A stretch of 57,801 bases of DNA, from positions 1 through 57,801 of the forward strand of contig JAETTP010000010.1 in the NCBI GenBank assembly GCA_021769035.1, read 5' to 3'. This DNA comes from Bacillota bacterium (GTDB lineage: Bacteria > Bacillota > Dehalobacteriia > UBA4068 > UBA4997). The position numbers were made by a program, and so were the translations under genes. Under the pieces are notes generated by a model, which saw only the letters and a program-made list of their open reading frames with translations, was not told the DNA's origin and ran no database searches. Positions 1 to 57,801 of the stretch are shown piece after piece (within the stretch, counting starts at the first letter, position 1; every line of letters begins with the position of its first letter).

Positions 1-1599
1 AAAGCTTTGTTCTCGTGTGGTGGCCCCCAGGTTCAGGCCTTGCAGCACCAGATAAACCATCGCGTCGTCCTCCGTGCGGCCGCGCAAATCCGGCACCACA
101 ATCTCCTTGCCCTTGCTCACCAGCACCTCCACCGTGCTGCCGGCAGCCACTTCCTCGCCCTGCTGTGGGGTCTGGCTGATAATCCGCCCGGCCGGCACGT
201 CATCGCTGACGGTTTCCGTGGCCTGCAAAGTCACCCGGTTGTTGCTCAGCACCACATTAGCCTCGGAGATTGTCATTCCCTCCAGCTTAGGCATCGGGAA
301 AGTCTGTTTGCCCTGGCTCACGGTCAGCTCAATAAAACGGCCCTGTTTCACCTTTTGTCCTTCTGGAATATTCTGGGCCATCACCACGTCCTTATCATAT
401 TCCGCACTGTAGGCCTGACTGATACTGTGCTGCAAGCCGTCGGCCTTAATCAGCTCCACCGCCTCGCTTAAAGGCAAACCGACATATTTTTTAACCTCAA
501 CCTCGCTGTTCTCATTCATAATACTCTTTAAAATGCTAGCCGCCGAGCCGAACATCACCAACAGCAGCAACACTGTAAACAAAATGATGTAAAAGGCGGA
601 GGTTGGCTTTTTATCCCTAAACAGAGCAAACTTGCGACGGTTGCTTTCCGGCAGGGCAATATGCCGCTTCACCACCACGGTGCGCGGTTCCTCCTCCTGC
701 ACCTCCGGCGCGGGGCCGCCGCCCACGGTGGGCGCCACCGGCAGAATAATCGGCTTCACCCGCACGCGCCGGCTGCGGTTCTGCATGGCCCGCAGTTCCG
801 CCAGCATTTGCCCGGCGTCGGCAAAGCGCAGCTGTTTATCCCGGCGCACTGCTTTCATCACAAAGGAGGAAAGCTCCGTAGAAATCTCCGGGTTCACCTT
901 GTGCGGCGGCGTGATTGCCCCCTTGATATGCTGGCGAGCAATTTCCTCCGCCGTGTCGCCGCTGAAAGGCCGCCGAGAGCAGAGCATTTCGTAAAGCAGC
1001 AGGCCGGCGGAATAAACGTCAGTGGCCTCGGTGGCCTGCTCTCCCTTAATCTGCTCCGGCGACATATAGTAAACCGAGCCCATAACATCATTGCTGTGCT
1101 GGCTGCCCAGCTCCGTGGTGGTTACGGCCAGGCCAAAGTCAGTCACCCGAACATTGTGCTTCACATCGAGCAGAATATTGTGCGGCTTAATATCCCGGTG
1201 GATAACCTTATTTTCGTGGGCGTGCTGCAAGGCGCTCAAAAGCTGCTGGAAAATATCCAGCGATTCCTCAATCGGCAGCGGGCCGTGCTGATCCAGATAT
1301 TCTTTCAGGCTGCCGCCCTCCACATATTCCATAATCAGATAATGCACGCCCTCGGCAAAGGCCACGTCGTAGATACTGACAATGTTGGGGTGAGAAAGAC
1401 GGGCCACTGCCTGGGCCTCGTTGCGGAAGCGGTTGACAAATTTGCTGTCGCGGGCAAATTGCTCGCGCAGGATTTTTATCGTCACCAGCCGGTTCAGCAA
1501 AATATCCTTGGCTTTGTAAACCACCGAGGTGCCGCCGGAGCCCAAAACCTCCAGCACCTCGTAGCGGTCGTGGAAGAGAGTACCAACCAGATTACTCAT
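1..1599 (-). CDS. prkC: PASTA-domain Ser/Thr protein kinase (PrkC/Stk type), 3' end outside window
   Basis: Membrane kinase that senses muropeptides or lipid II through extracellular PASTA repeats and phosphorylates cytosolic targets. The reading frame is open from the ATG at 1599 to the window edge, giving 533 visible residues. A glycine loop GSGGTSVVYK lies at 20-29, the ATP-binding lysine is K42, the catalytic loop HRDIKPHN is 134-141, DFG is 154-156, and SPEQ follows in the activation segment. One membrane segment spans about 334-353, then two full PASTA repeats and the start of a third. The start has a GGAGGG site and overlaps the prpC stop by 8 bases, so kinase and phosphatase are translationally coupled. 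The C-terminal end cannot be judged. Confidence 0.96.
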   Translation of the reverse strand, partial: MSNLVGTLFHDRYEVLEVLGSGGTSVVYKAKDILLNRLVTIKILREQFARDSKFVNRFRNEAQAVARLSHPNIVSIYDVAFAEGVHYLIMEYVEGGSLKEYLDQHGPLPIEESLDIFQQLLSALQHAHENKVIHRDIKPHNILLDVKHNVRVTDFGLAVTTTELGSQHSNDVMGSVYYMSPEQIKGEQATEATDVYSAGLLLYEMLCSRRPFSGDTAEEIARQHIKGAITPPHKVNPEISTELSSFVMKAVRRDKQLRFADAGQMLAELRAMQNRSRRVRVKPIILPVAPTVGGGPAPEVQEEEPRTVVVKRHIALPESNRRKFALFRDKKPTSAFYIILFTVLLLLVMFGSAASILKSIMNENSEVEVKKYVGLPLSEAVELIKADGLQHSISQAYSAEYDKDVVMAQNIPEGQKVKQGRFIELTVSQGKQTFPMPKLEGMTISEANVVLSNNRVTLQATETVSDDVPAGRIISQTPQQGEEVAAGSTVEVLVSKGKEIVVPDLRGRTEDDAMVYLVLQGLNLGATTREQSF

Positions 1600-2326
1600 C
1601 GGCCTGCCCTCCTTCCGGCTGCCACAGCAGCACGCAGGTTATATCGTCCTTGCTGCCGGCCTCCTTGGCCAGCTCCGCCAGCACCGGCAGCATTTGCTCC
1701 GGGCTGACGCGGGCCGCCACTTGCGGCAACACCGTGGGCATTGGCAGATAGGAGCTCAGGCCGTCGGTGCAAAGCAGCAAAAAGCCCGGCAGAGGCAGCT
1801 GAAAAATGCGCACGTCCGCCTGCACCTTTTCCTCCACGCCCAAAGCGCGGGTGAGCACATTCTTCTTTGGATGATTGAGCGCCTCCTCCGGCGTGATAGT
1901 GCCATCTCGCAGCATTTGCCCCACCACGGAATGGTCGCTGGTCAGCTGCCGCACGTGCTCCTGGTTAAAATGATAAATGCGGCTATCGCCAATATGCGCC
2001 AGATACACCAGCTGCCCCTGCTGCCAAACCAAAGCCAGGGTGGAACCCATATTACAATGCTCCTCCCGCTGGCTGCTGTCGGCATAAATCAGGCTGTTGG
2101 CGTAAGCCACCGCCTTATGTAAACGGATTTCCGGCGGCTCCTGCGGCGCAATCTGCAGCAAATATTCCGCTATTGAATCCACCGCAAGCTGGCTGGCCAC
2201 CTCGCCGGCCAAATGCCCGCCCATACCATCAGCGACCATAAAAAGGCCAGCCTCCGGCAAAACCCGCAGACAGTCCTCATTATTGGTTCGGCCCTGACCC
2301 CGAACCGTAAAAGTCGCATATTTCAT
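1592..2326 (-). CDS. prpC: PP2C-family Ser/Thr phosphatase PrpC/Stp
   Basis: Mn/Mg-dependent phosphatase that reverses the partner kinase. About 244 residues, the normal length for bacterial Stp proteins. PP2C motifs in order: early [13 protein letters not shown] (metal aspartate), [26 protein letters not shown] and the C-terminal KDDITCVLL with the last metal aspartate. I start it at the ATG at 2326 because AGGAGG lies about 10 bases upstream and the conserved family N-terminus begins there. The longer frame reaching 2458 would run into rlmN in another reading frame. It sits between rlmN (22-base gap) and prkC (8-base overlap), the classic Bacillota order. Confidence 0.96.
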
Positions 2327-2348
2327 TTTTTCCCTTACCTCCTGGGCC

Positions 2349-3431
2349 TCAGCTTTCACTCTGCCGCCTGCGTAGCTGACCGCAGGCGCCGTCAATATCC
2401 AAACCGCGCTTTTCCCGCACCGTGGTTTCCACACCCTGGCTTTGCAAAGCAGCGGCAAACTGGTTTAAAGTTTCGTCACTGCTAGGCCAAAATCCTGTTT
2501 CAGCCACAAAATTTACCGGTATCAGATTAACATGGGCCAAACGGCCGGCCAGCAGCCGGGCCAAAGCCGCCGCCTGCTCCGGTCCGTCGTTGACCCCGCG
2601 CAGCAAAGCGTATTCGTAACTAATCCGCCGGTGCGTCTTTTCCGTGTAGTAATCGCAAGCCGCCAGCAGCTCCGCCAACGGATAACGCCGGTTGACCGGC
2701 AGCAGGCGGGAGCGCAGCTCATCTTGCGGCGCATGCAGGGAAATCGCCAAATTAATCTCCCAGCCCTCGTCCGCAAAACGGCGAATCTGCGGGGCCAACC
2801 CACAGGTGGAAACGGTTATCCGCCGCTGGCCGATATTCTGCCCCGCCGTCGCGTTCAAAACCCGCAGGGCCTGGCAAACCTGCTCGTAGTTGGCAAACGG
2901 CTCGCCCATACCCATCAACACCAGATTGGTGACCGGCCCCAAATTATGCCGGCGTAGCCAAAGCTGGCCGCACAAAACCTGGGCCACAATCTCCCCAGCG
3001 GAAAGGTTGCGCAGCAAGCCGGAAAGGCCAGTGGCGCAAAAAGCGCAGCCCATCGCACAGCCTGCCTGGGTGCTGATACAAAGAGTGTGCCGGCTGCGGC
3101 TGTGGCTGCGCTGATACAACATCAGCACCAGCTCCACCATAACGCCGCCGCCAAAATCCAGCAGCAGCTTGGCGGTGCTGCCGTCGGCGCTTTGCTGCTC
3201 CTGCCGCACCGCCGGCAAAGCCAGTGGATAACGCGCCGCCAACAGATCCCGTTCCGCCTTGCTGAGGTTAGTCATCTGGTTGTAATCCGCCTCGCCGGCT
3301 TGCAGCCATTTAAATAATATGCCGCCCTTGTAAGCCGGCAGACCTACTTTTTGGCAAAGCTGCCTAAGCTCCGCCTCGTCCGCACCAAAAAGCAAGCACA
3401 GCCGACCATTATCCAATCTATTTTCCTGCAT
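2349..3431 (-). CDS. rlmN: Dual-specificity 23S rRNA A2503 / tRNA A37 C2-methyltransferase RlmN
   Basis: Radical SAM enzyme that methylates adenine C2 of 23S rRNA A2503 and some tRNAs. About 360 residues from the ATG at 3431. The radical SAM cluster motif CAMGCAFC is near residues 125-132, followed by ATGLSG. The conserved C-terminal DIDGACGQL contains the cysteine that is methylated during catalysis. A GTG at 3467 would add 12 residues; neither start has a strong ribosome-binding site (GGGAAGTG precedes the ATG), so the exact start is uncertain. It lies directly after rsmB and before prpC in one operon. Confidence 0.94.
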   Translation of the reverse strand: MQENRLDNGRLCLLFGADEAELRQLCQKVGLPAYKGGILFKWLQAGEADYNQMTNLSKAERDLLAARYPLALPAVRQEQQSADGSTAKLLLDFGGGVMVELVLMLYQRSHSRSRHTLCISTQAGCAMGCAFCATGLSGLLRNLSAGEIVAQVLCGQLWLRRHNLGPVTNLVLMGMGEPFANYEQVCQALRVLNATAGQNIGQRRITVSTCGLAPQIRRFADEGWEINLAISLHAPQDELRSRLLPVNRRYPLAELLAACDYYTEKTHRRISYEYALLRGVNDGPEQAAALARLLAGRLAHVNLIPVNFVAETGFWPSSDETLNQFAAALQSQGVETTVREKRGLDIDGACGQLRRRQSES

Positions 3432-3470
3432 AAGCCAAAAATCACTTCCCGCTTTAGATAATACCACCGT

Positions 3471-4829
3471 TTAGCTCAGCCGCCGTAGCTTGGCGTAAAA
3501 AAAGCCCTCTATGCCGTGCCGCTGCGGCAAGGCCTGTAAGGAGGCGGCCCCGCCGAAGAGCTGCGGCGCAAATTCAATGCTTTCCGGAGCAAAATTGGGG
3601 TTTTCCGCCAAAAAGCGGGCCAAATTGCCCTCGTTTTCCTGCTCGCTGATAGTGCAGGTGGAAAACAGCATAACCCCGCCCGGCCGCAATCTGCCGGCTG
3701 CCGCCTGTAAAATGGCATAAGCCACCGGGGCAATTTCCGCGCTGATTGCCGGCTGCTTGCGCCAACGAGAATCCGGCCGAGAACGCAGCACGCCCAGGCC
3801 GGAACAAGGCACGTCGGCCAGCACATAATCCGCCCAGCCCTCCGGCAGCATAGACAAATCCCGGCTGTCCGCCGCCTGCGTGCGGATACAGCTTATCCCC
3901 AGACGGGCGGCGTTTTCCTGCAACAGGCGCAGCTTATGCTCGTGCAAATCCAGGGCCACAATCTCCCCCTGATTTTGCATTAAAGCCGCCAAATGCGTGG
4001 TTTTGCCGCCGGGAGCCGCGCAAACGTCCAAAACCCGGCTGCCCGGCTGCGGTTGCAGCACGTGGGCCGCCAGCATGGAGCTGACCTGCTGCGGATAAAG
4101 CACCCCCTGCGCCAAAAGCTCCCGCAGCTGGGCCTCCGCCCCTTTGGCCGCCGCCAGCACAATCCCCTCCGGGGCCAATTCCAACGGCTCCGCCGCCGCG
4201 CCTGCATTTTGCAGCCGGGCCAAAGCCTCCTCCCGGTTGCTTTTCAGCGTGTTAACGCGCAGAGTGTAGGGCGCGGGTTGGTTGTCAAACTCGCACAGGG
4301 CCTGCGTTTCCGCAAAGCCAAAGCGCGCCAGCCATTGCTGCACCAGCCAAAGCGGGTGCGAGCCTACTGCCGCCAGATATTCTGCCGGCTGGCTGGCCGC
4401 CTCCGGCCAGGGCAGGCTTTGCCGCTGCCTCTCCACATTGCGCAGCACTGCGTTGGTAAGCGAGGCCGTGCCCTGATGGCCGTAGCGTTTGGCCAGCTTG
4501 ACGCTTTCATTCACCGCGGCCGAGGCGGGAATCCGCTCCATAAACAGCAGCTGATAAACGCCCAGCCTCAAGATTAGCAGAATTTTCAGCGGCAGCTTAG
4601 CCAGCCCCTGCTTCACAAAACAGCCCAGGATATAATCTATGGTACTCTGCATGCGCAAAGTACCATAAACCAATTCCGTCAGCAAGGCCCGCTCCGCCGG
4701 CGGCAAGGCTGGGTTGCTGTTCAAAACCCGGCTCAAGGCCAGATTGCTGTAGGCTTCCTCCGCTGCCACCGCCAGCAGAACCTCCAACGCCAGCTGACGG
4801 GCATTTTTTAATTTTTGATTGTTCGGCAT
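3471..4829 (-). CDS. rsmB: 16S rRNA (cytosine-967-C5)-methyltransferase RsmB
   Basis: Methylates C967 of 16S rRNA with SAM. 452 residues, the usual length. The N-terminal 130 or so residues are a NusB-like RNA-binding domain. The SAM-binding motif DVCAAPGGKT is at 268-277. The two catalytic cysteines are in PCSGLG (C342) and FSTCTISEQENEGN (C392). It follows the Zn-peptidase gene by 12 bases and precedes rlmN, in the def-fmt-rsmB-rlmN-prpC-prkC order known from Bacillus and Clostridia. Confidence 0.96.
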   Translation of the reverse strand: MPNNQKLKNARQLALEVLLAVAAEEAYSNLALSRVLNSNPALPPAERALLTELVYGTLRMQSTIDYILGCFVKQGLAKLPLKILLILRLGVYQLLFMERIPASAAVNESVKLAKRYGHQGTASLTNAVLRNVERQRQSLPWPEAASQPAEYLAAVGSHPLWLVQQWLARFGFAETQALCEFDNQPAPYTLRVNTLKSNREEALARLQNAGAAAEPLELAPEGIVLAAAKGAEAQLRELLAQGVLYPQQVSSMLAAHVLQPQPGSRVLDVCAAPGGKTTHLAALMQNQGEIVALDLHEHKLRLLQENAARLGISCIRTQAADSRDLSMLPEGWADYVLADVPCSGLGVLRSRPDSRWRKQPAISAEIAPVAYAILQAAAGRLRPGGVMLFSTCTISEQENEGNLARFLAENPNFAPESIEFAPQLFGGAASLQALPQRHGIEGFFYAKLRRLS

Positions 4830-4841
4830 TAAACTTCCACC

Positions 4842-5543
4842 TTACCAACGATTACGACGATACATCAGCATCATACGTATAATATTCAGCATCGAAACAA
4901 TCGCCGAAACCAATGCAGCCACATAGGTTAAAGCCGCCGCACCCAGCATCTTTTTAGCGCCGCCTATCTCGCCGCTTTCCAAAATACCCTCCGCTTCCAG
5001 CAGGCTCAAGGCGCGCGCGGAGGCGTTATATTCCACCGGCAAAGTTACCAACTGAAACAGCACCACCACGCCAAAAAGCGCCACGCCCAGCGCCGCCACG
5101 TTAGTCATACTCAATATCAAACCGGCGAACAAAAAAATCCATGAAATTTGCGTGGCCACGCTGGCTGCCGGTGCAATGGTTGAACGCCAGCGCATCGGCC
5201 GATATTCCTGCGCATCCTGAATGGCATGGCCGCATTCATGCGCCGCCACCGCCACTGCCGCCAAGGAGGTACTGTTAAACACCTCGTCGGACAGGCGTAT
5301 CACCTTGCCGGACGGGTCGTAGTGGTCGGCAAGCGTTTCCCGCACATGCTGAATGGAAACATAGGAAAGGCCGTTGCTGTCCAAAATCCGGCGGGCCGCC
5401 TCGGCCCCAGTGATACAATGGGCCGATTGCACACGGGAATATTTGTTAAAATTGCCATGCACCTTGGCCTGCGCCCAAGCCGCCAACAAAACGCCCGGCA
5501 GCATAAACAGCAGCGAAATTAAATCATAGGAAAAAACGGGCAT
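4842..5543 (-). CDS. Membrane neutral zinc metallopeptidase (YugP type)
   Basis: Predicted membrane-bound zinc peptidase of the YugP family; its substrate is not known to me. 233 residues. An N-terminal hydrophobic segment (about 5-24) is followed by a soluble part with the zinc motif HECGH and EYRPMRWR. Two or three membrane helices follow (about 125-160, and one near the C-terminus, about 198-222). A strong AAAGGAGG site lies before the ATG at 5543. Presence of this gene between fmt and rsmB is common in Clostridia; the shared operon says nothing firm about its role. Confidence 0.9.
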   Translation of the reverse strand: MPVFSYDLISLLFMLPGVLLAAWAQAKVHGNFNKYSRVQSAHCITGAEAARRILDSNGLSYVSIQHVRETLADHYDPSGKVIRLSDEVFNSTSLAAVAVAAHECGHAIQDAQEYRPMRWRSTIAPAASVATQISWIFLFAGLILSMTNVAALGVALFGVVVLFQLVTLPVEYNASARALSLLEAEGILESGEIGGAKKMLGAAALTYVAALVSAIVSMLNIIRMMLMYRRNRW

Positions 5544-5594
5544 ATTTACGCCTCCTTTGTTTTCTTAAATATTTTAGTCCAAGCAAAACCCGGC

Positions 5595-6572
5595 CTAGTC
5601 CTCCGGCTCCGTAAAGCGCAGGCCGCTTTTTTGCAAATCCCGGCGGCCGCGCCACCAGGCCGCCGCCTCCATGCGCCCCTTGCCAGCCGGCTGCACCAGC
5701 TGCAAATGCAAAACGCCCTCGCCAGCGGCCACCAGCAAGCCGTTTGCATCAGCACCCAAAACAGTACCGGGCGCGGCGGCGTTGCCTAAGTCCTCCGCCA
5801 CTCGCATTTGCCAAATCTTCAAACGCTGCCAACTTTCGCCGTCCTTATACCAGGTGTAAGCCGAGGTTTCCGGCAGCAAACCGCGCAGTTGATTGTGCAA
5901 CTCAACAGCCCGCTTGCGCCAATTCAATAGCTCGTCTGCCGGCGTGATTTTGGCGGCGTAGGTCGCCCGCGCCTCGTCCTGCGGCGTCGGCTTCAGGCGG
6001 CCGGCAAACAGCTGCGGCAGATTATGCAGCAGCAAATCCGTGCCCACGGCCATCAAATCCTGGCGCAGGCTGCCCGCATCGTCGGTGGCGGAAATGGCAA
6101 ATTCCGCCTGGTCAATAATATCCCCCGCGTCCAAAGCCTTAACAATGCGCATTAAAGTAACGCCGGTTTTATTGCGGCCGTCCATCAAGGCCCGTTGCAC
6201 AGGAGCCGCCCCGCGATATTCCGGCAACAGCGAGGTATGGATATTAACCGCGCCAAAGGGAGCCAGCTGCAACAATTCCTCGCTAAGCAGCTGGCCAAAG
6301 GCGGCCACCACCAGCAAATCCGGCTTGGCCGCGGCAATCTGGGCCAGCGCCTCCGGCTGATTAACATTTGGCACAGCCAAAAAGGGCAGGCGCGCGTCCT
6401 CCGCAAACTGCTGCACCGGCGTAAGCGTCAGCTGGCCCTTGCGGCCCTGTGGCCGCGGCGGCTGCGTGACAACCAGAGGAATTTGATAGCCCGCCCGCAC
6501 CAGCGCAAAAAGGGGCTTCACCGCAAACTGCGGCGTACCCAAGTAAACAATCCTTTGTTTTTTATCAGCCAT
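5595..6572 (-). CDS. fmt: Methionyl-tRNA formyltransferase
   Basis: Transfers a formyl group from 10-formyl-THF to Met-tRNAi, needed for bacterial initiation. 325 residues, normal length. Visible motifs: N-terminal YLGTPQFAV, the catalytic region NIHTSLLPEYRGAAP with Asn and His of the active site, and LDAGDII with the catalytic Asp. The C-terminal third is the tRNA-binding domain. The start ATG has a GGAGGAAT site. It begins 3 bases after the def stop, so removal and addition of the formyl group are encoded together. Confidence 0.97.
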   Translation of the reverse strand: MADKKQRIVYLGTPQFAVKPLFALVRAGYQIPLVVTQPPRPQGRKGQLTLTPVQQFAEDARLPFLAVPNVNQPEALAQIAAAKPDLLVVAAFGQLLSEELLQLAPFGAVNIHTSLLPEYRGAAPVQRALMDGRNKTGVTLMRIVKALDAGDIIDQAEFAISATDDAGSLRQDLMAVGTDLLLHNLPQLFAGRLKPTPQDEARATYAAKITPADELLNWRKRAVELHNQLRGLLPETSAYTWYKDGESWQRLKIWQMRVAEDLGNAAAPGTVLGADANGLLVAAGEGVLHLQLVQPAGKGRMEAAAWWRGRRDLQKSGLRFTEPED

Positions 6573-6575
6573 TGC

Positions 6576-7061
6576 CTATTCCTCCTCCATCTCCTCTAAT
6601 TCCGCCAATTCCTCCTCGCTGGGATTGGCTAACTTATCTACATATAAAATACCATTCAAATGGTCAATCTCGTGCTGGCAAGCGCGGGCAAAGTAGTTTT
6701 CCGCCTCAATCTCCAGCGGCTCGCCAAAGCGATCCTGGGCCTGCACCAGCACCCTTTGGGCCCGATAGACATAGCCCTGGCGGTCTGGCACGCTCAGGCA
6801 GCCCTCCAGCCCCAAAACATTGCCACTTTTTTCCACAATCCGCGGATTAACCAGCTCCACCAGGCCGTCGCCCACGTCGATTACCACAATCTGCTTGCTT
6901 ACGCCAATCTGCGGGGCCGCCAGGCCCACGCCGTCAAATTCATACATTGTTTCCGCCATAGCGTCCAACATTCGGTGCAAGCGCGCGTCAAAACGGCGCA
7001 CTGCCATTGCCTTGGCCCGCAACAATTCATCACCAATGGTTATTACATTATAAGCTGCCAT
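6576..7061 (-). CDS. def: Peptide deformylase
   Basis: Removes the N-formyl group from nascent proteins using Fe2+ or Zn2+. 161 residues. All three family motifs are present: GVGLAAPQIG, EGCLSV (metal cysteine) and QHEIDHLNG (two metal histidines and the catalytic glutamate). The C-terminus is a short acidic tail (EELAELEEMEEE). The ATG has a GAGGAAG site. It is the first gene of the operon leading to prkC; the upstream gap (7062-7154) is very AT-rich and probably holds the promoter, but I could not pick one clear -35/-10 pair. Confidence 0.97.
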   Translation of the reverse strand: MAAYNVITIGDELLRAKAMAVRRFDARLHRMLDAMAETMYEFDGVGLAAPQIGVSKQIVVIDVGDGLVELVNPRIVEKSGNVLGLEGCLSVPDRQGYVYRAQRVLVQAQDRFGEPLEIEAENYFARACQHEIDHLNGILYVDKLANPSEEELAELEEMEEE

Positions 7062-7154
7062 GTCTTCTTCCTCAAAACCTACTTTCCATCTTATTATCTT
7101 AAATTATCTTTAATTCAATTTAAACTTATTTACTTTAAATTTTAAACGTTTTTT

Positions 7155-8177
7155 TTACTGCCCAGCCGTTGCTTGCCCGCCGTCAGCTTCCGCCGGCCTG
7201 GCAAAACTCTGCATTTGCTGTACCAGTTCGCGGGTCATTTGAGGGTCAAACTGCCAATAACTGATACCGTTAATATAAACGCCCTCGCCCGGCACCATTG
7301 CCGAGTTGAAGCTGACGCTGCCAAACTGCTTGTAAATATCAATCAGCGAGGAAAGCTCCTTCAGGCTAAAATCCGTTTGGATACTGTTGTTAATGCTGCT
7401 AAGCAGCTGCGGCAGGCGCAAAATTGTCTGCACGCTCATCACCTGGTCCAGCACTGCACCCAAAAACTTTTGCTGCCGCTCCACCCGGCCAATATCCGCC
7501 TGCAAAGGCTCGCGCCAGCGCACATAGGCCAAAGCCTGGCTGCCGTTTAAATGCTGCTGACCGGGCTGCAAATCAATGTTTTCCCACTCATTTAACATTC
7601 GCTGCTCCACCTCGTAATCAATGCCGCCCAAAGCGTCGATAATGTCGGCAAAGCCCTCAAAATCCACCATTACATAGCGGTCAATTTCCACCTGGAGAAA
7701 GCTCTCAATGGTTTTACGGGTCAACGGCAGCTTGCCGTAAGCGAAAGCGTGATTAATTTTGGTGGTGCCCCGGCCCTCGGCCAGCTCCACCCGCGTATCG
7801 CGCGGTATGGAAAGCAAATTGATTGCACCGGATTCCAAATCCACAAAGGCCAGCATAATCGTATCGGAACGGCCGGAGGCCTCGCCCTCCCGCATATCGC
7901 AGCCCAAAAGCAGCACCGTCAGCACGCCGTCGTCACCCAGATAATTCTTAAACACGGCCTGCGCCGCCTGCTGATTTTCAAAGTAGCTGTCCGCCGTCAC
8001 GTAAGGCACGTCAATCGGCCTTGGCTTCTGGCAGCTGTACCAAAAGCCCAGATAAAAGCCACCGAAAATCATCATCAACAGGCAAACGCCAAACCAACAT
8101 TTGGCCTCCGGTGAAAGATAGCGGCCAAGCCTTGCTTTTTTCTCCTCGCCGTTTTTGCTATTTAAGCCTCCGTTCAA
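7155..8177 (-). CDS. LytR-CpsA-Psr (LCP) family cell-wall ligase
   Basis: LCP enzymes attach phosphate-linked glycopolymers such as teichoic acids to peptidoglycan outside the membrane. 340 residues: a short cytoplasmic head, one membrane helix at about 27-47, then the LCP domain. Family features seen: DTIMLAFVD, LLSIPRDTRVEL (phosphate-binding arginine and aspartate), KINHAFAYG, and VDFEGFADIIDALGGID. The start is a TTG at 8177, chosen because AAGGAGAG sits 7 bases upstream. It has its own promoter and stands alone between ylmH and def. Confidence 0.93.
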   Translation of the reverse strand: MNGGLNSKNGEEKKARLGRYLSPEAKCWFGVCLLMMIFGGFYLGFWYSCQKPRPIDVPYVTADSYFENQQAAQAVFKNYLGDDGVLTVLLLGCDMREGEASGRSDTIMLAFVDLESGAINLLSIPRDTRVELAEGRGTTKINHAFAYGKLPLTRKTIESFLQVEIDRYVMVDFEGFADIIDALGGIDYEVEQRMLNEWENIDLQPGQQHLNGSQALAYVRWREPLQADIGRVERQQKFLGAVLDQVMSVQTILRLPQLLSSINNSIQTDFSLKELSSLIDIYKQFGSVSFNSAMVPGEGVYINGISYWQFDPQMTRELVQQMQSFARPAEADGGQATAGQ

Positions 8178-8239
8178 AAGCTTCTCTCCTTGCTCAATCG
8201 TTCTGCCTCAAGGCAAATTTCAAATTATCATATTATATA

Positions 8240-8268
8240 ATTATAACATTATCTGATTAAAACGACAA
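8240..8268 (-). promoter_or_regulatory. Sigma-A-type promoter for the LCP gene
   Basis: Read on the minus strand: -35 TTGTCG (8263-8268), 17-base spacer, -10 TATAAT (8240-8245). The expected transcript start is about 60 bases before the TTG start codon. Confidence 0.75.
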
Positions 8269-8323
8269 CCATTTTTTGCGTTTTCTTCAAGATTTTTATA
8301 TATAATTTTCTCAATAGGCTTTA

Positions 8324-9118
8324 TTATACATACTTTTCAATAAGCAGCCAGATGCGCTCCTTACGGGTTTTGCCGCCAACCTCCGCCAAACGAACCTTGC
8401 CCTTGCCCTGCCAGGTGATCTGCTGGCCAGCCGCCAGCAGCCAATCCGCCTTTTCCTGCGGCAGGCCGTCCACCGCCACCAAGCGGGCCGCAATAGCCGC
8501 CGCGGCCTTGCTGCGCGAGGCGCCAAAGGCGGCAGCCGCCACCGCGTCCAAACGCAGAGAACTCACGTTCAGCTTTAGCGGCTCCAGCTGGGGCTGCCGG
8601 CTCTGCAAAACGCTGGGCGGCAGCAGCTCCGTCGTCAGGCTGCACCGGCCGGCCCGCTCAAAGTTCAGCAGCAGATAATCCGCCAGTTCCCGCAGGATTA
8701 TAATATCTGCCGCTTCCTCCTGCACCAGCAAATCGCCCAACTTGCCGCGGTTAATCCCCAAAGCCAGCAGCGCGCCCAGATAATCTCGATGCGAAAGACC
8801 GCTTTGCCGGGCCGTGGGCCGGGCCCGCAGCACCAGCAGAGGCCCGTCCGCTTCCACCGGCCAAATTTGACTGCTGTCCTGGGCAGCCGCCTCGCTGCTG
8901 ATATAATCCGGCAAAAAAACCAGCAAACGCCGCTCCGCCTCCGCGTAACCGCCCCAAAAGCAGCAGGCGGCCCGCCGGCCAAAGGCAGCCTGAGCCAACG
9001 CCTGCTGCCTGGGGTCTAAAAAATCGCTGCACACCGGATACTGCCGCTGCTCGCACTGCCGCTGCTTATCCGCCAGCTGGGCCAGCAGCAGCTTATCCTC
9101 CTTGCTCTCCGGGTTCAT
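8324..9118 (-). CDS. ylmH: YlmH-family S4-domain RNA-binding protein
   Basis: 264 residues. YlmH proteins bind RNA through a C-terminal S4 domain; in Bacillus the gene lies in the division cluster, and the protein has been linked to rescue of stalled large ribosomal subunits. Here the S4 domain is at about 180-245 (SSLRLDAVAAAAFGASRSKAA through GKGKVRLAEVGG). The N-terminal part contains FLDPRQQALAQ and the central GINRGKLGDLLV, both typical of the family. The ATG overlaps the rlmB stop (ATGA), so the two RNA-related genes are coupled. It is away from the sepF-divIVA context usual in Bacillus. Confidence 0.9.
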   Translation of the reverse strand: MNPESKEDKLLLAQLADKQRQCEQRQYPVCSDFLDPRQQALAQAAFGRRAACCFWGGYAEAERRLLVFLPDYISSEAAAQDSSQIWPVEADGPLLVLRARPTARQSGLSHRDYLGALLALGINRGKLGDLLVQEEAADIIILRELADYLLLNFERAGRCSLTTELLPPSVLQSRQPQLEPLKLNVSSLRLDAVAAAAFGASRSKAAAAIAARLVAVDGLPQEKADWLLAAGQQITWQGKGKVRLAEVGGKTRKERIWLLIEKYV

Positions 9119-9978
9119 CAGCAGCCCTGCCTTTGGCGCAAAACCTCGCCCAGCACCATCGCGCAGCTGACACTGACATTAAAGGAATTTATCTGCCCGC
9201 GCATGGGAATTTGCACCATAAAATCGCATTTTTTAGCCACCAGCGGCGGCAGACCGCGGCCCTCGCTGCCCAAAACCACGGCCAACGGCCCGCTTAAATC
9301 CGTCTGCCACAGGGTTTGCGCCCCCTCCTGGTGCGTGCCGCAAACCCAAAGCCCCTTTTGCTTCAGCTCGTCTAAAACGGTGGCAATGCTGGACACCCTA
9401 GCCACCGGCACATACTCCGCCGCCCCGGCCGCCACGCGGGCCGCCGTTTCATTTAGCGGAGCCGCGCCGTGCTTGGCAATAATTACCCCGTGCGCGCCCA
9501 CGCCCTCCACCGTGCGCAGCACCGCGCCCAGATTGTGCGGGTCTTCCACGCCGGCCAGCACCACCAGCAGCGGCGGCTCTCCCTTGGCCGCGGCGGCCGC
9601 CAAAATATCATCAACCTCAGCATAGGCAAAGGGCGCGGCCAAAGCCACCACCCCGTGATTTTCCGGGTAGACCGCCAAAGCGGAACGCTCCACCTGCAAA
9701 AAGGGCACGTGCTTTTCTCGGCAAAGCTCTCGCACCTGGCGCAAAAAGCCCGGCTCCTGCCCGGCAGCGGCCAGCACCTTGTTCAAAGTGCGGCCGGAGC
9801 GCAGGGCCTCCAGCACCGGGTTTTTGCCGCAGATAACCCCGGCCTCCCTTTCCGGCGCTTTCTCCCAGCGGCGGGCCGGCCGCCGCATCGCCTCCGGCTT
9901 CTCCACCCGGCCCATGCCCGTGCTTCTCCCACCGCTATTCTTCCTATTGAAATCGTTTTTGTCCTTTTTTTGGCTCAT
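9118..9978 (-). CDS. rlmB: SpoU-family 23S rRNA (guanosine-2'-O-)-methyltransferase RlmB-like
   Basis: SPOUT-class 2'-O-ribose methyltransferase. 286 residues: a basic, low-complexity head of about 45 residues, a substrate-binding domain starting at VICGKNPVLEAL, and the knotted SAM-binding domain. Motif 1 is LAGVEDPHNLGAVLRT, motif 2 VLGSEGRGLPP, motif 3 IPMRGQINSFNVSVSCA. RlmB and TrmH-like paralogs look alike; the N-terminal domain and GKNPV motif favour RlmB. The ATG has a GGGGAG site. Its promoter is back-to-back with that of alaS. Confidence 0.9.
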   Translation of the reverse strand: MSQKKDKNDFNRKNSGGRSTGMGRVEKPEAMRRPARRWEKAPEREAGVICGKNPVLEALRSGRTLNKVLAAAGQEPGFLRQVRELCREKHVPFLQVERSALAVYPENHGVVALAAPFAYAEVDDILAAAAAKGEPPLLVVLAGVEDPHNLGAVLRTVEGVGAHGVIIAKHGAAPLNETAARVAAGAAEYVPVARVSSIATVLDELKQKGLWVCGTHQEGAQTLWQTDLSGPLAVVLGSEGRGLPPLVAKKCDFMVQIPMRGQINSFNVSVSCAMVLGEVLRQRQGC

Positions 9979-10017
9979 TTAATCTATCCGCTCCCCAAAA
10001 ATTAAAATTTTATATAT

Positions 10018-10046
10018 ATTATAAGCTCTAAAGCCAAAAAATACAA
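10018..10046 (-). promoter_or_regulatory. Promoter for rlmB-ylmH
   Basis: On the minus strand: -35 TTGTAT (10041-10046), 17-base spacer, -10 TATAAT (10018-10023). The -35 lies in the left arm of the palindrome 10040-10062. Confidence 0.78.
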
Positions 10047-10062
10047 GACTAAAACTTGTATT
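10040..10062. repeat. 8-bp inverted repeat holding both divergent -35 boxes
   Basis: Perfect arms AATACAAG (10040-10047) and CTTGTATT (10055-10062) around a 7-base centre. Each arm contains the -35 hexamer of one promoter (rlmB on minus, alaS on plus). It could simply reflect the two facing hexamers, or be an operator covering both. Confidence 0.8.
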
Positions 10063-10084
10063 CGCATTTTGGCTGTGTTATAAT
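10056..10084 (+). promoter_or_regulatory. Promoter for alaS operon
   Basis: -35 TTGTAT (10056-10061), 17-base spacer, -10 TATAAT (10079-10084). The transcript would start near 10091, giving a leader of roughly 57 bases, too short for a T-box. Confidence 0.8.
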
Positions 10085-10106
10085 AAGTTAATACATCAAA
10101 TTTTAT

Positions 10107-10126
10107 GACAGCCGCCCGTGGCTGTC
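10107..10126 (+). other. Hairpin in the alaS leader
   Basis: 7-bp perfect stem GACAGCC / GGCTGTC with a 6-base loop, ending 8 bases before the ribosome-binding purine tract. There is no T-run after it, so it is not a terminator; it may influence translation start or mRNA stability. Confidence 0.6.
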
Positions 10127-10147
10127 AGGTAAAAGAGGAAGGAAGTT

Positions 10148-12844
10148 TTGGACAAGATGACACAAGCTAAGTACGGTAACTACACCACAGAGGCCGAAAT
10201 TCGGGAGGCCTTTCTGCGGTTTTTTGAGTCCAAAGGGCACACCCGCGTTGCCAGCTCGCCGCTGGTGCCGCACAACGACCCCACCCTGCTGTTTGTAAAC
10301 GCCGGCATGGTGCAGTTTAAGGACACCTTTTTAGGGCTGGAAAAACGCCCGTACACTCGCGCCACCACCGCGCAAAAATGCGTGCGGGCCGGCGGCAAGC
10401 ACAATGATTTAGACACCGTGGGCCGCACCGCCCGGCACCATACTTTTTTTGAAATGCTCGGCAATTTTTCCTTTGGCGATTATTTCAAAGAGGACGCTAT
10501 CAAAAACGCTTGGGAGTTTATCACCGAGGTTTTGCAGCTGCCCAAGGAGCGTCTTTACGTTACTGTTTACAAGGACGACGACGAGGCCCGCCAAATTTGG
10601 AAAAGCGTCACCGGCTTTGACGATTCCCGCATCTACGGCATGGGCGAAAAGGACAACTTCTGGGCTATGGGCGAAACCGGCCCTTGCGGCCCCTGCTCGG
10701 AGATTTTCTTTGACCGGGGCGAAAAATATACCTGCGACGCGCCGGAATGTGCCATGGGCGTGTGCGACTGCGACCGCTGGATGGAAATTTGGAACCTGGT
10801 GTTTATGCAATATGAGCGCGACGAAAGCGGCAAGCTGACCCCACTGCCCAAACCCAGCATTGACACCGGCATGGGTCTGGAGCGTATCACCTCCATTATG
10901 CAGGACGTGGACAGCAACTACGAAATTCCGGTTATGCGCCAGCTGATTGCTTATATCGAAAAACTGACCAACACCACCTACGACCCGGGCAAAGCCGGCT
11001 TCCCCTACCGGGTGATTGCCGACCATATCCGCGCCTGCACCTTTCTGATTGCCGACGGCGTAATCCCCGGCAACGACGGCCGCAACTACGTGCTGCGCCG
11101 GATTTTCCGTCGGGCCGTGCGCTATGGCACAACCCTCAACATCACCGAGCCCTTTATGCACAAAATGGTGCCGCTAGTCTGCGATTTGATGGGCGACGCC
11201 TATCCGGAAATCCGTGAGCAACAGGATTTCATCGCCAAAGTGATGTTGGCCGAGGAAGAAAAATTCCGCGAAACTATTTTGGACGGCCTAAGTATGGTTG
11301 GCAATATTATCCAAAAGATGAAAGAAAACGGCGCCAAAATCTTCTCCGGCCAGGACGCTTTCCGCCTTTACGACACCTATGGCTTCCCACTGGATTTAAC
11401 CAAGGATATTTTGGAAGAAAACAACCTGCAATTTGACGAGGCCCAGTTTGAGGCCGCTTTGGAGGAGCAGCGCAGCCGGGCCCGCGCCGCCCGCAACGTG
11501 AAAACCAATTTTGAGGATTTGCAGGCCCTCACCGCCCTGCTTACGGATATTCCGGCCACCAAATTTACCGGCTACGAGCAAACCGAGGGCCAGGCTAAGG
11601 TGCTGGCCCTGCTGGTGGGCGACCCAAAACAGCCGGTGCAGCAGCTGGTTTCCGGCCAGGACGGCTTTATCGTACTTGATGAAACGCCCTTTTACGCCGA
11701 AAGCGGCGGCCAAACCGGCGACACCGGCGTCATCAGCATGCAAGGCAACGCCGGCGAAGCCGAGTTGCTGATTAAAAACACCACCAAGCTGCCCAACGGC
11801 ATTTTCCTGCACCACTTCATCGCCCGCGGCGAGCTCAAGCTGGGTGACGTTGTGCAGACTAAAATCAATCTGGAGCAGCGGCTGGCCACCGCCCGTAACC
11901 ATTCCGCCACCCACCTGCTTCAATTTGCCCTGCGTCAAGTGCTGGGCAACCATGTACACCAGGCCGGCTCCCTGGTGACGCCGGACCGCCTGCGCTTTGA
12001 TTTTGCGCATATCGCCCCACTTTCCCCTACCGAAATGAACGTTATCGAGGGCATTGTCAACGGACTGGTTTTGCAAAACGAACCCACCCAAACAGTTACG
12101 ATGACCAAAAGCGAGGCTGAAGCCCGCGGCTTTTTGGCTTTCTTTGGCGATAAATACGGCGACGAAGTGCGCACCGTAACCATGGGCCCCTCAATGGAGC
12201 TGTGCGGCGGCACCCATGTTAAGGCCACCGGCGATATTGGCTCTTTCAAAATCATTAGCGAGGGCGGAATTGGCGCCGGTATCCGCCGTATTGAGGCCAT
12301 CACCGGCAGCGCCGTGCAAAAGTTTATGCAGGAGCATTTGGAACAGCTCTTCCGGGCTGCCGCCCTGCTGAAAACCTCCTGGCAGGGATTGGATAACAAA
12401 ATTAACGCTTTAATAGAGGAAAATAAGGAAAAAGACCGGGAAATCAAAGCGCTGCGCCAGCAGTTGAACCAACAGGCGGTCAATGATATAACCACCATGG
12501 TTAAGGAAGTAAACGGCGTTAAAGTGCTTATCGCCAAAGTACCGGCCGAGGATATGGACGCATTGCGCCGCACCCTGGACAGCACCAGGGACAAGCTGGG
12601 TGAAAACAGCGCCATTGTGCTGGCGGCGGAGGCCGAGGGCAAAGTGCTGCTGGTGGCGGCAGTCAGCAAGGACTTGCTGGCTAAAAAGCTGCACGCCGGC
12701 AACATTGTGAAAGCAGCGGCCGCGGTTTGCGGCGGCGGCGGCGGCGGCCGGCCGGATATGGCCCAGGCCGGCGGCAAGGATCCGGCCAAAATTCAGGAGG
12801 CTCTGCAAGCGGCCGGCAAGGCTATTCAAGAGCAGCTGAACTGA
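10148..12844 (+). CDS. alaS: Alanyl-tRNA synthetase
   Basis: Charges tRNA-Ala and edits mischarged Ser/Gly. 898 residues, slightly over the common 870-880. The class II catalytic core begins with [17 protein letters not shown]. The editing domain has zinc motifs HSATH (about 585-589) and CGGTH (about 685-689). The C-terminal DHHA1-type domain ends with a glycine-rich [17 protein letters not shown] keep the TTG at 10148, which has GGAAGG at proper spacing; an ATG at 10157 would remove three residues. First gene of alaS-ireB-ruvX-DUF1292, a standard Bacillota operon. Confidence 0.97.
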
Positions 12845-12878
12845 TTATAAATTTTTTAAGCAAAAGGAGGCGGCCACA

Positions 12879-13148
12879 ATGTCTGACAAGCTGGAAGAAA
12901 CTATGTACTTCAAAAAAAGCGACGAAGACAATTTAAACCCGCGCGACGTTTTACTCACCGTTTATGAGGCGCTGATGGAAAAAGGTTACAATCCCATCAA
13001 CCAGTTGGTTGGCTATTTCATCTCCGGCGACCCAGCCTACATCACCAGCCACAAGCAGGCCCGCAGCCTAATCCGCCGGATTGAGCGTGACGACCTGATT
13101 GAGGAACTGCTGGTTAATTATCTGCAAAATCAGGAGCCTGGCAAATGA
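12879..13148 (+). CDS. ireB: IreB-family regulatory phosphoprotein (UPF0297)
   Basis: 89 residues, matching the family throughout ([38 protein letters not shown]). In Enterococcus, IreB is phosphorylated by the PASTA kinase IreK and represses cephalosporin resistance, so a kinase of the same type encoded at the start of this window is a plausible partner (inference). AAAGGAGG lies 10 bases before the ATG. It overlaps ruvX by 4 bases. Confidence 0.95.
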
Positions 13149-13564
13149 GGCTGCTGGCATTGGACTTTGGTAGCGTCAATATCGGTGTGGCCGTCAGCGA
13201 CCCTCTGGGCCTGACCGCGCAAGGGGTGGGCTCCATTCGCCGCCGCAGCCACGCGCAGGATATGGCGGAGTTGCAAGCGCTGGTTGAGCAATATCAACCG
13301 CAAGCCTTTGTGCTTGGCTTGCCCCTGAATATGGACGGCAGCCGCGGCCCGGCTGTGGACCGCGTGCAATCTTTCGGCAGCCTGCTGAAGCAGCAGTTCG
13401 GCTTGCCCGTTTACTATCAGGACGAACGCCTGACCACCGTGGCCGCCCAGAAAACCTTGCTCGCCAACGACACCAGCCGCCAAAAACGCCGCCAAGTGGT
13501 GGATAAGCTGGCGGCCACCCTGATTCTTTCCACCTATCTGGAAAATCCCAATAATATTAAGTGA
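13145..13564 (+). CDS. ruvX: Putative Holliday junction resolvase RuvX/YqgF
   Basis: 139-residue RNase H-fold nuclease; homologs take part in pre-16S rRNA 5'-end processing and may resolve Holliday junctions. Catalytic acidic residues fit [16 protein letters not shown] at the N-terminus, LGLPLNMDG in the middle and [10 protein letters not shown] further on. Start ATG overlaps the ireB stop (ATGA), and the gene is followed closely by the DUF1292 gene, the conserved family order. Confidence 0.95.
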
Positions 13565-13575
13565 GGCTAATAAAT

Positions 13576-13869
13576 ATGACCCAAAATGAGCTGAATAATG
13601 AAAACATCATCACCCTGCTGGATGATGATGATAACCCGATTGATTTTGAAATAATCGAAATGCTGGAAATCGGCGGCAAACGCTATGCCTTTTTGTTGCC
13701 GCTGAATGACGAAAACGCCGACACCGAGGCCGAAGAGGACGAAGCGGTGATTTTCCGCATTGACCCCGGCGAGGACGGCGAGGAAATTTTCGCCTACATT
13801 GAGGACGACGCCGAATGGGAAATGGTTGTGGACACTTACAACGATATGCTATTTGATGAGGACGAATAA
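13576..13869 (+). CDS. DUF1292 protein (YrzB type)
   Basis: 97 residues, very acidic, with the DUF1292 pattern ITLLDDDDNPIDFEIIEML and YAFLLPLNDE. Function unknown; it almost always follows ireB and ruvX. I use the ATG at 13576, which has GAGG about 10 bases upstream and begins the family-typical MTQNE; an in-frame GTG at 13561 overlaps the ruvX stop and would add five residues. The acidic C-terminus ends at a long hairpin. Confidence 0.92.
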   Translation: MTQNELNNENIITLLDDDDNPIDFEIIEMLEIGGKRYAFLLPLNDENADTEAEEDEAVIFRIDPGEDGEEIFAYIEDDAEWEMVVDTYNDMLFDEDE

Positions 13870-13874
13870 GCAGC

Positions 13875-13921
13875 GATACAAAGCAAGGGGCGGCATAAAA
13901 TGCCGCCCCTTGCTTTGTATC
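13875..13921. terminator. 21-bp perfect hairpin between convergent genes
   Basis: Arms 13875-13895 and 13901-13921 pair without mismatch around a 5-base loop (TAAAA). It sits 5 bases after the DUF1292 stop and touches the stop codon of the convergent gene at 13922. Neither strand has a clear T-run, so it is a terminator by position and strength rather than by the full rule. Confidence 0.7.
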
Positions 13922-14896
13922 TTACTTGCCCACTCCCATTTCCCAAAGCTCATCAATATGATTGTTTACCCACTTCATACCGTCGGCCAGCCAATCCTGC
14001 CGCTCCTTAGGTTTCGCGTTGGGGTTGTCCAAAAAAGGCTGAAACATCAGCAGCTGAGCAGGCGGAGCCTCAAAAATTTTATTAAGAAGATCCAAATCCG
14101 CCGGATAACGGAACCAAAGAGAACAGTCCGGGTTGGTATGCTCCCGCCGCCACTCGGCAAAACCGACAAGAAAATTCTTATACTTTGGCATTGCCAATGC
14201 CTGGAAATCCTCCGCCGGCAGCAAAAGCTGCGCCAGGCAGTAAAGCCCGTGCGCATAGGTGCAAAAGGGGCGCACCCCCAGCACATATTTTTTATCCCGA
14301 AGATAGCCCTTGCAGACAGCCAGCAAATCCTCGCCGCCCTTTTCCAGATCGCCGCGCGCCAAATCCAGCAGGAAGTTCACCACAGCCTTTTCCAAGATAG
14401 TGGTTTTTTTACGCGCCACAAACTGCTCCGCCTCCGGCATTGCCCATTCCAGCACAGCTTCATCCTTATGCCACAGCCCCAGCAGCAAATGCGCCGCCAC
14501 AGGAAAAAACAAGTCATCACTGTTCTTCACATTGAGCAGCTCTAATGGCAAAAGGCGCTCCATAAACTGCACATTCCCGCAAATAAAGCACTCCAGCATA
14601 CAGTAAAAGTTTTTTTCGTAGGTGTAACCGCCGTAAATTACGGGCAGCATATCAAGCTTGCCCCGCTGGTTGATTATCCTGCACAGGCCGGCCCAATCGG
14701 CCCTTTGGATGCACTCCTCCATCCAGGCCGTCCAATCCTGCGGCTCCGGCGCCATTGAGGAAACACTCATAAAATAGTTGCTATACAAATGCCGCAGCCT
14801 TTCCTTGGCCTCAGGCTCCTTACCATTATAGGTAAACTTGGCCATAACCTTTTGGTATTTTTCCCTGATAAACTGTGGATAATCCTGCAAATCCAT
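13922..14896 (-). CDS. Unrecognised soluble, mostly helical protein
   Basis: 324 residues, no signal peptide or membrane segment. I do not recognise the family. It is rich in Trp, Leu, Phe and charged residues, with regions such as RIINQRGKLDMLPVIYGG and YAHGLYCLAQLLLP, suggesting an all-alpha repeat-like fold. The overall look is a little like bacterial immunity proteins of the Imm49 kind, but that is a weak impression. The ATG at 14896 has a GGAG site. It follows the MBL hydrolase gene region as the last gene on this minus-strand stretch; no toxin gene is adjacent. Confidence 0.8.
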   Translation of the reverse strand: MDLQDYPQFIREKYQKVMAKFTYNGKEPEAKERLRHLYSNYFMSVSSMAPEPQDWTAWMEECIQRADWAGLCRIINQRGKLDMLPVIYGGYTYEKNFYCMLECFICGNVQFMERLLPLELLNVKNSDDLFFPVAAHLLLGLWHKDEAVLEWAMPEAEQFVARKKTTILEKAVVNFLLDLARGDLEKGGEDLLAVCKGYLRDKKYVLGVRPFCTYAHGLYCLAQLLLPAEDFQALAMPKYKNFLVGFAEWRREHTNPDCSLWFRYPADLDLLNKIFEAPPAQLLMFQPFLDNPNAKPKERQDWLADGMKWVNNHIDELWEMGVGK

Positions 14897-14916
14897 ATTT
14901 TTACTCCAATATTAAT

Positions 14917-15795
14917 TTATATCGCCCGCCAAATCAGCAAATTATCCTGAAATTCCGGCTCCACCTTGCCCTCGTCCCGCAGCCAGGCCAAATAGGAGCG
15001 CACTGTGCTGCCCACCAGCACATATTGCTCCATATTCATCGTGAGCTTGTAAGCGGCAAAAAGCCGCTGCAAAATTTGCTCCGGGGTTGCCGGCTCCCGG
15101 CAAAGATCCAAAATGCAATCCGCCACTTCCAGCACCTTGGCCCGATTGTAACGCGCCAGCTCGCCCAGATCCGGGCCGGCCTCCGCATGGGCCGGCACAA
15201 AAATTTTGGCCTGCATTTTCTCCACCTTTTTCAGGGTCTGCAAGTAAGCCGCCACATCATAAATAAAGGAAACCGCGTATTTATCCAGGGTTTCCCGGCT
15301 GCTCAGGCAGTCCGCCAAAAACACGGTGTCGTCCGGCGTGCGAAAACCCACCATCTCAAAAAAATGGCCGGGCAGCGGCACCAGCTGCACCTCCGCCGGA
15401 AATTCCGGCGCCGTGAAAGGCGTTACCTCGCTGGGCTTAGCCAGCAAAAACTTATGCCGCAAATCCTTAAAAGGATAGCCGCCATACAAAAAAGACGGCT
15501 CCAAAATCGGCTGAGCCGTAAAAGCCGCTTCAATGCCGCCGGCAAAAACCCGGCAGCCGGTGTGTGCCTGCAAATATTGATTGCCGCCAATATGGTCGGC
15601 GTTGGAATGAGTGTTCAAAATGCCCAGCAAACGCCAGCCGTTTTTGTCCAAAAGCTGCCGCACCTTGCGGCCGGCCTCCTTATCGTTGCCGCTGTCAATC
15701 AAATAAACATCACACTCCCCGGCCAGGTAAACCCCTATCTTGGCCGGGCAGTTGATGTAATATGTACATTCATTAACCTGCACTAATTCATACAT
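14917..15795 (-). CDS. Metallo-beta-lactamase-fold hydrolase
   Basis: 292 residues. The metal motif is THSNADHIGG, where the first histidine pair of the usual HxHxDH appears as HSNADH; other ligands fit LPGHFFEMVG, FLADCLSSRET and VPAHAEAG. The Asn in place of the second His suggests altered or single-metal chemistry. A C-terminal helical region resembles the winged-helix-like tail of many such hydrolases. Substrate unknown. GAGGAA precedes the ATG; the gap to the nusB stop is 6 bases. Confidence 0.88.
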   Translation of the reverse strand: MYELVQVNECTYYINCPAKIGVYLAGECDVYLIDSGNDKEAGRKVRQLLDKNGWRLLGILNTHSNADHIGGNQYLQAHTGCRVFAGGIEAAFTAQPILEPSFLYGGYPFKDLRHKFLLAKPSEVTPFTAPEFPAEVQLVPLPGHFFEMVGFRTPDDTVFLADCLSSRETLDKYAVSFIYDVAAYLQTLKKVEKMQAKIFVPAHAEAGPDLGELARYNRAKVLEVADCILDLCREPATPEQILQRLFAAYKLTMNMEQYVLVGSTVRSYLAWLRDEGKVEPEFQDNLLIWRAI

Positions 15796-15801
15796 TGCCG
15801 T

Positions 15802-16500
15802 TTATTCCTCATCAGGCTCCGGCAAAATGCGGTCGGCCTCCGTGATGTCCGCCTTGCGGATTTTGCGGAAACCCACCGGGGCCTCCGCCATCGGCTGGCT
15901 GGTATATTTGACCACTTTTTTGGCCGCCTTTTTGCGAGAAGCTTCCCGCTCCTCCGCCAGGGCTTTTTCCGCCCAGGCTTGCTCCGCCACGCGGGCTGCG
16001 TCCGCCGCCGCGGCCGCCTTGGCGGCCTCGGTCTGCTGCAAACGCTCCTCTGCCTGGCGCATTTGCGCCTCATCCAACTGATATTCCGCACCTTTCTCCG
16101 GGGAAAGCACCACATGCACAAACTTGTCCAGCACTGCATTAACAAAACTAGGCGAATCATCCGTGCCAAAAGTGCGCGCCAATTCAATGGCCTCATCAAT
16201 CACGATGGGCGGCGGGTTCTCCGGCAGATATTTAAGCTCATACATTGCCAAATGTAGCAGCAGCCTGTCCACCGAGCACAAACGCTCATATTGCCAACCC
16301 TTAGCCAGCCTGCGGATATACTGTTCCGTTTCAAAATGCTTCTGCCAAGCGCCCCTAGCCAGCTCCACTGCAAAAGCCTCCGCCTTTGCCGGCAGCTGGG
16401 CATCGGCCAAGGTGTTTTCTGCCAGCGGCCAATCATTTGCGCCCTCCATCAGCTGAAACAGCATTTGAAAAGCCGTTTCCCGTGCCTTATGCCTGCTCAA
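15802..16500 (-). CDS. nusB: Transcription antitermination factor NusB with long C-terminal extension
   Basis: NusB binds boxA RNA with NusE/S10 and promotes rRNA antitermination. Residues 1-135 form the NusB domain (SRHKARETAFQMLFQL, YLPENPPPIVIDEAIELAR, FGTDDSPSFVNAVLDKF). The remaining 95 or so residues are an added tail: an Ala/Glu/Arg coiled-coil stretch, then a basic segment with KKAAKKVVKY. Usual NusB is 130-160 residues, so this one is unusually long at 232. The TTG start at 16500 has AAGGAGG 9 bases upstream. Neighbours asp23, amaP and DUF2273 are a common clostridial context. Confidence 0.94.
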   Translation of the reverse strand: MSRHKARETAFQMLFQLMEGANDWPLAENTLADAQLPAKAEAFAVELARGAWQKHFETEQYIRRLAKGWQYERLCSVDRLLLHLAMYELKYLPENPPPIVIDEAIELARTFGTDDSPSFVNAVLDKFVHVVLSPEKGAEYQLDEAQMRQAEERLQQTEAAKAAAAADAARVAEQAWAEKALAEEREASRKKAAKKVVKYTSQPMAEAPVGFRKIRKADITEADRILPEPDEE

Positions 16501-16514
16501 GAAACCTATCCTCC

Positions 16515-16748
16515 TTATTTTCTCCGTCTATTATGCCAACGGTCTTTAATGGCCTGAAAATCTGGGCCCTCGCCGGCATCCACCTTAACGCCGATATAAA
16601 CCCCGGCCGCAACGCACAGGGCCACCACAAAAGTCCGCCAGAAGCCAAAGGCGGCAAAAGACAAGCCCAACAAAACGCCAAACAACAAGCCCAAGGCAGT
16701 TGCCGGGTGTTTGTAATAAAACTCCTTGCACCATTCAACAAAATTCAT
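16515..16748 (-). CDS. DUF2273 small membrane protein
   Basis: 77 residues with two close membrane helices (about 17-34 and 36-52) and a basic tail ending RRRK. DUF2273 genes travel with amaP and asp23 and are thought to belong to the same envelope-stress membrane assembly. TAGGGAGG precedes the ATG. Confidence 0.9.
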   Translation of the reverse strand: MNFVEWCKEFYYKHPATALGLLFGVLLGLSFAAFGFWRTFVVALCVAAGVYIGVKVDAGEGPDFQAIKDRWHNRRRK

Positions 16749-16784
16749 TGCTAATTGCCTCCCTATTTCGCTTCTGCACCGGGC

Positions 16785-17381
16785 TTAAATTTCCGCATCC
16801 TTGTTTTCATCCAGGTTGATATTTGAAGCGGCCGCTTTAGGCGCAGTTGACACCACATCGGACACCACAACCTTAACCGAACCCACTTTCAGGCCAACCA
16901 TATCCTCCAGTTGAGCCTTAACAGCCTGGCGCATAGCGGCAGCCAACTGCGGAATATTAGCCTCCGCCGCAGCCACCACCTTCAACATAACCTGCACGCC
17001 GTCTGAACCCTGGCTGATTCTGGTTTCCAAATCCTGCACCGCCGGAAAACTGTTTTTCAGCTGCTGAATAATACAATCCACCGCCGCAGCGCTAATTTGC
17101 ACATTATCCGCGGCCTCTCCCACCATAATCACATTCTGGGCCGGCGATTCCTTGCGACGGCCAGAGGAATTAAACACCACGCCAAACAGCAGCAAAATGG
17201 CAAAAAGCAGCAGGCAGGCCGAGCCAATCAGCGTCAGCCAGCGATTTTGCGTCATCAACGTGGCCGCCCAGTTGACATAATGCAGCAAATTGGCGTCGTA
17301 GCAAGCCCAAATTCCCCCCAAGCCCAGCGCAGCCAGGCACAAAGTGAATATAAACAGAAAAAATTTCTCTAAAAATCGCAT
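16785..17381 (-). CDS. amaP: Alkaline shock response membrane anchor protein AmaP
   Basis: 198 residues: two membrane helices (about 5-27 and 45-68) then an Asp23-like cytoplasmic domain (VQISAAAVDCIIQQL, VGLKVGSVKVVVSDV). AmaP anchors Asp23 at the membrane in Staphylococcus. I start at the ATG at 17381, preceded by GAGGGTGATAGG; an earlier in-frame start would only add residues without a ribosome site. It lies between asp23 and DUF2273. Confidence 0.88.
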   Translation of the reverse strand: MRFLEKFFLFIFTLCLAALGLGGIWACYDANLLHYVNWAATLMTQNRWLTLIGSACLLLFAILLLFGVVFNSSGRRKESPAQNVIMVGEAADNVQISAAAVDCIIQQLKNSFPAVQDLETRISQGSDGVQVMLKVVAAAEANIPQLAAAMRQAVKAQLEDMVGLKVGSVKVVVSDVVSTAPKAAASNINLDENKDAEI

Positions 17382-17486
17382 CCTATCACCCTCAATCACG
17401 CAGGCATTTTGCCACAGCGGCAAAGCCCGCGTTCATTGCTCCTCCATCAAAAATCCTATTTAATTTTAGTCGCGCCAAACCAGCAA

Positions 17487-17515
17487 AGGGCTATGGCCCA
17501 CAGACCAATAGCCCT
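17487..17515 (-). terminator. Hairpin downstream of asp23
   Basis: Arms pair as AGGGCTAT / ATAGCCCT plus a GG/CC step across one bulged base. On the minus strand it is followed by only a short T-rich stretch, so it may be a leaky terminator that lowers amaP-nusB expression relative to asp23. The rest of the 196-base gap (17382-17577) shows nothing else I can name. Confidence 0.5.
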
Positions 17516-17577
17516 AGCAGCATTTACGCCCCAAACAAACGGTGGCATAATTTTGTCCAAGACAATCAGACAATCGC

Positions 17578-17994
17578 CTATTCCTCTGTGTTGATTGTTG
17601 TTTCAGCTTCCGCGGAAGCTTCTTCAACAAACTGCACGCCTGTAACATGTACGTTCACGGTTGTTACATTCAGGCCGGTCATATCACCCACAGCCGAGGA
17701 AACTGCCAACTGAATGTTGCCGGCCACCTCAGGAATTTTGCGGCCGTACTCAACAATAATGCTGATGTCCAGAGCCACGTCGTTGTCGGTGATTTCCACC
17801 TTAACGCCTTTGGTCAGCTGCTTTTTGCCCAGCATCTGGGAAAGGCCGCTCACCATATTGCCGCTCATCCCGGCCACGCCCTCAATCTCCGAAGCCGCAA
17901 TGCCAGCAATCGTTGCCACAACATCATTTGCAATCTTGACAGTATTTGTATCCTCTTGATTTTGAACCTCAACCTCCAAAACCTGTTCATCCAT
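17578..17994 (-). CDS. Asp23/Gls24 family envelope stress response protein
   Basis: 138 residues. Asp23-type core: VKIANDVVATIAGIAASEIE, GVKVEITDNDVALDISIIV and VNVHVTGVQF. These abundant proteins sit at the inner face of the membrane through AmaP. The ATG at 17994 has AGGAGGTG 7 bases upstream; the two codons GTG-like additions upstream to 18003 are unlikely. A strong promoter lies immediately before it. Confidence 0.93.
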   Translation of the reverse strand: MDEQVLEVEVQNQEDTNTVKIANDVVATIAGIAASEIEGVAGMSGNMVSGLSQMLGKKQLTKGVKVEITDNDVALDISIIVEYGRKIPEVAGNIQLAVSSAVGDMTGLNVTTVNVHVTGVQFVEEASAEAETTINTEE

Positions 17995-18023
17995 TGGACA
18001 CACCTCCTAATTTTGATATACTC

Positions 18024-18052
18024 ATTATACCAGAAAACAATCTGAAAAACAA
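18024..18052 (-). promoter_or_regulatory. Promoter for asp23
   Basis: Minus strand: -35 TTGTTT (18047-18052), 17-base spacer, -10 TATAAT (18024-18029) with an extended TGG just before it. It fits high expression of Asp23 proteins. Confidence 0.8.
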
Positions 18053-18097
18053 CTGTTTTTTTTAATCATCACAATTTTTTTAATTAATATAAGTTTT

Positions 18098-18889
18098 TTA
18101 ATCTTTAAGCACAATTATTACATTATCATAACCAATACCAGTGTAATTATCCACCAAACGGGCAATTTTTTCTGCTTCGTTATCAGCGAGTTCATTTTGC
18201 TCCACGCCCAGCACCACGTTCACCTTTTCCGGCTGAATAAACACCACGGCCTCGCCGCCGTATTTCGCCACCAAAATGCTTTCCAGCATCAACTCCTGCT
18301 CAATCGCTTCCGCCTGAGCAATTACCTTGCGCTGGGCCTCCGCCCGCATTTCCGCCGTAGTTTTTTCATCATCAATCAGGGCCTGCAAAAGCTCCAGCTG
18401 GCGCGAGCGCGCTTTTTCCCGCTCCAAACGGTAATTAATGAAAAAGTCGCTGTCGCTGTTGATAGAAAAGTTATCGCTGCCCGTCTGCACGCCTGGCTGT
18501 TGTTCACTCTCCGGCTTTTGCTCAGCACCACCCTGGGCGCTATCCGGCTTTTGTTCAGCAGCAGCCTGCTTATTCTCCTCATTTTGATTATCCGGCGTAC
18601 TCTGTCCCTGCTGCTCAGCCGCCGGCTGGCCGTTTTCGCCCACCTCCGCATTCACCTTTTGAATATCATAAGGCAGGGTGTCCAAAACGTAAAGCACCTC
18701 GTCGGCAGGCTGTTGCAACTGTTGCTGCTTGTCAACCTCCTCCAGGCCTAAATAAGCTGAAAGCATTACCAAAATCACCGCAAAGGTCAGGCTCCACTTG
18801 TTCAAGGTCAGCTTTTTCAGCCAGTTTATTTTTTCCTCTGCCCCGCGCCCCTCAGCTAAACTGCGGTTAAAATCTCTATCAAACTTCAT
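18098..18889 (-). CDS. spoIIIAH: Stage III sporulation protein SpoIIIAH
   Basis: Mother-cell half of the SpoIIQ-SpoIIIAH channel across the two forespore membranes. 263 residues: cytoplasmic head, membrane helix at about 33-50, a Gln/Glu/Pro-rich linker of roughly 70 residues, and the C-terminal YscJ/FliF-like domain (EKARSRQLELLQALIDDEKT through GYDNVIIVLKD). The linker contains degenerate repeats of the type EQKPxS. I start at the ATG at 18889 with GGGAGGAA upstream; the frame continues open to 19234 only as a shadow of spoIIIAG. Confidence 0.94.
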   Translation of the reverse strand: MKFDRDFNRSLAEGRGAEEKINWLKKLTLNKWSLTFAVILVMLSAYLGLEEVDKQQQLQQPADEVLYVLDTLPYDIQKVNAEVGENGQPAAEQQGQSTPDNQNEENKQAAAEQKPDSAQGGAEQKPESEQQPGVQTGSDNFSINSDSDFFINYRLEREKARSRQLELLQALIDDEKTTAEMRAEAQRKVIAQAEAIEQELMLESILVAKYGGEAVVFIQPEKVNVVLGVEQNELADNEAEKIARLVDNYTGIGYDNVIIVLKD

Positions 18890-18929
18890 TGCCGTTCCTC
18901 CCAAATTTATTTTTTTCTTCATATTTATA

Positions 18930-19499
18930 TTAAATCCCGGCCTGACAAATGACAATTTTATGCGCCGGCACCGCCAAAAGATTTTGCAGAGCCTCGGCAA
19001 TCTGCGCCCGCACCGCTGGGCTGCCGCCGCCCTCGGCCACCACCAGCACCCCTTGCACCTCCGCCATAGTTTGCTGCAACACCACCGGCCCGCCGTTGCC
19101 GTCGGCCAACACCAAGGAATCGCTGGCCGTCTGCTCGTTGGTGCTGCGGATTTGCCCGTCCGCACCGCTTTCCTCGGTGGTGCGCACCGTGGTGCTGGCG
19201 TTGCTGGCATATTCCGTCTGCGCGCTGCGGGCAAAAGTCAAGGAAACGCTGACCTCACCTGCCCCCTCAATCCGGCTTAAAACCGCCGCCAAGCGCTGCT
19301 CCAGGGCCTCCTCTGCCGAAGCCGGCGGCGCGGCGCTGCTTTGGCCCGCCTCCTGTGGCGTATCAACCGGCTTATCCACCGCCAGCAAGCCGCCGGAAAA
19401 TGCCATCAGCAGCAGCCCCACCAGCAGCAAGGCCCCCAACTGCCAAAGCCGCCGTTTTTCCTTATCTCGCAAACCCAATTTCTGCCAAATTTCCAACAT
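18930..19499 (-). CDS. spoIIIAG: Stage III sporulation protein SpoIIIAG
   Basis: 189 residues; forms a ring of the A-Q channel in the intermembrane space. One membrane helix at about 21-41, then the ring-building domain: LSRIEGAGEVSVSLTFA, VLADGNGGPVVLQQ, VQGVLVVAEGGGSP and a C-terminal helix. GAGGTGAGG precedes the ATG at 19499. It sits between spoIIIAF and spoIIIAH in the standard order. Confidence 0.94.
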   Translation of the reverse strand: MLEIWQKLGLRDKEKRRLWQLGALLLVGLLLMAFSGGLLAVDKPVDTPQEAGQSSAAPPASAEEALEQRLAAVLSRIEGAGEVSVSLTFARSAQTEYASNASTTVRTTEESGADGQIRSTNEQTASDSLVLADGNGGPVVLQQTMAEVQGVLVVAEGGGSPAVRAQIAEALQNLLAVPAHKIVICQAGI

Positions 19500-19510
19500 A
19501 AAACCTCACC

Positions 19511-20155
19511 TCATTTCGCCGCCTCTTTCTCAGGCGGCTGGCTGCCAAAGCTGGCTACCGAAACCTGCACCGCCGCCGCCTCAATATCGTAAAAGTCCGC
19601 CACCGTCTGCCGCACCGTCCAGCTTATGCCCTCAGCCTGGGCCTGTCTGGCTTCCTCAACAGTTAATACTATGATAACCTGTCCCCAATTATGCCAACTG
19701 TCCGCCTCGGCCGCCTCATATAACTGGTCCACCGCCAAATTAACCTCCACTGTGCAGGCCTCCACGCCATCCGTCAGGCCCACCAGGGAGGAAATCTGCT
19801 TTTCCAAGCCGTCCGCCAGCTCCTGCGCCGCCTGCGCCCTGGCCCCGGCGGCTAAATTGCTGCCCGCGGCCACAATCTGCTGCGTTTGGCTATCGACGGA
19901 GTCGACTTCGTCGACTCCGTCGACCGTCAACAGCCGCCGCATGTCCGTAAACACGCTGGCCTTAATCTCCGGCGCCAGCCCGCGCGTCAAACCCAAAAGC
20001 GGATTTAACATCGCCGCCACCAACAGCAGGCCCATCACAAACTGGGTATATTTTTTCAAGTTGCCGCCAGGCAGCAGCACCTCCAAAAACAGGCTAAGCC
20101 CAGCCAGCACCAACAGCTGCCGGCAAACCTCACGCAAGCCCTCCAGCATAGCCAT
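19511..20155 (-). CDS. spoIIIAF: Stage III sporulation protein SpoIIIAF
   Basis: 214 residues. Two N-terminal membrane helices (about 11-30 and 37-55, containing FVMGLLLVAAMLNPLLGL) and a soluble C-terminal domain with VEVNLAVDQLYE-type strands. This fits SpoIIIAF. AGGTGG lies 5 bases before the ATG at 20155. The middle of the gene carries a 14-bp perfect inverted repeat (19893-19923) encoding a VDEVDSVDS-like acidic stretch, which is not part of the conserved domain as far as I can tell. Confidence 0.92.
   Translation of the reverse strand: MAMLEGLREVCRQLLVLAGLSLFLEVLLPGGNLKKYTQFVMGLLLVAAMLNPLLGLTRGLAPEIKASVFTDMRRLLTVDGVDEVDSVDSQTQQIVAAGSNLAAGARAQAAQELADGLEKQISSLVGLTDGVEACTVEVNLAVDQLYEAAEADSWHNWGQVIIVLTVEEARQAQAEGISWTVRQTVADFYDIEAAAVQVSVASFGSQPPEKEAAK
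19893..19923. repeat. 14-bp perfect inverted repeat inside spoIIIAF
   Basis: Arms 19893-19906 and 19910-19923 are exact reverse complements around a 3-base loop. GTCGAC occurs in both arms. The hairpin lies in a linker-coding region and keeps the frame. Confidence 0.9.
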
Positions 20156-20185
20156 ATCACCACCTGCCTTTAAACTTCGCGGCCC

Positions 20186-21364
20186 TCAGCGGAGGGCCAC
20201 CACCAAATTGCCCATACCTATGGTTATGCTGACAATGAAAAAAAAGAATAGCCCGCTGATAGCCGTCACCGCAAAAAACAGCAGCACCACCTGCCCCATG
20301 CTGTTCATCGCCGCCGCCAGGGTGCTGTCCCCCAACGGCTCCACCAGGGCCGCCGTCAGCCGCAGCAGCAGCGAGAGCAGCAGAACCTTCACCGCCGGCA
20401 CAATACAAATCAGCAGCAGCACCACCAAGCCCAACACGCCAATCAGGCTTTTCAGCACCAGGGCCGTGCTGATAACCGTGTCCAGCGTGTCGGCCAGGGT
20501 GCGCCCCACCAACGGAATAAACGCGCCGGCCGCGCTTTTGGCTGCTTTCAGACCAAGCCCGTCGATTACCGAACCGCCCAGGCCCAGCAAGCCCAGCAAG
20601 GCCCCAAAAACCGTCAGCATAATGCCAAACACGCCCATCGCCACATCGCGGCAAAGCTTGGCCAGGCCGCTCAGCTTAACCCGCGGCGATATTTGCCCAC
20701 CCACCGTCAGCGCTCCGCTGATATAAAGCAGGGGCAACACAAATATCCGCAACAGGTGCAGGGCGCTGCCAACCGCCGCCAAAAGCAGCGGGTGGTAAAG
20801 GCCAACGGCCGTCGGCGCACCCAGCGAAACCAACAGCGTCAGCAGCACCGGCAGCAAAGCATACAGAAAGCTGCTCATCAGCTCCACCGCCTCGGCCGCC
20901 GCCCCGCCGGCCAGCACCATAACCTGCAAAACCACCCCAAACAAAGCCAAATAAACAATCCGACGGGCCAGCTCAGCCACGCTCTGCCCCGGCAAATGCA
21001 CCAACAGCAGGCCAAACACCGCCAGCACCAACAGCTGACCCAAAATCCGCAGGGCCTGGTCAATCTCCCGCCAAAAAACCGCCGCCACAGCCTGTCCCAG
21101 CAAGGCTAAATCCAGCTTCAGCTCTCCCTGCTGCACGCCCTGCCAAAGCTCACGCAGGGCCTGGCTATCCGCCGCCTGCCCCAAATACTGCGCCACCTCG
21201 TCAATCGCTTGCTCCAGCCCCACCGTGTCCAAATCGACCGCGCTCCAATCGGCTGGGCCGCCGCTGCCGCCGTAAAGCTCCCCGGCCCAGGCCGGGGCCG
21301 GCCAAACCAGCAGCAGCATAAGCAGGCCGGCAAACGCCCACAGCCGCTTAAAATTAATCCTCAT
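20186..21364 (-). CDS. spoIIIAE: Stage III sporulation protein SpoIIIAE
   Basis: 392-residue polytopic membrane protein of the SpoIIIA complex. A signal-like segment ends near WPAPAWAGELY; a soluble region of about 90 residues follows, then roughly seven membrane helices, with ALLPVLLTLLVSLGAPTAVGLY and LGLKAAKSAAGAFIPLVGRT as family-typical segments. Start ATG overlaps the spoIIIAD stop (ATGA). Order and size agree with the canonical operon. Confidence 0.94.
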   Translation of the reverse strand: MRINFKRLWAFAGLLMLLLVWPAPAWAGELYGGSGGPADWSAVDLDTVGLEQAIDEVAQYLGQAADSQALRELWQGVQQGELKLDLALLGQAVAAVFWREIDQALRILGQLLVLAVFGLLLVHLPGQSVAELARRIVYLALFGVVLQVMVLAGGAAAEAVELMSSFLYALLPVLLTLLVSLGAPTAVGLYHPLLLAAVGSALHLLRIFVLPLLYISGALTVGGQISPRVKLSGLAKLCRDVAMGVFGIMLTVFGALLGLLGLGGSVIDGLGLKAAKSAAGAFIPLVGRTLADTLDTVISTALVLKSLIGVLGLVVLLLICIVPAVKVLLLSLLLRLTAALVEPLGDSTLAAAMNSMGQVVLLFFAVTAISGLFFFFIVSITIGMGNLVVALR

Positions 21365-21753
21365 GGCAGTATGTTCACCACGCTATCCAGTATATTTACC
21401 ACAATGGGCACGGCCAGCAGCAGCACCACCACCTTGGCCGCCAACTCCAGCTTGGCCGCCAGGGCGCTTTCTCCCGCGTCCTTGCACAGGCCGGCGGCAA
21501 ATTCCGCCACATAGCTGACAGCGATAATTTTCAGCAGCACTCCCAAATAAAGCGAGCTTAGGCCGGAGCTGTCCGCCACCCGCCGAAACACCTGCAAAAC
21601 CTCCTCCAGCAAGGGCAGCAGCCGCCAGATAATCAAAACGCTCAGGGCCAGCTGCAACAGCATCGCCAACGGCGGCAGGCCGCTTTGTTTCAGCAGCAGG
21701 CTGCAAAAAAGCCCGGCCAACGCCAGGCCAACCAACGCAAAAAAGGTTGCCAT
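21361..21753 (-). CDS. spoIIIAD: Stage III sporulation protein SpoIIIAD
   Basis: 130 residues with three or four membrane helices; related to SpoIIIAC and to type III secretion inner-membrane proteins. Family stretch YLGVLLKIIAVSYVAEFAA is present. ATG at 21753 preferred (AGGTGG six bases upstream); a GTG at 21762 would add three residues. Confidence 0.93.
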   Translation of the reverse strand: MATFFALVGLALAGLFCSLLLKQSGLPPLAMLLQLALSVLIIWRLLPLLEEVLQVFRRVADSSGLSSLYLGVLLKIIAVSYVAEFAAGLCKDAGESALAAKLELAAKVVVLLLAVPIVVNILDSVVNILP

Positions 21754-21762
21754 GGCTTCCAC

Positions 21763-21963
21763 CTAGTAAAGGCTGAACACGCTCTGCACCTCAGTAAACA
21801 GCGAAAGCACCAGCGGCAGAACCCTAAGCAAGGCCACCACCAGCCCCACCAACAGCACCAAATAGCTGTATTCCTCCCGCCCGGCCTGTTTAAGCAGCGC
21901 GTTGATTACCGTAACGGCGATTGCCAACCCAGCCAGAAAAAATATTACGCTCACTTCCACCAT
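21763..21963 (-). CDS. spoIIIAC: Stage III sporulation protein SpoIIIAC
   Basis: 66 residues, two membrane helices (about 3-24 and 33-56). Family sequence NALLKQAGREEYSYLVLLVG is clear. TTAGGAGGG precedes the ATG. Confidence 0.94.
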   Translation of the reverse strand: MVEVSVIFFLAGLAIAVTVINALLKQAGREEYSYLVLLVGLVVALLRVLPLVLSLFTEVQSVFSLY

Positions 21964-21997
21964 AAGCCAGCCCTCCTAAAGCCAAACTTACCAATAT

Positions 21998-22516
21998 TCA
22001 AAGCCACAGGCAGACCAGCAGCAAGCCGCTGCACCAGCCCAAGCCGCCCAACAGACGCGCCAGCCGGTTGCGGCGCGCCTCAGCCTCCGCGGCCAAACGC
22101 TGCAAACGCTGCTCCGTCAGGGCCAGCAGCCGCTGCTGGTTGTTAAGCCCGGAGCTGCCCAACCCCTGCCCCAGCTCCGCCAAAGCCGGCAAATCCTCCG
22201 GCAGCAAATGCCAATCGGGGCTTTGGGCCGCCAAAAGCCGCTGCCAGATTTCCGGCAGGGCCAGCGGCTCGCCTTGCTGCAAGGCAGCCGCCAGAACCTG
22301 CCAAAACCGCCCCACCGCGCCGCCAATTTGCCCGGCCGCCAGCTCGCACAAGCGCGGCAAGGGCAGCAAGCCGTAATTCATTTCACTTTGTAGCAGGCGC
22401 ACCGCCGCCAGCCAGTCGTTCAACTCTGCCACCCGCTGCTGTAAAGCGACGCGCAGCTGGGCAAAGCCGCTCACCGTGGCCAGCAAAATGCAGACCGCCC
22501 CCAACAACTTCAGCAT
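21998..22516 (-). CDS. spoIIIAB: Stage III sporulation protein SpoIIIAB
   Basis: 172 residues, a membrane helix at each end (about 3-20 and 152-171) and a helical soluble middle. This GspF-like component is expected in the mother-cell membrane. LQSEMNYGLLPLPRLCELAA is the typical family segment. Start ATG has GGGGAGG and overlaps the spoIIIAA stop by 7 bases. Confidence 0.93.
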   Translation of the reverse strand: MLKLLGAVCILLATVSGFAQLRVALQQRVAELNDWLAAVRLLQSEMNYGLLPLPRLCELAAGQIGGAVGRFWQVLAAALQQGEPLALPEIWQRLLAAQSPDWHLLPEDLPALAELGQGLGSSGLNNQQRLLALTEQRLQRLAAEAEARRNRLARLLGGLGWCSGLLLVCLWL

Positions 22517-23445
22517 AATTGCCTCCCCTGACTATCGTAAACAGCCGCCGGCATTAATGCCGGCAGTAACCCGGCCGGCCCTCTCTTCAGCAGCAGCAAA
22601 CGCTCAAAAAAACCCTCTCGCAGCAAATCGCCCAGCCAGGGCCGGGCCAACAGCTCCTCCCGACTGCCGCCGTGGGCGCTGGCCAAAACGGAAACCCCGG
22701 CATTTAAAGCCGCCGCCAGGGCCTCGCAGTCCGCCCGGCTGCCCACCTCGTCCGTCACCACCAGCTGCGGCCCCATAGAGCGCAGTAAAATCATCACCGC
22801 CTGCGCCTTGGAGCAAGCAGATATTACGTCGCAACGGCTGCCCACCGGCAGCTGCGGGCAGCCCTCCACCGCTGCCGCAATCTCCATGCGCTCGTCCGCC
22901 AGGCCAATGTTTAAAGGCGGCAGCCCGCTCTCTCCCTCGGCCAGGGTGCGCACCAAGTCCCGCAGCAGGGTGGTTTTGCCAACGCCCGGCGGCGCGGCCA
23001 GCAGGGTGCGCAGCACCCGCCCATCGCTCAGGATATACGGCAAAAAGGGCTTGGCCACGCCGGGCACCGCCCGCGCCAAACGGATATTCAGGCTGGCAAT
23101 ATGCTTAAAACCGCGCAGCTCCCCTTCCGTAAACCAGGCCTCGCCCACCAGGCCAACCCGATGGCCGCCTGGCAGCGTCACAAACCCCTGCCGCAGCTGC
23201 TCCTCATAGGCGTAAACTGAATTGTGCAAAAACAGCATTAACTGCCGCTCCTGCCAATCCCGCTGCCAAAGCAAGGGCAGAGTACGCTCGCCGCCGGCCG
23301 ACCGCAATCGCACCGGCTGGCCCACGCGCAGGCGGATTTCCTGCAAACGCTCCCACTCCACCGGCGTTTCCTGCAAGGCCGCCGCCAAAGGCGGCAGCAG
23401 CAAAGCCCTCAGCTCGGCAAACGGCTCCGGCCCGGTTTTACTCAT
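22510..23445 (-). CDS. spoIIIAA: Stage III sporulation protein SpoIIIAA, secretion-type ATPase
   Basis: 311-residue AAA-type ATPase thought to power the SpoIIIA-SpoIIQ apparatus. Walker A is LAAPPGVGKTTLLRDLVRT, Walker B LVVTDEVGS; the region GFVTLPGGHRVGLVG is characteristic. First gene of the eight-gene operon. AAGGGGTGG lies before the ATG. Expected to be under sigma-E in the mother cell (known for the family). Confidence 0.95.
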   Translation of the reverse strand: MSKTGPEPFAELRALLLPPLAAALQETPVEWERLQEIRLRVGQPVRLRSAGGERTLPLLWQRDWQERQLMLFLHNSVYAYEEQLRQGFVTLPGGHRVGLVGEAWFTEGELRGFKHIASLNIRLARAVPGVAKPFLPYILSDGRVLRTLLAAPPGVGKTTLLRDLVRTLAEGESGLPPLNIGLADERMEIAAAVEGCPQLPVGSRCDVISACSKAQAVMILLRSMGPQLVVTDEVGSRADCEALAAALNAGVSVLASAHGGSREELLARPWLGDLLREGFFERLLLLKRGPAGLLPALMPAAVYDSQGRQLC

Positions 23446-23473
23446 TCAGACCACCCCTTTCCTTATCTGCTAT

Positions 23474-23481
23474 ATTGTATT
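23474..23481 (-). promoter_or_regulatory. Possible sigma-E -10 element for spoIIIA operon
   Basis: Minus strand AATACAAT matches the sigma-E -10 consensus CATACAAT at 7 of 8 positions, 29 bases before the spoIIIAA start. I could not find a convincing sigma-E -35 at the right distance, so this is weak. Confidence 0.3.
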
Positions 23482-23524
23482 AAGGCCTCAGACAAGCAAG
23501 AACAAGCCCTGGCCGACAAATTAA

Positions 23525-23563
23525 TAAAAAAAATCCATCTGGCTAAAACCAAATGGATTTTTT
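23525..23563. terminator. Bidirectional intrinsic terminator
   Basis: ATCCAT / ATGGAT stem extended by a run of A on one side and T on the other, with one bulged A. The T-run works on both strands. It ends transcription of the DUF4240 gene (minus), whose stop codon touches it, and insulates spoIIIA. Confidence 0.85.
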
Positions 23564-23565
23564 TA

Positions 23566-24495
23566 TTAATTTAACGACCAATTCGCCAGCATAAACAGCT
23601 CGTCGCACTTAATGCAGCGGGCCCCGAAGTAAACACGCCGCACGTGGCCGTCCGGCCATTTGGCCAAACCGACACTGACGTTCAAAACCTCGCTGCGGCA
23701 GTTGCCGCATTTGCGCCGCCGCGGCCGGCATTCCTCCCACAGCTTGGTGCTGGTAAACAGCAGTTTTTCCGTCCCACATTTCAGGCAGCTAAGCTTTATT
23801 GCACCGCAGCCGGAATCCTGCCGCACCCGAAAATCCTGGCAGCCACACTCGCAAAAAACCTGCTGCACCTCCAGCGGCTCCTGCGCATTGGCGGAGATAA
23901 AATCCGCCAGCGTGGTCGGCGTCACCTCTCGCCAGGCCTCCCGGTTGCTCATCGTTTCATAACTGACCGGCGGCACGTGGGGATAAGCCTCCGGCGCGCG
24001 CAAATGGCAGCGGGCCCAAGCGCAAACCGGCGCATAGAGAATAGCCTCAAATTCCAAATCCGCGCCCAGCCGGCGAACGCCGCGCTTAATATCATTGTAA
24101 TACTGCTTGCCATTCACCAGCACCACACAACGGGTATACAAAAAGTCGTCCGCAGAAAAATGCTCACCCTTATAAACATTGTTAGCAATCCGGCGCGTAT
24201 CCAGAGAGTACAAAATCTGCGCCATTCGGTCCTCAAAGGCAAAAATCAGCTCGTCGCCCCACTCGGCCAGCAGGGCAATCAACGGCTCCAAAACCGCCTC
24301 GTCGTCGCCCTGCTTATCCCAATTCAAATAAGCGTCTGTGATGTGGAAAAAATCTACAGCCGACATTTTTTGGTTGTCTATAATTGCCTGGATAAAAATT
24401 GGCGGTTTACCCGGCCCATCTGTGTAGCATTTACGGCCCTTTTCGTCCAGCGTATAATATTTGCCGCCGGCCGCTTCCGTAACCTCTTTTTTCAT
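23566..24495 (-). CDS. DUF4240 protein with C-terminal zinc ribbons
   Basis: 309 residues. Residues about 40-165 match DUF4240, a helical domain of unknown role (FFHITDAYLNW, LIFAFEDRMAQILYSLDT, DDFLYTRCVVLVNGKQYY). The C-terminal 110 residues hold several CxC/CxxC pairs: CECGCQDF, CLKCG, CGNC and CIKCDE, likely two zinc ribbons. No signal or membrane segment. The ATG at 24495 has no visible ribosome-binding site and lies 39 bases after the flavodiiron gene. Function unknown. Confidence 0.82.
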   Translation of the reverse strand: MKKEVTEAAGGKYYTLDEKGRKCYTDGPGKPPIFIQAIIDNQKMSAVDFFHITDAYLNWDKQGDDEAVLEPLIALLAEWGDELIFAFEDRMAQILYSLDTRRIANNVYKGEHFSADDFLYTRCVVLVNGKQYYNDIKRGVRRLGADLEFEAILYAPVCAWARCHLRAPEAYPHVPPVSYETMSNREAWREVTPTTLADFISANAQEPLEVQQVFCECGCQDFRVRQDSGCGAIKLSCLKCGTEKLLFTSTKLWEECRPRRRKCGNCRSEVLNVSVGLAKWPDGHVRRVYFGARCIKCDELFMLANWSLN

Positions 24496-24534
24496 AGTAT
24501 AATATTAACCCGATTAATTCCTCATCGCAGCTTT

Positions 24535-26325
24535 TTAGCTTATCGGCTCAAAATCGGCCGCGCCGTGTTTGCAAAGCGGGCAGACAAAATCCTCCGGCAG
24601 CTCGTCGCCCTCGTAAACATAGCCGCAAACCTTGCAGACAAAGCCCTTTTTCCCGGCGGTTTCCGGCTTGGGCTTCACATTGCTTTGATAGTAGCTGTAG
24701 GTCATCGTTTCCTTGTCGGAAAGCACCCGCGCCTCCGTCACCGAGCAAATGAACAAGCCGTGAGTGCCCAAATCCAGATACTGCTCCACCTTGAGCGACA
24801 TCAAAGCATTGATATATTTGGGCAGAAAAGCCAAACCGTTATCGGAATGAAGCGGCGCCCAGCTGGCAAACTTATCCACGCTGCGTCCGCTTTGGAAGCC
24901 AAAGTTTTCAAAGACGCTGAACGGAGCCTCCACCGTCAGGCAGTTGACATTCATCACCCCGGTTTGCTTGATAACGTGATGCGAATAGTTTTCCTTATTT
25001 ATCGCCACGGCAACCCGATTGGGAGTGCTGGTCAGCTGGGTTACGGTGTTGACAATCAGGCCGTTGTCCCGTTTGCCGTCGTTGCAGGTGACGACATACA
25101 GGCCATAGCCAATCTTGAAGAGGGCGGAAAGGTCGTTTTTGTTGGCGGTTTCATCGTGTTGCGCCAGATAATCGCGGCATAGCTCGTCGGCCAAAGCCTC
25201 CAACTGCTTTTTGCTATCCTCGTTCAAAGCTGACATTATCCGCACGGTATTTTCCGCAAATGTCAGGTTGGGACAATCCGCCAACATTGCCCGCATTGTT
25301 TTGGCGGCCAGCGGCGACCAGGAGCCATTTTCAATCAAGGCCACAGTTTTGTTGCCAAAACCGCGCTCCGTCAGCTGCTCGATAAATTCCCGCATAAAGG
25401 GGAAAATCCCGGCGTTGTAAGTTGTGGTTGCCAGCACCAGTCGACGAAATCGAAAAGCATGAGCCACCGCTTGAGCCTTATCACAGCGGGCCAAATCGTA
25501 AACGACCACCTCCTGGCAGCCCCGGCTGCGCTGCTTATGAGCCAGCTGCTCCACCGCCTTTTTGGTGTGGCCGTAAACCGAGGTGTAGGCCAACATAATG
25601 CCCTCGCTCTCTGTGGTGTATGATGACCACAAATCGTAAAGCCTTAGGTAATAGCCCAGATTTTCCCGCAGAACCGGCCCGTGCAGCGGGCAAATCGCGG
25701 CAATATCCAGCCCGGCAGCCTTTTTCAGCAAAGCTTGCACCTGATTGCCGTATTTGCCCACAATGCCGATGTAATATCGTCTGGCCTCGTCCGCCCAGGG
25801 CTCGTCCACATCTAAAGCGCCGAATTTACCAAAGCCGTCCGCCGAAAACAGCACCTTATCCGTGCTATCGTAAGTCACCATAACCTCCGGCCAGTGCACC
25901 ATCGGTGCGCCGACAAAGGTCAGCCGGTGGCGGCCCAGGCTCAGGCTGTCATTTTCAGCCACCACCAGGCGGCGTTCGGCAAAATCGGTGCCAAAAAAGT
26001 TCTGCATCATCGCAAAGGCCTTGGCCGAAGATACCACCGTGGCCGTCGGATAGTTCTTCATAAAATTGACAATATTAGCCGAATGATCCGGCTCCATATG
26101 CTGCACAATCAGATAATCCGGCTGGCGGCCGTCCAACGCGGCGGCCAGATTATCCATCCATTCGTGGGTGAAATTGCGATCAACCGTATCCATAACCGCA
26201 ATTTTTTCATCTAAAATCACATAGGAATTGTAGGACATCCCATTAGGCACCCGATACTGCCCTTCAAACAAATCCACCTGGTGGTCGTTCACGCCAACAT
26301 AGCGAATATCCTTGCTAATTTCCAT
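24535..26325 (-). CDS. Flavodiiron protein fused to flavin reductase and rubredoxin
   Basis: Reduces O2 to water or NO to N2O in the cytoplasm of anaerobes. 596 residues in four parts: the metallo-beta-lactamase-like diiron domain (1-240) with all ligands (H76, E78, D80, H81 in HMEPDH; H144; D163; H215), a flavodoxin domain (about 245-390, starting IMLAYTSVYGHTKKAV), a flavin-reductase-like domain (about 400-540) and a rubredoxin (548-596, CKVCGYVY and CPLCKHG). The fusion would carry electrons from NAD(P)H or a partner to the diiron site without a separate rubredoxin. Strong promoter upstream; GAGGTGA before the ATG. Confidence 0.94.
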   Translation of the reverse strand: MEISKDIRYVGVNDHQVDLFEGQYRVPNGMSYNSYVILDEKIAVMDTVDRNFTHEWMDNLAAALDGRQPDYLIVQHMEPDHSANIVNFMKNYPTATVVSSAKAFAMMQNFFGTDFAERRLVVAENDSLSLGRHRLTFVGAPMVHWPEVMVTYDSTDKVLFSADGFGKFGALDVDEPWADEARRYYIGIVGKYGNQVQALLKKAAGLDIAAICPLHGPVLRENLGYYLRLYDLWSSYTTESEGIMLAYTSVYGHTKKAVEQLAHKQRSRGCQEVVVYDLARCDKAQAVAHAFRFRRLVLATTTYNAGIFPFMREFIEQLTERGFGNKTVALIENGSWSPLAAKTMRAMLADCPNLTFAENTVRIMSALNEDSKKQLEALADELCRDYLAQHDETANKNDLSALFKIGYGLYVVTCNDGKRDNGLIVNTVTQLTSTPNRVAVAINKENYSHHVIKQTGVMNVNCLTVEAPFSVFENFGFQSGRSVDKFASWAPLHSDNGLAFLPKYINALMSLKVEQYLDLGTHGLFICSVTEARVLSDKETMTYSYYQSNVKPKPETAGKKGFVCKVCGYVYEGDELPEDFVCPLCKHGAADFEPIS

Positions 26326-26362
26326 TTATTTCACCTCTTCATTAAATAATCTAACAATATTA

Positions 26363-26391
26363 ATTATACTACATCGTTTTCCGATTGTAAA
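26363..26391 (-). promoter_or_regulatory. Promoter for the flavodiiron gene
   Basis: Minus strand: -35 TTTACA (26386-26391), 17-base spacer, -10 TATAAT (26363-26368). Confidence 0.78.
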
Positions 26392-26466
26392 GCCGGAAGC
26401 AAGGCCGGTAAAGCGAAAAAACTTTGCCCAATTTACAGAAAAGGGCTTTTCTTTTCTTATATTTTA

Positions 26467-26475
26467 TGCTATAAT
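26467..26475 (+). promoter_or_regulatory. Extended -10 promoter for the transglutaminase-like gene
   Basis: TGC followed by TATAAT (26470-26475), about 44 bases before the ATG at 26519. The -35 region is T-rich without a good hexamer. Confidence 0.6.
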
Positions 26476-26518
26476 ATCCCTTGATAAATACATAAATTTA
26501 GTAGAGAGGGGTAGTGTA

Positions 26519-27400
26519 ATGCAAAAAAAATACAACAAAGCTTTCTTATTTATATTAGCGGCTCTGCTGCTGGCCCTGAGCATGCCGCAAGCCCTGCTGG
26601 CTGTGGATATGCCAACAGCCTCCGGCACGGCCACCAAATCCTGCGATAAGGCCACCATTGATTACTCCAACACCTCCGACGGCTATGTGATGGCCCAGTT
26701 TACGGCCAACACCGGCAAGCGTATTCGGGCCCAGGTGGTTGGGCCGAAAACAACCTATACATATGAGCTGCCGCCGCAAAAATGGATTACTTTTCCCCTT
26801 TCCGACGGCAACGGCGATTACAAGGTGACGGTTTTTGAAAACACCACGGAAAACAAATATGCCACGGTGGTTTCGGCCAGCTTCAAGGTGACGCTGACCG
26901 ATGAGTTTGCGCCTTTTTTGCGCCCAAATCAATATGTGGATTACGCCAACGCTCCCAGCACCACCAAAAAAGCGGCGGAGCTGTTGCAGGGCGAAACCAA
27001 CGACCTGAAAAAGATTGAAAAAATCTACAATTACGTGGTAGACAACTTTACCTACGACACGGAAAAAGCCAAAAGCGTCGCCAGTGGCTACCTGCCGGTG
27101 CTAGACAGCGTTTTGGCAGCCAAAAAAGGCATCTGCTTTGATTACGCCTCCGTGATGACAGGCATGCTACGCAGCCAGGGGATTCCCTGCAAGCTGGTGG
27201 TTGGCTATGCCGGCACTGCCTATCACGCCTGGATTAGCGTTTGGACCAAGGAAACCGGCTGGATTGACAATGCCATTCAGTTTAACGGCACCAGTTGGCA
27301 GAGAATGGACCCTACCTTTGCTTCATCCGGCAAAAAGAGTGAAACAATTATGAAATATATTGGTGACGGTAAAAACTACACCACCAAATATTTATACTAA
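26519..27400 (+). CDS. Secreted transglutaminase-like cysteine protease-fold protein
   Basis: 293 residues. A signal peptide (basic KKK head, hydrophobic core 8-27, cleavage near LLAVD) is followed by a beta-rich domain of about 100 residues, then a transglutaminase-like domain. The catalytic triad fits C206 (KGICFDYAS), H236 (AYHAWISVW) and D264 (RMDPTFA). Such proteins act outside the cell on peptides or proteins; the substrate is unknown. GAGAGGGG precedes the ATG. An upstream in-frame extension to 26312 runs through the promoter and is rejected. Followed by a hairpin terminator and the pilus-like operon. Confidence 0.9.
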   Translation: MQKKYNKAFLFILAALLLALSMPQALLAVDMPTASGTATKSCDKATIDYSNTSDGYVMAQFTANTGKRIRAQVVGPKTTYTYELPPQKWITFPLSDGNGDYKVTVFENTTENKYATVVSASFKVTLTDEFAPFLRPNQYVDYANAPSTTKKAAELLQGETNDLKKIEKIYNYVVDNFTYDTEKAKSVASGYLPVLDSVLAAKKGICFDYASVMTGMLRSQGIPCKLVVGYAGTAYHAWISVWTKETGWIDNAIQFNGTSWQRMDPTFASSGKKSETIMKYIGDGKNYTTKYLY

Positions 27401-27408
27401 AACATTTT

Positions 27409-27437
27409 GGCCGGCTTAGCTTAACGCCAAGTCGGCC
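27409..27437 (+). terminator. Hairpin terminator after the transglutaminase-like gene
   Basis: 9-bp stem GGCCGGCTT / AAGTCGGCC (one G-T pair), 11-base loop, followed by TGAAATTTT. The T-run is weak, so some read-through into the pilus-like operon is possible; I see no clear separate promoter between it and 27473. Confidence 0.6.
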
Positions 27438-27472
27438 TGAAATTTTACAGATTTTTTGAATAGGAGTTAGAT

Positions 27473-28516
27473 ATGAAAACACAAATTTTGTCTAATGAAG
27501 AAATCGCTTCGTTTTGCCTGGAACTATCCCTGCTGCTGCACGCCGGCGTCAGCGCCAGCGACGGCCTCACCCTGTTGGCCGAGGAAAGCTCCGCTGAGCA
27601 TAAGCAGCTGTTAAACGGACTGGCTCTGCAAATTGACGACGGCAACACCCTGCCCCAGGCCTTGAAAGACAGCGGCCGCTTCCCGGCTTACGTCTGCGGC
27701 CTGCTGGAGGTTGGCGAACAATCCGGCCACACCGAGGAGGCCCTCTCCGCCCTGGCTCAGTACTATGAGGGCCGGGGGCGCCTGGATAAACGTATCCGCA
27801 GCGCACTGCTTTATCCGGCAGTAATGCTGCTTTTAATGCTGCTGGTGATTGCGGTGCTTCTGATTAAGGTTCTGCCTATCTTTAACGACGTTTACACCTC
27901 GCTGGGAGGCAGCCTGAGCGGCGTGGCCGGCATGCTGCTGAGCGTGGGCCAAGGCCTGGACGCCGCTATGCCGGTGCTTTGGCTACTGTTGGCTTTGCTG
28001 GTGGTGTTTGTAACCGTGTTCGCCGTTTCCCCCTCTTTCCGCAGCAGTTTAACCGCTGCCTGGCAAAAGAACAGCGGCGACAAGGGCCTGGCCAACCAAA
28101 TTAACACCGCCCGTCTGGCGCAGGCTTTGGCAATGGGTATGTCCAGCGGCCTGCCGATGGAGCAAGCCTTGGAGCTGGCCGAGGGCTTGGTGGTTGATAT
28201 TCCCTCCGCTCAAAAACGCTGCCAAAACTGCCGTCAGCTTTTGGATAACGGCCACAGCCTCAGCGAAGCCCTACGCGAAAGCAAAATGCTACCGGCCAGC
28301 CAATGCCGGCTGCTGGAGCTAGGCCAGCGCAGCGGCCTGGCCGACAGCACCATGAACAAAATCGCGGAAAGCATGGCCGAAGCCAGTGAGGCCGCCCTGG
28401 AAGACACCGTCAGCCGGGTGGAACCGGCCTTGGTTTTCGTCTGCTCCCTGTTGGTGGGCCTGATTTTGCTTTCGGTTATGCTGCCTTTGATGAATATAAT
28501 GTCAGCTATTGGCTAA
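27473..28516 (+). CDS. Type II secretion F / PilC-like inner-membrane platform protein
   Basis: 347 residues with two T2SSF repeats. Three membrane helices (about 112-133, 165-187, 319-341) separate two cytoplasmic helical domains (ELSLLLHAGVSASDGLTLLAEE and ARLAQALAMGMSSGLPMEQALELAE), and LLELGQRSGLADSTM is the family signature. It should anchor pilus assembly in the membrane and contact the ATPase. GGAG lies before the ATG. First gene of the seven-gene operon ending in a sortase. Confidence 0.92.
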   Translation: MKTQILSNEEIASFCLELSLLLHAGVSASDGLTLLAEESSAEHKQLLNGLALQIDDGNTLPQALKDSGRFPAYVCGLLEVGEQSGHTEEALSALAQYYEGRGRLDKRIRSALLYPAVMLLLMLLVIAVLLIKVLPIFNDVYTSLGGSLSGVAGMLLSVGQGLDAAMPVLWLLLALLVVFVTVFAVSPSFRSSLTAAWQKNSGDKGLANQINTARLAQALAMGMSSGLPMEQALELAEGLVVDIPSAQKRCQNCRQLLDNGHSLSEALRESKMLPASQCRLLELGQRSGLADSTMNKIAESMAEASEAALEDTVSRVEPALVFVCSLLVGLILLSVMLPLMNIMSAIG

Positions 28517-28551
28517 AAAAATTTGGCTGATCTGAATAAAAGAGGACTAAT

Positions 28552-28872
28552 ATGAAAAAGAGCAATTTTTCTCTTTCAACTTTGTTGAAAGGACTGTTTC
28601 TGCCCGTTTTGGCAGCGGTATTTCTCTTCTGTTTTGCTACAGCGGTAAACAGCCTGAGCGCCGGCCGGCAGGATGAAACCCAGCAACAGTTAGAAGCCGC
28701 CCTGCGCCGGGCCTGCGTGGCCTGCTACGCCACCGAGGGCATTTACCCGCCCAACCTGGCCTATCTGAAAGAACATTACGGCATTCAAATTGACGAGGAT
28801 AATTATGTTGTACGTTATGACATTTTTGCTGAGAATTTAATGCCGGATATTACCGTGCTAACTAACTATTAA
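28552..28872 (+). CDS. Small membrane-anchored protein of the pilus-like operon
   Basis: 106 residues: a basic head, one helix at about 14-33, then a small domain containing LRRACVACYATEGIYPPNL and LKEHYGIQIDEDNYVV. The N-terminal helix followed by a compact domain is pilin-like, but the usual prepilin cleavage motif (G then F/M-T-x-x-E) is absent. AGAGGA precedes the ATG. No named family recognised. Confidence 0.85.
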   Translation: MKKSNFSLSTLLKGLFLPVLAAVFLFCFATAVNSLSAGRQDETQQQLEAALRRACVACYATEGIYPPNLAYLKEHYGIQIDEDNYVVRYDIFAENLMPDITVLTNY

Positions 28873-28902
28873 ACTTCTGAAAAGTTTTCGGAGAAAAAGA
28901 TA

Positions 28903-29379
28903 ATGAAACAAACGACCATTAAACATCATTTGGACGGTTTGCTGGCGCTCATTCTCTTTGGCGTGTTTGCGGTGAGTATTCTGGGGGTGCTACTGTGCGG
29001 CGCCGACGCCTACAACCGCCTGACACAGAGGGATCAGGCCGCTTACGAGCATCGCACCGGCCTGCAATACGTGGCTGCCAGGGTACGCCAGGCCGATGCC
29101 GCCGGTGAAATCCGGGTGGAACCATTTGGAGATATTGACGCACTAGTGCTGGGACAGGAATACCTAACCCGCGTCTACTATTACGACGGCTATATTATGG
29201 AGCTTTACGCCGACGCTTCAGCAGAACTGGAACCGCAGGACGGCGAAAAAATTCTGCCGGCTGCCGGCTTAGATTTCAGCCTGACAGATGATCTGCTCAA
29301 CATCAGCTTCACAGATAGCCAGGGCAACGCGGACACCCTGTTGCTTAATTTGCGCAGCCAAAAGGAGGCGGAGCAATGA
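28903..29379 (+). CDS. DUF4860-like membrane-anchored protein
   Basis: 158 residues. One N-terminal helix (about 10-31) and a beta-rich extracytoplasmic domain (YVAARVRQADAAGEIRVEPF, LTRVYYYDGYIMELYADA). This looks like DUF4860, found with clostridial pilus-like loci. It overlaps the next gene by 4 bases (ATGA). Role probably a minor pilin-like subunit (inference). Confidence 0.85.
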   Translation: MKQTTIKHHLDGLLALILFGVFAVSILGVLLCGADAYNRLTQRDQAAYEHRTGLQYVAARVRQADAAGEIRVEPFGDIDALVLGQEYLTRVYYYDGYIMELYADASAELEPQDGEKILPAAGLDFSLTDDLLNISFTDSQGNADTLLLNLRSQKEAEQ

Positions 29380-29801
29380 AAAGTAAAGCACCACTGGTTT
29401 TAATGGAACAAATTATCATGCTGCTGGTGTTTGCCTTAGCCGCCGCCATCTGTCTGCAAGCCTTCATCAAGGCTGACGCTCTGTCCTCAGCCAGCGCGGC
29501 CAGAGATAAGGCTGTGGTTCTGGCCCAATCCACAGCGGAGCTTATCCGCAGCAATGAGGGCGATTTAGCTAAGGCCGCCGAGCAAATGGCGGCCAGCTGT
29601 GAACAAGGCCTGTTGCAGCAAACCTACGACCACGATTGGCAACCCAGCGCGGCCGCCAACCCGGCCTTTACGTTGCAAGCCCATATTACGCCCAACGACT
29701 CGCCCGGTCTGGGAACTGCCAAAGTGCTGGTTTTGGATGAGCAACAGCAAACTATTTTTGAATTGGATATAGCCTGGCAGGAGGTGGAAGCCAATGCCTG
29801 A
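29376..29801 (+). CDS. Pseudopilin-like membrane protein
   Basis: 141 residues. A hydrophobic N-terminal helix (LMEQIIMLLVFALAAAICLQ, about 9-28) resembles pilin helices, with a glutamate near its start as in true pilins, but no clear prepilin peptidase site. The soluble domain is small and has one cysteine (ASCEQG). It overlaps the next gene by 8 bases. Confidence 0.82.
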   Translation: MKSKAPLVLMEQIIMLLVFALAAAICLQAFIKADALSSASAARDKAVVLAQSTAELIRSNEGDLAKAAEQMAASCEQGLLQQTYDHDWQPSAAANPAFTLQAHITPNDSPGLGTAKVLVLDEQQQTIFELDIAWQEVEANA

Positions 29802-30309
29802 GAGTAATTACAGCTCCCCTAACAAAACCAATTTCCGGCCGCCGGCTTTGGGCGGCGTTTCCCTGCTGGTAATTTTTGCCGTGCTCTGCCTGACAGTTTT
29901 TGCCCTGCTCAGCCTTTCCACTGTGCAGGCCGATTGCCGCCTGGCCGACGCCACGGCCCAGTCTGTCAGCGATTATTATGCAGCAGATCTGGAGGCCCAA
30001 ACGATTTTGGCCAAATTGCGCCAGGGCGAGCGACCAGCCAACGTGACTGTTGAAGCCGCCGAAGCTGCTTCATCGGAAAACAATACCATTGCGCCGGAGG
30101 CCGAAAATGCGGATAGCGCAGTTAATTCCAACAGCCCAAGCGCGCTTTACAGCTACACCTGCCAAATTTCCGAAACCCAAAATTTGCAGGTGCAGGTGCG
30201 CCTAAACCCACAAACCGGCGCTTACTCCGTTTTGCGCTGGCAAGCCGTACCCAGCGGCAACTGGCAAACGGAGGACACCCTGGAGCTTTGGGACGGCACC
30301 ACGTTTTAA
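29794..30309 (+). CDS. PilX-like or unnamed membrane-anchored protein
   Basis: 171 residues: a 20-residue polar head, one helix (about 21-45), then a soluble domain with an acidic Ser/Ala/Glu/Asn-rich stretch (about 80-115) and a beta-rich C-terminus. AGGAGGTGG precedes the ATG. The N-terminal topology resembles PilX-type minor pilins; sequence does not give a firm family. Confidence 0.82.
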   Translation: MPESNYSSPNKTNFRPPALGGVSLLVIFAVLCLTVFALLSLSTVQADCRLADATAQSVSDYYAADLEAQTILAKLRQGERPANVTVEAAEAASSENNTIAPEAENADSAVNSNSPSALYSYTCQISETQNLQVQVRLNPQTGAYSVLRWQAVPSGNWQTEDTLELWDGTTF

Positions 30310-30321
30310 GGAGGTTTTAAG

Positions 30322-31380
30322 ATGGAGGATTTAAATTATTACTTGCAGCGGGCCGTCAAAGACGGCGCATCTGATTTGTTTTTTATCGCCGGCAGCCCGG
30401 CTTGCGAAAAGCTGGAAAAGGCGGTGCAACATATTAATGATGAAAGGCTGTTTTCCACTCACACGGAGGAGCTGGTTAAACAGCTTTACATACAGGCCGG
30501 ACGTTCCTCCGACAAATTGATGGAAAACGGCGATGACGATTTTTCCTTTGCCGTGCCGGGCTTGGCCCGCTTCCGCGTCAACACCTATCGTCAACGGGGT
30601 TCTTTGGCCGCCGTGGTGCGCGTGGTGGCTTTCAATATCCCGGATTGGCGGGCATTAAATATCCCGGAGCAGGTTATCAACTTAGCCAACCAAACCAATG
30701 GTATGATATTGGTAACCGGCACCGCCGGCAGCGGCAAGTCCACCACCCAGGCCTGCATAATCGACCAAATTAACAAAACGCGGGCCTGCCATATCGTTAC
30801 CCTGGAAGACCCAATCGAATATCTGCACCGCAACCAGCTCAGCATTATCAGCCAGCGGGAAATTGCTATCGACACCAACGATTATCTGGCGGCCCTGCGG
30901 GCCTGCCTGCGCCAAGCGCCAGACGTTATCCTGCTAGGTGAGATGCGCGACCATGAAACAATCCGCACCGCGATGACGGCGGCGGAAACCGGCCACCTGC
31001 TGATTGCCACCCTGCACACCAGCGGCGCCGTCAACACCGTCGACCGCATTGTGGATACTTTCCCGGAGGGCCAGCAGGAACAAATCCGCGTGCAGCTGAG
31101 TATGGTGCTCAGCACCGTGGTTTCCCAACAGCTGTTGCCGGCGCTGGACGGCTCGTTGGTACCGGCTTACGAAATAATGCATATGAACAATAATATTCGT
31201 ACCCTTATCCGCGAAAACAAAACCTACCAAATTGACAACGCCATCACCACTGGCAGTCGCGAAGGCATGATTAGTATGGATCAATCAATTTACAATCTGT
31301 ATCAGGCTGGTAAAATCAGCAAGCAAACTGCTTTAGATTACGCCAGCAATCTGGAATACATTCAACGCCGTCTTGGTTAA
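30322..31380 (+). CDS. PilT-like type IV pilus retraction ATPase
   Basis: 352 residues. Domains in order: PAS-like N-terminal domain, then the RecA-like core. Walker A is TGTAGSGKSTT, the Asp box follows at VTLEDPIEYLH, Walker B is VILLGEMRD with ETIRTAMTAAETGHLLIATLHTS (His box), and IRTLIRENKTYQID matches the PilT-specific AIRNLIRE motif. This marks it as PilT, not PilB. Strong AAGGAGG site. No PilB-like assembly ATPase is found in the operon. Confidence 0.94.
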   Translation: MEDLNYYLQRAVKDGASDLFFIAGSPACEKLEKAVQHINDERLFSTHTEELVKQLYIQAGRSSDKLMENGDDDFSFAVPGLARFRVNTYRQRGSLAAVVRVVAFNIPDWRALNIPEQVINLANQTNGMILVTGTAGSGKSTTQACIIDQINKTRACHIVTLEDPIEYLHRNQLSIISQREIAIDTNDYLAALRACLRQAPDVILLGEMRDHETIRTAMTAAETGHLLIATLHTSGAVNTVDRIVDTFPEGQQEQIRVQLSMVLSTVVSQQLLPALDGSLVPAYEIMHMNNNIRTLIRENKTYQIDNAITTGSREGMISMDQSIYNLYQAGKISKQTALDYASNLEYIQRRLG

Positions 31381-31405
31381 TTACAACCAATTTACGAGGT
31401 GAATT

Positions 31406-32434
31406 ATGATCCAAAATCCACGTTTACGCCGTGCTTTAATTATCATTTTCGGCCTGATTTTTGTAATCAGCCTCACCGGATTGCTCACCAATTTGCTTGC
31501 TTATCGGCAAGGCGAGCAGATTTATCAGGAAGCCGCCAATTTAGTTAAACTGCCGGACCTCACCAATATCACCCCTGTCCCGGCCATAACCGAGCAACCG
31601 AATGTTTCAAAGCCGGAGCAACCTTATATTGACCCCTATGCCGACGCCTTGCAAGCGATGGATTTTAGCGCCCTGCGAGAGGTCAATCCAGAGGTGCTTG
31701 GCTGGCTGCTGATACCCAACACCGGCATATCCTATCCCCTGCTGCAACACGCCAACAATGAATACTATCTGGGCCACAGCTGGAACAAATCCCGCAGCCC
31801 GGTGGGCGCTATTTTCCTGGACAGTCAATGCAGCAAAAGCCTGAGCAACTTCAACACCATAATTTACGGGCACCGTATGAATAACGGCTCCATGTTCACA
31901 CCGCTGGCCAAATACAAAAATCAAAGCTACTGGCAAGAGCACCCCACCGTTTATATAACCGACGACAACGGCACTCATCGCTACGAAATTTTTGCCGCCT
32001 ATGAGGTAAGCACCAGCGGCATGACCTACGCGCTGAGTTTTTCCACCGACGCCGGCAAACAAAAATTCATCAATTACTGCCTGGAACAATCGCTGATTGA
32101 AACCGGCTTGCAGCCCACCGTCAACGACTATATTTTAACCCTTTCCACCTGCACCGGGCACGGACACGCCACCCGTTGGGTGGTGCAGGCTATGCGTAAA
32201 AGCGAGGAAGCGTCAACTACTCCGCCGGAGGATGAGCCGACAAACAAAAGCGAAACAGCTGACGATGACGACTCCAATCAGGTTGAAAATCAAGACCAGG
32301 CAATAGAGCCGGAACAAAATTCATCTGATACAGAAAATGCCCCAGAGCAAACTCAGAATGAAGCTGAATCAGACCAAACCGACGAACCAAATCCAGAAAC
32401 CGGCCTGACAGACCTACTCCCCACAGCCAACTAG
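31406..32434 (+). CDS. Class B sortase with acidic C-terminal tail
   Basis: 342 residues. A membrane helix at about 9-31 anchors it; the sortase domain has catalytic His in IIYGHRMNNGS (about 154), Cys in TLSTCTGHG (about 248) and Arg in ATRWVVQ (about 255), and the class B helix before the core. Residues about 268-342 form a Glu/Asp/Gln/Asn/Pro tail that normal sortases lack. It should cut a sorting signal and fix a protein to peptidoglycan or join subunits; the substrate is not in this window. CGAGGTGA precedes the ATG. Confidence 0.93.
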   Translation: MIQNPRLRRALIIIFGLIFVISLTGLLTNLLAYRQGEQIYQEAANLVKLPDLTNITPVPAITEQPNVSKPEQPYIDPYADALQAMDFSALREVNPEVLGWLLIPNTGISYPLLQHANNEYYLGHSWNKSRSPVGAIFLDSQCSKSLSNFNTIIYGHRMNNGSMFTPLAKYKNQSYWQEHPTVYITDDNGTHRYEIFAAYEVSTSGMTYALSFSTDAGKQKFINYCLEQSLIETGLQPTVNDYILTLSTCTGHGHATRWVVQAMRKSEEASTTPPEDEPTNKSETADDDDSNQVENQDQAIEPEQNSSDTENAPEQTQNEAESDQTDEPNPETGLTDLLPTAN

Positions 32435-32450
32435 ACTGTGGGGAGTTTTT
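32416..32450 (+). terminator. Intrinsic terminator of the sortase operon
   Basis: 11-bp stem ACTCCCCACAG / CTGTGGGGAGT, loop of 9 holding the sortase stop codon, then a TTTTT run. Confidence 0.9.
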
Positions 32451-32462
32451 GTTCAAGCTAGG

Positions 32463-33152
32463 TCACACCTTTTGATACAAGGCGCAAAGTTGCTCAACCG
32501 AAATATCAAGGTCCGCCGCACCTGAGGACACCACTGCAATAACCGGAACTTGAGCCAACGGCTCCACCATCTGTCGGTTATCCTCGTGCAGGCGGTTGCC
32601 CGCCTCAAAATTGTTCAAAACCACGCCGGCCACCGGAATATCCAGGCTGCGCATATAAGCACAGGTGGTGACAATAGCATTAAGCGTGCCCAGGCCAGCG
32701 TCGGCCACCACCAACGCCGGCAAATGCAAAGCCAGAATAATATCCGTCAACATCAGCCGCTGCTCAGCGTCGTAACGAATTGGGCAGGCAATGCCGCCGC
32801 TGCCCTCCATTGTTACATAAGCATATTTTTGGCAAACCGCCGCAAAATCCCTCTGAACACGCGGCAGTTCCACTGGGCTACCCTCCAGCTGGGCCGCCAA
32901 ATGCGGTGAAACGGCATTTTCATAGATATAGGAAACCATTTCTGCATAGCTTTGGCCAGTTTGCGCCACTTGCTGCACATAATCTGCATCGCCCGGCACC
33001 AGCACGCCGTCCCGATATTCCGCCCCGCTTAGGGCAGCTTTGTAATAGCCAGCCTTCAGCCCGGCCTGCACCAGCTTCTTCACCAGCAAGGCAGTCACAT
33101 AGGTTTTGCCCACATCGGTGCCAGTAGCCGTGATAAAAAGCCCTTTACTCAT
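32463..33152 (-). CDS. bioD: Dethiobiotin synthetase
   Basis: ATP-dependent carboxylation of DAPA to dethiobiotin. 229 residues. Walker A TATGTDVGKTYV, then YKAALSG and VTMEGSGGIACPI fit the family; DAGLGTLNAIVTT and VLNNFEAGNRLHED are the nucleotide-side motifs. ATG at 33152 (AGGAGGG upstream) overlaps the bioB stop by 8 bases. Only bioB and bioD are here; bioA/F or pimelate genes must lie elsewhere or biotin precursors come from outside. Confidence 0.95.
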   Translation of the reverse strand: MSKGLFITATGTDVGKTYVTALLVKKLVQAGLKAGYYKAALSGAEYRDGVLVPGDADYVQQVAQTGQSYAEMVSYIYENAVSPHLAAQLEGSPVELPRVQRDFAAVCQKYAYVTMEGSGGIACPIRYDAEQRLMLTDIILALHLPALVVADAGLGTLNAIVTTCAYMRSLDIPVAGVVLNNFEAGNRLHEDNRQMVEPLAQVPVIAVVSSGAADLDISVEQLCALYQKV

Positions 33153-34131
33153 CAAGCAACGCCCTCCTGTAGCCCAGCTCGGCCAAAATTTGCTTATCGG
33201 AAGCAATCGTTTCGCCGGTGGTGGTCAGCATATCGCCGGAAATTGCCGCATTTGCGCCGGACTGAAAACAGGCCCGTCCACTATCGCCCAAAAGCTTGCG
33301 TCCGCCGGCCAACCGAATAGCCGCCTTAGGCAGAATAAAACGAAAGATTGCACAGATCCGCCGCATTTCCGCATTAGTCAGAAGCTTGTTATGCTCCAAA
33401 GGAGTGCCTGGTATTGGGTTCAGCATGTTCACCGGCACCGAGGTAACGCCCAACTCCCGCAGCTGCAAAGCCATATCGATTCTATCCTCCATGCTCTCCC
33501 CCAGCCCCATCAGGCCGCCGCTGCAAACCGAAAGCCCAGCCCGCTGCGCCGCCTGAATGGCGGCAATTTTTTCCTCAAAGCTGTGCGTAGTGCAAATTTG
33601 CGGAAAAAACTTGCGCGAGGTTTCCAAATTGTTATGTACTCGGCTAAGGCCGGCTTCTTTCAGGCGACAAAACTGCTCCTCATTTAACAGACCAAAGGAA
33701 GCGCAAATGGAGATGTCACATTCCGCCGCAAGCTGCCGGATAATCTCACAAGCCGCGTCAACCTCCTTGTCGGAAAGACGTTTCCCGGAAGTAACCAACG
33801 AAAAACGCAACACGCCTTGCTCTGCATTATATTTGGCCGCCTGCACCACCTCAGCCGCCGACAGCAACGGATACTCCTCCACATCAGTTTTATAACAGGC
33901 AGACTGCGCACAATACTGGCAGTTTTCACTGCAACGGCCGCTTTTAGCATTGATAATAGTGCAAATGTCAAAGGCGTCCTGGCAAAAATGACGGCGGATT
34001 TCGTCAGCAGCCTGACAAAGCTCCTCCAGCGGCGCTTCCAGCAGCTGCATAGCCTCCTCTTTGTCAATATTTTGCCCAGCCAAAACCTTCTCTTGTAAGC
34101 TTTTCAGCAACTTAAATTCCTCCTTACCCAT
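33145..34131 (-). CDS. bioB: Biotin synthase
   Basis: Radical SAM enzyme that inserts sulfur into dethiobiotin. 328 residues. The [4Fe-4S] motif CSENCQYC is at about residues 60-67, followed by AQSACYKTDVEEYPLL; further conserved parts include CASFGLLNEEQ, RVHNNLETS and CSGGLMGLGE. I start at the ATG at 34131 because the promoter and operator occupy 34145-34201, ruling out the open frame reaching 34182. The ATG lacks a strong ribosome site. Confidence 0.95.
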   Translation of the reverse strand: MGKEEFKLLKSLQEKVLAGQNIDKEEAMQLLEAPLEELCQAADEIRRHFCQDAFDICTIINAKSGRCSENCQYCAQSACYKTDVEEYPLLSAAEVVQAAKYNAEQGVLRFSLVTSGKRLSDKEVDAACEIIRQLAAECDISICASFGLLNEEQFCRLKEAGLSRVHNNLETSRKFFPQICTTHSFEEKIAAIQAAQRAGLSVCSGGLMGLGESMEDRIDMALQLRELGVTSVPVNMLNPIPGTPLEHNKLLTNAEMRRICAIFRFILPKAAIRLAGGRKLLGDSGRACFQSGANAAISGDMLTTTGETIASDKQILAELGYRRALLDE

Positions 34132-34144
34132 ATCAGCAAAATTA

Positions 34145-34172
34145 GTAAACCATTTATTTATATATTGTTTAC
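34145..34172 (-). promoter_or_regulatory. BirA-type biotin operator
   Basis: Inverted repeat GTAAAC (34145-34150) and GTTTAC (34167-34172), 16 bases apart. BirA sites are paired GTWAAC-like arms with about this spacing. It touches the -10 box, so biotinyl-AMP-bound BirA would block transcription. Confidence 0.75.
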
Positions 34173-34201
34173 ATTTTAGCACGGCAAAAGGAAATTGTCA
34201 A
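34173..34201 (-). promoter_or_regulatory. Promoter for bioBD
   Basis: Minus strand: -35 TTGACA (34196-34201), 17-base spacer, -10 TAAAAT (34173-34178). Confidence 0.82.
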
Positions 34202-34232
34202 TATTATTTTTTAATAAAGTTTACAAGTCAAT

Positions 34233-35249
34233 TTACAGGTCAGATGCCGCCACTTCCTCCGGCACAAACGGCTGCTCCCGCGGCACATTTAAATTTACTC
34301 GCCAAAAGCGTTCGCCCGCGCTGGTTTGCTCCGTGATATACGCAAAATCACCGCTAATGTAAGCGTCAAAGCTATCCCCTTTGGGCACGTCAAAAATTAT
34401 TTTAGCGTCGCCGTCATCGTAAAAGGCCACCAAAGCCTCAGGATGAGGAGCTGGCGGGTCATAACCGCGAAAACGACAACCCAGCTTAGCCGCCAAAGCC
34501 GCCATCTGCTCCGGCTGGGCTCCGACAAAATCGTACCACGCCACCGCTTCATTAACCGCTATCCAGTTACGATAATAAACCCCATCTGCGTCCCGCCACA
34601 AAATCATCGCCCTGCCGACGTCTAAAAGCTGGCCCTGCCTGGCGTTCAGGCTCTCAGCCAAATAGGTTTGGGCCAAAAGCGCATTAAGCTGCGGCCGACT
34701 GGTAAAATCCGCCCCATTTTCACAGACAATAACCAATCCCTGGCCCAGCTTGTTTTGCCAGCTAACCTGCTTGCCCAATGCCTCGCCAACCACCCGCAAA
34801 GGCAGGTATAAAACACCGTTCCGCAGCACTGGAGGCGTTTGCAGCGGCTTGGCCGCACCGTTTACCAATATTGTCAACTCTCCTGGCCGCACACTTGCCG
34901 TATGGCTGCCCAAACTCAGACTGGCCTGCTGACTGTCCGCGTCCCAACTGACCGCTGCGCCACAAGCCTCTGCCACCAAACGCAGCGGTAGCAAGGTCTG
35001 CCCATTTTCCAGCAGCACCGCCTGCTCCGTCTGCCGAGCCTCGCCCTTAACATAATAGGTCAGCTGCGGCTCCGCCGGTTGATTAAACGGCGCGTCGTTG
35101 GCATAATGCTCATCGTAAGGCAGCAAGGGAATCCGCAGGAAAAAATCCGGTGCATTTGAAACCACAGCCCCATTTGTATCAACAGCCCAAACCGCAGTCG
35201 GACTCAACGCCCAAATCAATGTCAATACCAGCCAAATCAACTTTTTCAC
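34233..35249 (-). CDS. Secreted protein with copper amine oxidase N-terminal-like repeats
   Basis: 338 residues. Signal peptide (KKLIWLVLTLIWALSPTAVWA, about 2-22). Then two beta-hairpin modules of the copper amine oxidase N-terminal type: LLPLRLVAEACGAAVSWDAD and YLPLRVVGEALGKQVSWQN. In Bacillota these bind the cell surface and are not amine oxidases. A C-terminal domain of about 160 residues has no family I recognise. Start is a GTG at 35249 with AAAGGGTG upstream, just after the acetyltransferase gene, with which it probably forms one transcript. Confidence 0.85.
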   Translation of the reverse strand: MKKLIWLVLTLIWALSPTAVWAVDTNGAVVSNAPDFFLRIPLLPYDEHYANDAPFNQPAEPQLTYYVKGEARQTEQAVLLENGQTLLPLRLVAEACGAAVSWDADSQQASLSLGSHTASVRPGELTILVNGAAKPLQTPPVLRNGVLYLPLRVVGEALGKQVSWQNKLGQGLVIVCENGADFTSRPQLNALLAQTYLAESLNARQGQLLDVGRAMILWRDADGVYYRNWIAVNEAVAWYDFVGAQPEQMAALAAKLGCRFRGYDPPAPHPEALVAFYDDGDAKIIFDVPKGDSFDAYISGDFAYITEQTSAGERFWRVNLNVPREQPFVPEEVAASDL

Positions 35250-35261
35250 AATATCACCCTT

Positions 35262-35843
35262 TCAATATTCAACCATTTTATCGGCCTCTGTAATTGGCCG
35301 CAATACTCGGCAAGGATTGCCGGCCGCCAAACAGTCGGTCGGTATATCCCTGCATACCACGCTGCCGCTGCCAATAACCGCCCTGCTGCCAATCCGCACC
35401 CCTGGCAGCACCCGCACCCCGCCGCCAAACCAAACATCATCGCCAACCGTTATCGGGCGGGCGTATTCCAAGCCCTGCCGGCGCTGCTTCGCCGCCAGCG
35501 GATGTCCGGCCGTATAAAAACCGCAGTCTGGCCCCACCAGCACATTGTCCCCAAACACCACCTTGGCGCAATCCAAAATCAGCAAATTGTGATTGGCAAA
35601 AAAATTTTCCCCAATCTCGATGTTATAGCCGTAATCGCACCAAAAGGGCGCCAAAATAGTAAACTCAGCCCCGGTTTTGCCCAGCAGGCCCCGTAGCAGC
35701 TGCCGGCCCGCCGCCAAATCCGACGGCAAAAGCTGATTAAATTGCCGGCACAAATCCTTGGCCCTGGCCCGCTCCGCCAGCAGCTCCGGGTCGGCGTCCG
35801 CATAGTAAAGCAGCCCTTGCAGCATTTTCTCTTTTTCCGTCAC
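35262..35843 (-). CDS. Maltose/galactoside-type sugar O-acetyltransferase
   Basis: 193-residue left-handed beta-helix acetyltransferase using acetyl-CoA. N-terminal LYYADADPELLAERARAK is the Mac domain; the hexapeptide part includes GYNIEIGENFFANHNLLILD, GFYTAGHP with the catalytic His, and VWFGGGVRVLPGVRIG. Acetyl acceptor not known. Start is GTG at 35843 with GGGAGGG nine bases upstream; the longer frame to 35906 crosses the promoter. Confidence 0.92.
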   Translation of the reverse strand: MTEKEKMLQGLLYYADADPELLAERARAKDLCRQFNQLLPSDLAAGRQLLRGLLGKTGAEFTILAPFWCDYGYNIEIGENFFANHNLLILDCAKVVFGDNVLVGPDCGFYTAGHPLAAKQRRQGLEYARPITVGDDVWFGGGVRVLPGVRIGSRAVIGSGSVVCRDIPTDCLAAGNPCRVLRPITEADKMVEY

Positions 35844-35877
35844 AAGCAATTCCCTCCCTGCTAAATTTCTCATTAAT

Positions 35878-35906
35878 ATTATAATCCGCCCCGCCAAATA
35901 TTGCAA
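35878..35906 (-). promoter_or_regulatory. Promoter for the acetyltransferase gene
   Basis: Minus strand: -35 TTGCAA (35901-35906), 17-base spacer, -10 TATAAT (35878-35883). The -35 hexamer is palindromic and is also the -35 of the plus-strand promoter. Confidence 0.78.
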
Positions 35907-35929
35907 TAAAAATCGCTTTATGCTACAAT
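35901..35929 (+). promoter_or_regulatory. Promoter for the 35952-37550 operon
   Basis: -35 TTGCAA (35901-35906), 17-base spacer, -10 TACAAT (35924-35929) with TGC before it (extended -10). Confidence 0.78.
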
Positions 35930-35951
35930 AAATAGTAAGGAGGCGAGCGTC

Positions 35952-36233
35952 TTGGGAGTTCTTTTAGGCATTATAAACATTTTGCTGGGCCTTTACGTGC
36001 TGTGGCAGTTTCATCGCTACCAGCAGCTTTTTTGCCGCTGCCAGCACCCACCCAAAATCACCGCCCATTACCCAATGGTGCTCACTTTCATTATCTCCGG
36101 CAGCCTTTGCATTGCCGTCTGCCTGCTCACCCGCGGCCAAAATGAAATGCTGGATGTTGCCGTTTGGCTGCTTGGTTTGCTTGTATTAATGTTTTTACCC
36201 CAACAAAATAGAAATAAACCGAAAGGCAGTTGA
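35952..36233 (+). CDS. Small membrane protein, family not recognised
   Basis: 93 residues with three predicted helices (about 3-19, 38-57 and 66-82) and a short basic tail. TTG start at 35952 with AAGGAGGCGAG upstream. Leads the nitroreductase and HAD genes. No function can be assigned. Confidence 0.8.
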   Translation: MGVLLGIINILLGLYVLWQFHRYQQLFCRCQHPPKITAHYPMVLTFIISGSLCIAVCLLTRGQNEMLDVAVWLLGLLVLMFLPQQNRNKPKGS

Positions 36234-36242
36234 CACAATACA

Positions 36243-36836
36243 ATGCTAAATGCCATTCAAAACCGCCGCAGCATTCGCAAATATCAAAGTCGTCCCGTGC
36301 CCCAAAAGCTGATTGAACAAGTGCTACAGGCTGGCAGTCTGGCCCCCTCCAGCAAAAACCGCCAACCCTGGCGTTTCATTGTCTACACCGGGCCGGCCAA
36401 AACAAGATTAATGTTGGCAATGGAGCAAGGCCTGCAAAAAGAAGCCCAGCAGCCGTTACTGCCGGAAAGCGCACCGTATCTGGCCAGCGCCCACAACACC
36501 CTGCGCATTATGCAGCAAGCGCCGGCGCTCATCTTCATTTTGAACGCGCTGGGCCAAAGCTTGCAAACCAACCTAACAATGGACGAGCGCGTTTCGGAAA
36601 TCTGCAACGCCCAGTCTATCGGCGCGGCTGTGCAAAATATGACACTAGCCGCCACTGAGCTTGGCCTGGGCAGCCTGTGGATTTGCGACACCTATTTTGC
36701 TTATCCAGAACTTTGCGCCGCCCTCCAAACTGAGGGAGAGCTTTATGCTGCGCTGGCCTTAGGCTATGCCGCAGAAAATCCGCCGGCCCGGCCGCGTCTG
36801 GCAATGAAACAGTTGACCGAATGGCGGAATGAATAA
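36243..36836 (+). CDS. Nitroreductase family protein
   Basis: 197 residues, FMN-dependent NAD(P)H oxidoreductase. N-terminal IQNRRSIRKYQSRPV is the FMN-phosphate-binding arginine motif; AGSLAPSSKNRQPWRFIV follows; later AAVQNMTLAATELGLGSLWI and ALGYAAENP. Typical for short nitroreductases acting on nitro compounds or quinones. Nine bases after the previous stop and no strong ribosome site, so translation may be coupled. Confidence 0.92.
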   Translation: MLNAIQNRRSIRKYQSRPVPQKLIEQVLQAGSLAPSSKNRQPWRFIVYTGPAKTRLMLAMEQGLQKEAQQPLLPESAPYLASAHNTLRIMQQAPALIFILNALGQSLQTNLTMDERVSEICNAQSIGAAVQNMTLAATELGLGSLWICDTYFAYPELCAALQTEGELYAALALGYAAENPPARPRLAMKQLTEWRNE

Positions 36837-36878
36837 ACCCAAATGCGCTAAATTAAATAAATTAAGGAGCAATAAAAA

Positions 36879-37550
36879 ATGCTTAATTGGCAAAACATTG
36901 ACGCAGTTATTTTTGATATGGACGGCACCCTGGTGGACTCAATGCAATATTGGCGGGATCTGCCCCTAAACCTGTTTCAAACCCACGATCTGCCGCTACC
37001 CAACAATCTGGACGAGCTGCTGGCCACTGCCGACCTTTGGCAGGCGGCCGAGGTTTTTGCGGAGCAGTTTATCCCGCAGCTAACCACTCAGCAGATATTT
37101 GACCTGCTACAACAGGAAATGGACGCCCATTACGCCCAGGATATTCCACTGCTGCCCGGCGTGCGCCGACTGCTGCAAGCCCTGCGCCAAAGCGGCAAAA
37201 AAATGTGTATCGCCACTATGACAGACCGGCCTCAGGTAGAAACCATGCTGCGCACTCACCGGCTGGAAAATATTTTTGACTTCCTGATGACTACGCCGGA
37301 GGTTGGCAGCGGCAAAAACCAGCCGGACATTTTCCTGCAAGCCTGCCAACGCTTTGCCCTGCCCCAGCAGCGGATTGCAGTCTTTGAGGATTCCCGCACC
37401 GCCGCCAAAACCGTGTTACAGCTGAAAATGCCTTTAGTTTTTATCTATAACGAATTTTCACCAATCGCCGAGCTGCAAGCCCTGGCGGCTGAAAAACAAG
37501 CCAGCCTTACCTTAATAAAAAACTACGCGGAACTGCCATTGCCAAACTAA
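36879..37550 (+). CDS. HAD-superfamily phosphatase (beta-phosphoglucomutase-like group)
   Basis: 223 residues. HAD motif I is FDMDGTLVDSM (nucleophile Asp), motif II IATMTDRP, motif III region GSGKNQPDIF and motif IV VFEDSRTAA. Cap domain type I of helical residues between. Substrate uncertain. AAGGAG before the ATG. Confidence 0.92.
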   Translation: MLNWQNIDAVIFDMDGTLVDSMQYWRDLPLNLFQTHDLPLPNNLDELLATADLWQAAEVFAEQFIPQLTTQQIFDLLQQEMDAHYAQDIPLLPGVRRLLQALRQSGKKMCIATMTDRPQVETMLRTHRLENIFDFLMTTPEVGSGKNQPDIFLQACQRFALPQQRIAVFEDSRTAAKTVLQLKMPLVFIYNEFSPIAELQALAAEKQASLTLIKNYAELPLPN

Positions 37551-37561
37551 ATTTTTCAGAT

Positions 37562-37670
37562 ACTAATCAACCAGTCGCCACTCTAAAGAGCGCGCCTGGT
37601 TGAAATGGTTCACACTAAGCTCTGTCTGCGTTCCCTAAAGGGAACTTGTCAATCGCTAAGTGTTCACACA
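37562..37670 (-). repeat. Dispersed intergenic repeat, copy 1
   Basis: About 109 bases between convergent genes. Read on the minus strand it begins GTGAACACTTAGCGATTG, contains a GTTCCC-TAAA-GGGAAC hairpin (37630-37645), then GACAGAG, TGTGAACC and CGCTCTTTAGAG, ending near TGGTTGATTAGT. Shares most of these blocks with 48579-48707. Confidence 0.85.
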
Positions 37671-37707
37671 AAAGCCCGACACAAGAAGCTTTCCTGTGTC
37701 GGGCTTT
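37671..37707. terminator. Terminator between the HAD gene and mutS2
   Basis: 13-bp perfect stem AAAGCCCGACACA / TGTGTCGGGCTTT with an 11-base loop. On the minus strand the T-run is TTTT, so it best fits mutS2; it may also stop the plus-strand operon. Confidence 0.85.
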
Positions 37708-37711
37708 GATA

Positions 37712-40087
37712 TTATTTCAATTCCACCACGGTAACGCCCCAACCGCCCTCATTGTAATCGGCGGATTTAATGCCGGCCACCAAACGGTGCTTTTGCAGAT
37801 AAGGCATCAGGCCCGCTTTTAGCGCGCCAGTGCCGCGGCCGTGAATTATGCGCACCTGGTGCAGATTAGCCAAAAACGCGTCGTCTAAGTACTTATCCAA
37901 AGCGTAAGTGGCCTCCTCCACCGTCATACCGTGCAAATCAATTTCCGTGCTAATGCTGCGGGATTTGTTCTGGATCATCTGTTTGGTGCCGCCGGTGCGC
38001 TCCCGCTCCAGCCGGCGTTCGTCAATCCGCAGGTCAGCCAGCTGCACATTAACCTTCATCACGCCAATTTGCACTTGCAGCTCGCCCTTGGCGTCCGGCA
38101 GGCTGGCCACAATGCCGCTTTGGTGCAGCTTGGGGATTTCCACGCTCTGGCCCACCATAACCTTGGCCGGCGCGTCCCCCTGATATTTTTTGGTCGGCAG
38201 ATTGCTTTGCAGATTTTCCTGCAACTTCTGCATTTTGCTGCGGGCCGCCTGCACCTTCTTGTTGTGAGGCTGCGCGCCGGCCGCTTTCAGCTCCTGCTTC
38301 ATCTTCTGATAAAGCTCCTCCGCCTCCCGGCGGCTCTCTTTCACCAGCTCCGCCGCCTGCAAGCGCGCCTTGCTGATAATCTCCGCCTCACGGTTTTCCA
38401 GCTCCCGCGCCTGCTCTTTCAGCTGCCGCTGCTGCTCCACAATCTCCGCCAGCCGCAAATCCGCCTCGTGAGCGGCCTGCTCCGCTTGCAACTTGTTAGC
38501 CTCCAAGGAGCTAATCAAGTCTGCCACCTGCTGCTCGTCCGCCGTCAAAAAGCTGTTGGCCCGCTGCACAATCTCTGGCTGCAAGCCCAGCTTCTGCGCG
38601 ATCTGGAAAGCGTTACTCTTGCCGGGAATGCCCATCAGCAGCCGATAAGTCGGCTGCAAGGTTTCCACGTCAAACTCCACGCTGGCGTTGATATAACCCT
38701 GCTTGTTATAAACAAAGCTTTTCAGTTCGCTGTAATGCGTGGTGGCCAGGGTTTTGCCGCAGCCGCGGTGCAGATACTCCAAAATACTCATCGCCAAAGC
38801 CGCGCCCTCCGTCGGGTCGGTGCCGGAGCCCAGCTCATCCAGCAGCACTAGCGATTTTTCATCAGCATGGTGCAGAATATTAACAATATTACTCATATGA
38901 GCGGAAAAAGTGCTCAGGCTTTGCTCAATGCTCTGCTCATCGCCAATATCCGCAAAAACCTGCTTAAAAAAGCCCAAAGTGCTGCCAGGCTCCGCCGGGA
39001 TATGCAGCCCGGCCTCAGCCATCAGGGTAAGCAAACCCACCGTCTTCAGGGTGACGGTTTTGCCGCCGGTGTTCGGGCCGGTAATCACCATCACTTTCAG
39101 GCGCGGCTCCAGCCGCAAATCAATCGGCACCACCGCCCCTTTAATCAACGGGTGACGGGCCTGCTTCAGATTAATCAGGCCGTTATCATTCAGCTGGCAA
39201 GCAGCGGCGCGCATTTCCGCGCTCAGGCGGGCTTTGGCCTGAATAAAATCCAGCTGGGCCAGGCAATGCAGGCTGTAAGCCAGCTCCTCCGCGTGGGAGC
39301 CAACCAGCGCCGAAAGGGCCCGCAAAATAGCGGCAATTTCCTCCTCTTCCTCCGCATGCAGGCGGGCCAGCTCATTGTTGGCCTGCATAACTGCCAAAGG
39401 CTCCACAAACAAAGTGGCGCCGCTGCTGCTCACGTCGTGCACCAGGCCGGCAACGCTGCTACGGCACTCCTGCCGCACCGGCACCACAAAACGGCCCGCG
39501 CGCATCGTGACAATCGGCTCCTGCAAAAATTTCGCGGTGTTTGGGTTGCGGATAAAATTCTCCAAATGGTCCTGAATTTGCCGCTCGTAGGTGCGGATAC
39601 GCCGCCGGATACCAAACAGCCGGTCGCTGGCCACGTCCGCCACCTGGCCCTCCGCTGTAAAAGCCTTGTCCAGCGCATTCTCAATCGTCCGGAAAAGCCC
39701 CAGGCCGCGGGCCAACTCCGTCAGCTGTGGAAAATGCCCTTTAACGTGAGAGAAAAAATCCTTGTTCAGGCGGGAAGCCCGGCAAAGATCCCCCACCTCA
39801 ATCAGCTGCTCCACACCCAGCGCGCCGCCCAACTCTAGCCGGCGCAGGCTGTCCCGAATATCCCGGCACGGCCCCAGGGAGTAGGTGGGATAAAGCCGCA
39901 GCAACTCCACCCCCTCCGTGGTGGCGGCCATCGCCTCTTTGGCCTGGCTCAGGCTCGGCAGCGGCTCCAGCGCCTCCAAAAGCTCCCGGCCAGGCGCAAA
40001 GCTGGCATATTCCGCCAACCGCGCAATAATTTTGGGATATTCCAGCTTTTCCCGATATTTTTCCATATAATTCTGTTTATTTTCCAT
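37712..40087 (-). CDS. mutS2: MutS2-family ATPase/nuclease (RqcU)
   Basis: 791 residues. MutS-like ATPase with Walker A GPNTGGKTVTLKT (about 336-348) and Walker B LVLLDELGSGTDPTEG (about 410-425), a long coiled-coil clamp with Gln/Glu/Ala-rich helices (about 515-620), and a C-terminal Smr nuclease domain (EIDLHGMTVEEA near 715, IIHGRGTG). In Bacillus it resolves collided ribosomes and suppresses recombination. Starts 21 bases after the U32 gene. Confidence 0.95.
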   Translation of the reverse strand: MENKQNYMEKYREKLEYPKIIARLAEYASFAPGRELLEALEPLPSLSQAKEAMAATTEGVELLRLYPTYSLGPCRDIRDSLRRLELGGALGVEQLIEVGDLCRASRLNKDFFSHVKGHFPQLTELARGLGLFRTIENALDKAFTAEGQVADVASDRLFGIRRRIRTYERQIQDHLENFIRNPNTAKFLQEPIVTMRAGRFVVPVRQECRSSVAGLVHDVSSSGATLFVEPLAVMQANNELARLHAEEEEEIAAILRALSALVGSHAEELAYSLHCLAQLDFIQAKARLSAEMRAAACQLNDNGLINLKQARHPLIKGAVVPIDLRLEPRLKVMVITGPNTGGKTVTLKTVGLLTLMAEAGLHIPAEPGSTLGFFKQVFADIGDEQSIEQSLSTFSAHMSNIVNILHHADEKSLVLLDELGSGTDPTEGAALAMSILEYLHRGCGKTLATTHYSELKSFVYNKQGYINASVEFDVETLQPTYRLLMGIPGKSNAFQIAQKLGLQPEIVQRANSFLTADEQQVADLISSLEANKLQAEQAAHEADLRLAEIVEQQRQLKEQARELENREAEIISKARLQAAELVKESRREAEELYQKMKQELKAAGAQPHNKKVQAARSKMQKLQENLQSNLPTKKYQGDAPAKVMVGQSVEIPKLHQSGIVASLPDAKGELQVQIGVMKVNVQLADLRIDERRLERERTGGTKQMIQNKSRSISTEIDLHGMTVEEATYALDKYLDDAFLANLHQVRIIHGRGTGALKAGLMPYLQKHRLVAGIKSADYNEGGWGVTVVELK

Positions 40088-40108
40088 ATTATTATTCTCT
40101 ATTATATA

Positions 40109-42628
40109 TCACTCCACGCCGCGGAAGAAATGCCCTTTCGTAAATTTTGCATCGGTGCATTTCGCCAACTGCTGTTTAAGATTAGAAAGGGCAGTATTTT
40201 CCCCAGCTTCAGCCAAAGCCAGCGCCCGGCGCCAAATTTGGCAAATCTGCCCCACACTCTCCGCCGCATAATATTGCAAATCCAGCCGCAGCACCGCCAG
40301 GCCCGGCCAAAGCAGCAGCTGTGGCAATTCCTCCACCAGGCACAACTGATAGCCATTGTAGATGTGGCTGCGGCAAAATTCGTCCCCGCAGAGCGGAAAT
40401 TGAAAACCCTTTTCGTCCTGCAAGTAGAACTCGCCCTGCTGGCAAAAGCCGCTGCAAGGCTGTTTCGCTGTGCGGCCGCCGCCAAGCGCGCCCAACGGGC
40501 AATGCCGGCTGTTCATCATCTCCAAATTGCCAAAAACCTGCAACTCAGCCAGCGGCTTTGCCGGCCGCCCCAGCCGCTGGCAAAGCTGGGCCAGCTGCCT
40601 GCCGTTCAGCTCCCGCGAGAGGGCCGCCCGGCCTGCGCCCTTGCGCAGCCAGGCCTCCGCACTGGCTGCGTTAAAGGTGTTCAGGCCAAAATCCGCCACC
40701 AGCTGCGGCCGCCAATCCGGCATTTCCGCCAGCAGTGCAAAACCCCAAAGATTGTTTACCAGCACGCCGGCCAGCCCGGCCTGCCGCCAGGCCGCCAGCC
40801 TTTTGCGCCACAGCGGCAGCTCTGCCTGCAAGGCAATGGTCGGCAAAACAGCATACGCGCCGAGTTCCGCCAGCCTTTGCAGCTCCGCCGCGGTTGGCTG
40901 CTGCTCTCCCGGATATTGCCGCCAGCCCCGCCAGTAAATTAAATCCGCCCCAGCTTTTGCCGCGGCTTCCGCAGCTGCCAGCGAATCCACCAAAACAGCC
41001 AGCTTAGGCAAAGGCAACTTTGCAGGCCGGTTGGCCGGCTGCCGCTTTTGCTGCAAGCCGCCGGGCGGAGCCGACAATTTTTCAGCCACCGGCCGCCATT
41101 TGGTTTGCCGCCGCCATTTAGCCAGGATTTCCTCCTCTAAGGCCTGCACTGCGTCCCGCCGCAGTTGATTTAACACGCTGGCCGGCAGCATAATCCCCTC
41201 GTCCATAGAGGCGGAAAGCTCCGCCAGATACCAGCCGCTGCCGCCCAAACGCCCCAACTGGCGTTGCAGCAAGGCCAAATCCGCCGGCCGCTTTTCCGCC
41301 AGCGGAATTTGATAGTCCGCCGAAGTCCAGACCTCCGTACGCTCCCCGTCAGGATAGGTGTAGACAGCCTGCAAAATTGGCTTATCATCAAGCAAGCCTA
41401 CAAAGTGCAGCTGCAAAGGTAAAGTGTCATAAGCCGAGGCCGCGGCCTCGCCCGCGCTTTGCAGCTCGTTGTCCGCCGTTTTAAAAACCCGGTCGCCCGC
41501 CGCCAAATTTTGCAGCTGCAAGGCTCCCTGCAAGCCGCGCAGAGGCAGGCGCACCCGGCCAGGGGCCAGCTCCTCCAGCTCCTGCACCACAAAACCCTGC
41601 CGGCCGCCGCGGCTTACCCAAATTTCCAGGCCGTCGCCCACCTGCAAGGGTGCCTCCAGCTTCAAAATCAGGGCCTCCGGCGTAACCTGTTCCAAACGGC
41701 CCAGCTTAACGCCTCGATTGTTGGGGCGCTCGTAGCTCATCAAATCCCGCCCCGGCTGTTCCGTTAGATAAGCCTGGGTGAAATCCCGGTTAAAGGCATG
41801 GCGCAAGGCCTGGGCCGCATAGGGCTCGCCCTGCTTGGCCGCCGCATAGGCCGCTGTTACCGCCGCCACATATTCCGGCCGCTTCATTCGCCCCTCAATT
41901 TTCAGGGAGCGCACCCCAGCAGCCGCCAACTCCGGCAAGAGCTCAATCGCATTCAAATCCTTAGGCGAAAGCAAATGCCCTGGCGCGCCCACCGGCCGGC
42001 CCGGCTTTTGGTAAAGCTGATATTTCAGGCGGCAGGGCTGGGCGCAACGGCCGCGATTACCGCTGCGGCCGCCCACCAAACTGCTGAACAGGCATTGGCC
42101 GGAAAAACAGATACAAAGCGCGCCATGGCCAAAAACCTCTATTTCCGCCGCGCTTTGCTCGCAGATAGCCGTAATATCGGCCAGGCTAACCTCCCGCGCC
42201 AAAATCACCCGCGCAAAGCCGGCGTCCTCCGCCTGCTGCACCGCCGCCGCATTATGCAGGGTCATCTGCGTGCTGGCGTTCAGGGTGATTTCCGGATAAA
42301 GCCGGCGCAGCTGGCTGGCAAAACCCCAATCCTGCACAATCAAAGCGTCCGCGCCCAAATTGTGCAGCCGCACTGCCAAAGCCAGGGCCTCCGGCAGCTC
42401 CGCGTCCGTAAGCAGCGTGTTCATTGCTAAATAAACCGCCACGCCGCGCAGATGAGCCCAGCGCAGCAGCCCGGCCAGCTCGTCCAGCTCAAAATTGTTG
42501 GCGTAAGCCCTGGCCCCAAAGCTTTTGGCCGCCAAATATACCGCGTCCGCGCCGCTGTTCACCGCCGCCAGAAAGGCCTCGCGGCTGCCGGCCGGCGCCA
42601 AAATCTCCATTTTTGCCAAATTTTGCAT
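40109..42628 (-). CDS. U32-family peptidase-like RNA-modification protein with DUF3656
   Basis: 839 residues. The N-terminal TIM-barrel-like U32 domain (MEILAPAGSREAF) ends with the family motif EVFGHGALCICFSGQC and further Cys-rich GRCAQPCRLKYQ, which bind iron-sulfur in relatives. Homologs act in tRNA/rRNA hydroxylation (TrhP, RlhA) rather than as proteases. Residues about 390-510 form DUF3656. A C-terminal part repeats U32-like features and ends with a CPLGALGG and Cys motif. Start ATG at 42628, 5 bases after the pheT stop. Confidence 0.9.
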   Translation of the reverse strand: MQNLAKMEILAPAGSREAFLAAVNSGADAVYLAAKSFGARAYANNFELDELAGLLRWAHLRGVAVYLAMNTLLTDAELPEALALAVRLHNLGADALIVQDWGFASQLRRLYPEITLNASTQMTLHNAAAVQQAEDAGFARVILAREVSLADITAICEQSAAEIEVFGHGALCICFSGQCLFSSLVGGRSGNRGRCAQPCRLKYQLYQKPGRPVGAPGHLLSPKDLNAIELLPELAAAGVRSLKIEGRMKRPEYVAAVTAAYAAAKQGEPYAAQALRHAFNRDFTQAYLTEQPGRDLMSYERPNNRGVKLGRLEQVTPEALILKLEAPLQVGDGLEIWVSRGGRQGFVVQELEELAPGRVRLPLRGLQGALQLQNLAAGDRVFKTADNELQSAGEAAASAYDTLPLQLHFVGLLDDKPILQAVYTYPDGERTEVWTSADYQIPLAEKRPADLALLQRQLGRLGGSGWYLAELSASMDEGIMLPASVLNQLRRDAVQALEEEILAKWRRQTKWRPVAEKLSAPPGGLQQKRQPANRPAKLPLPKLAVLVDSLAAAEAAAKAGADLIYWRGWRQYPGEQQPTAAELQRLAELGAYAVLPTIALQAELPLWRKRLAAWRQAGLAGVLVNNLWGFALLAEMPDWRPQLVADFGLNTFNAASAEAWLRKGAGRAALSRELNGRQLAQLCQRLGRPAKPLAELQVFGNLEMMNSRHCPLGALGGGRTAKQPCSGFCQQGEFYLQDEKGFQFPLCGDEFCRSHIYNGYQLCLVEELPQLLLWPGLAVLRLDLQYYAAESVGQICQIWRRALALAEAGENTALSNLKQQLAKCTDAKFTKGHFFRGVE

Positions 42629-42633
42629 ATTAT

Positions 42634-45108
42634 TTAGGAACGCAGCTCGCCGCCCAACTCCTGCACGGCGGCCAAAATGGCCTCAAAAGCCTCGTTCACT
42701 TCCTCCACCGTCAGGGTGCCGTCCGGCCGCTGGAAAGTCAGGTTATAAGCCAGGCTGCGGCGGTTCGGCCCCAAAGCCAGGCTTTCGTAAACGTCAAACA
42801 ATGCGATATTGCTCAAATATTTACCGCCGGCATAGGCCATTTTGGCCTCCAGCTCCGCTGCGGAAACCTTTTTGTCCAGCACCACGGCCATATCCCGCAC
42901 CGCCGGCGGGAACTTGGGCAGCTTTTGATAAACCGCGCCGCCGTTTAACTGCTGGAACATTTGCGCCGCCTGGAAAAGTAATTCCAAATTAATTTCCAAC
43001 ACCACCGGGCGCAAAGGCAGCTCATATTCCGCTTGCACGGTTGGGTGCAACTCGCCCAGGCAGCCCAGATAATCCTCACCCAGATAAACGGCTGCGGAAC
43101 GGCCGGGATGCAAATAAGGCAGCTGGGCCGTCCGATAAACCGCGCCCGTCACCTTGCACTGGGCCAGCAAGGCCTCCAACAGGCCTTTCAGCTGAAAATA
43201 GTCATAAGCCTCGCCCTGTTTGCACCAGCCGGCCGGCGTGCGGCCCAGTGCAAGCACAGCCAAAGTGCTAACCTCGTCGGGCAGCTCCCCAGCCTCCTCC
43301 GCCTTAGGTAGGAAAACCACGCCCTGCTCAAACAGCAGCAAATCCTGATTGCGCCGGCTGGCGTTGCGGGCCGCTGTTTTCAGCAATCCAGGCAGCAAGG
43401 TGGTGCGCATAACGCTCTGCTCCTCATTCAGCGGGTTCAAAATCTGCACATTTTCGCGCAGCTTATCGTCCGCCGCCAGGTGCAGCCGGTCCCACTCGCG
43501 CGGGCTGACAAAGCCGTAATTGATAACCTCATTTGCGCCCAAGCCTACCAACGCCGTCTTAACCTGCTCTGCAAAACGCTGCTGAGCCGTGCGCTTGCCC
43601 TCGGTCATCGCACCGTAAGGCAGGGTAGTAGGGATACGCCCAAAGCCCAGCAGACGGGCCACCTCCTCAATCAAATCAACCTCTAGGCTGACGTCCTGCC
43701 GCCAAAGCGGAACCGTCACCAGCCAGCCGTCGGCAGTTTTAGTATAAGCAAATTTCAGGGCCTCAATGGCCAAAATAATTTCTTCATCTGTAAAATCCGT
43801 GCCCAAAAGCGCATTAACGCGGGCCGGACGCAACGGCACCTGTAAGGGCTGCAATTTAGCCTGCGCCTCTGCAGCAAAGCAATCAATGCAGCCAGCGGCC
43901 GGCTTGCCACCGCAAAGCTCCGCTAACAGCTGCATAGTCCGCCGGGAAACGTCGTCAATGGCGGCCACATTCACGCCCTTTTCGTAGCGTTGCGAGGCCT
44001 CGGAGTGCAGGCCTAAAGCGCGGGCCGTGCGCCGAATGGACACTGCATTGAAAAAGGCCGTTTCCAAAAAGACGTTTTTGGTCTGCTCCGTAATTTCGGT
44101 GTTCAAACCGCCCATCACGCCGGCCACGCAAATAGGCCGGTCGGCAGCGTCGCAAATCAACAGATTTTCCGGGGTAAGCTCCCGTTCCTGCTCGTCCAGG
44201 GTCACAATCTGCTCGCCCGCTTTGGCCCGGCGCACAATAATACCGTGCCCTTGTAAGGTATCGTAATCAAAGGTGTGCATTGGGCAGCCGTATTCCAGCA
44301 TAACAAAGTTGCTTACGTCAACCACATTATTGATGGAGCGCACGCCGGCCGAAGCCAGGCAGTGCTGCAACCAGTAGGGCGAGGGCGCAATCTGCAAATC
44401 CTCCACCAAACGGCCTAGATAACGCGGGCAAAGGTCGGCGTCCTGCACTTTTATGCTGGCCAACTCCTGCACCTGGCGTTCGCTTTCCTGATAGCTGATT
44501 TCCGGCAGGTGCAGCTCCGTGCCCAGCACCGCGGCAACCTCGCGCGCCAGATTAATCACGCTCAGGCAATCGCTGCGATTGGGGGTGAGATCCAGCTCCA
44601 GCACTGGGTCGTTCAGCAGCAGGGCGGCAATGCAATCCGCACCCGGCTGAATTTCCGGCATATCGTCCAAAATCCAAATACCATCAGGCTCGCCCACGGC
44701 CGGCTGCACATTCAGCTCCTCCTTGGAGCACAGCATACCAAAGGAAGCCACGCCGCGCAGCTTGGATTTGGTAATCTTTTTGCCCACCACATCGGAATTA
44801 TGCAGGGCCACCGGCACCATCTGGCCCTCGCGCACATTAGGCGCCCCGGTGACAATTTGCAGCCAACCCTGTTCGTTCAGATAATCCGTGTAGCCCGCGC
44901 CCATATCCAGCTGGCAAACCACCAGCTTGTCCGCGTCCGGGTGCTTATCAATGCGCATAATCCGTCCGGCCCTGATGTTGCTCAGCATCTCGCCGGGATA
45001 ATGCACCAAATCCACCGTAATGCCGGCGCTAGTCAGCTTTTCCGCCAACACATCCGCCGAAACGTTTATATCCACATATCTTTTCAGCCAATCATAAGAT
45101 ACTAACAT
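42634..45108 (-). CDS. pheT: Phenylalanyl-tRNA synthetase beta subunit
   Basis: 824 residues, normal length. Contains the EMAP-like tRNA-binding domain near the start (RAGRIMRIDKHPDADKL), B3/B4 editing domains (VLELDLTPNRSDCLSVINLAR), B5 and the C-terminal ferredoxin-fold anticodon-binding domain (ending DGTLTVEEVNEAFEAIL). It pairs with PheS in an alpha2beta2 enzyme. GGAGG before the ATG. Confidence 0.97.
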   Translation of the reverse strand: MLVSYDWLKRYVDINVSADVLAEKLTSAGITVDLVHYPGEMLSNIRAGRIMRIDKHPDADKLVVCQLDMGAGYTDYLNEQGWLQIVTGAPNVREGQMVPVALHNSDVVGKKITKSKLRGVASFGMLCSKEELNVQPAVGEPDGIWILDDMPEIQPGADCIAALLLNDPVLELDLTPNRSDCLSVINLAREVAAVLGTELHLPEISYQESERQVQELASIKVQDADLCPRYLGRLVEDLQIAPSPYWLQHCLASAGVRSINNVVDVSNFVMLEYGCPMHTFDYDTLQGHGIIVRRAKAGEQIVTLDEQERELTPENLLICDAADRPICVAGVMGGLNTEITEQTKNVFLETAFFNAVSIRRTARALGLHSEASQRYEKGVNVAAIDDVSRRTMQLLAELCGGKPAAGCIDCFAAEAQAKLQPLQVPLRPARVNALLGTDFTDEEIILAIEALKFAYTKTADGWLVTVPLWRQDVSLEVDLIEEVARLLGFGRIPTTLPYGAMTEGKRTAQQRFAEQVKTALVGLGANEVINYGFVSPREWDRLHLAADDKLRENVQILNPLNEEQSVMRTTLLPGLLKTAARNASRRNQDLLLFEQGVVFLPKAEEAGELPDEVSTLAVLALGRTPAGWCKQGEAYDYFQLKGLLEALLAQCKVTGAVYRTAQLPYLHPGRSAAVYLGEDYLGCLGELHPTVQAEYELPLRPVVLEINLELLFQAAQMFQQLNGGAVYQKLPKFPPAVRDMAVVLDKKVSAAELEAKMAYAGGKYLSNIALFDVYESLALGPNRRSLAYNLTFQRPDGTLTVEEVNEAFEAILAAVQELGGELRS

Positions 45109-45135
45109 GTTTTGCCTCCATTTACTAAAAACTGC

Positions 45136-46161
45136 CTAAAACCGCTGCAAAAAACGCACGTCGTTCTCAAACAGCACGCGCAAATCATCAATGCCATATT
45201 TCAGCATCGCAATGCGCTCCACGCCTGCCCCAAAGGCAAAGCCGGTATATTTTTCCGGGTCGTAGCCGGACATTTTCAGCACGTTGGGGTGCACCATGCC
45301 AGCCCCCAAAATCTCAATCCAGCCGGTGTCCTTGCAAGTGCGGCAGCCGCTGCCACCGCAAAGCATGCAGGAAATATCCACCTCCACGCTAGGCTCGGTG
45401 AAGGGGAAAAAGCTGGGGCGCAGGCGGATTTCCCGCTCCTCGCCAAACATCTGGCGCACAAAATTCAGCAGCGTGCCCTTCAAATCAGCCAGGGAGATAT
45501 TCTCCCCCACCACCAGGCCCTCCACCTGATGAAACATCGGGGAATGGGTGGCGTCGTCGTCCCGACGATACACCACACCAGGGGAAATCACCTTAACCGG
45601 AACCTGCGGATAAAGTTTGTCCATAGCCCTAGCCTGCACCGGCGAGGTATGCGTGCGCAGCAGTCGCTTCGCATCGATATAGAAAGAATCCTGCATATCA
45701 CGAGCCGGGTGGTCGGCCGGCAGATTCATGCGCTCAAAATTGTAGTAATCCAGCTCCACCTGCGGGCCTTCAGCAATGGTGTAGCCCATGCCCAAAAAGA
45801 TGTCCTTAAATTCGTCCATAACCAGCGTCAGAGGGTGCTTGCTGCCTAGCTTCAGAGGCCGACCCGGCAGGGTAACGTCCACCGCCTCCTTAGCCAGCTG
45901 GGCTTGCAGGGCTTTGTCAGCCAACTCCTGCTGCTTTTTAGCCAAATTTTGCTCCAAAGCCTGGCGCAACTCGTTCACCAGTTGACCGGCCTGGGGCCGC
46001 TCCTCCGGGCTAAGCTTGCCCATCGACTTGGAGATTTCTGAAATTGAGCCTTTTTTGCCCAAAAATTTAACTTTCAAATCCCGCAGCTGTTCGCTGGAGG
46101 CCGCCTCCTGTAGCTCCTGCTCCATCGCCGCCCGGATTTCCTTAATCTTATCAAAAATCAT
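45136..46161 (-). CDS. pheS: Phenylalanyl-tRNA synthetase alpha subunit
   Basis: 341-residue class II catalytic subunit. Motif region includes GTPs such as [14 protein letters not shown], the [14 protein letters not shown] cysteine insertion that is usual in Bacillota, and the C-terminal [19 protein letters not shown]-terminal coiled coil. GAGGTAA before the ATG. No T-box in the roughly 70-base leader. Confidence 0.97.
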
Positions 46162-46234
46162 TTGTATTACCTCTATATTTTATAACAATAGCCCGCGTTC
46201 TCATCAGCCGCGCCGGCATAAATTTACATTATTA

Positions 46235-46284
46235 ATAAAAAAGCATTTTTACCCTCTTTAATATGATTGAGGATAAAAATGCTT
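46235..46284 (-). terminator. Intrinsic terminator after the YqzL-like gene
   Basis: 16-position stem with one mismatch, 12-base loop, then a six-T run on the minus strand. It separates the YqzL-like gene from pheST. Confidence 0.9.
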
Positions 46285-46304
46285 GTGTATCCACAAGGGG
46301 AAAA

Positions 46305-46415
46305 TCAGCCTAAATCATCGCAAAAGCTGCGATAACAAACATAAGCCGAAACTGAACCGGTATTCTCAAACAGGTTCCAAAATGCGTCTGCCGGCAACAT
46401 AAGCGACATAATCAT
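46305..46415 (-). CDS. YqzL-like 36-residue protein
   Basis: A short gene of 36 residues with AAGGAAGGG before its ATG at 46415. The product contains FWNLFENTGSVSAYVCYRS, which matches the YqzL pattern (FWK-x-F-x-x-TGS-x-AYL-x-YK). It has its own promoter (46479-46507) and its own terminator. YqzL function is unknown. The tryptophan, two asparagines and cysteines are family-compatible, though this copy is shorter than the usual 47. Confidence 0.78.
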   Translation of the reverse strand: MIMSLMLPADAFWNLFENTGSVSAYVCYRSFCDDLG

Positions 46416-46478
46416 AGCAATCCCTTCCTTTTTGAGCCCATAAATCCACTTATGGAAAATTCCCTCCGTCTGATTTAC

Positions 46479-46507
46479 ATTATAGCACTTTTAATGCTGT
46501 GCGGCAA
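46479..46507 (-). promoter_or_regulatory. Promoter for the YqzL-like gene
   Basis: Minus strand: -35 TTGCCG (46502-46507), 17-base spacer, -10 TATAAT (46479-46484). Confidence 0.72.
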
Positions 46508-46531
46508 GGGAAAAAGATTGACAATAATACC

Positions 46532-47335
46532 TTATTTTGTCGCCACGTTTTGCGAACTGAAAAATAATATTCCGGCAGCCACCGCCACGTTCAGAGAATC
46601 CACCCCTGCTTGCATTGGTATGGCAACCAGCTGCTCCGCCCGGCCGCGCCAAAAAGCGGAGGGGCCGGTGGCCTCGCGGCCCAGCAGCCACGCCACCGAG
46701 GCATCCCATCGGCAGAGGCGAAAATCCCGGCCAGCTGCGTCTGCGCAGACTAGCTGACAACCCAGCTGTTGCAGCAGCGCCCAGGCCCCGTCGTTCGACA
46801 AGGCCAGCGCCGGCAAATGATACACAGCCCCCATGGCAGCCCTAACCACCTTGGGGCTGAAAATATCCGCGCATTCGTTCACTAGCAGCACACCGCCCAA
46901 ACCAGCCGCCCAAGCTGTGCGTAAAATGGTGCCCACGTTGCCAGGGTCCTGCAAACCATCCAAAACAGCCAGAGAACGCCCACGGGCCGCCGCCGCAAAG
47001 GCCTCAGCCGACCAAGCCGGCTGCCGCAAAACCAGCAGCACACCCTGGCTTTCCTCCGTTTGGGCCAGTCCGGCCAGCAAATTGGGCTGCAAGGCCAGCA
47101 GTTTTACACCCTTGGCCGCAGCCTGCTCCAACACGGCCGCCGCAGCCGGCCGGCTTTGGCAACCGTCAGCATAAAGCAGCATTTCCGCCTGCAAATCGGA
47201 AGCCAGGGCCTCGCGAATATTCGCCAGGCCCTCCGCCAAAAACAAGCCGCTGGCCCGGCGCCCTTTTTTCTCAGCAAGCGAGCGCACCAGTTTAACATTA
47301 CGATTATCTTTGGAGCTAATAATCAGTTCTGCCAT
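46532..47335 (-). CDS. TrmH/SpoU-family RNA 2'-O-methyltransferase
   Basis: 267 residues. Motif 1 LDGLQDPGNVGTILRTA, motif 2 LLGREATGPS, motif 3 IPMQAGVDSLNVAVAAG. N-terminal substrate-binding domain (SKDNRNVKLVRSLAEKKGRR, FLAEGLANI). It lies after rplT in the infC operon, a frequent place for this family (YsgA in Bacillus). Target RNA not known. The ribosome site is weak. Confidence 0.92.
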   Translation of the reverse strand: MAELIISSKDNRNVKLVRSLAEKKGRRASGLFLAEGLANIREALASDLQAEMLLYADGCQSRPAAAAVLEQAAAKGVKLLALQPNLLAGLAQTEESQGVLLVLRQPAWSAEAFAAAARGRSLAVLDGLQDPGNVGTILRTAWAAGLGGVLLVNECADIFSPKVVRAAMGAVYHLPALALSNDGAWALLQQLGCQLVCADAAGRDFRLCRWDASVAWLLGREATGPSAFWRGRAEQLVAIPMQAGVDSLNVAVAAGILFFSSQNVATK

Positions 47336-47377
47336 AAGGATACACAGTTATTTTATTTCCTAATTTGGTATTCAGTC

Positions 47378-47734
47378 TTATTTCAAGGCTGCTTTGGCCT
47401 GATTAGCCAAGGCAGCAAAAGCAGCGGCATCGTTCACAGCCAAATCAGCCAAAATTTTGCGGTTGATGGTGATGTTAGCCTGCTTCAAGCCGTTCATCAT
47501 CTTGCTGTAGGAAAGGCCGTTAATGCGAGCGCCGGCGTTAATGCGGGCAATCCACAGCTTGCGGAAATCGCCCTTCTTTTTGCGGCGATGTGCAAAGCTG
47601 TCGCTCATAGCTTTCATAACCTGCTGGTTCGCTACGCGGAACAGCTTGGAGTTTGAAGCGCGATAGCCTTTGGCAAATTTTAATACTTTCTTATGACGAT
47701 GATGCTTCGTAAAGCCTTTTTTTACTCTGGTCAT
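47378..47734 (-). CDS. rplT: 50S ribosomal protein L20
   Basis: 118 residues, normal length. [19 protein letters not shown] and [20 protein letters not shown] are unmistakable. Early assembly protein; in Bacillota it represses its own infC-rpmI-rplT mRNA through the leader. GGGAGG before the ATG. Confidence 0.98.
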
Positions 47735-47795
47735 TTATAACAATCCTCCCGAAATTAAAATCTCACTTTATCTGCCTGTCCCATTGCCTTGCGGC

Positions 47796-47993
47796 TTAAA
47801 GATAAGGCAGACAATCCTTCAAACGCTTGTAATCAGCCTCAGTTGCAATGGTGGCTTTACGCAAATTACGTTTGCGTTTGGGTGATTTTGTTTCCAGAAT
47901 ATGGCTGGTAAAAGCCTTGTTTCTCTTCAGCTTGCCTGTGCCGGTGGCCGAAAATCTTTTAGCGGCGGCACGGCGTGTTTTCATCTTTGGCAT
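47796..47993 (-). CDS. rpmI: 50S ribosomal protein L35
   Basis: 65 residues: [20 protein letters not shown] then a basic region and the C-terminal [12 protein letters not shown]. Start at 47993, where GAGGAGG is seven bases upstream. Longer frame to 48008 rejected. Confidence 0.98.
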
Positions 47994-48045
47994 AATAAAC
48001 CTCCTCAAAACCTCAATATATCTAAATTAAAATTTTTGTCTAGCC

Positions 48046-48555
48046 TTATTTGGGGGCCAAAATCATGGTCATATTGCGGCCTTCAACCTTAGCGGCTTTT
48101 TCCACCGAGGCCACGTCGGCCAGGCGCTCCGCCATTCTGCGGCAAAGCTCAATGCCCTGCTCCGGATGAGTAATCTCCCGGCCGCGGAACATAATCGTAA
48201 CTTTAACCTTATCCTTGCCGGCTAAAAATTTCTGCGCATTTTTAGCCTTCACCTCAAAGTCATGCTCTTCGATGTTAATCCGCAGCTTAACTTCCTTTAA
48301 GCTGACAATCCGCTGATTTTTTTTGGCTTCCTTATCCCGCTTCAGTTGGTCGAAGCGATATTTGCCGTAATCCATCAGCTTGCAAACAGGCGGTTTGGCG
48401 TTCGGCGCAATCTCCACCAAATCAAGCTCCCGCTCGTGAGCCATCCGCAAAGCCTCACGCGCCGACATAATCCCCAGCTGTTCGTCCTCTTTATCTGAAA
48501 CCAAACGGACTTCAGCAGACCGGATTTCCTCATTGATTCGCAGTTCCTTAAAAAT
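48046..48555 (-). CDS. infC: Translation initiation factor IF-3, ATT start
   Basis: 169 residues. Conserved parts include FKELRINEEIRSAEVRLV, DYGKYRFDQLKRDKEAKKN and KVKVTIMFRGREITHPEQG. The start is ATT at 48555: GGAGGTGA lies 8 bases upstream and the family N-terminus begins there. A GTG/TTG in the ribosome site itself would be too close. The rare ATT is a known autoregulation feature of infC, as IF-3 itself discriminates against it. Confidence 0.95.
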   Translation of the reverse strand: MFKELRINEEIRSAEVRLVSDKEDEQLGIMSAREALRMAHERELDLVEIAPNAKPPVCKLMDYGKYRFDQLKRDKEAKKNQRIVSLKEVKLRINIEEHDFEVKAKNAQKFLAGKDKVKVTIMFRGREITHPEQGIELCRRMAERLADVASVEKAAKVEGRNMTMILAPK

Positions 48556-48578
48556 AACTTTCACCTCCAAATATTGGC

Positions 48579-48707
48579 ACTAATCAACCCGCCGCTGCTC
48601 TAAAGAGCGCGTCTGGTTTAAATGGTTCACACCCAGCGACTGGGCTTCCTGTGGTCGCTAAACTCTGTCGTTGTCCTATGGACTAGGCAATCGCTAAGTG
48701 TTCACGC
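48579..48707 (-). repeat. Dispersed intergenic repeat, copy 2
   Basis: About 129 bases between the infC start and its leader terminator. Minus strand: GTGAACACTTAGCGATTG, hairpin GTCC-ATA-GGAC (48673-48683), GACAGAG, an extra hairpin AGCGAC / GTCGCT (48635-48659) not in copy 1, TGTGAACC, and GCTCTAAAGAGC (48597-48608). Transcribed as part of the infC leader. Confidence 0.85.
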
Positions 48708-48737
48708 AAAAAAGTGGGGCAAAACCTTGCTCCCCAC
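48708..48737 (-). terminator. Attenuator-like terminator in the infC leader
   Basis: Stem GTGGGG / CCCCAC (48732-48737 and 48714-48719) with an inner CAA/TTG pairing, then six Ts on the minus strand. It lies between the infC promoter and infC, about 150 bases from the start of transcription. Confidence 0.85.
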
Positions 48738-48882
48738 AAAAAAATAACAGCACCATTCGCCGCCCCAACTTAAAGCGGCAAAACTGACTTGCTGATATTT
48801 ACCCGCCAGCTTAAGCCAGCCAGGTGAGAAGCGAAACTTCTGCTTTCGTTTTTTTTGCGCTTTTAAGCTTATTAAAAGCACT
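48738..48882 (-). ncRNA. infC-rpmI-rplT leader, probably an L20-type autoregulatory leader
   Basis: Roughly 145 transcribed bases between promoter and terminator with several hairpins: AGAAG / CTTCT, GCCGC / GCGGC (48759-48779). Position and downstream terminator fit the L20 leader of Bacillota. I did not align it to that model, so the class is an inference. Confidence 0.6.
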
Positions 48883-48888
48883 TTTGGT

Positions 48889-48917
48889 ATTATAACAAAA
48901 CAGCCGGCTTTTGTCAA
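48889..48917 (-). promoter_or_regulatory. Strong promoter of the infC operon
   Basis: Minus strand: consensus -35 TTGACA (48912-48917), 17-base spacer, consensus -10 TATAAT (48889-48894). Confidence 0.88.
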
Positions 48918-48952
48918 GCCCTGGAGGCAAATTTTTCTACAAATTTACTCCT

Positions 48953-49828
48953 TTACTCCGGCTTCACCCGGCAGGAGCAACCAATACCCAAACCATTTTC
49001 GCCAATATGCGCGCACAGGCTAAGCGGCAAATCGTCATACATAACCGAAACGCCAGGAAAAGACTCGCCAATCTGGGCCAGCCAATCAGCTGTTTCCGCC
49101 GCATCCGCGCTGCCGGCGGCCACCAGATAAACCTCGCCGGCTTCCCATTGCTGCTTAAATTTGCCCTGCAAATCGGCCTGCATTGCCTCAATCATCAGGT
49201 GCCGGGCCCTTTTTTTGCCACGACATTTAGCCTGAATATTCAACATACCCACGTCAAATTGCAGCACAGGCTTCACATTTAAGATAGAACCCAGAGCAGC
49301 CGTGGTATGGCTGATTCGCCCACCCTTAGCCAAATGCTTCAATTCGTCGACCATTACATAGATTGTCATATCCGCCCGCTGCTTTTCCAGCCGCTGCTGC
49401 ACCTCAGCAGCAGAAAAGCCCTGCCCCAGCAGCTCCAGCGCATCCAGAATGGAGCGGTGCATAGGCGTGGCCACCCGGCCAATATCCGCCACCCAAACCC
49501 GGCCGGCAAAAGCCTCCTCCTGCGCTAGGGCTTTAGCCTGCTCACAGCTGCTGCTTAAACCACTGCTCATCGGAATATGCAAAATATGATCGCACTCCGC
49601 CAAAGCTTGGCTCCAAAGCTCCGCCACAGCCAGCGGCGAAGGCGAGCTGGTGGCAATCTCCGCCCCGGCTGCCAGTTTGACAAAAAAATCTTGCCGCGTT
49701 AAATCAATATTCTCATAATAGCAATTTCCGTCAATATAAAAAGGCATTGGCAAAAGCCACACGCCCAGTTTTTCTGCTTCTTCCGGCAAAATACCGCTGT
49801 TGCTGTCGGTTACAACGCCAATTTTCAT
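48953..49828 (-). CDS. DegV-family fatty-acid-binding protein
   Basis: About 291 residues. EDD fold: MKIGVVTDSNSGILPEEAEK, TSSPSPLAVAELW (ligand carboxylate site) and MSSGLSSSCEQAKAL (second fatty-acid contact). In Staphylococcus such proteins (FakB) present fatty acids to the FakA kinase; no FakA is in this window. Start at ATG 49828 preferred over the ATG at 49834, since the GGGGTG site would be too close to the latter. Confidence 0.92.
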   Translation of the reverse strand: MKIGVVTDSNSGILPEEAEKLGVWLLPMPFYIDGNCYYENIDLTRQDFFVKLAAGAEIATSSPSPLAVAELWSQALAECDHILHIPMSSGLSSSCEQAKALAQEEAFAGRVWVADIGRVATPMHRSILDALELLGQGFSAAEVQQRLEKQRADMTIYVMVDELKHLAKGGRISHTTAALGSILNVKPVLQFDVGMLNIQAKCRGKKRARHLMIEAMQADLQGKFKQQWEAGEVYLVAAGSADAAETADWLAQIGESFPGVSVMYDDLPLSLCAHIGENGLGIGCSCRVKPE

Positions 49829-49925
49829 CACCATATCACCCCAAGGCCATGCTTAAATGTATCGTTGTATATTGTAACGCTGAAATATTAATTGAATATT
49901 AATTATAACGTAAAATAATTTATTC

Positions 49926-50294
49926 CTAAATCGCTTCGCCCAACTTTAAAATAGCGCTTTTTCGACTATCCACAAAAAAAACATCATGTCCTTTATTAGA
50001 TTCATAGATAAAATCGTGCAACGGCTTACTGGTATATTGGCTGTAATCGCCGTAAATTGCCAATTTTGTCTGGTAAGTAACAAATTTTTGTAAAATTTCT
50101 CCGGCCAAACCAGAACTCAACACGAAAAACTTATCAATAAAAGCTTCCTTATTAATAGCAATCCGCTCCGCCCCAGTGTTATATTTAATATCCATCAGCA
50201 AATCAACGGCTGATTGCAAATCGGTTATAAGCGGTTTTTCGCTGTAAATTACAGCAATATTCTGCCCGTTATCCGTAATTTTTTCAATATTCAT
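49926..50294 (-). CDS. DUF4180 protein
   Basis: 122 residues matching DUF4180 (ISEKPL-like IYSEKPLITDLQSAVDLLMD, ERIAINKEAFIDKFFVLSSG, KLAIYGDYSQYTSKPLHDFIYE). Fold is alpha/beta; function unknown. AAGGA shortly before the ATG. Confidence 0.88.
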   Translation of the reverse strand: MNIEKITDNGQNIAVIYSEKPLITDLQSAVDLLMDIKYNTGAERIAINKEAFIDKFFVLSSGLAGEILQKFVTYQTKLAIYGDYSQYTSKPLHDFIYESNKGHDVFFVDSRKSAILKLGEAI

Positions 50295-50323
50295 CGTCCT
50301 TTTTCACACCTCCTACAAAAAAG

Positions 50324-50352
50324 TTGATTTTTATCTCAAAATATGGTATAAT
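50324..50352 (+). promoter_or_regulatory. Upstream promoter of the 50608 gene or of a small RNA
   Basis: -35 TTGATT (50324-50329), 17-base spacer, -10 TATAAT (50347-50352) with TGG before it. It lies directly ahead of repeat copy 3, so the RNA would begin at about 50359 inside that element. Confidence 0.78.
50341..50352 (+). repeat. 12-base direct repeat, left copy
   Basis: ATATGGTATAAT, identical to 50526-50537, 185 bases apart. Both copies contain an extended -10 box. Confidence 0.9.
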
Positions 50353-50404
50353 GTGAACATCGGCGATTGGCGAGCCGTAGGCGACGACAGAGCCGCTTGT
50401 GAAC
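50353..50404 (+). repeat. Dispersed intergenic repeat, diverged copy 3 (opposite orientation)
   Basis: Same block order as copies 1 and 2: GTGAACA, GGCGATTG, a short GCC-GTA-GGC hairpin, CGACAGAG, TGTGAAC. It lacks the CTCTAAAGAG part. Weaker match, so less certain. Confidence 0.55.
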
Positions 50405-50525
50405 AAATACCACAGTGCAATTTGTTGTGATAAGGTGAAATAGCTTTGTTCCTGTGGTGTAATGTGAGTACGCAGTGAAATCAAGTCCGGCGTAGCTGGA
50501 CGCAGATTGAACTGTAGTCGAACAG
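50405..50525 (+). other. Structured intergenic stretch upstream of 50608
   Basis: No open gene. Hairpins seen: CCACAG / CTGTGG across about 40 bases, and GTCCGGC / GCTGGAC with a GTA loop (50485-50501). This is either a long 5' leader or an unknown small RNA. Together with flanking parts it fills the 50295-50607 gap. Confidence 0.5.
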
Positions 50526-50537
50526 ATATGGTATAAT
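50507..50537 (+). promoter_or_regulatory. Downstream promoter of the 50608 gene
   Basis: Extended -10 TGG-TATAAT (50532-50537), the right copy of the 12-base repeat (50526-50537); possible -35 TTGAAC (50507-50512) with a long 19-base spacer. After it a GC-rich hairpin (CGCCGCGGCG within 50550-50580) precedes the gene. Confidence 0.55.
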
Positions 50538-50607
50538 TTATTTGTATAGTGACTTGCAAACGCCGCGGCGCAGCTTGCAGCCCCGGCGGGAAAGGTAACG
50601 CTTGTTA

Positions 50608-51054
50608 ATGAGAAGAAAAAAAACCAGCAAAACTAAACTGTTTTTCAAAATCCTAGGCTACACCCTGGTGACTGTCATTCTGCTTTCTATCGCCCTGACG
50701 GTTTACAGCGTGTTCGGCCCTAAGGAAGATTTCACCACGCCTATTATGGGCAACTACGCTATTATTAAGGAAAACTCCCGCTCAGCTTACATAATCAACA
50801 GCAAGAGCGCAACCCCAGAAACGCCGGTGGTGAAAAGCATCGTGATTTCCTATGCCACCAGCGGCAAATTTATCGCGGCGAAACAAACTGCCGTGCCGGA
50901 AACTGACGACATCAAACCGGATTACACCACCTACAACTACTGGCTGATTAACACGACCGACGACCAAATTTACGGCCCGCTAACCAGCGATGATGATTTT
51001 AACGCCAAATGCCAAGAGTTGCAACTGGACTTTCAGGAATGGTTGGGCACCTGA
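50608..51054 (+). CDS. Membrane-anchored protein, weakly DUF3997-like
   Basis: 148 residues. Very basic head (RRKKTSKTKLFFK), one helix at about 11-33, then an extracytoplasmic domain of about 110 residues with YWLINTTDDQIYGPLTSDDDF, which recalls DUF3997 proteins. Start at ATG 50608 (AAAGG upstream); TTG two codons earlier possible. Function unknown. Confidence 0.78.
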   Translation: MRRKKTSKTKLFFKILGYTLVTVILLSIALTVYSVFGPKEDFTTPIMGNYAIIKENSRSAYIINSKSATPETPVVKSIVISYATSGKFIAAKQTAVPETDDIKPDYTTYNYWLINTTDDQIYGPLTSDDDFNAKCQELQLDFQEWLGT

Positions 51055-51078
51055 TAAAACAAAAGCATAAGCCAACTT

Positions 51079-51110
51079 TTAATGCCGCCGCTTTCCAGCG
51101 TCGGCATTAA
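51079..51110. terminator. Hairpin between convergent genes
   Basis: 14-position stem with one mismatch, TTAATGCCG and CGGCATTAA at the ends, 4-base loop. No good T-run on either side; placed to serve both the 50608 gene and the antiporter gene. Confidence 0.65.
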
Positions 51111-51123
51111 CTATATTCAGCAC

Positions 51124-52053
51124 CTAGCGGCAAATCAGCCAAACGGTGTAAAGCAGATAAAGCCCCAGCAACACCGCGCCCTCCCGGCGGGAAATTTGGC
51201 CGTCGTTGCGGCAGAAAAACAAAGTCACCGCCGCCACTGCACATAGCAGCCCTATATCAACAAGCGCACCAGGTAGCACCGCAATCGGTGAAAGCGTGCA
51301 GGACAGCCCCAGGATAAACAGAATATTGAAAATATTGGAGCCCAGCACATTGCCCAAAGCCAGGCTGCTGTCGCCCTTGTAGGCAGCCATCACCGAGGTG
51401 GCTAACTCCGGCAGAGAAGTGCCGATAGCCACAATCGTCAAACCAATCAGCGTTTCACTCAGCCCCCAGGCCTTGGCAATATCCGTGGCGCTGTTCACCA
51501 CTAAATTGCCGCCCAGAATAACTGCCGCCAAACCAATCACCAGCCAGAAAAGCTGCTTAGGTAAACGTATCTCCTCCGCTTGCGGATCCTGATTCTCATT
51601 GCCGCCGCGGGCTCCTTTAAATAAAAGGAACATATAAACCGCAAAAAGCAACAATAAGAGCAGACCCTCCAAACGGCCAAGATATAAACTGTAGGCCAAA
51701 AACATCAGCAACAGGCTGGCGCCCAAATGCCAAAACAAATCCCGCCGCAACACAGCCGGCTCCACCAGCGCCGGCCGCAGCAAGGAGCTAATGCCAACCA
51801 CCGCCAACAAATTGAACATATTGGAACCCACAACATTGCTCAAAGCAATTTCATTACTGCCGGAAAAAGCAGCTGTAATACTAACTGCCGCTTCCGGCGC
51901 ACTGGTGCCCATCGCTACGATAGTTAAACCAATAATAAGACTAGGAATATGCAAAGCCCGCGCCAAAGCCGAAGCTGCATCCACAAACCAACCCGCGCCT
52001 TTAAGCAGCAAAACAAACCCCAACAGCAGGGTTAAATACATAGTCAAATTCAT
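51124..52053 (-). CDS. Calcium/sodium antiporter (YrbG/CaCA family)
   Basis: 309 residues, about ten membrane helices in two inverted halves. The paired alpha repeats are GTSAPEAAVSITAAFSG and GTSLPELATSVMAAYKG, each followed by a VVGSNMFN or VLGSNIFN helix. Expected Na+-driven Ca2+ export. AGGAAA before the ATG. Confidence 0.93.
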   Translation of the reverse strand: MNLTMYLTLLLGFVLLLKGAGWFVDAASALARALHIPSLIIGLTIVAMGTSAPEAAVSITAAFSGSNEIALSNVVGSNMFNLLAVVGISSLLRPALVEPAVLRRDLFWHLGASLLLMFLAYSLYLGRLEGLLLLLLFAVYMFLLFKGARGGNENQDPQAEEIRLPKQLFWLVIGLAAVILGGNLVVNSATDIAKAWGLSETLIGLTIVAIGTSLPELATSVMAAYKGDSSLALGNVLGSNIFNILFILGLSCTLSPIAVLPGALVDIGLLCAVAAVTLFFCRNDGQISRREGAVLLGLYLLYTVWLICR

Positions 52054-52073
52054 TCAGTTTTCCTACCATTCTC

Positions 52074-52913
52074 TTAAAGCATTTTCAGATACTTTTCAAA
52101 CATCACGCCTTCGCGCACCGGAAGCCCGGCCGCCGCCGTATCCTTGGCCGCCAAATAAACAAAGAAAGCGCTCTTCTCCAAGGCCGATTGCATATCCAAA
52201 CCGGCAAGCAGGGAACCGCACAAAACCGAAGCAAAAACGTCGCCAGCCCCATTGTAATAGGGCTCCACCGCGGGCTCCTCCACCCAGTAAAAATGGTTTT
52301 GGGAGGTATCAAAGGCCAGATTTGCCAACATTCCCGCCTTGGAGCGCACACCGGTCAGCACCACTTTGCCGGAGCCTAAGGAAGCCAGCTCTTTAACCAG
52401 CTTTAAGGCGGCAGTTTCGTCCAGCCTCTCCCCGCAATATTCCTTATCTAAAAGCAGGCAGGCTTCGGTGATGTTGGGCGTAATCACATCAGCCTGACTC
52501 ACCAGTTTTTTCATCGCCTGGCAAATTTCCGGCGTGCAGGTAATATAAGGCTTACCATTATCGCCCAAAACCGGGTCGACAAAAATCAGAGGTGTGGTTT
52601 CGCTCTCGCGGCGTTTCACCTCACGAATAAAATTGCTGACAATATCCGCTTGCTGAGCCGAACCTAAAAAGCCGGTGAAAACGGCCGCAAAATCCAAATC
52701 CAGCTTTTGCCATTCCGCCAGATAGGCCGGAATATGCTCGGTGAAATCACGGAACAGATAGCTTTCATAACCAGTATGGTTCGACAAAATGGCCGTCGGC
52801 AGCGGGCAGCACTGAAAGCCCATCACAGATAAAATCGGTATCGTCACCGTTAAGGAGCAACGGCCCAAACCGGATAAATCATTGATAGCAGCCACCTGGG
52901 GCGTTTTCTTCAT
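52074..52913 (-). CDS. Pyridoxamine/pyridoxal kinase (PfkB-type)
   Basis: 279 residues. Ribokinase-like fold: early INDLSGLGRCSLTVTIPIL, substrate loop, and the ATP/anion-hole motif YNGAGDVFASVLCGSLL with the catalytic Asp. Phosphorylates vitamin B6 vitamers for PLP salvage. AGGAGG before the ATG. Confidence 0.9.
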   Translation of the reverse strand: MKKTPQVAAINDLSGLGRCSLTVTIPILSVMGFQCCPLPTAILSNHTGYESYLFRDFTEHIPAYLAEWQKLDLDFAAVFTGFLGSAQQADIVSNFIREVKRRESETTPLIFVDPVLGDNGKPYITCTPEICQAMKKLVSQADVITPNITEACLLLDKEYCGERLDETAALKLVKELASLGSGKVVLTGVRSKAGMLANLAFDTSQNHFYWVEEPAVEPYYNGAGDVFASVLCGSLLAGLDMQSALEKSAFFVYLAAKDTAAAGLPVREGVMFEKYLKML

Positions 52914-52932
52914 AGTTATATCATCCTCCTAT

Positions 52933-53412
52933 TTATTGAACCGGCTCAAACTTGTAAGCCGGGGCGTCGCCCCAAAGGCGTTCCAAATTATAGTAATCGC
53001 GCTGTTCATCAGCAAAAATATGCACCACCAAAGAACCATAATCCAACAAAATCCACTCAGCCTCACGATAACCCTCTATGCGCAGCGGGCACAGGCCCTG
53101 CTCCGCCAGCTTTTCCTCAATATTATCGCTGATAGCTTTCAGCTGCGGCTTGTTGGAGCCGGACATTATCAAAAAGTAATCGGCCACAGATGACACCTCG
53201 CGCAAATCAATGCCCACAATATCCCGCGCCTTTTTAGCCCAGCCAAAAGCAGCGGCCGCCTTAATTAATTCATCAAGATTATCCGTATCCAAAGCAGCGG
53301 CAGCGGCTTCCTCCTCCAGCAGTTCACGGGTTTCCATGTCCCGATTGGGCGCAACAGTTTCCGTTGCGGCTTCCTGATTAAGCAAATCTTTCAAACTCTC
53401 TTTTTCAGTCAC
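52933..53412 (-). CDS. rsfS: Ribosome silencing factor RsfS with N-terminal extension
   Basis: 159 residues. The core (about 46-150, from DELIKAAAAFGWAKKARDIVG through ADYFLIMSGSNKPQLKAISDNIEE and LVHIFADEQRDYYNLERLW) is a normal RsfS that binds L14 and blocks subunit joining. The first 45 residues are an extra acidic, Ala/Glu-rich region. GTG start; AAGGAGTG is about 11 bases upstream, so a shorter protein is possible. Confidence 0.93.
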   Translation of the reverse strand: MTEKESLKDLLNQEAATETVAPNRDMETRELLEEEAAAAALDTDNLDELIKAAAAFGWAKKARDIVGIDLREVSSVADYFLIMSGSNKPQLKAISDNIEEKLAEQGLCPLRIEGYREAEWILLDYGSLVVHIFADEQRDYYNLERLWGDAPAYKFEPVQ

Positions 53413-53418
53413 TTTAAG

Positions 53419-54036
53419 TCAGCACTCCTTTTTATGTTTTTTTTTATAATAGGCCAAGGCTTCATAAGCCAATGGATGTACAAAATCATTTTTACTTTCC
53501 AAAAAATCAATCACACCCTGCATACAGGCGCAAACGCCCAGCTGTAAATCCTGCCAAACAGCCTGCCGAATGAATGCCAAATCCATAAAATTCCGGCCAG
53601 GCTCAATCAAATCGGCCACAAAAACCAGGCTTTCCAGCAGGGTCATCGCCGGCCGGCCCAGGGTATGCCAAAGGCAAGCGCCCTGCACCGCCTCCGTCAG
53701 CCGGGGATAATCCGCTTGCAGCTGGGCCAGCAAAACCGCCCCCGCCGGCGCATGCCAAAGCTGATGGTGTTGCCGCACCTCCACGTCGTCAGCCAAAGGC
53801 GATTCTTGCAGCAAAGCCAACATTTGCTCCTGCGGCAGTTCCTTGGCAATATCATGGCAAAGTCCGGCCAGATAAGCCTCCGCCGGGTCAGCGCCATATT
53901 TTTCCGCCAACAGCCGGGCCGTGTGGGCCACGCCCAGGGAATGAGTCAGGCGCTTCTCACCTATCCGACTGCGCACCAGCTCAAACTCCGGCGCATATTG
54001 CTTCAAATATAATTCGTCATCGTATATATCTTTCAA
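53419..54036 (-). CDS. yqeK: YqeK-type HD-domain diadenosine tetraphosphatase
   Basis: 205 residues. HD metal motif: RLTHSLGVAHTARLLAEKYG, LAGLCHDIAKE and HHQLWHAPAG. YqeK cleaves Ap4A symmetrically. TTG start at 54036 (AAGGAAG upstream) overlapping the nadD stop, as in the classic nadD-yqeK-rsfS order. Confidence 0.93.
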   Translation of the reverse strand: MKDIYDDELYLKQYAPEFELVRSRIGEKRLTHSLGVAHTARLLAEKYGADPAEAYLAGLCHDIAKELPQEQMLALLQESPLADDVEVRQHHQLWHAPAGAVLLAQLQADYPRLTEAVQGACLWHTLGRPAMTLLESLVFVADLIEPGRNFMDLAFIRQAVWQDLQLGVCACMQGVIDFLESKNDFVHPLAYEALAYYKKKHKKEC

Positions 54037-54641
54037 TTTTTTTCTTCCTTATATAAACCGTGTTTGTAAATATACATTTCCACCGTTTCCGGCAGCAGAT
54101 ACTTAATTGGCTCTCCCTGAGCCACCCGCCGCCGAATATCGCTGGAGGAGATAGCCAGGGCCGGCACCTCCATAAAAAACAGTTTAGCCGTCAGTTTTGG
54201 CGAAGCCTGAAAATCGTCCAGCCGATAGCCGGGCCGGGTAGCCGCGATAAAGCTGCAAAAATCCGTCAGCTCGTCAATCCGCCGCCATTGCATAATCTCC
54301 AGCACGGCGTCCGCGCCGGTGATGAAAAACAGCTCCGCCTCGTTGCCAAAATGCTGATGAAAAGCCAGCATCGTATCGTAGGTGTAGGAAATCTGCTCTC
54401 GCTTTTCCTCCCAATCAGAAACGACAAAATTCTGATTAGGCACCGTGGCCAGCAGGGTCATCAGCAAACGCTCCGCTGCTGGCGTCAGTTGATGTGATAG
54501 CTTATGCGGCGGCCGACCGGAGGGCACAAAAATCACCTGGTCCAGTTCAAAGCGGTGCCGGGCAGCCTCAGCTGTAACCAAATGGCCATAATGAATGGGG
54601 TCAAATGTGCCGCCCATAATACCAATCCGTTTTTTTTGCAC
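54033..54641 (-). CDS. nadD: Nicotinate-mononucleotide adenylyltransferase
   Basis: 202 residues; makes deamido-NAD from NaMN and ATP. Motifs GIMGGTFDPIHYGHL (HxGH) and AISSSDIRRRV (ISSTxIR) are both present. GGGGAGG lies near 54652-54658; GTG at 54641 or TTG at 54644 are the likely starts, since the GTG at 54650 is too close to the ribosome site. Confidence 0.95.
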   Translation of the reverse strand: MQKKRIGIMGGTFDPIHYGHLVTAEAARHRFELDQVIFVPSGRPPHKLSHQLTPAAERLLMTLLATVPNQNFVVSDWEEKREQISYTYDTMLAFHQHFGNEAELFFITGADAVLEIMQWRRIDELTDFCSFIAATRPGYRLDDFQASPKLTAKLFFMEVPALAISSSDIRRRVAQGEPIKYLLPETVEMYIYKHGLYKEEKN

Positions 54642-54688
54642 CAAAATCACCCTCCCCTAGGCTCCAAACCGCTGTTCTAAAGCTAATT

Positions 54689-56359
54689 TTAATTCATATA
54701 GCCCAAATAGCCATAATCCGCCGGATACTGCCGCCGCCGGAAGCCAGGGTCCACCGACCAGGCCGCCGCCACCGCCAAAACCAGCTTTTCGTCGGGAATA
54801 ACCGGCCGAAAGCCCGGCTGATATTTCTCGCGCATTTCGGTGATAAAAGCCGGGTTGATAGCAATTTCCTCCTCGGTGGGCTCGCCAACCAGCCAAATCA
54901 GCTCCTGCAATTCCGTGCTGTAGCCGTAAGCGCGAGCAATTTGGCCATCGCGGATACCAACCCAGCCGTGATTACCCAAGCCGCGCATCGTCGAGAAAAA
55001 GCAGGCATTGCCAAACTTACGGCAAATCTCCCGCAGCCAGGGGATATTCTCCGCCGAGCGGTTCATATCCGCCCGCTCCCACAGGGTTTTGCCAATAACC
55101 AGCACCCAACCGCCTAAAGATGGCGAAATAAACACCAAATTATTATCCGCATAGGCCTCTTTTAAACCAATCGTCCAGTTAGCCGATTGCACATTGTCCA
55201 GGCGCAGCTCCGCAATAACCTCCGACGGCTTAAAGCCGGGGATTGCCAGCCAAGCCATTTTGGGGCCAAAAGGAATAGGAGCCTCCGGCAGCAGCGTATC
55301 ACCAACGTCCTCCGCCGCCAGAGCCGATAAATCCGGCATTTGCCGCGCCTGCGTAGCGCTGGCCAAACCGGCCGCCTGATTGTTGATAAAGCCAAAATTA
55401 CTGGCAACCCCTGGTGGTATCCGCTGCAACTTGGGGGAATCTTCCTCCCCTGGATTGACAGAAGCGGATTGCGTCTCGGTTTCCGTCGCAGACGCGTTCG
55501 ACAATCGGTGCATACGGGTTCTTTCCAATTCCTCCGGCCCCAGCTCAGCCGCCGTTTCCGCCTCTGCCAAGGTGTTCTTCACCTGCAAAAGCCGAGTAGC
55601 CTCGTTATCATCCGGCAAAGGCTCCGCCTCCATTTCACGGGCTTCCTCCTCCTGCAAAATAGCCGCCGCCTGCTCCGGGGTAATTACTTGTGTCAACTCA
55701 TTATTATCAGCCGTTTCTGCTGCTTCTAAATCCTCATTTTCGGGCGTAACCAAATCAGACTCGGCAACGGCTTCAGAATTTTCAACCGCTGCGGCAGTTT
55801 CCGACGTTTCAGCTGCTTCCGCCTGCGCAACAGAATCAGCCGGCGTTTGCGGCGTCACCCCATAGCGCAGGGCCTCCAGCACGTTAGCGGCAGCTAAAGC
55901 GTCCGGGTCGGCCTCCAGCGCGTCCTTATTAAATTCCGCTGCGTCGGCAGCGTTCAAATCAGCCTTAATTCGGTCAATTGCTTCATTATAATCGGATTGC
56001 ACCGGCGGCGGCACCTCCTGGCCCTCCCAAAAGCTTTGGGAAAAGGAAGCCACCGTGCTAGCCGTTGCCAACGGCTGCGAAAATTCCGCCGTCCGCTCAA
56101 TAGCCTGCGGCTGCGCCTCGTCGTTTTCCTGCGCCGCATAATTGGCTGTTTCCGGCTCCAAACCGGGCAATTCCAGCTCCGCCAAAGGCGCGGCCGCCTC
56201 CATATCCGCGGCAGACAGTCCGTCCACCGTCGGGGCCAGCTCCAGCGGCGGCGCCGATTCCCGCACCGCCCTAGCGCCCCAAATTGCAAAGCCCAGCAAA
56301 CCAATAAACATTCCCAGCAAAACCACAGCCGGGCCAACAAACACCTCTAAATCAAACAC
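54689..56359 (-). CDS. Membrane-anchored acidic protein of unknown function
   Basis: About 556 residues. One membrane helix at about 9-28, then some 300 residues rich in Ala, Glu, Asp and Gln with few hydrophobics (probably disordered), and a folded C-terminal domain (about 365-556) with WERADMNRSAENIPWLREIC, NHGWVGIRDGQIARAYGYS, LVGEPTEEE and AVAAAWSVDPGFRRR. That C-terminal domain resembles a family seen in other bacteria, but I cannot name it. GTG start at 56359 fits the GGGGAGG site better than the TTG at 56365. Lies between obgE and nadD. Confidence 0.82.
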   Translation of the reverse strand: MFDLEVFVGPAVVLLGMFIGLLGFAIWGARAVRESAPPLELAPTVDGLSAADMEAAAPLAELELPGLEPETANYAAQENDEAQPQAIERTAEFSQPLATASTVASFSQSFWEGQEVPPPVQSDYNEAIDRIKADLNAADAAEFNKDALEADPDALAAANVLEALRYGVTPQTPADSVAQAEAAETSETAAAVENSEAVAESDLVTPENEDLEAAETADNNELTQVITPEQAAAILQEEEAREMEAEPLPDDNEATRLLQVKNTLAEAETAAELGPEELERTRMHRLSNASATETETQSASVNPGEEDSPKLQRIPPGVASNFGFINNQAAGLASATQARQMPDLSALAAEDVGDTLLPEAPIPFGPKMAWLAIPGFKPSEVIAELRLDNVQSANWTIGLKEAYADNNLVFISPSLGGWVLVIGKTLWERADMNRSAENIPWLREICRKFGNACFFSTMRGLGNHGWVGIRDGQIARAYGYSTELQELIWLVGEPTEEEIAINPAFITEMREKYQPGFRPVIPDEKLVLAVAAAWSVDPGFRRRQYPADYGYLGYMN

Positions 56360-56385
56360 AAGCAAGCCTCCCCTGCGCGCCCATT

Positions 56386-57678
56386 TTATTCGGCGTAATC
56401 GAACTCCCTATTGGCAATCTGCACCAAATCTCCGTCCTGCGCCCCAGCCTGACGCAACGCATCGTCTAGGCCAATTTTCGTCAGAATATTCTGCAAGCGG
56501 CGCAACGATTCCTCATGCTCCCAATCCGTCATCACAACCAGCTTTTCAATTTTGCTGCCGGACACTCGCCAAACGCCGTCCTCCTCCTGCGCAATCACAA
56601 ACTCCGGCTCCGCCGTCACCTTGGTGATTTTGCCCTCAGCCTCGTCACTCGTCAAGTCCATAGTTGGCGGCATTGGCATTGTCTGCAACATTTCAAACAC
56701 CTGATACATCAACTCGCGCAGGCCGTCGCCAGTCAGGGCGGAAATCTCGTAAAGCGGATAATCCACGCCGGCCTCGGCTAAATGCTGCTTAAAGTCCTGC
56801 AAATTTTGCGCCGCCTGCGGCATATCCATTTTATTAGCCAACAGCAGACGGGGGCGGGCCGCCAAATCCTGCCGATAAAGCGCCAGTTCCTTATTAATAA
56901 CGCCAAATTCCTCCCAAGGAGAAAGCTCGCCCAGGCCGCTCATATCAACCACCTGCAACAGCAGACGCGAACGCTCCACGTGCCGCAAAAAGCGGTGGCC
57001 CAGGCCCACGCCGTCGGCCGCGCCCTCAATCAGGCCTGGAATATCCGCTAACACAAAGCTTACGCCGGGCTCCAGATTAACCACGCCCAAATTGGGGTGC
57101 AGGGTGGTAAAAGGATAATCGGCAATCTTCGGCCGGCTGCCGGACACACGGGAAATAATGGTGCTTTTGCCGGCGTTCGGCAGGCCCACCAAGGCCGCGT
57201 CAGCCAGCAGCTTCAATTCCAGGCGCAGCCAGCGTTCCTCGCCCGGCTCGCCTTTTTCGGCAATCTCCGGGGCCCGGTTGCGGGCCGATTGAAAGCGGGC
57301 GTTGCCACGGCCGCCGCGGCCACCGCGGGCCACCACCACCCGCTGGTTTTTCTCCACAATATCCGCCAACAGCTCGCCGGTTTCCGCGTCGCGCACCAAA
57401 GTGCCCACCGGCACCTTGACAATCAGCGGTTCGCCATTTTTGCCGTGCATATTTTTGCGCATACCGTTTTCGCCGCGCTGGGCCTTGTAATGCTGACGAT
57501 ACTTAAAATCAACCAGCGTAGTCAGGCTCTCGTCCGCCACAAAAACAATATCCGCACCCTTGCCGCCGTCGCCGCCGGAGGGGCCGCCCAACGGCACATA
57601 CTTCTCCCGCCGAAAGGTGACAATGCCGTCGCCGCCGTCGCCGGCTTTCACATATATTTTCACATAATCATAAAACAT
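56386..57678 (-). CDS. obgE: Obg-family GTPase (ObgE/CgtA)
   Basis: 430 residues. Glycine-rich Obg domain (1-157: MFYDYVKIYVKAGDGGDG, RGGRGGRGNARFQSARNRAPE), the G domain with P-loop GLPNAGKST (about 163-171), DIPGLIEGA switch II and NKMD, and a C-terminal OCT domain ending in YAE. Acts in 50S maturation and stress control. GGAG lies before the ATG. Confidence 0.97.
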   Translation of the reverse strand: MFYDYVKIYVKAGDGGDGIVTFRREKYVPLGGPSGGDGGKGADIVFVADESLTTLVDFKYRQHYKAQRGENGMRKNMHGKNGEPLIVKVPVGTLVRDAETGELLADIVEKNQRVVVARGGRGGRGNARFQSARNRAPEIAEKGEPGEERWLRLELKLLADAALVGLPNAGKSTIISRVSGSRPKIADYPFTTLHPNLGVVNLEPGVSFVLADIPGLIEGAADGVGLGHRFLRHVERSRLLLQVVDMSGLGELSPWEEFGVINKELALYRQDLAARPRLLLANKMDMPQAAQNLQDFKQHLAEAGVDYPLYEISALTGDGLRELMYQVFEMLQTMPMPPTMDLTSDEAEGKITKVTAEPEFVIAQEEDGVWRVSGSKIEKLVVMTDWEHEESLRRLQNILTKIGLDDALRQAGAQDGDLVQIANREFDYAE

Positions 57679-57801
57679 TAATTATTCTCCATATTAAAGA
57701 TAATCATACGATATTATAATTCTACCTTATCACAACAAGCCAGAAGAATATCTAAGTTCAATCTGCACCTATGGCTTAATTTTGCTAAGCAATTCTATTA
57801 T
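57679..57801 (-). promoter_or_regulatory. Upstream region of obgE
   Basis: AT-rich. Minus strand has a TATAAT (57713-57718) that could serve as a -10, 35 bases before the start codon, but no matching -35. No gene seen before the window edge. Confidence 0.4.

Follow-up and report, generated by a model that had tools for sequence, protein, structure and literature searches.

An eight-gene operon in the genome of a Bacillota bacterium encodes a membrane platform, a PilT-type ATPase, four small proteins that look like pilin relatives, a transglutaminase-like protein and a class B sortase. Its core of seven genes, without the sortase, is conserved well beyond its host genome and occurs in hundreds of gut Clostridia, some of which are cultured. 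We think it fairly probable that it encodes a PilT-driven, membrane-rooted machine in which subunits with a pilin fold keep their N-terminal tails on a membrane platform, with the transglutaminase-like protein acting outside. Chances are about even that it belongs to a class of its own among type IV filament-like machines, characterized by uncleaved pilin-fold subunits, PilT as the only engine and a transglutaminase-like partner. According to a recent review, four proteins are common to all type IV filament systems, namely pilins, a prepilin peptidase, an extension ATPase and a platform (PMC10191384). If such a class exists, it would be an exception to the rule by which every type IV filament comes with an extension ATPase and a prepilin peptidase. 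As the operon comes without an assembly motor and a processing peptidase, the definition of the minimal machine is therefore questioned. The operon makes it testable in cultured strains if a PilT-type motor alone can drive a machine and if pilin cleavage is required for assembly. In addition, DUF4860 can now be assigned, on the basis of a structural model, as a likely minor-pseudopilin-like protein.

The operon and its seven-gene core

The window analyzed here, with a length of 57,801 nucleotides, is one entire contig (JAETTP010000010.1) of a genome of 2.23 Mb that is assembled in 117 contigs and 98% complete (GCA_021769035.1). Eight genes are located in one direction at positions 26519-32434 of the forward strand, in the order TG (transglutaminase-like), F (platform), p1, p2, p3, p4 (small subunits), T (PilT) and class B sortase, with gaps of 72, 35, 30, -4, -8, 12 and 25 bp. 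A preliminary description of this DNA had started from seven tightly spaced genes at 27473-32434, three of which are coupled by overlaps of 4-8 bases. Coordinates, gene set and spacing were all borne out, and the overlaps are real, namely those of p2 with p3 (-4) and of p3 with p4 (-8). TG (26519-27400), which had been overlooked one gene upstream of that start, belongs to the operon and opens the conserved unit. It encodes a protein with a hydrophobic N-terminus and a transglutaminase-like domain (Transglut_core, 3.5e-24); GTG starts also occur farther upstream in its frame. Between TG and F a hairpin is found at 27404-27447 (-20.6 kcal/mol, z -2.9 for 27398-27475), a possible attenuator. The strong terminator that had been described at the end of the operon was recovered as an intrinsic terminator at 32414-32450 (-24.2 kcal/mol, z -5.1), in which the stem is followed by UUUUU. 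A close relative recorded as Peptococcaceae bacterium ABMPRH_86_1 harbors a p1 that is 92% identical.

To follow the operon across genomes, DUF4860, the family of p2, was searched in 199 genomes and was present in nine, counting its own genome. The arrangement of TG, F and p1-p4 is the same in all eight other genomes, with TG adjoining F, and T is adjacent in all but one. When distant members were included, an alignment of p1 contained no stretch conserved enough for scanning, and a closer set was used instead. Scanning one genome per species with p1 yielded at least 595 confirmed relatives, mostly from Oscillospiraceae and Lachnospiraceae, and the best 80 of these were kept with their flanks; many of the carrier genomes are metagenome assemblies. 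The order TG-F-p1-p2-p3-p4-T is complete in 73 of these best 80 of at least 595 loci, while in the remaining seven a part of the set is missing within the stretch examined or TG is displaced. TG gave 78 matches among the 80 loci, with the Cys, His and Asp motifs kept in every one of them (78/78), and the spacing between the genes in the relatives is of the coupled-operon type. Neither a description of the operon nor a mention of DUF4860 was found in the open-access papers that were searched.

The class B sortase gene (31406-32434; TIGR03064, 166.5 bits at a cut-off of 153.75) was correctly assigned in the preliminary description. It follows pilT at a distance of 25 bp and is closed by the terminator, and by position it is co-transcribed with the operon. 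Among the 80 loci, a sortase is near the operon in 14 and directly 3' of PilT in five. Based on the gene order and these counts, the core consists of the seven genes from TG to T, whereas the sortase recurs as an accessory neighbor that can be dispensed with. In the gene neighborhoods, for which a search had been proposed, DUF4860 and PilT recur in one operon, with a sortase within reach in the minority of loci given above. The view that the proteins form one set holds for the conserved core, which includes TG; the sortase is not part of it.

It had further been suggested that the sortase, as a part of the machine, covalently anchors the subunits to the wall. The position of its gene, the lack of any other sortase in the host genome, the direct adjacency to T that recurs in five of 80 loci and an internal NPQTG in p4 of its own genus would fit this idea. 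However, 66 of the 80 loci have no nearby sortase, no class B sortase was detected in several carriers, and none of p1-p4 has the C-terminal sorting signal that is expected for a sortase-assembled pilus. Anchoring of the subunits by the sortase is therefore very improbable. The NPQTG of p4 was rejected as sortase site, as it is internal, restricted to the own genus and not conserved in the sortase-adjacent loci of other genera. Class B sortases are also present in non-carriers, and their patchy co-occurrence with the operon was dropped as a functional clue.

Platform, motor and pilin-like subunits

F (27473-28516) encodes a membrane platform of the GspF/PilC/ComGB type with two T2SSF domains (2.2e-42), in agreement with the PilC-like platform noticed before. 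It aligns to the GspF profile at positions 57-401 and to the ComGB profile at 4-331 and is, judged from its sequence, a short form without the N-terminal extension of PilC. T (30322-31380) scored 406 bits with the PilT model TIGR01420 (cut-off 319), which corroborates that it was called a bona fide PilT. In comparisons with solved structures in the PDB, T matched PilT with 7e-95 and PilB with 7e-23. The ATPase motifs are largely intact, with Walker A kept in 77 of 77 and Walker B in 75 of 77 homologues. The family model, both Walker motifs and the closeness to solved PilT structures assign T to the PilT family at the level of sequence. In the PilT family, the T proteins of the operons group in a clade of their own (95/89), which is separate from the PilTs of canonical pili and distant from PilB. 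Motors of the PilT type can do more than retract, as extension of the MSHA pilus needs PilT (PMC9815625).

The four small proteins p1 (28552-28872), p2 (28903-29379), p3 (29376-29801) and p4 (29794-30309) comprise 106, 158, 141 and 171 amino acids and have one N-terminal hydrophobic region each, as expected from the small single-helix proteins of roughly 100-170 residues seen initially. At that time they were considered unrecognizable as pilins, which no longer holds given the pilin-like models of p1 and p2 and the pilin-like sequence of p3. AF2 models were made for p1 and p2. The p1 model (pLDDT 85) has a helix of 55 residues, accompanied by a second, short helix and two strands. In a fold search with Foldseek against the PDB its top three matches were type IV pilins, the best with a probability of 0.84 and an E-value of 0.58, which is not significant alone. 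In the p2 model (pLDDT 84.5) a 62-residue helix is followed by eight strands. It matched a chain of the XcpV/XcpW minor pseudopilin complex with a TM score of 0.50, a probability of 0.97 and an E-value of 0.28, again non-significant alone; this chain ranks eighth by E-value among the PDB fold matches of p2. Thus, the proposed structure prediction gave pilin-like models for p1 and p2 with Foldseek E-values above 0.1, and since the single E-values are non-significant, the support for the folds rests on the coherence of the matches. Sequence-profile comparison of p1 and p2 with the PDB gave nothing useful. A GspG/ComGC-like role is suggested for p1, in which a CYxxEGxYP motif is conserved. p2 belongs to DUF4860 (PF16152, 1.1e-22), a family without a described function, and from its GspJ/XcpW-like modeled fold it is likely a minor-pseudopilin-like protein.

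In contrast to p1 and p4, for which profile comparison with canonical pilins was weak and indicated little sequence similarity, p3 matched true pilins in register (SKAPLVLMEQ / KKGFTLVELI, P 3e-4) and is a GspI/PilV-like pilin relative. The Glu5 of pilins is kept in 35 of 35 aligned homologues as an invariant Glu11 of p3. Leader peptides of pilins end in Gly or Ala at position -1 (PMC10191384), whereas this residue is Pro in 74 of the 75 p3 homologues of the 80-locus set; it varies in more distant relatives. Gly or Ala is required by the peptidase at this place. Some p3 members gave weak matches to the ComGG and GspI-type (XpsI) models. p4 is without Glu5 and has an invariant Gly20 ahead of the helix, where GG is kept in 76 of 78 members, and one member matches PilX_N at 0.019. 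The assignment of p4 as GspK/PilX-like, made from sequence, is the least certain among the four. Taken together, it is plausible that p1-p4 stand beside GspG, GspJ, GspI and GspK as a pseudopilus set.

Assembly ATPases, prepilin peptidases and prepilins in carrier genomes

According to the preliminary description, PilB, a prepilin peptidase and class III prepilins are not recognizable in the operon, and this holds genome-wide in the 98% complete assembly. The only T2SSE ATPase above cut-off in the host genome is the PilT of the operon, and profile searches of this genome gave no Peptidase_A24 above cut-off and no N_methyl prepilin. The best A24 match (E 0.15, contig C104) was rejected, as it falls in an ABC-permease-like open reading frame. 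Control genomes gave positives in the ATPase, A24 and N_methyl searches alike. The search for pilB and pilD that had been recommended was thereby answered in the negative for the host genome. It had been left open if the missing parts are encoded elsewhere or if the operon encodes a reduced envelope machine. None of these parts was found elsewhere in the genome, and the latter is supported as a reduced pilus-like envelope machine of PilT and non-canonical subunits.

The same pattern was found in other carriers. An A24 peptidase was undetected in 30 of 50 other carriers. A single T2SSE ATPase, of the PilT type, was present in 29 of these 30, so that both A24 and any second ATPase, such as an extension ATPase of the PilB/GspE/ComGA type, are missing in 29 of the 50. 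Among these are carriers recorded as named strains, namely Oscillibacter sp. 1-3, Flintibacter muris, Colidextribacter OB.20 and O. valericigenes An860. An extra ATPase occurs in 19 of the 20 carriers with A24 vs one of the 30 without (Fisher p 1.3e-11, a value that ignores the relatedness of the genomes). Since A24 co-occurs with extra ATPases, it follows other systems and not the operon. A match to N_methyl was absent in 30 of 31 genomes that have only this system, the remaining one being marginal and below cut-off, and five genomes with canonical pili gave four to five N_methyl matches each. Within the own genus three states are found: the operon alone (G000, G006), a PilB-like ATPase together with a second PilT-sized ATPase and no DUF4860 (G001, G007, G008), and neither ATPase type (G002-G005). 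As absence was judged by Pfam profiles, a peptidase of an unrelated family could exist.

Proposed machine and alternative explanations

In the machine that we favor, F would serve as the platform in the membrane, and the sole motor would be a hexamer of PilT located below F. p1 (GspG/ComGC-like) together with p2, p3 and p4 (GspJ-, GspI- and GspK-like) would form a short, membrane-rooted pilin-fold assembly in which the N-terminal tails of the subunits are retained. By ATP hydrolysis, relayed via F, PilT would raise the assembly and lower it again, so that it moves through or against the wall. TG would work outside on the wall or on surface proteins. We infer that p1-p4 assemble and remain uncleaved, and that PilT presumably powers both directions; instead of a long pilus, the product would be a short stalk or piston. 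The conserved gene order, the coupled spacing, the own clade of T and the Pro at -1 of p3 in combination with Glu5 argue for this explanation, as do the pilin-like models and fold matches of p1 and p2 and the lack of A24, N_methyl and a second ATPase in the host genome and many other carriers. The fold-search E-values of p1 and p2, the scarce sequence similarity of p1 and p4 to canonical pilins, and the peptidase and extension ATPase ascribed to every type IV filament (PMC10191384) speak against it.

The retained tails would be contradicted if an unrecognized or shared peptidase cleaves the subunits, for example signal peptidase I in the case of p1, so that a short pilus of the ordinary kind is made. 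p4 has Gly at a possible cleavage place, and MSH systems have no own peptidase and are supposed to borrow one (PMC6668835). However, in 30 of 50 carriers there is no A24 to borrow, and the Pro at -1 of p3 is at odds with cleavage, making this explanation rather unlikely. The lack of a recognized cleavage site in p3 and of an A24 peptidase would suit a fixed complex that is not a filament, in which the four uncleaved proteins stay in the membrane in the manner of a pilus tip or priming complex and are used by PilT and F as a lever or clamp, e.g. for presenting or moving TG. Three of the four subunits indeed resemble minor or tip pilins, and the constant partner is TG. Yet the features of p1 are those of a main subunit, and platform and motor normally serve the addition or removal of subunits; we regard a fixed complex as conceivable but doubtful.

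A competence pilus for DNA uptake, in which the PilT-type motor replaces ComGA and DNA is drawn across the wall toward ComEC, was considered as well. The short ComGB-like platform and the run of small subunits recall the make-up of comGB and comGC to comGG, p3 members match ComGG weakly, and nearly all carriers have ComEC. However, ComEC is as frequent in relatives without the operon, and being present almost everywhere it is uninformative on DNA uptake. Many carriers are without the ComC peptidase or a ComGA-type ATPase, and the Com model has no place for a transglutaminase-like gene. A Com-like function is therefore quite unlikely. The operon shares with the Com pilus (comGA-GG and comC) the organization in one operon and the lack of PilMNO, and differs from it by the motor, the added transglutaminase-like gene and the lack of class III signal peptides, although p4 does keep the Gly.

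The favored PilT-driven machine also differs from the type II secretion pseudopilus (GspG-K, GspF, GspE), with which it shares subunits resembling GspJ, GspI and GspK and p1 in the place of GspG. Here, the genome is without GspE and GspO, the operon is without a secretin, the hosts are of the monoderm type and the motor is a PilT. Compared with the type IVa pilus, the operon is devoid of PilB, PilD, PilMNO and a canonical PilA and its T clade is separate, while the PilT-family motor and the PilC-homologous platform are common to both.

Motor ATPases among species of one genus

Three genomes of the genus to which the window belongs (G001, G007 and G008) encode a PilB-like ATPase together with a second, PilT-sized ATPase and lack DUF4860. 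The PilT-only operon is present in G000 and G006 of the same genus, and other species in it are without any such ATPase. Since the PilB-like pair, the PilT-only operon and the state without an ATPase alternate within one genus, this looks like replacement or alternative loss.

PilT proteins apart from the operon

In one carrier (locus L014, G180:C18:209000-225000), the genes for the transglutaminase-like protein, the GspF/PilC-type platform and the small pilin-like proteins p1 to p4 were found without an adjacent PilT gene, and a PilT is encoded approximately 38 kb away (L014/L140). This distant PilT clusters with those of canonical pili, outside the clade of the operon's ATPases, and the motor may therefore be shared or exchanged in this carrier. 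A second ATPase belonging to the operon's clade stands alone at L144:1792-2862 (G213:C10), with no other operon genes detected within 5 kb.

Features within and beside the operon

A stable hairpin (27404-27447, z -2.9) lies between the transglutaminase-like and platform genes and is possibly an attenuator separating the former from the machine genes. Two minus-strand genes (32463-34182), by eye resembling the biotin synthesis genes bioD and bioB, are oriented toward the operon; no connection with it is suggested. The class B sortase has a long, acidic C-terminal tail (32200-32434) ending in NPETGLTDLLPTAN, at the position of which the sortase of a same-genus relative carries NQETG.
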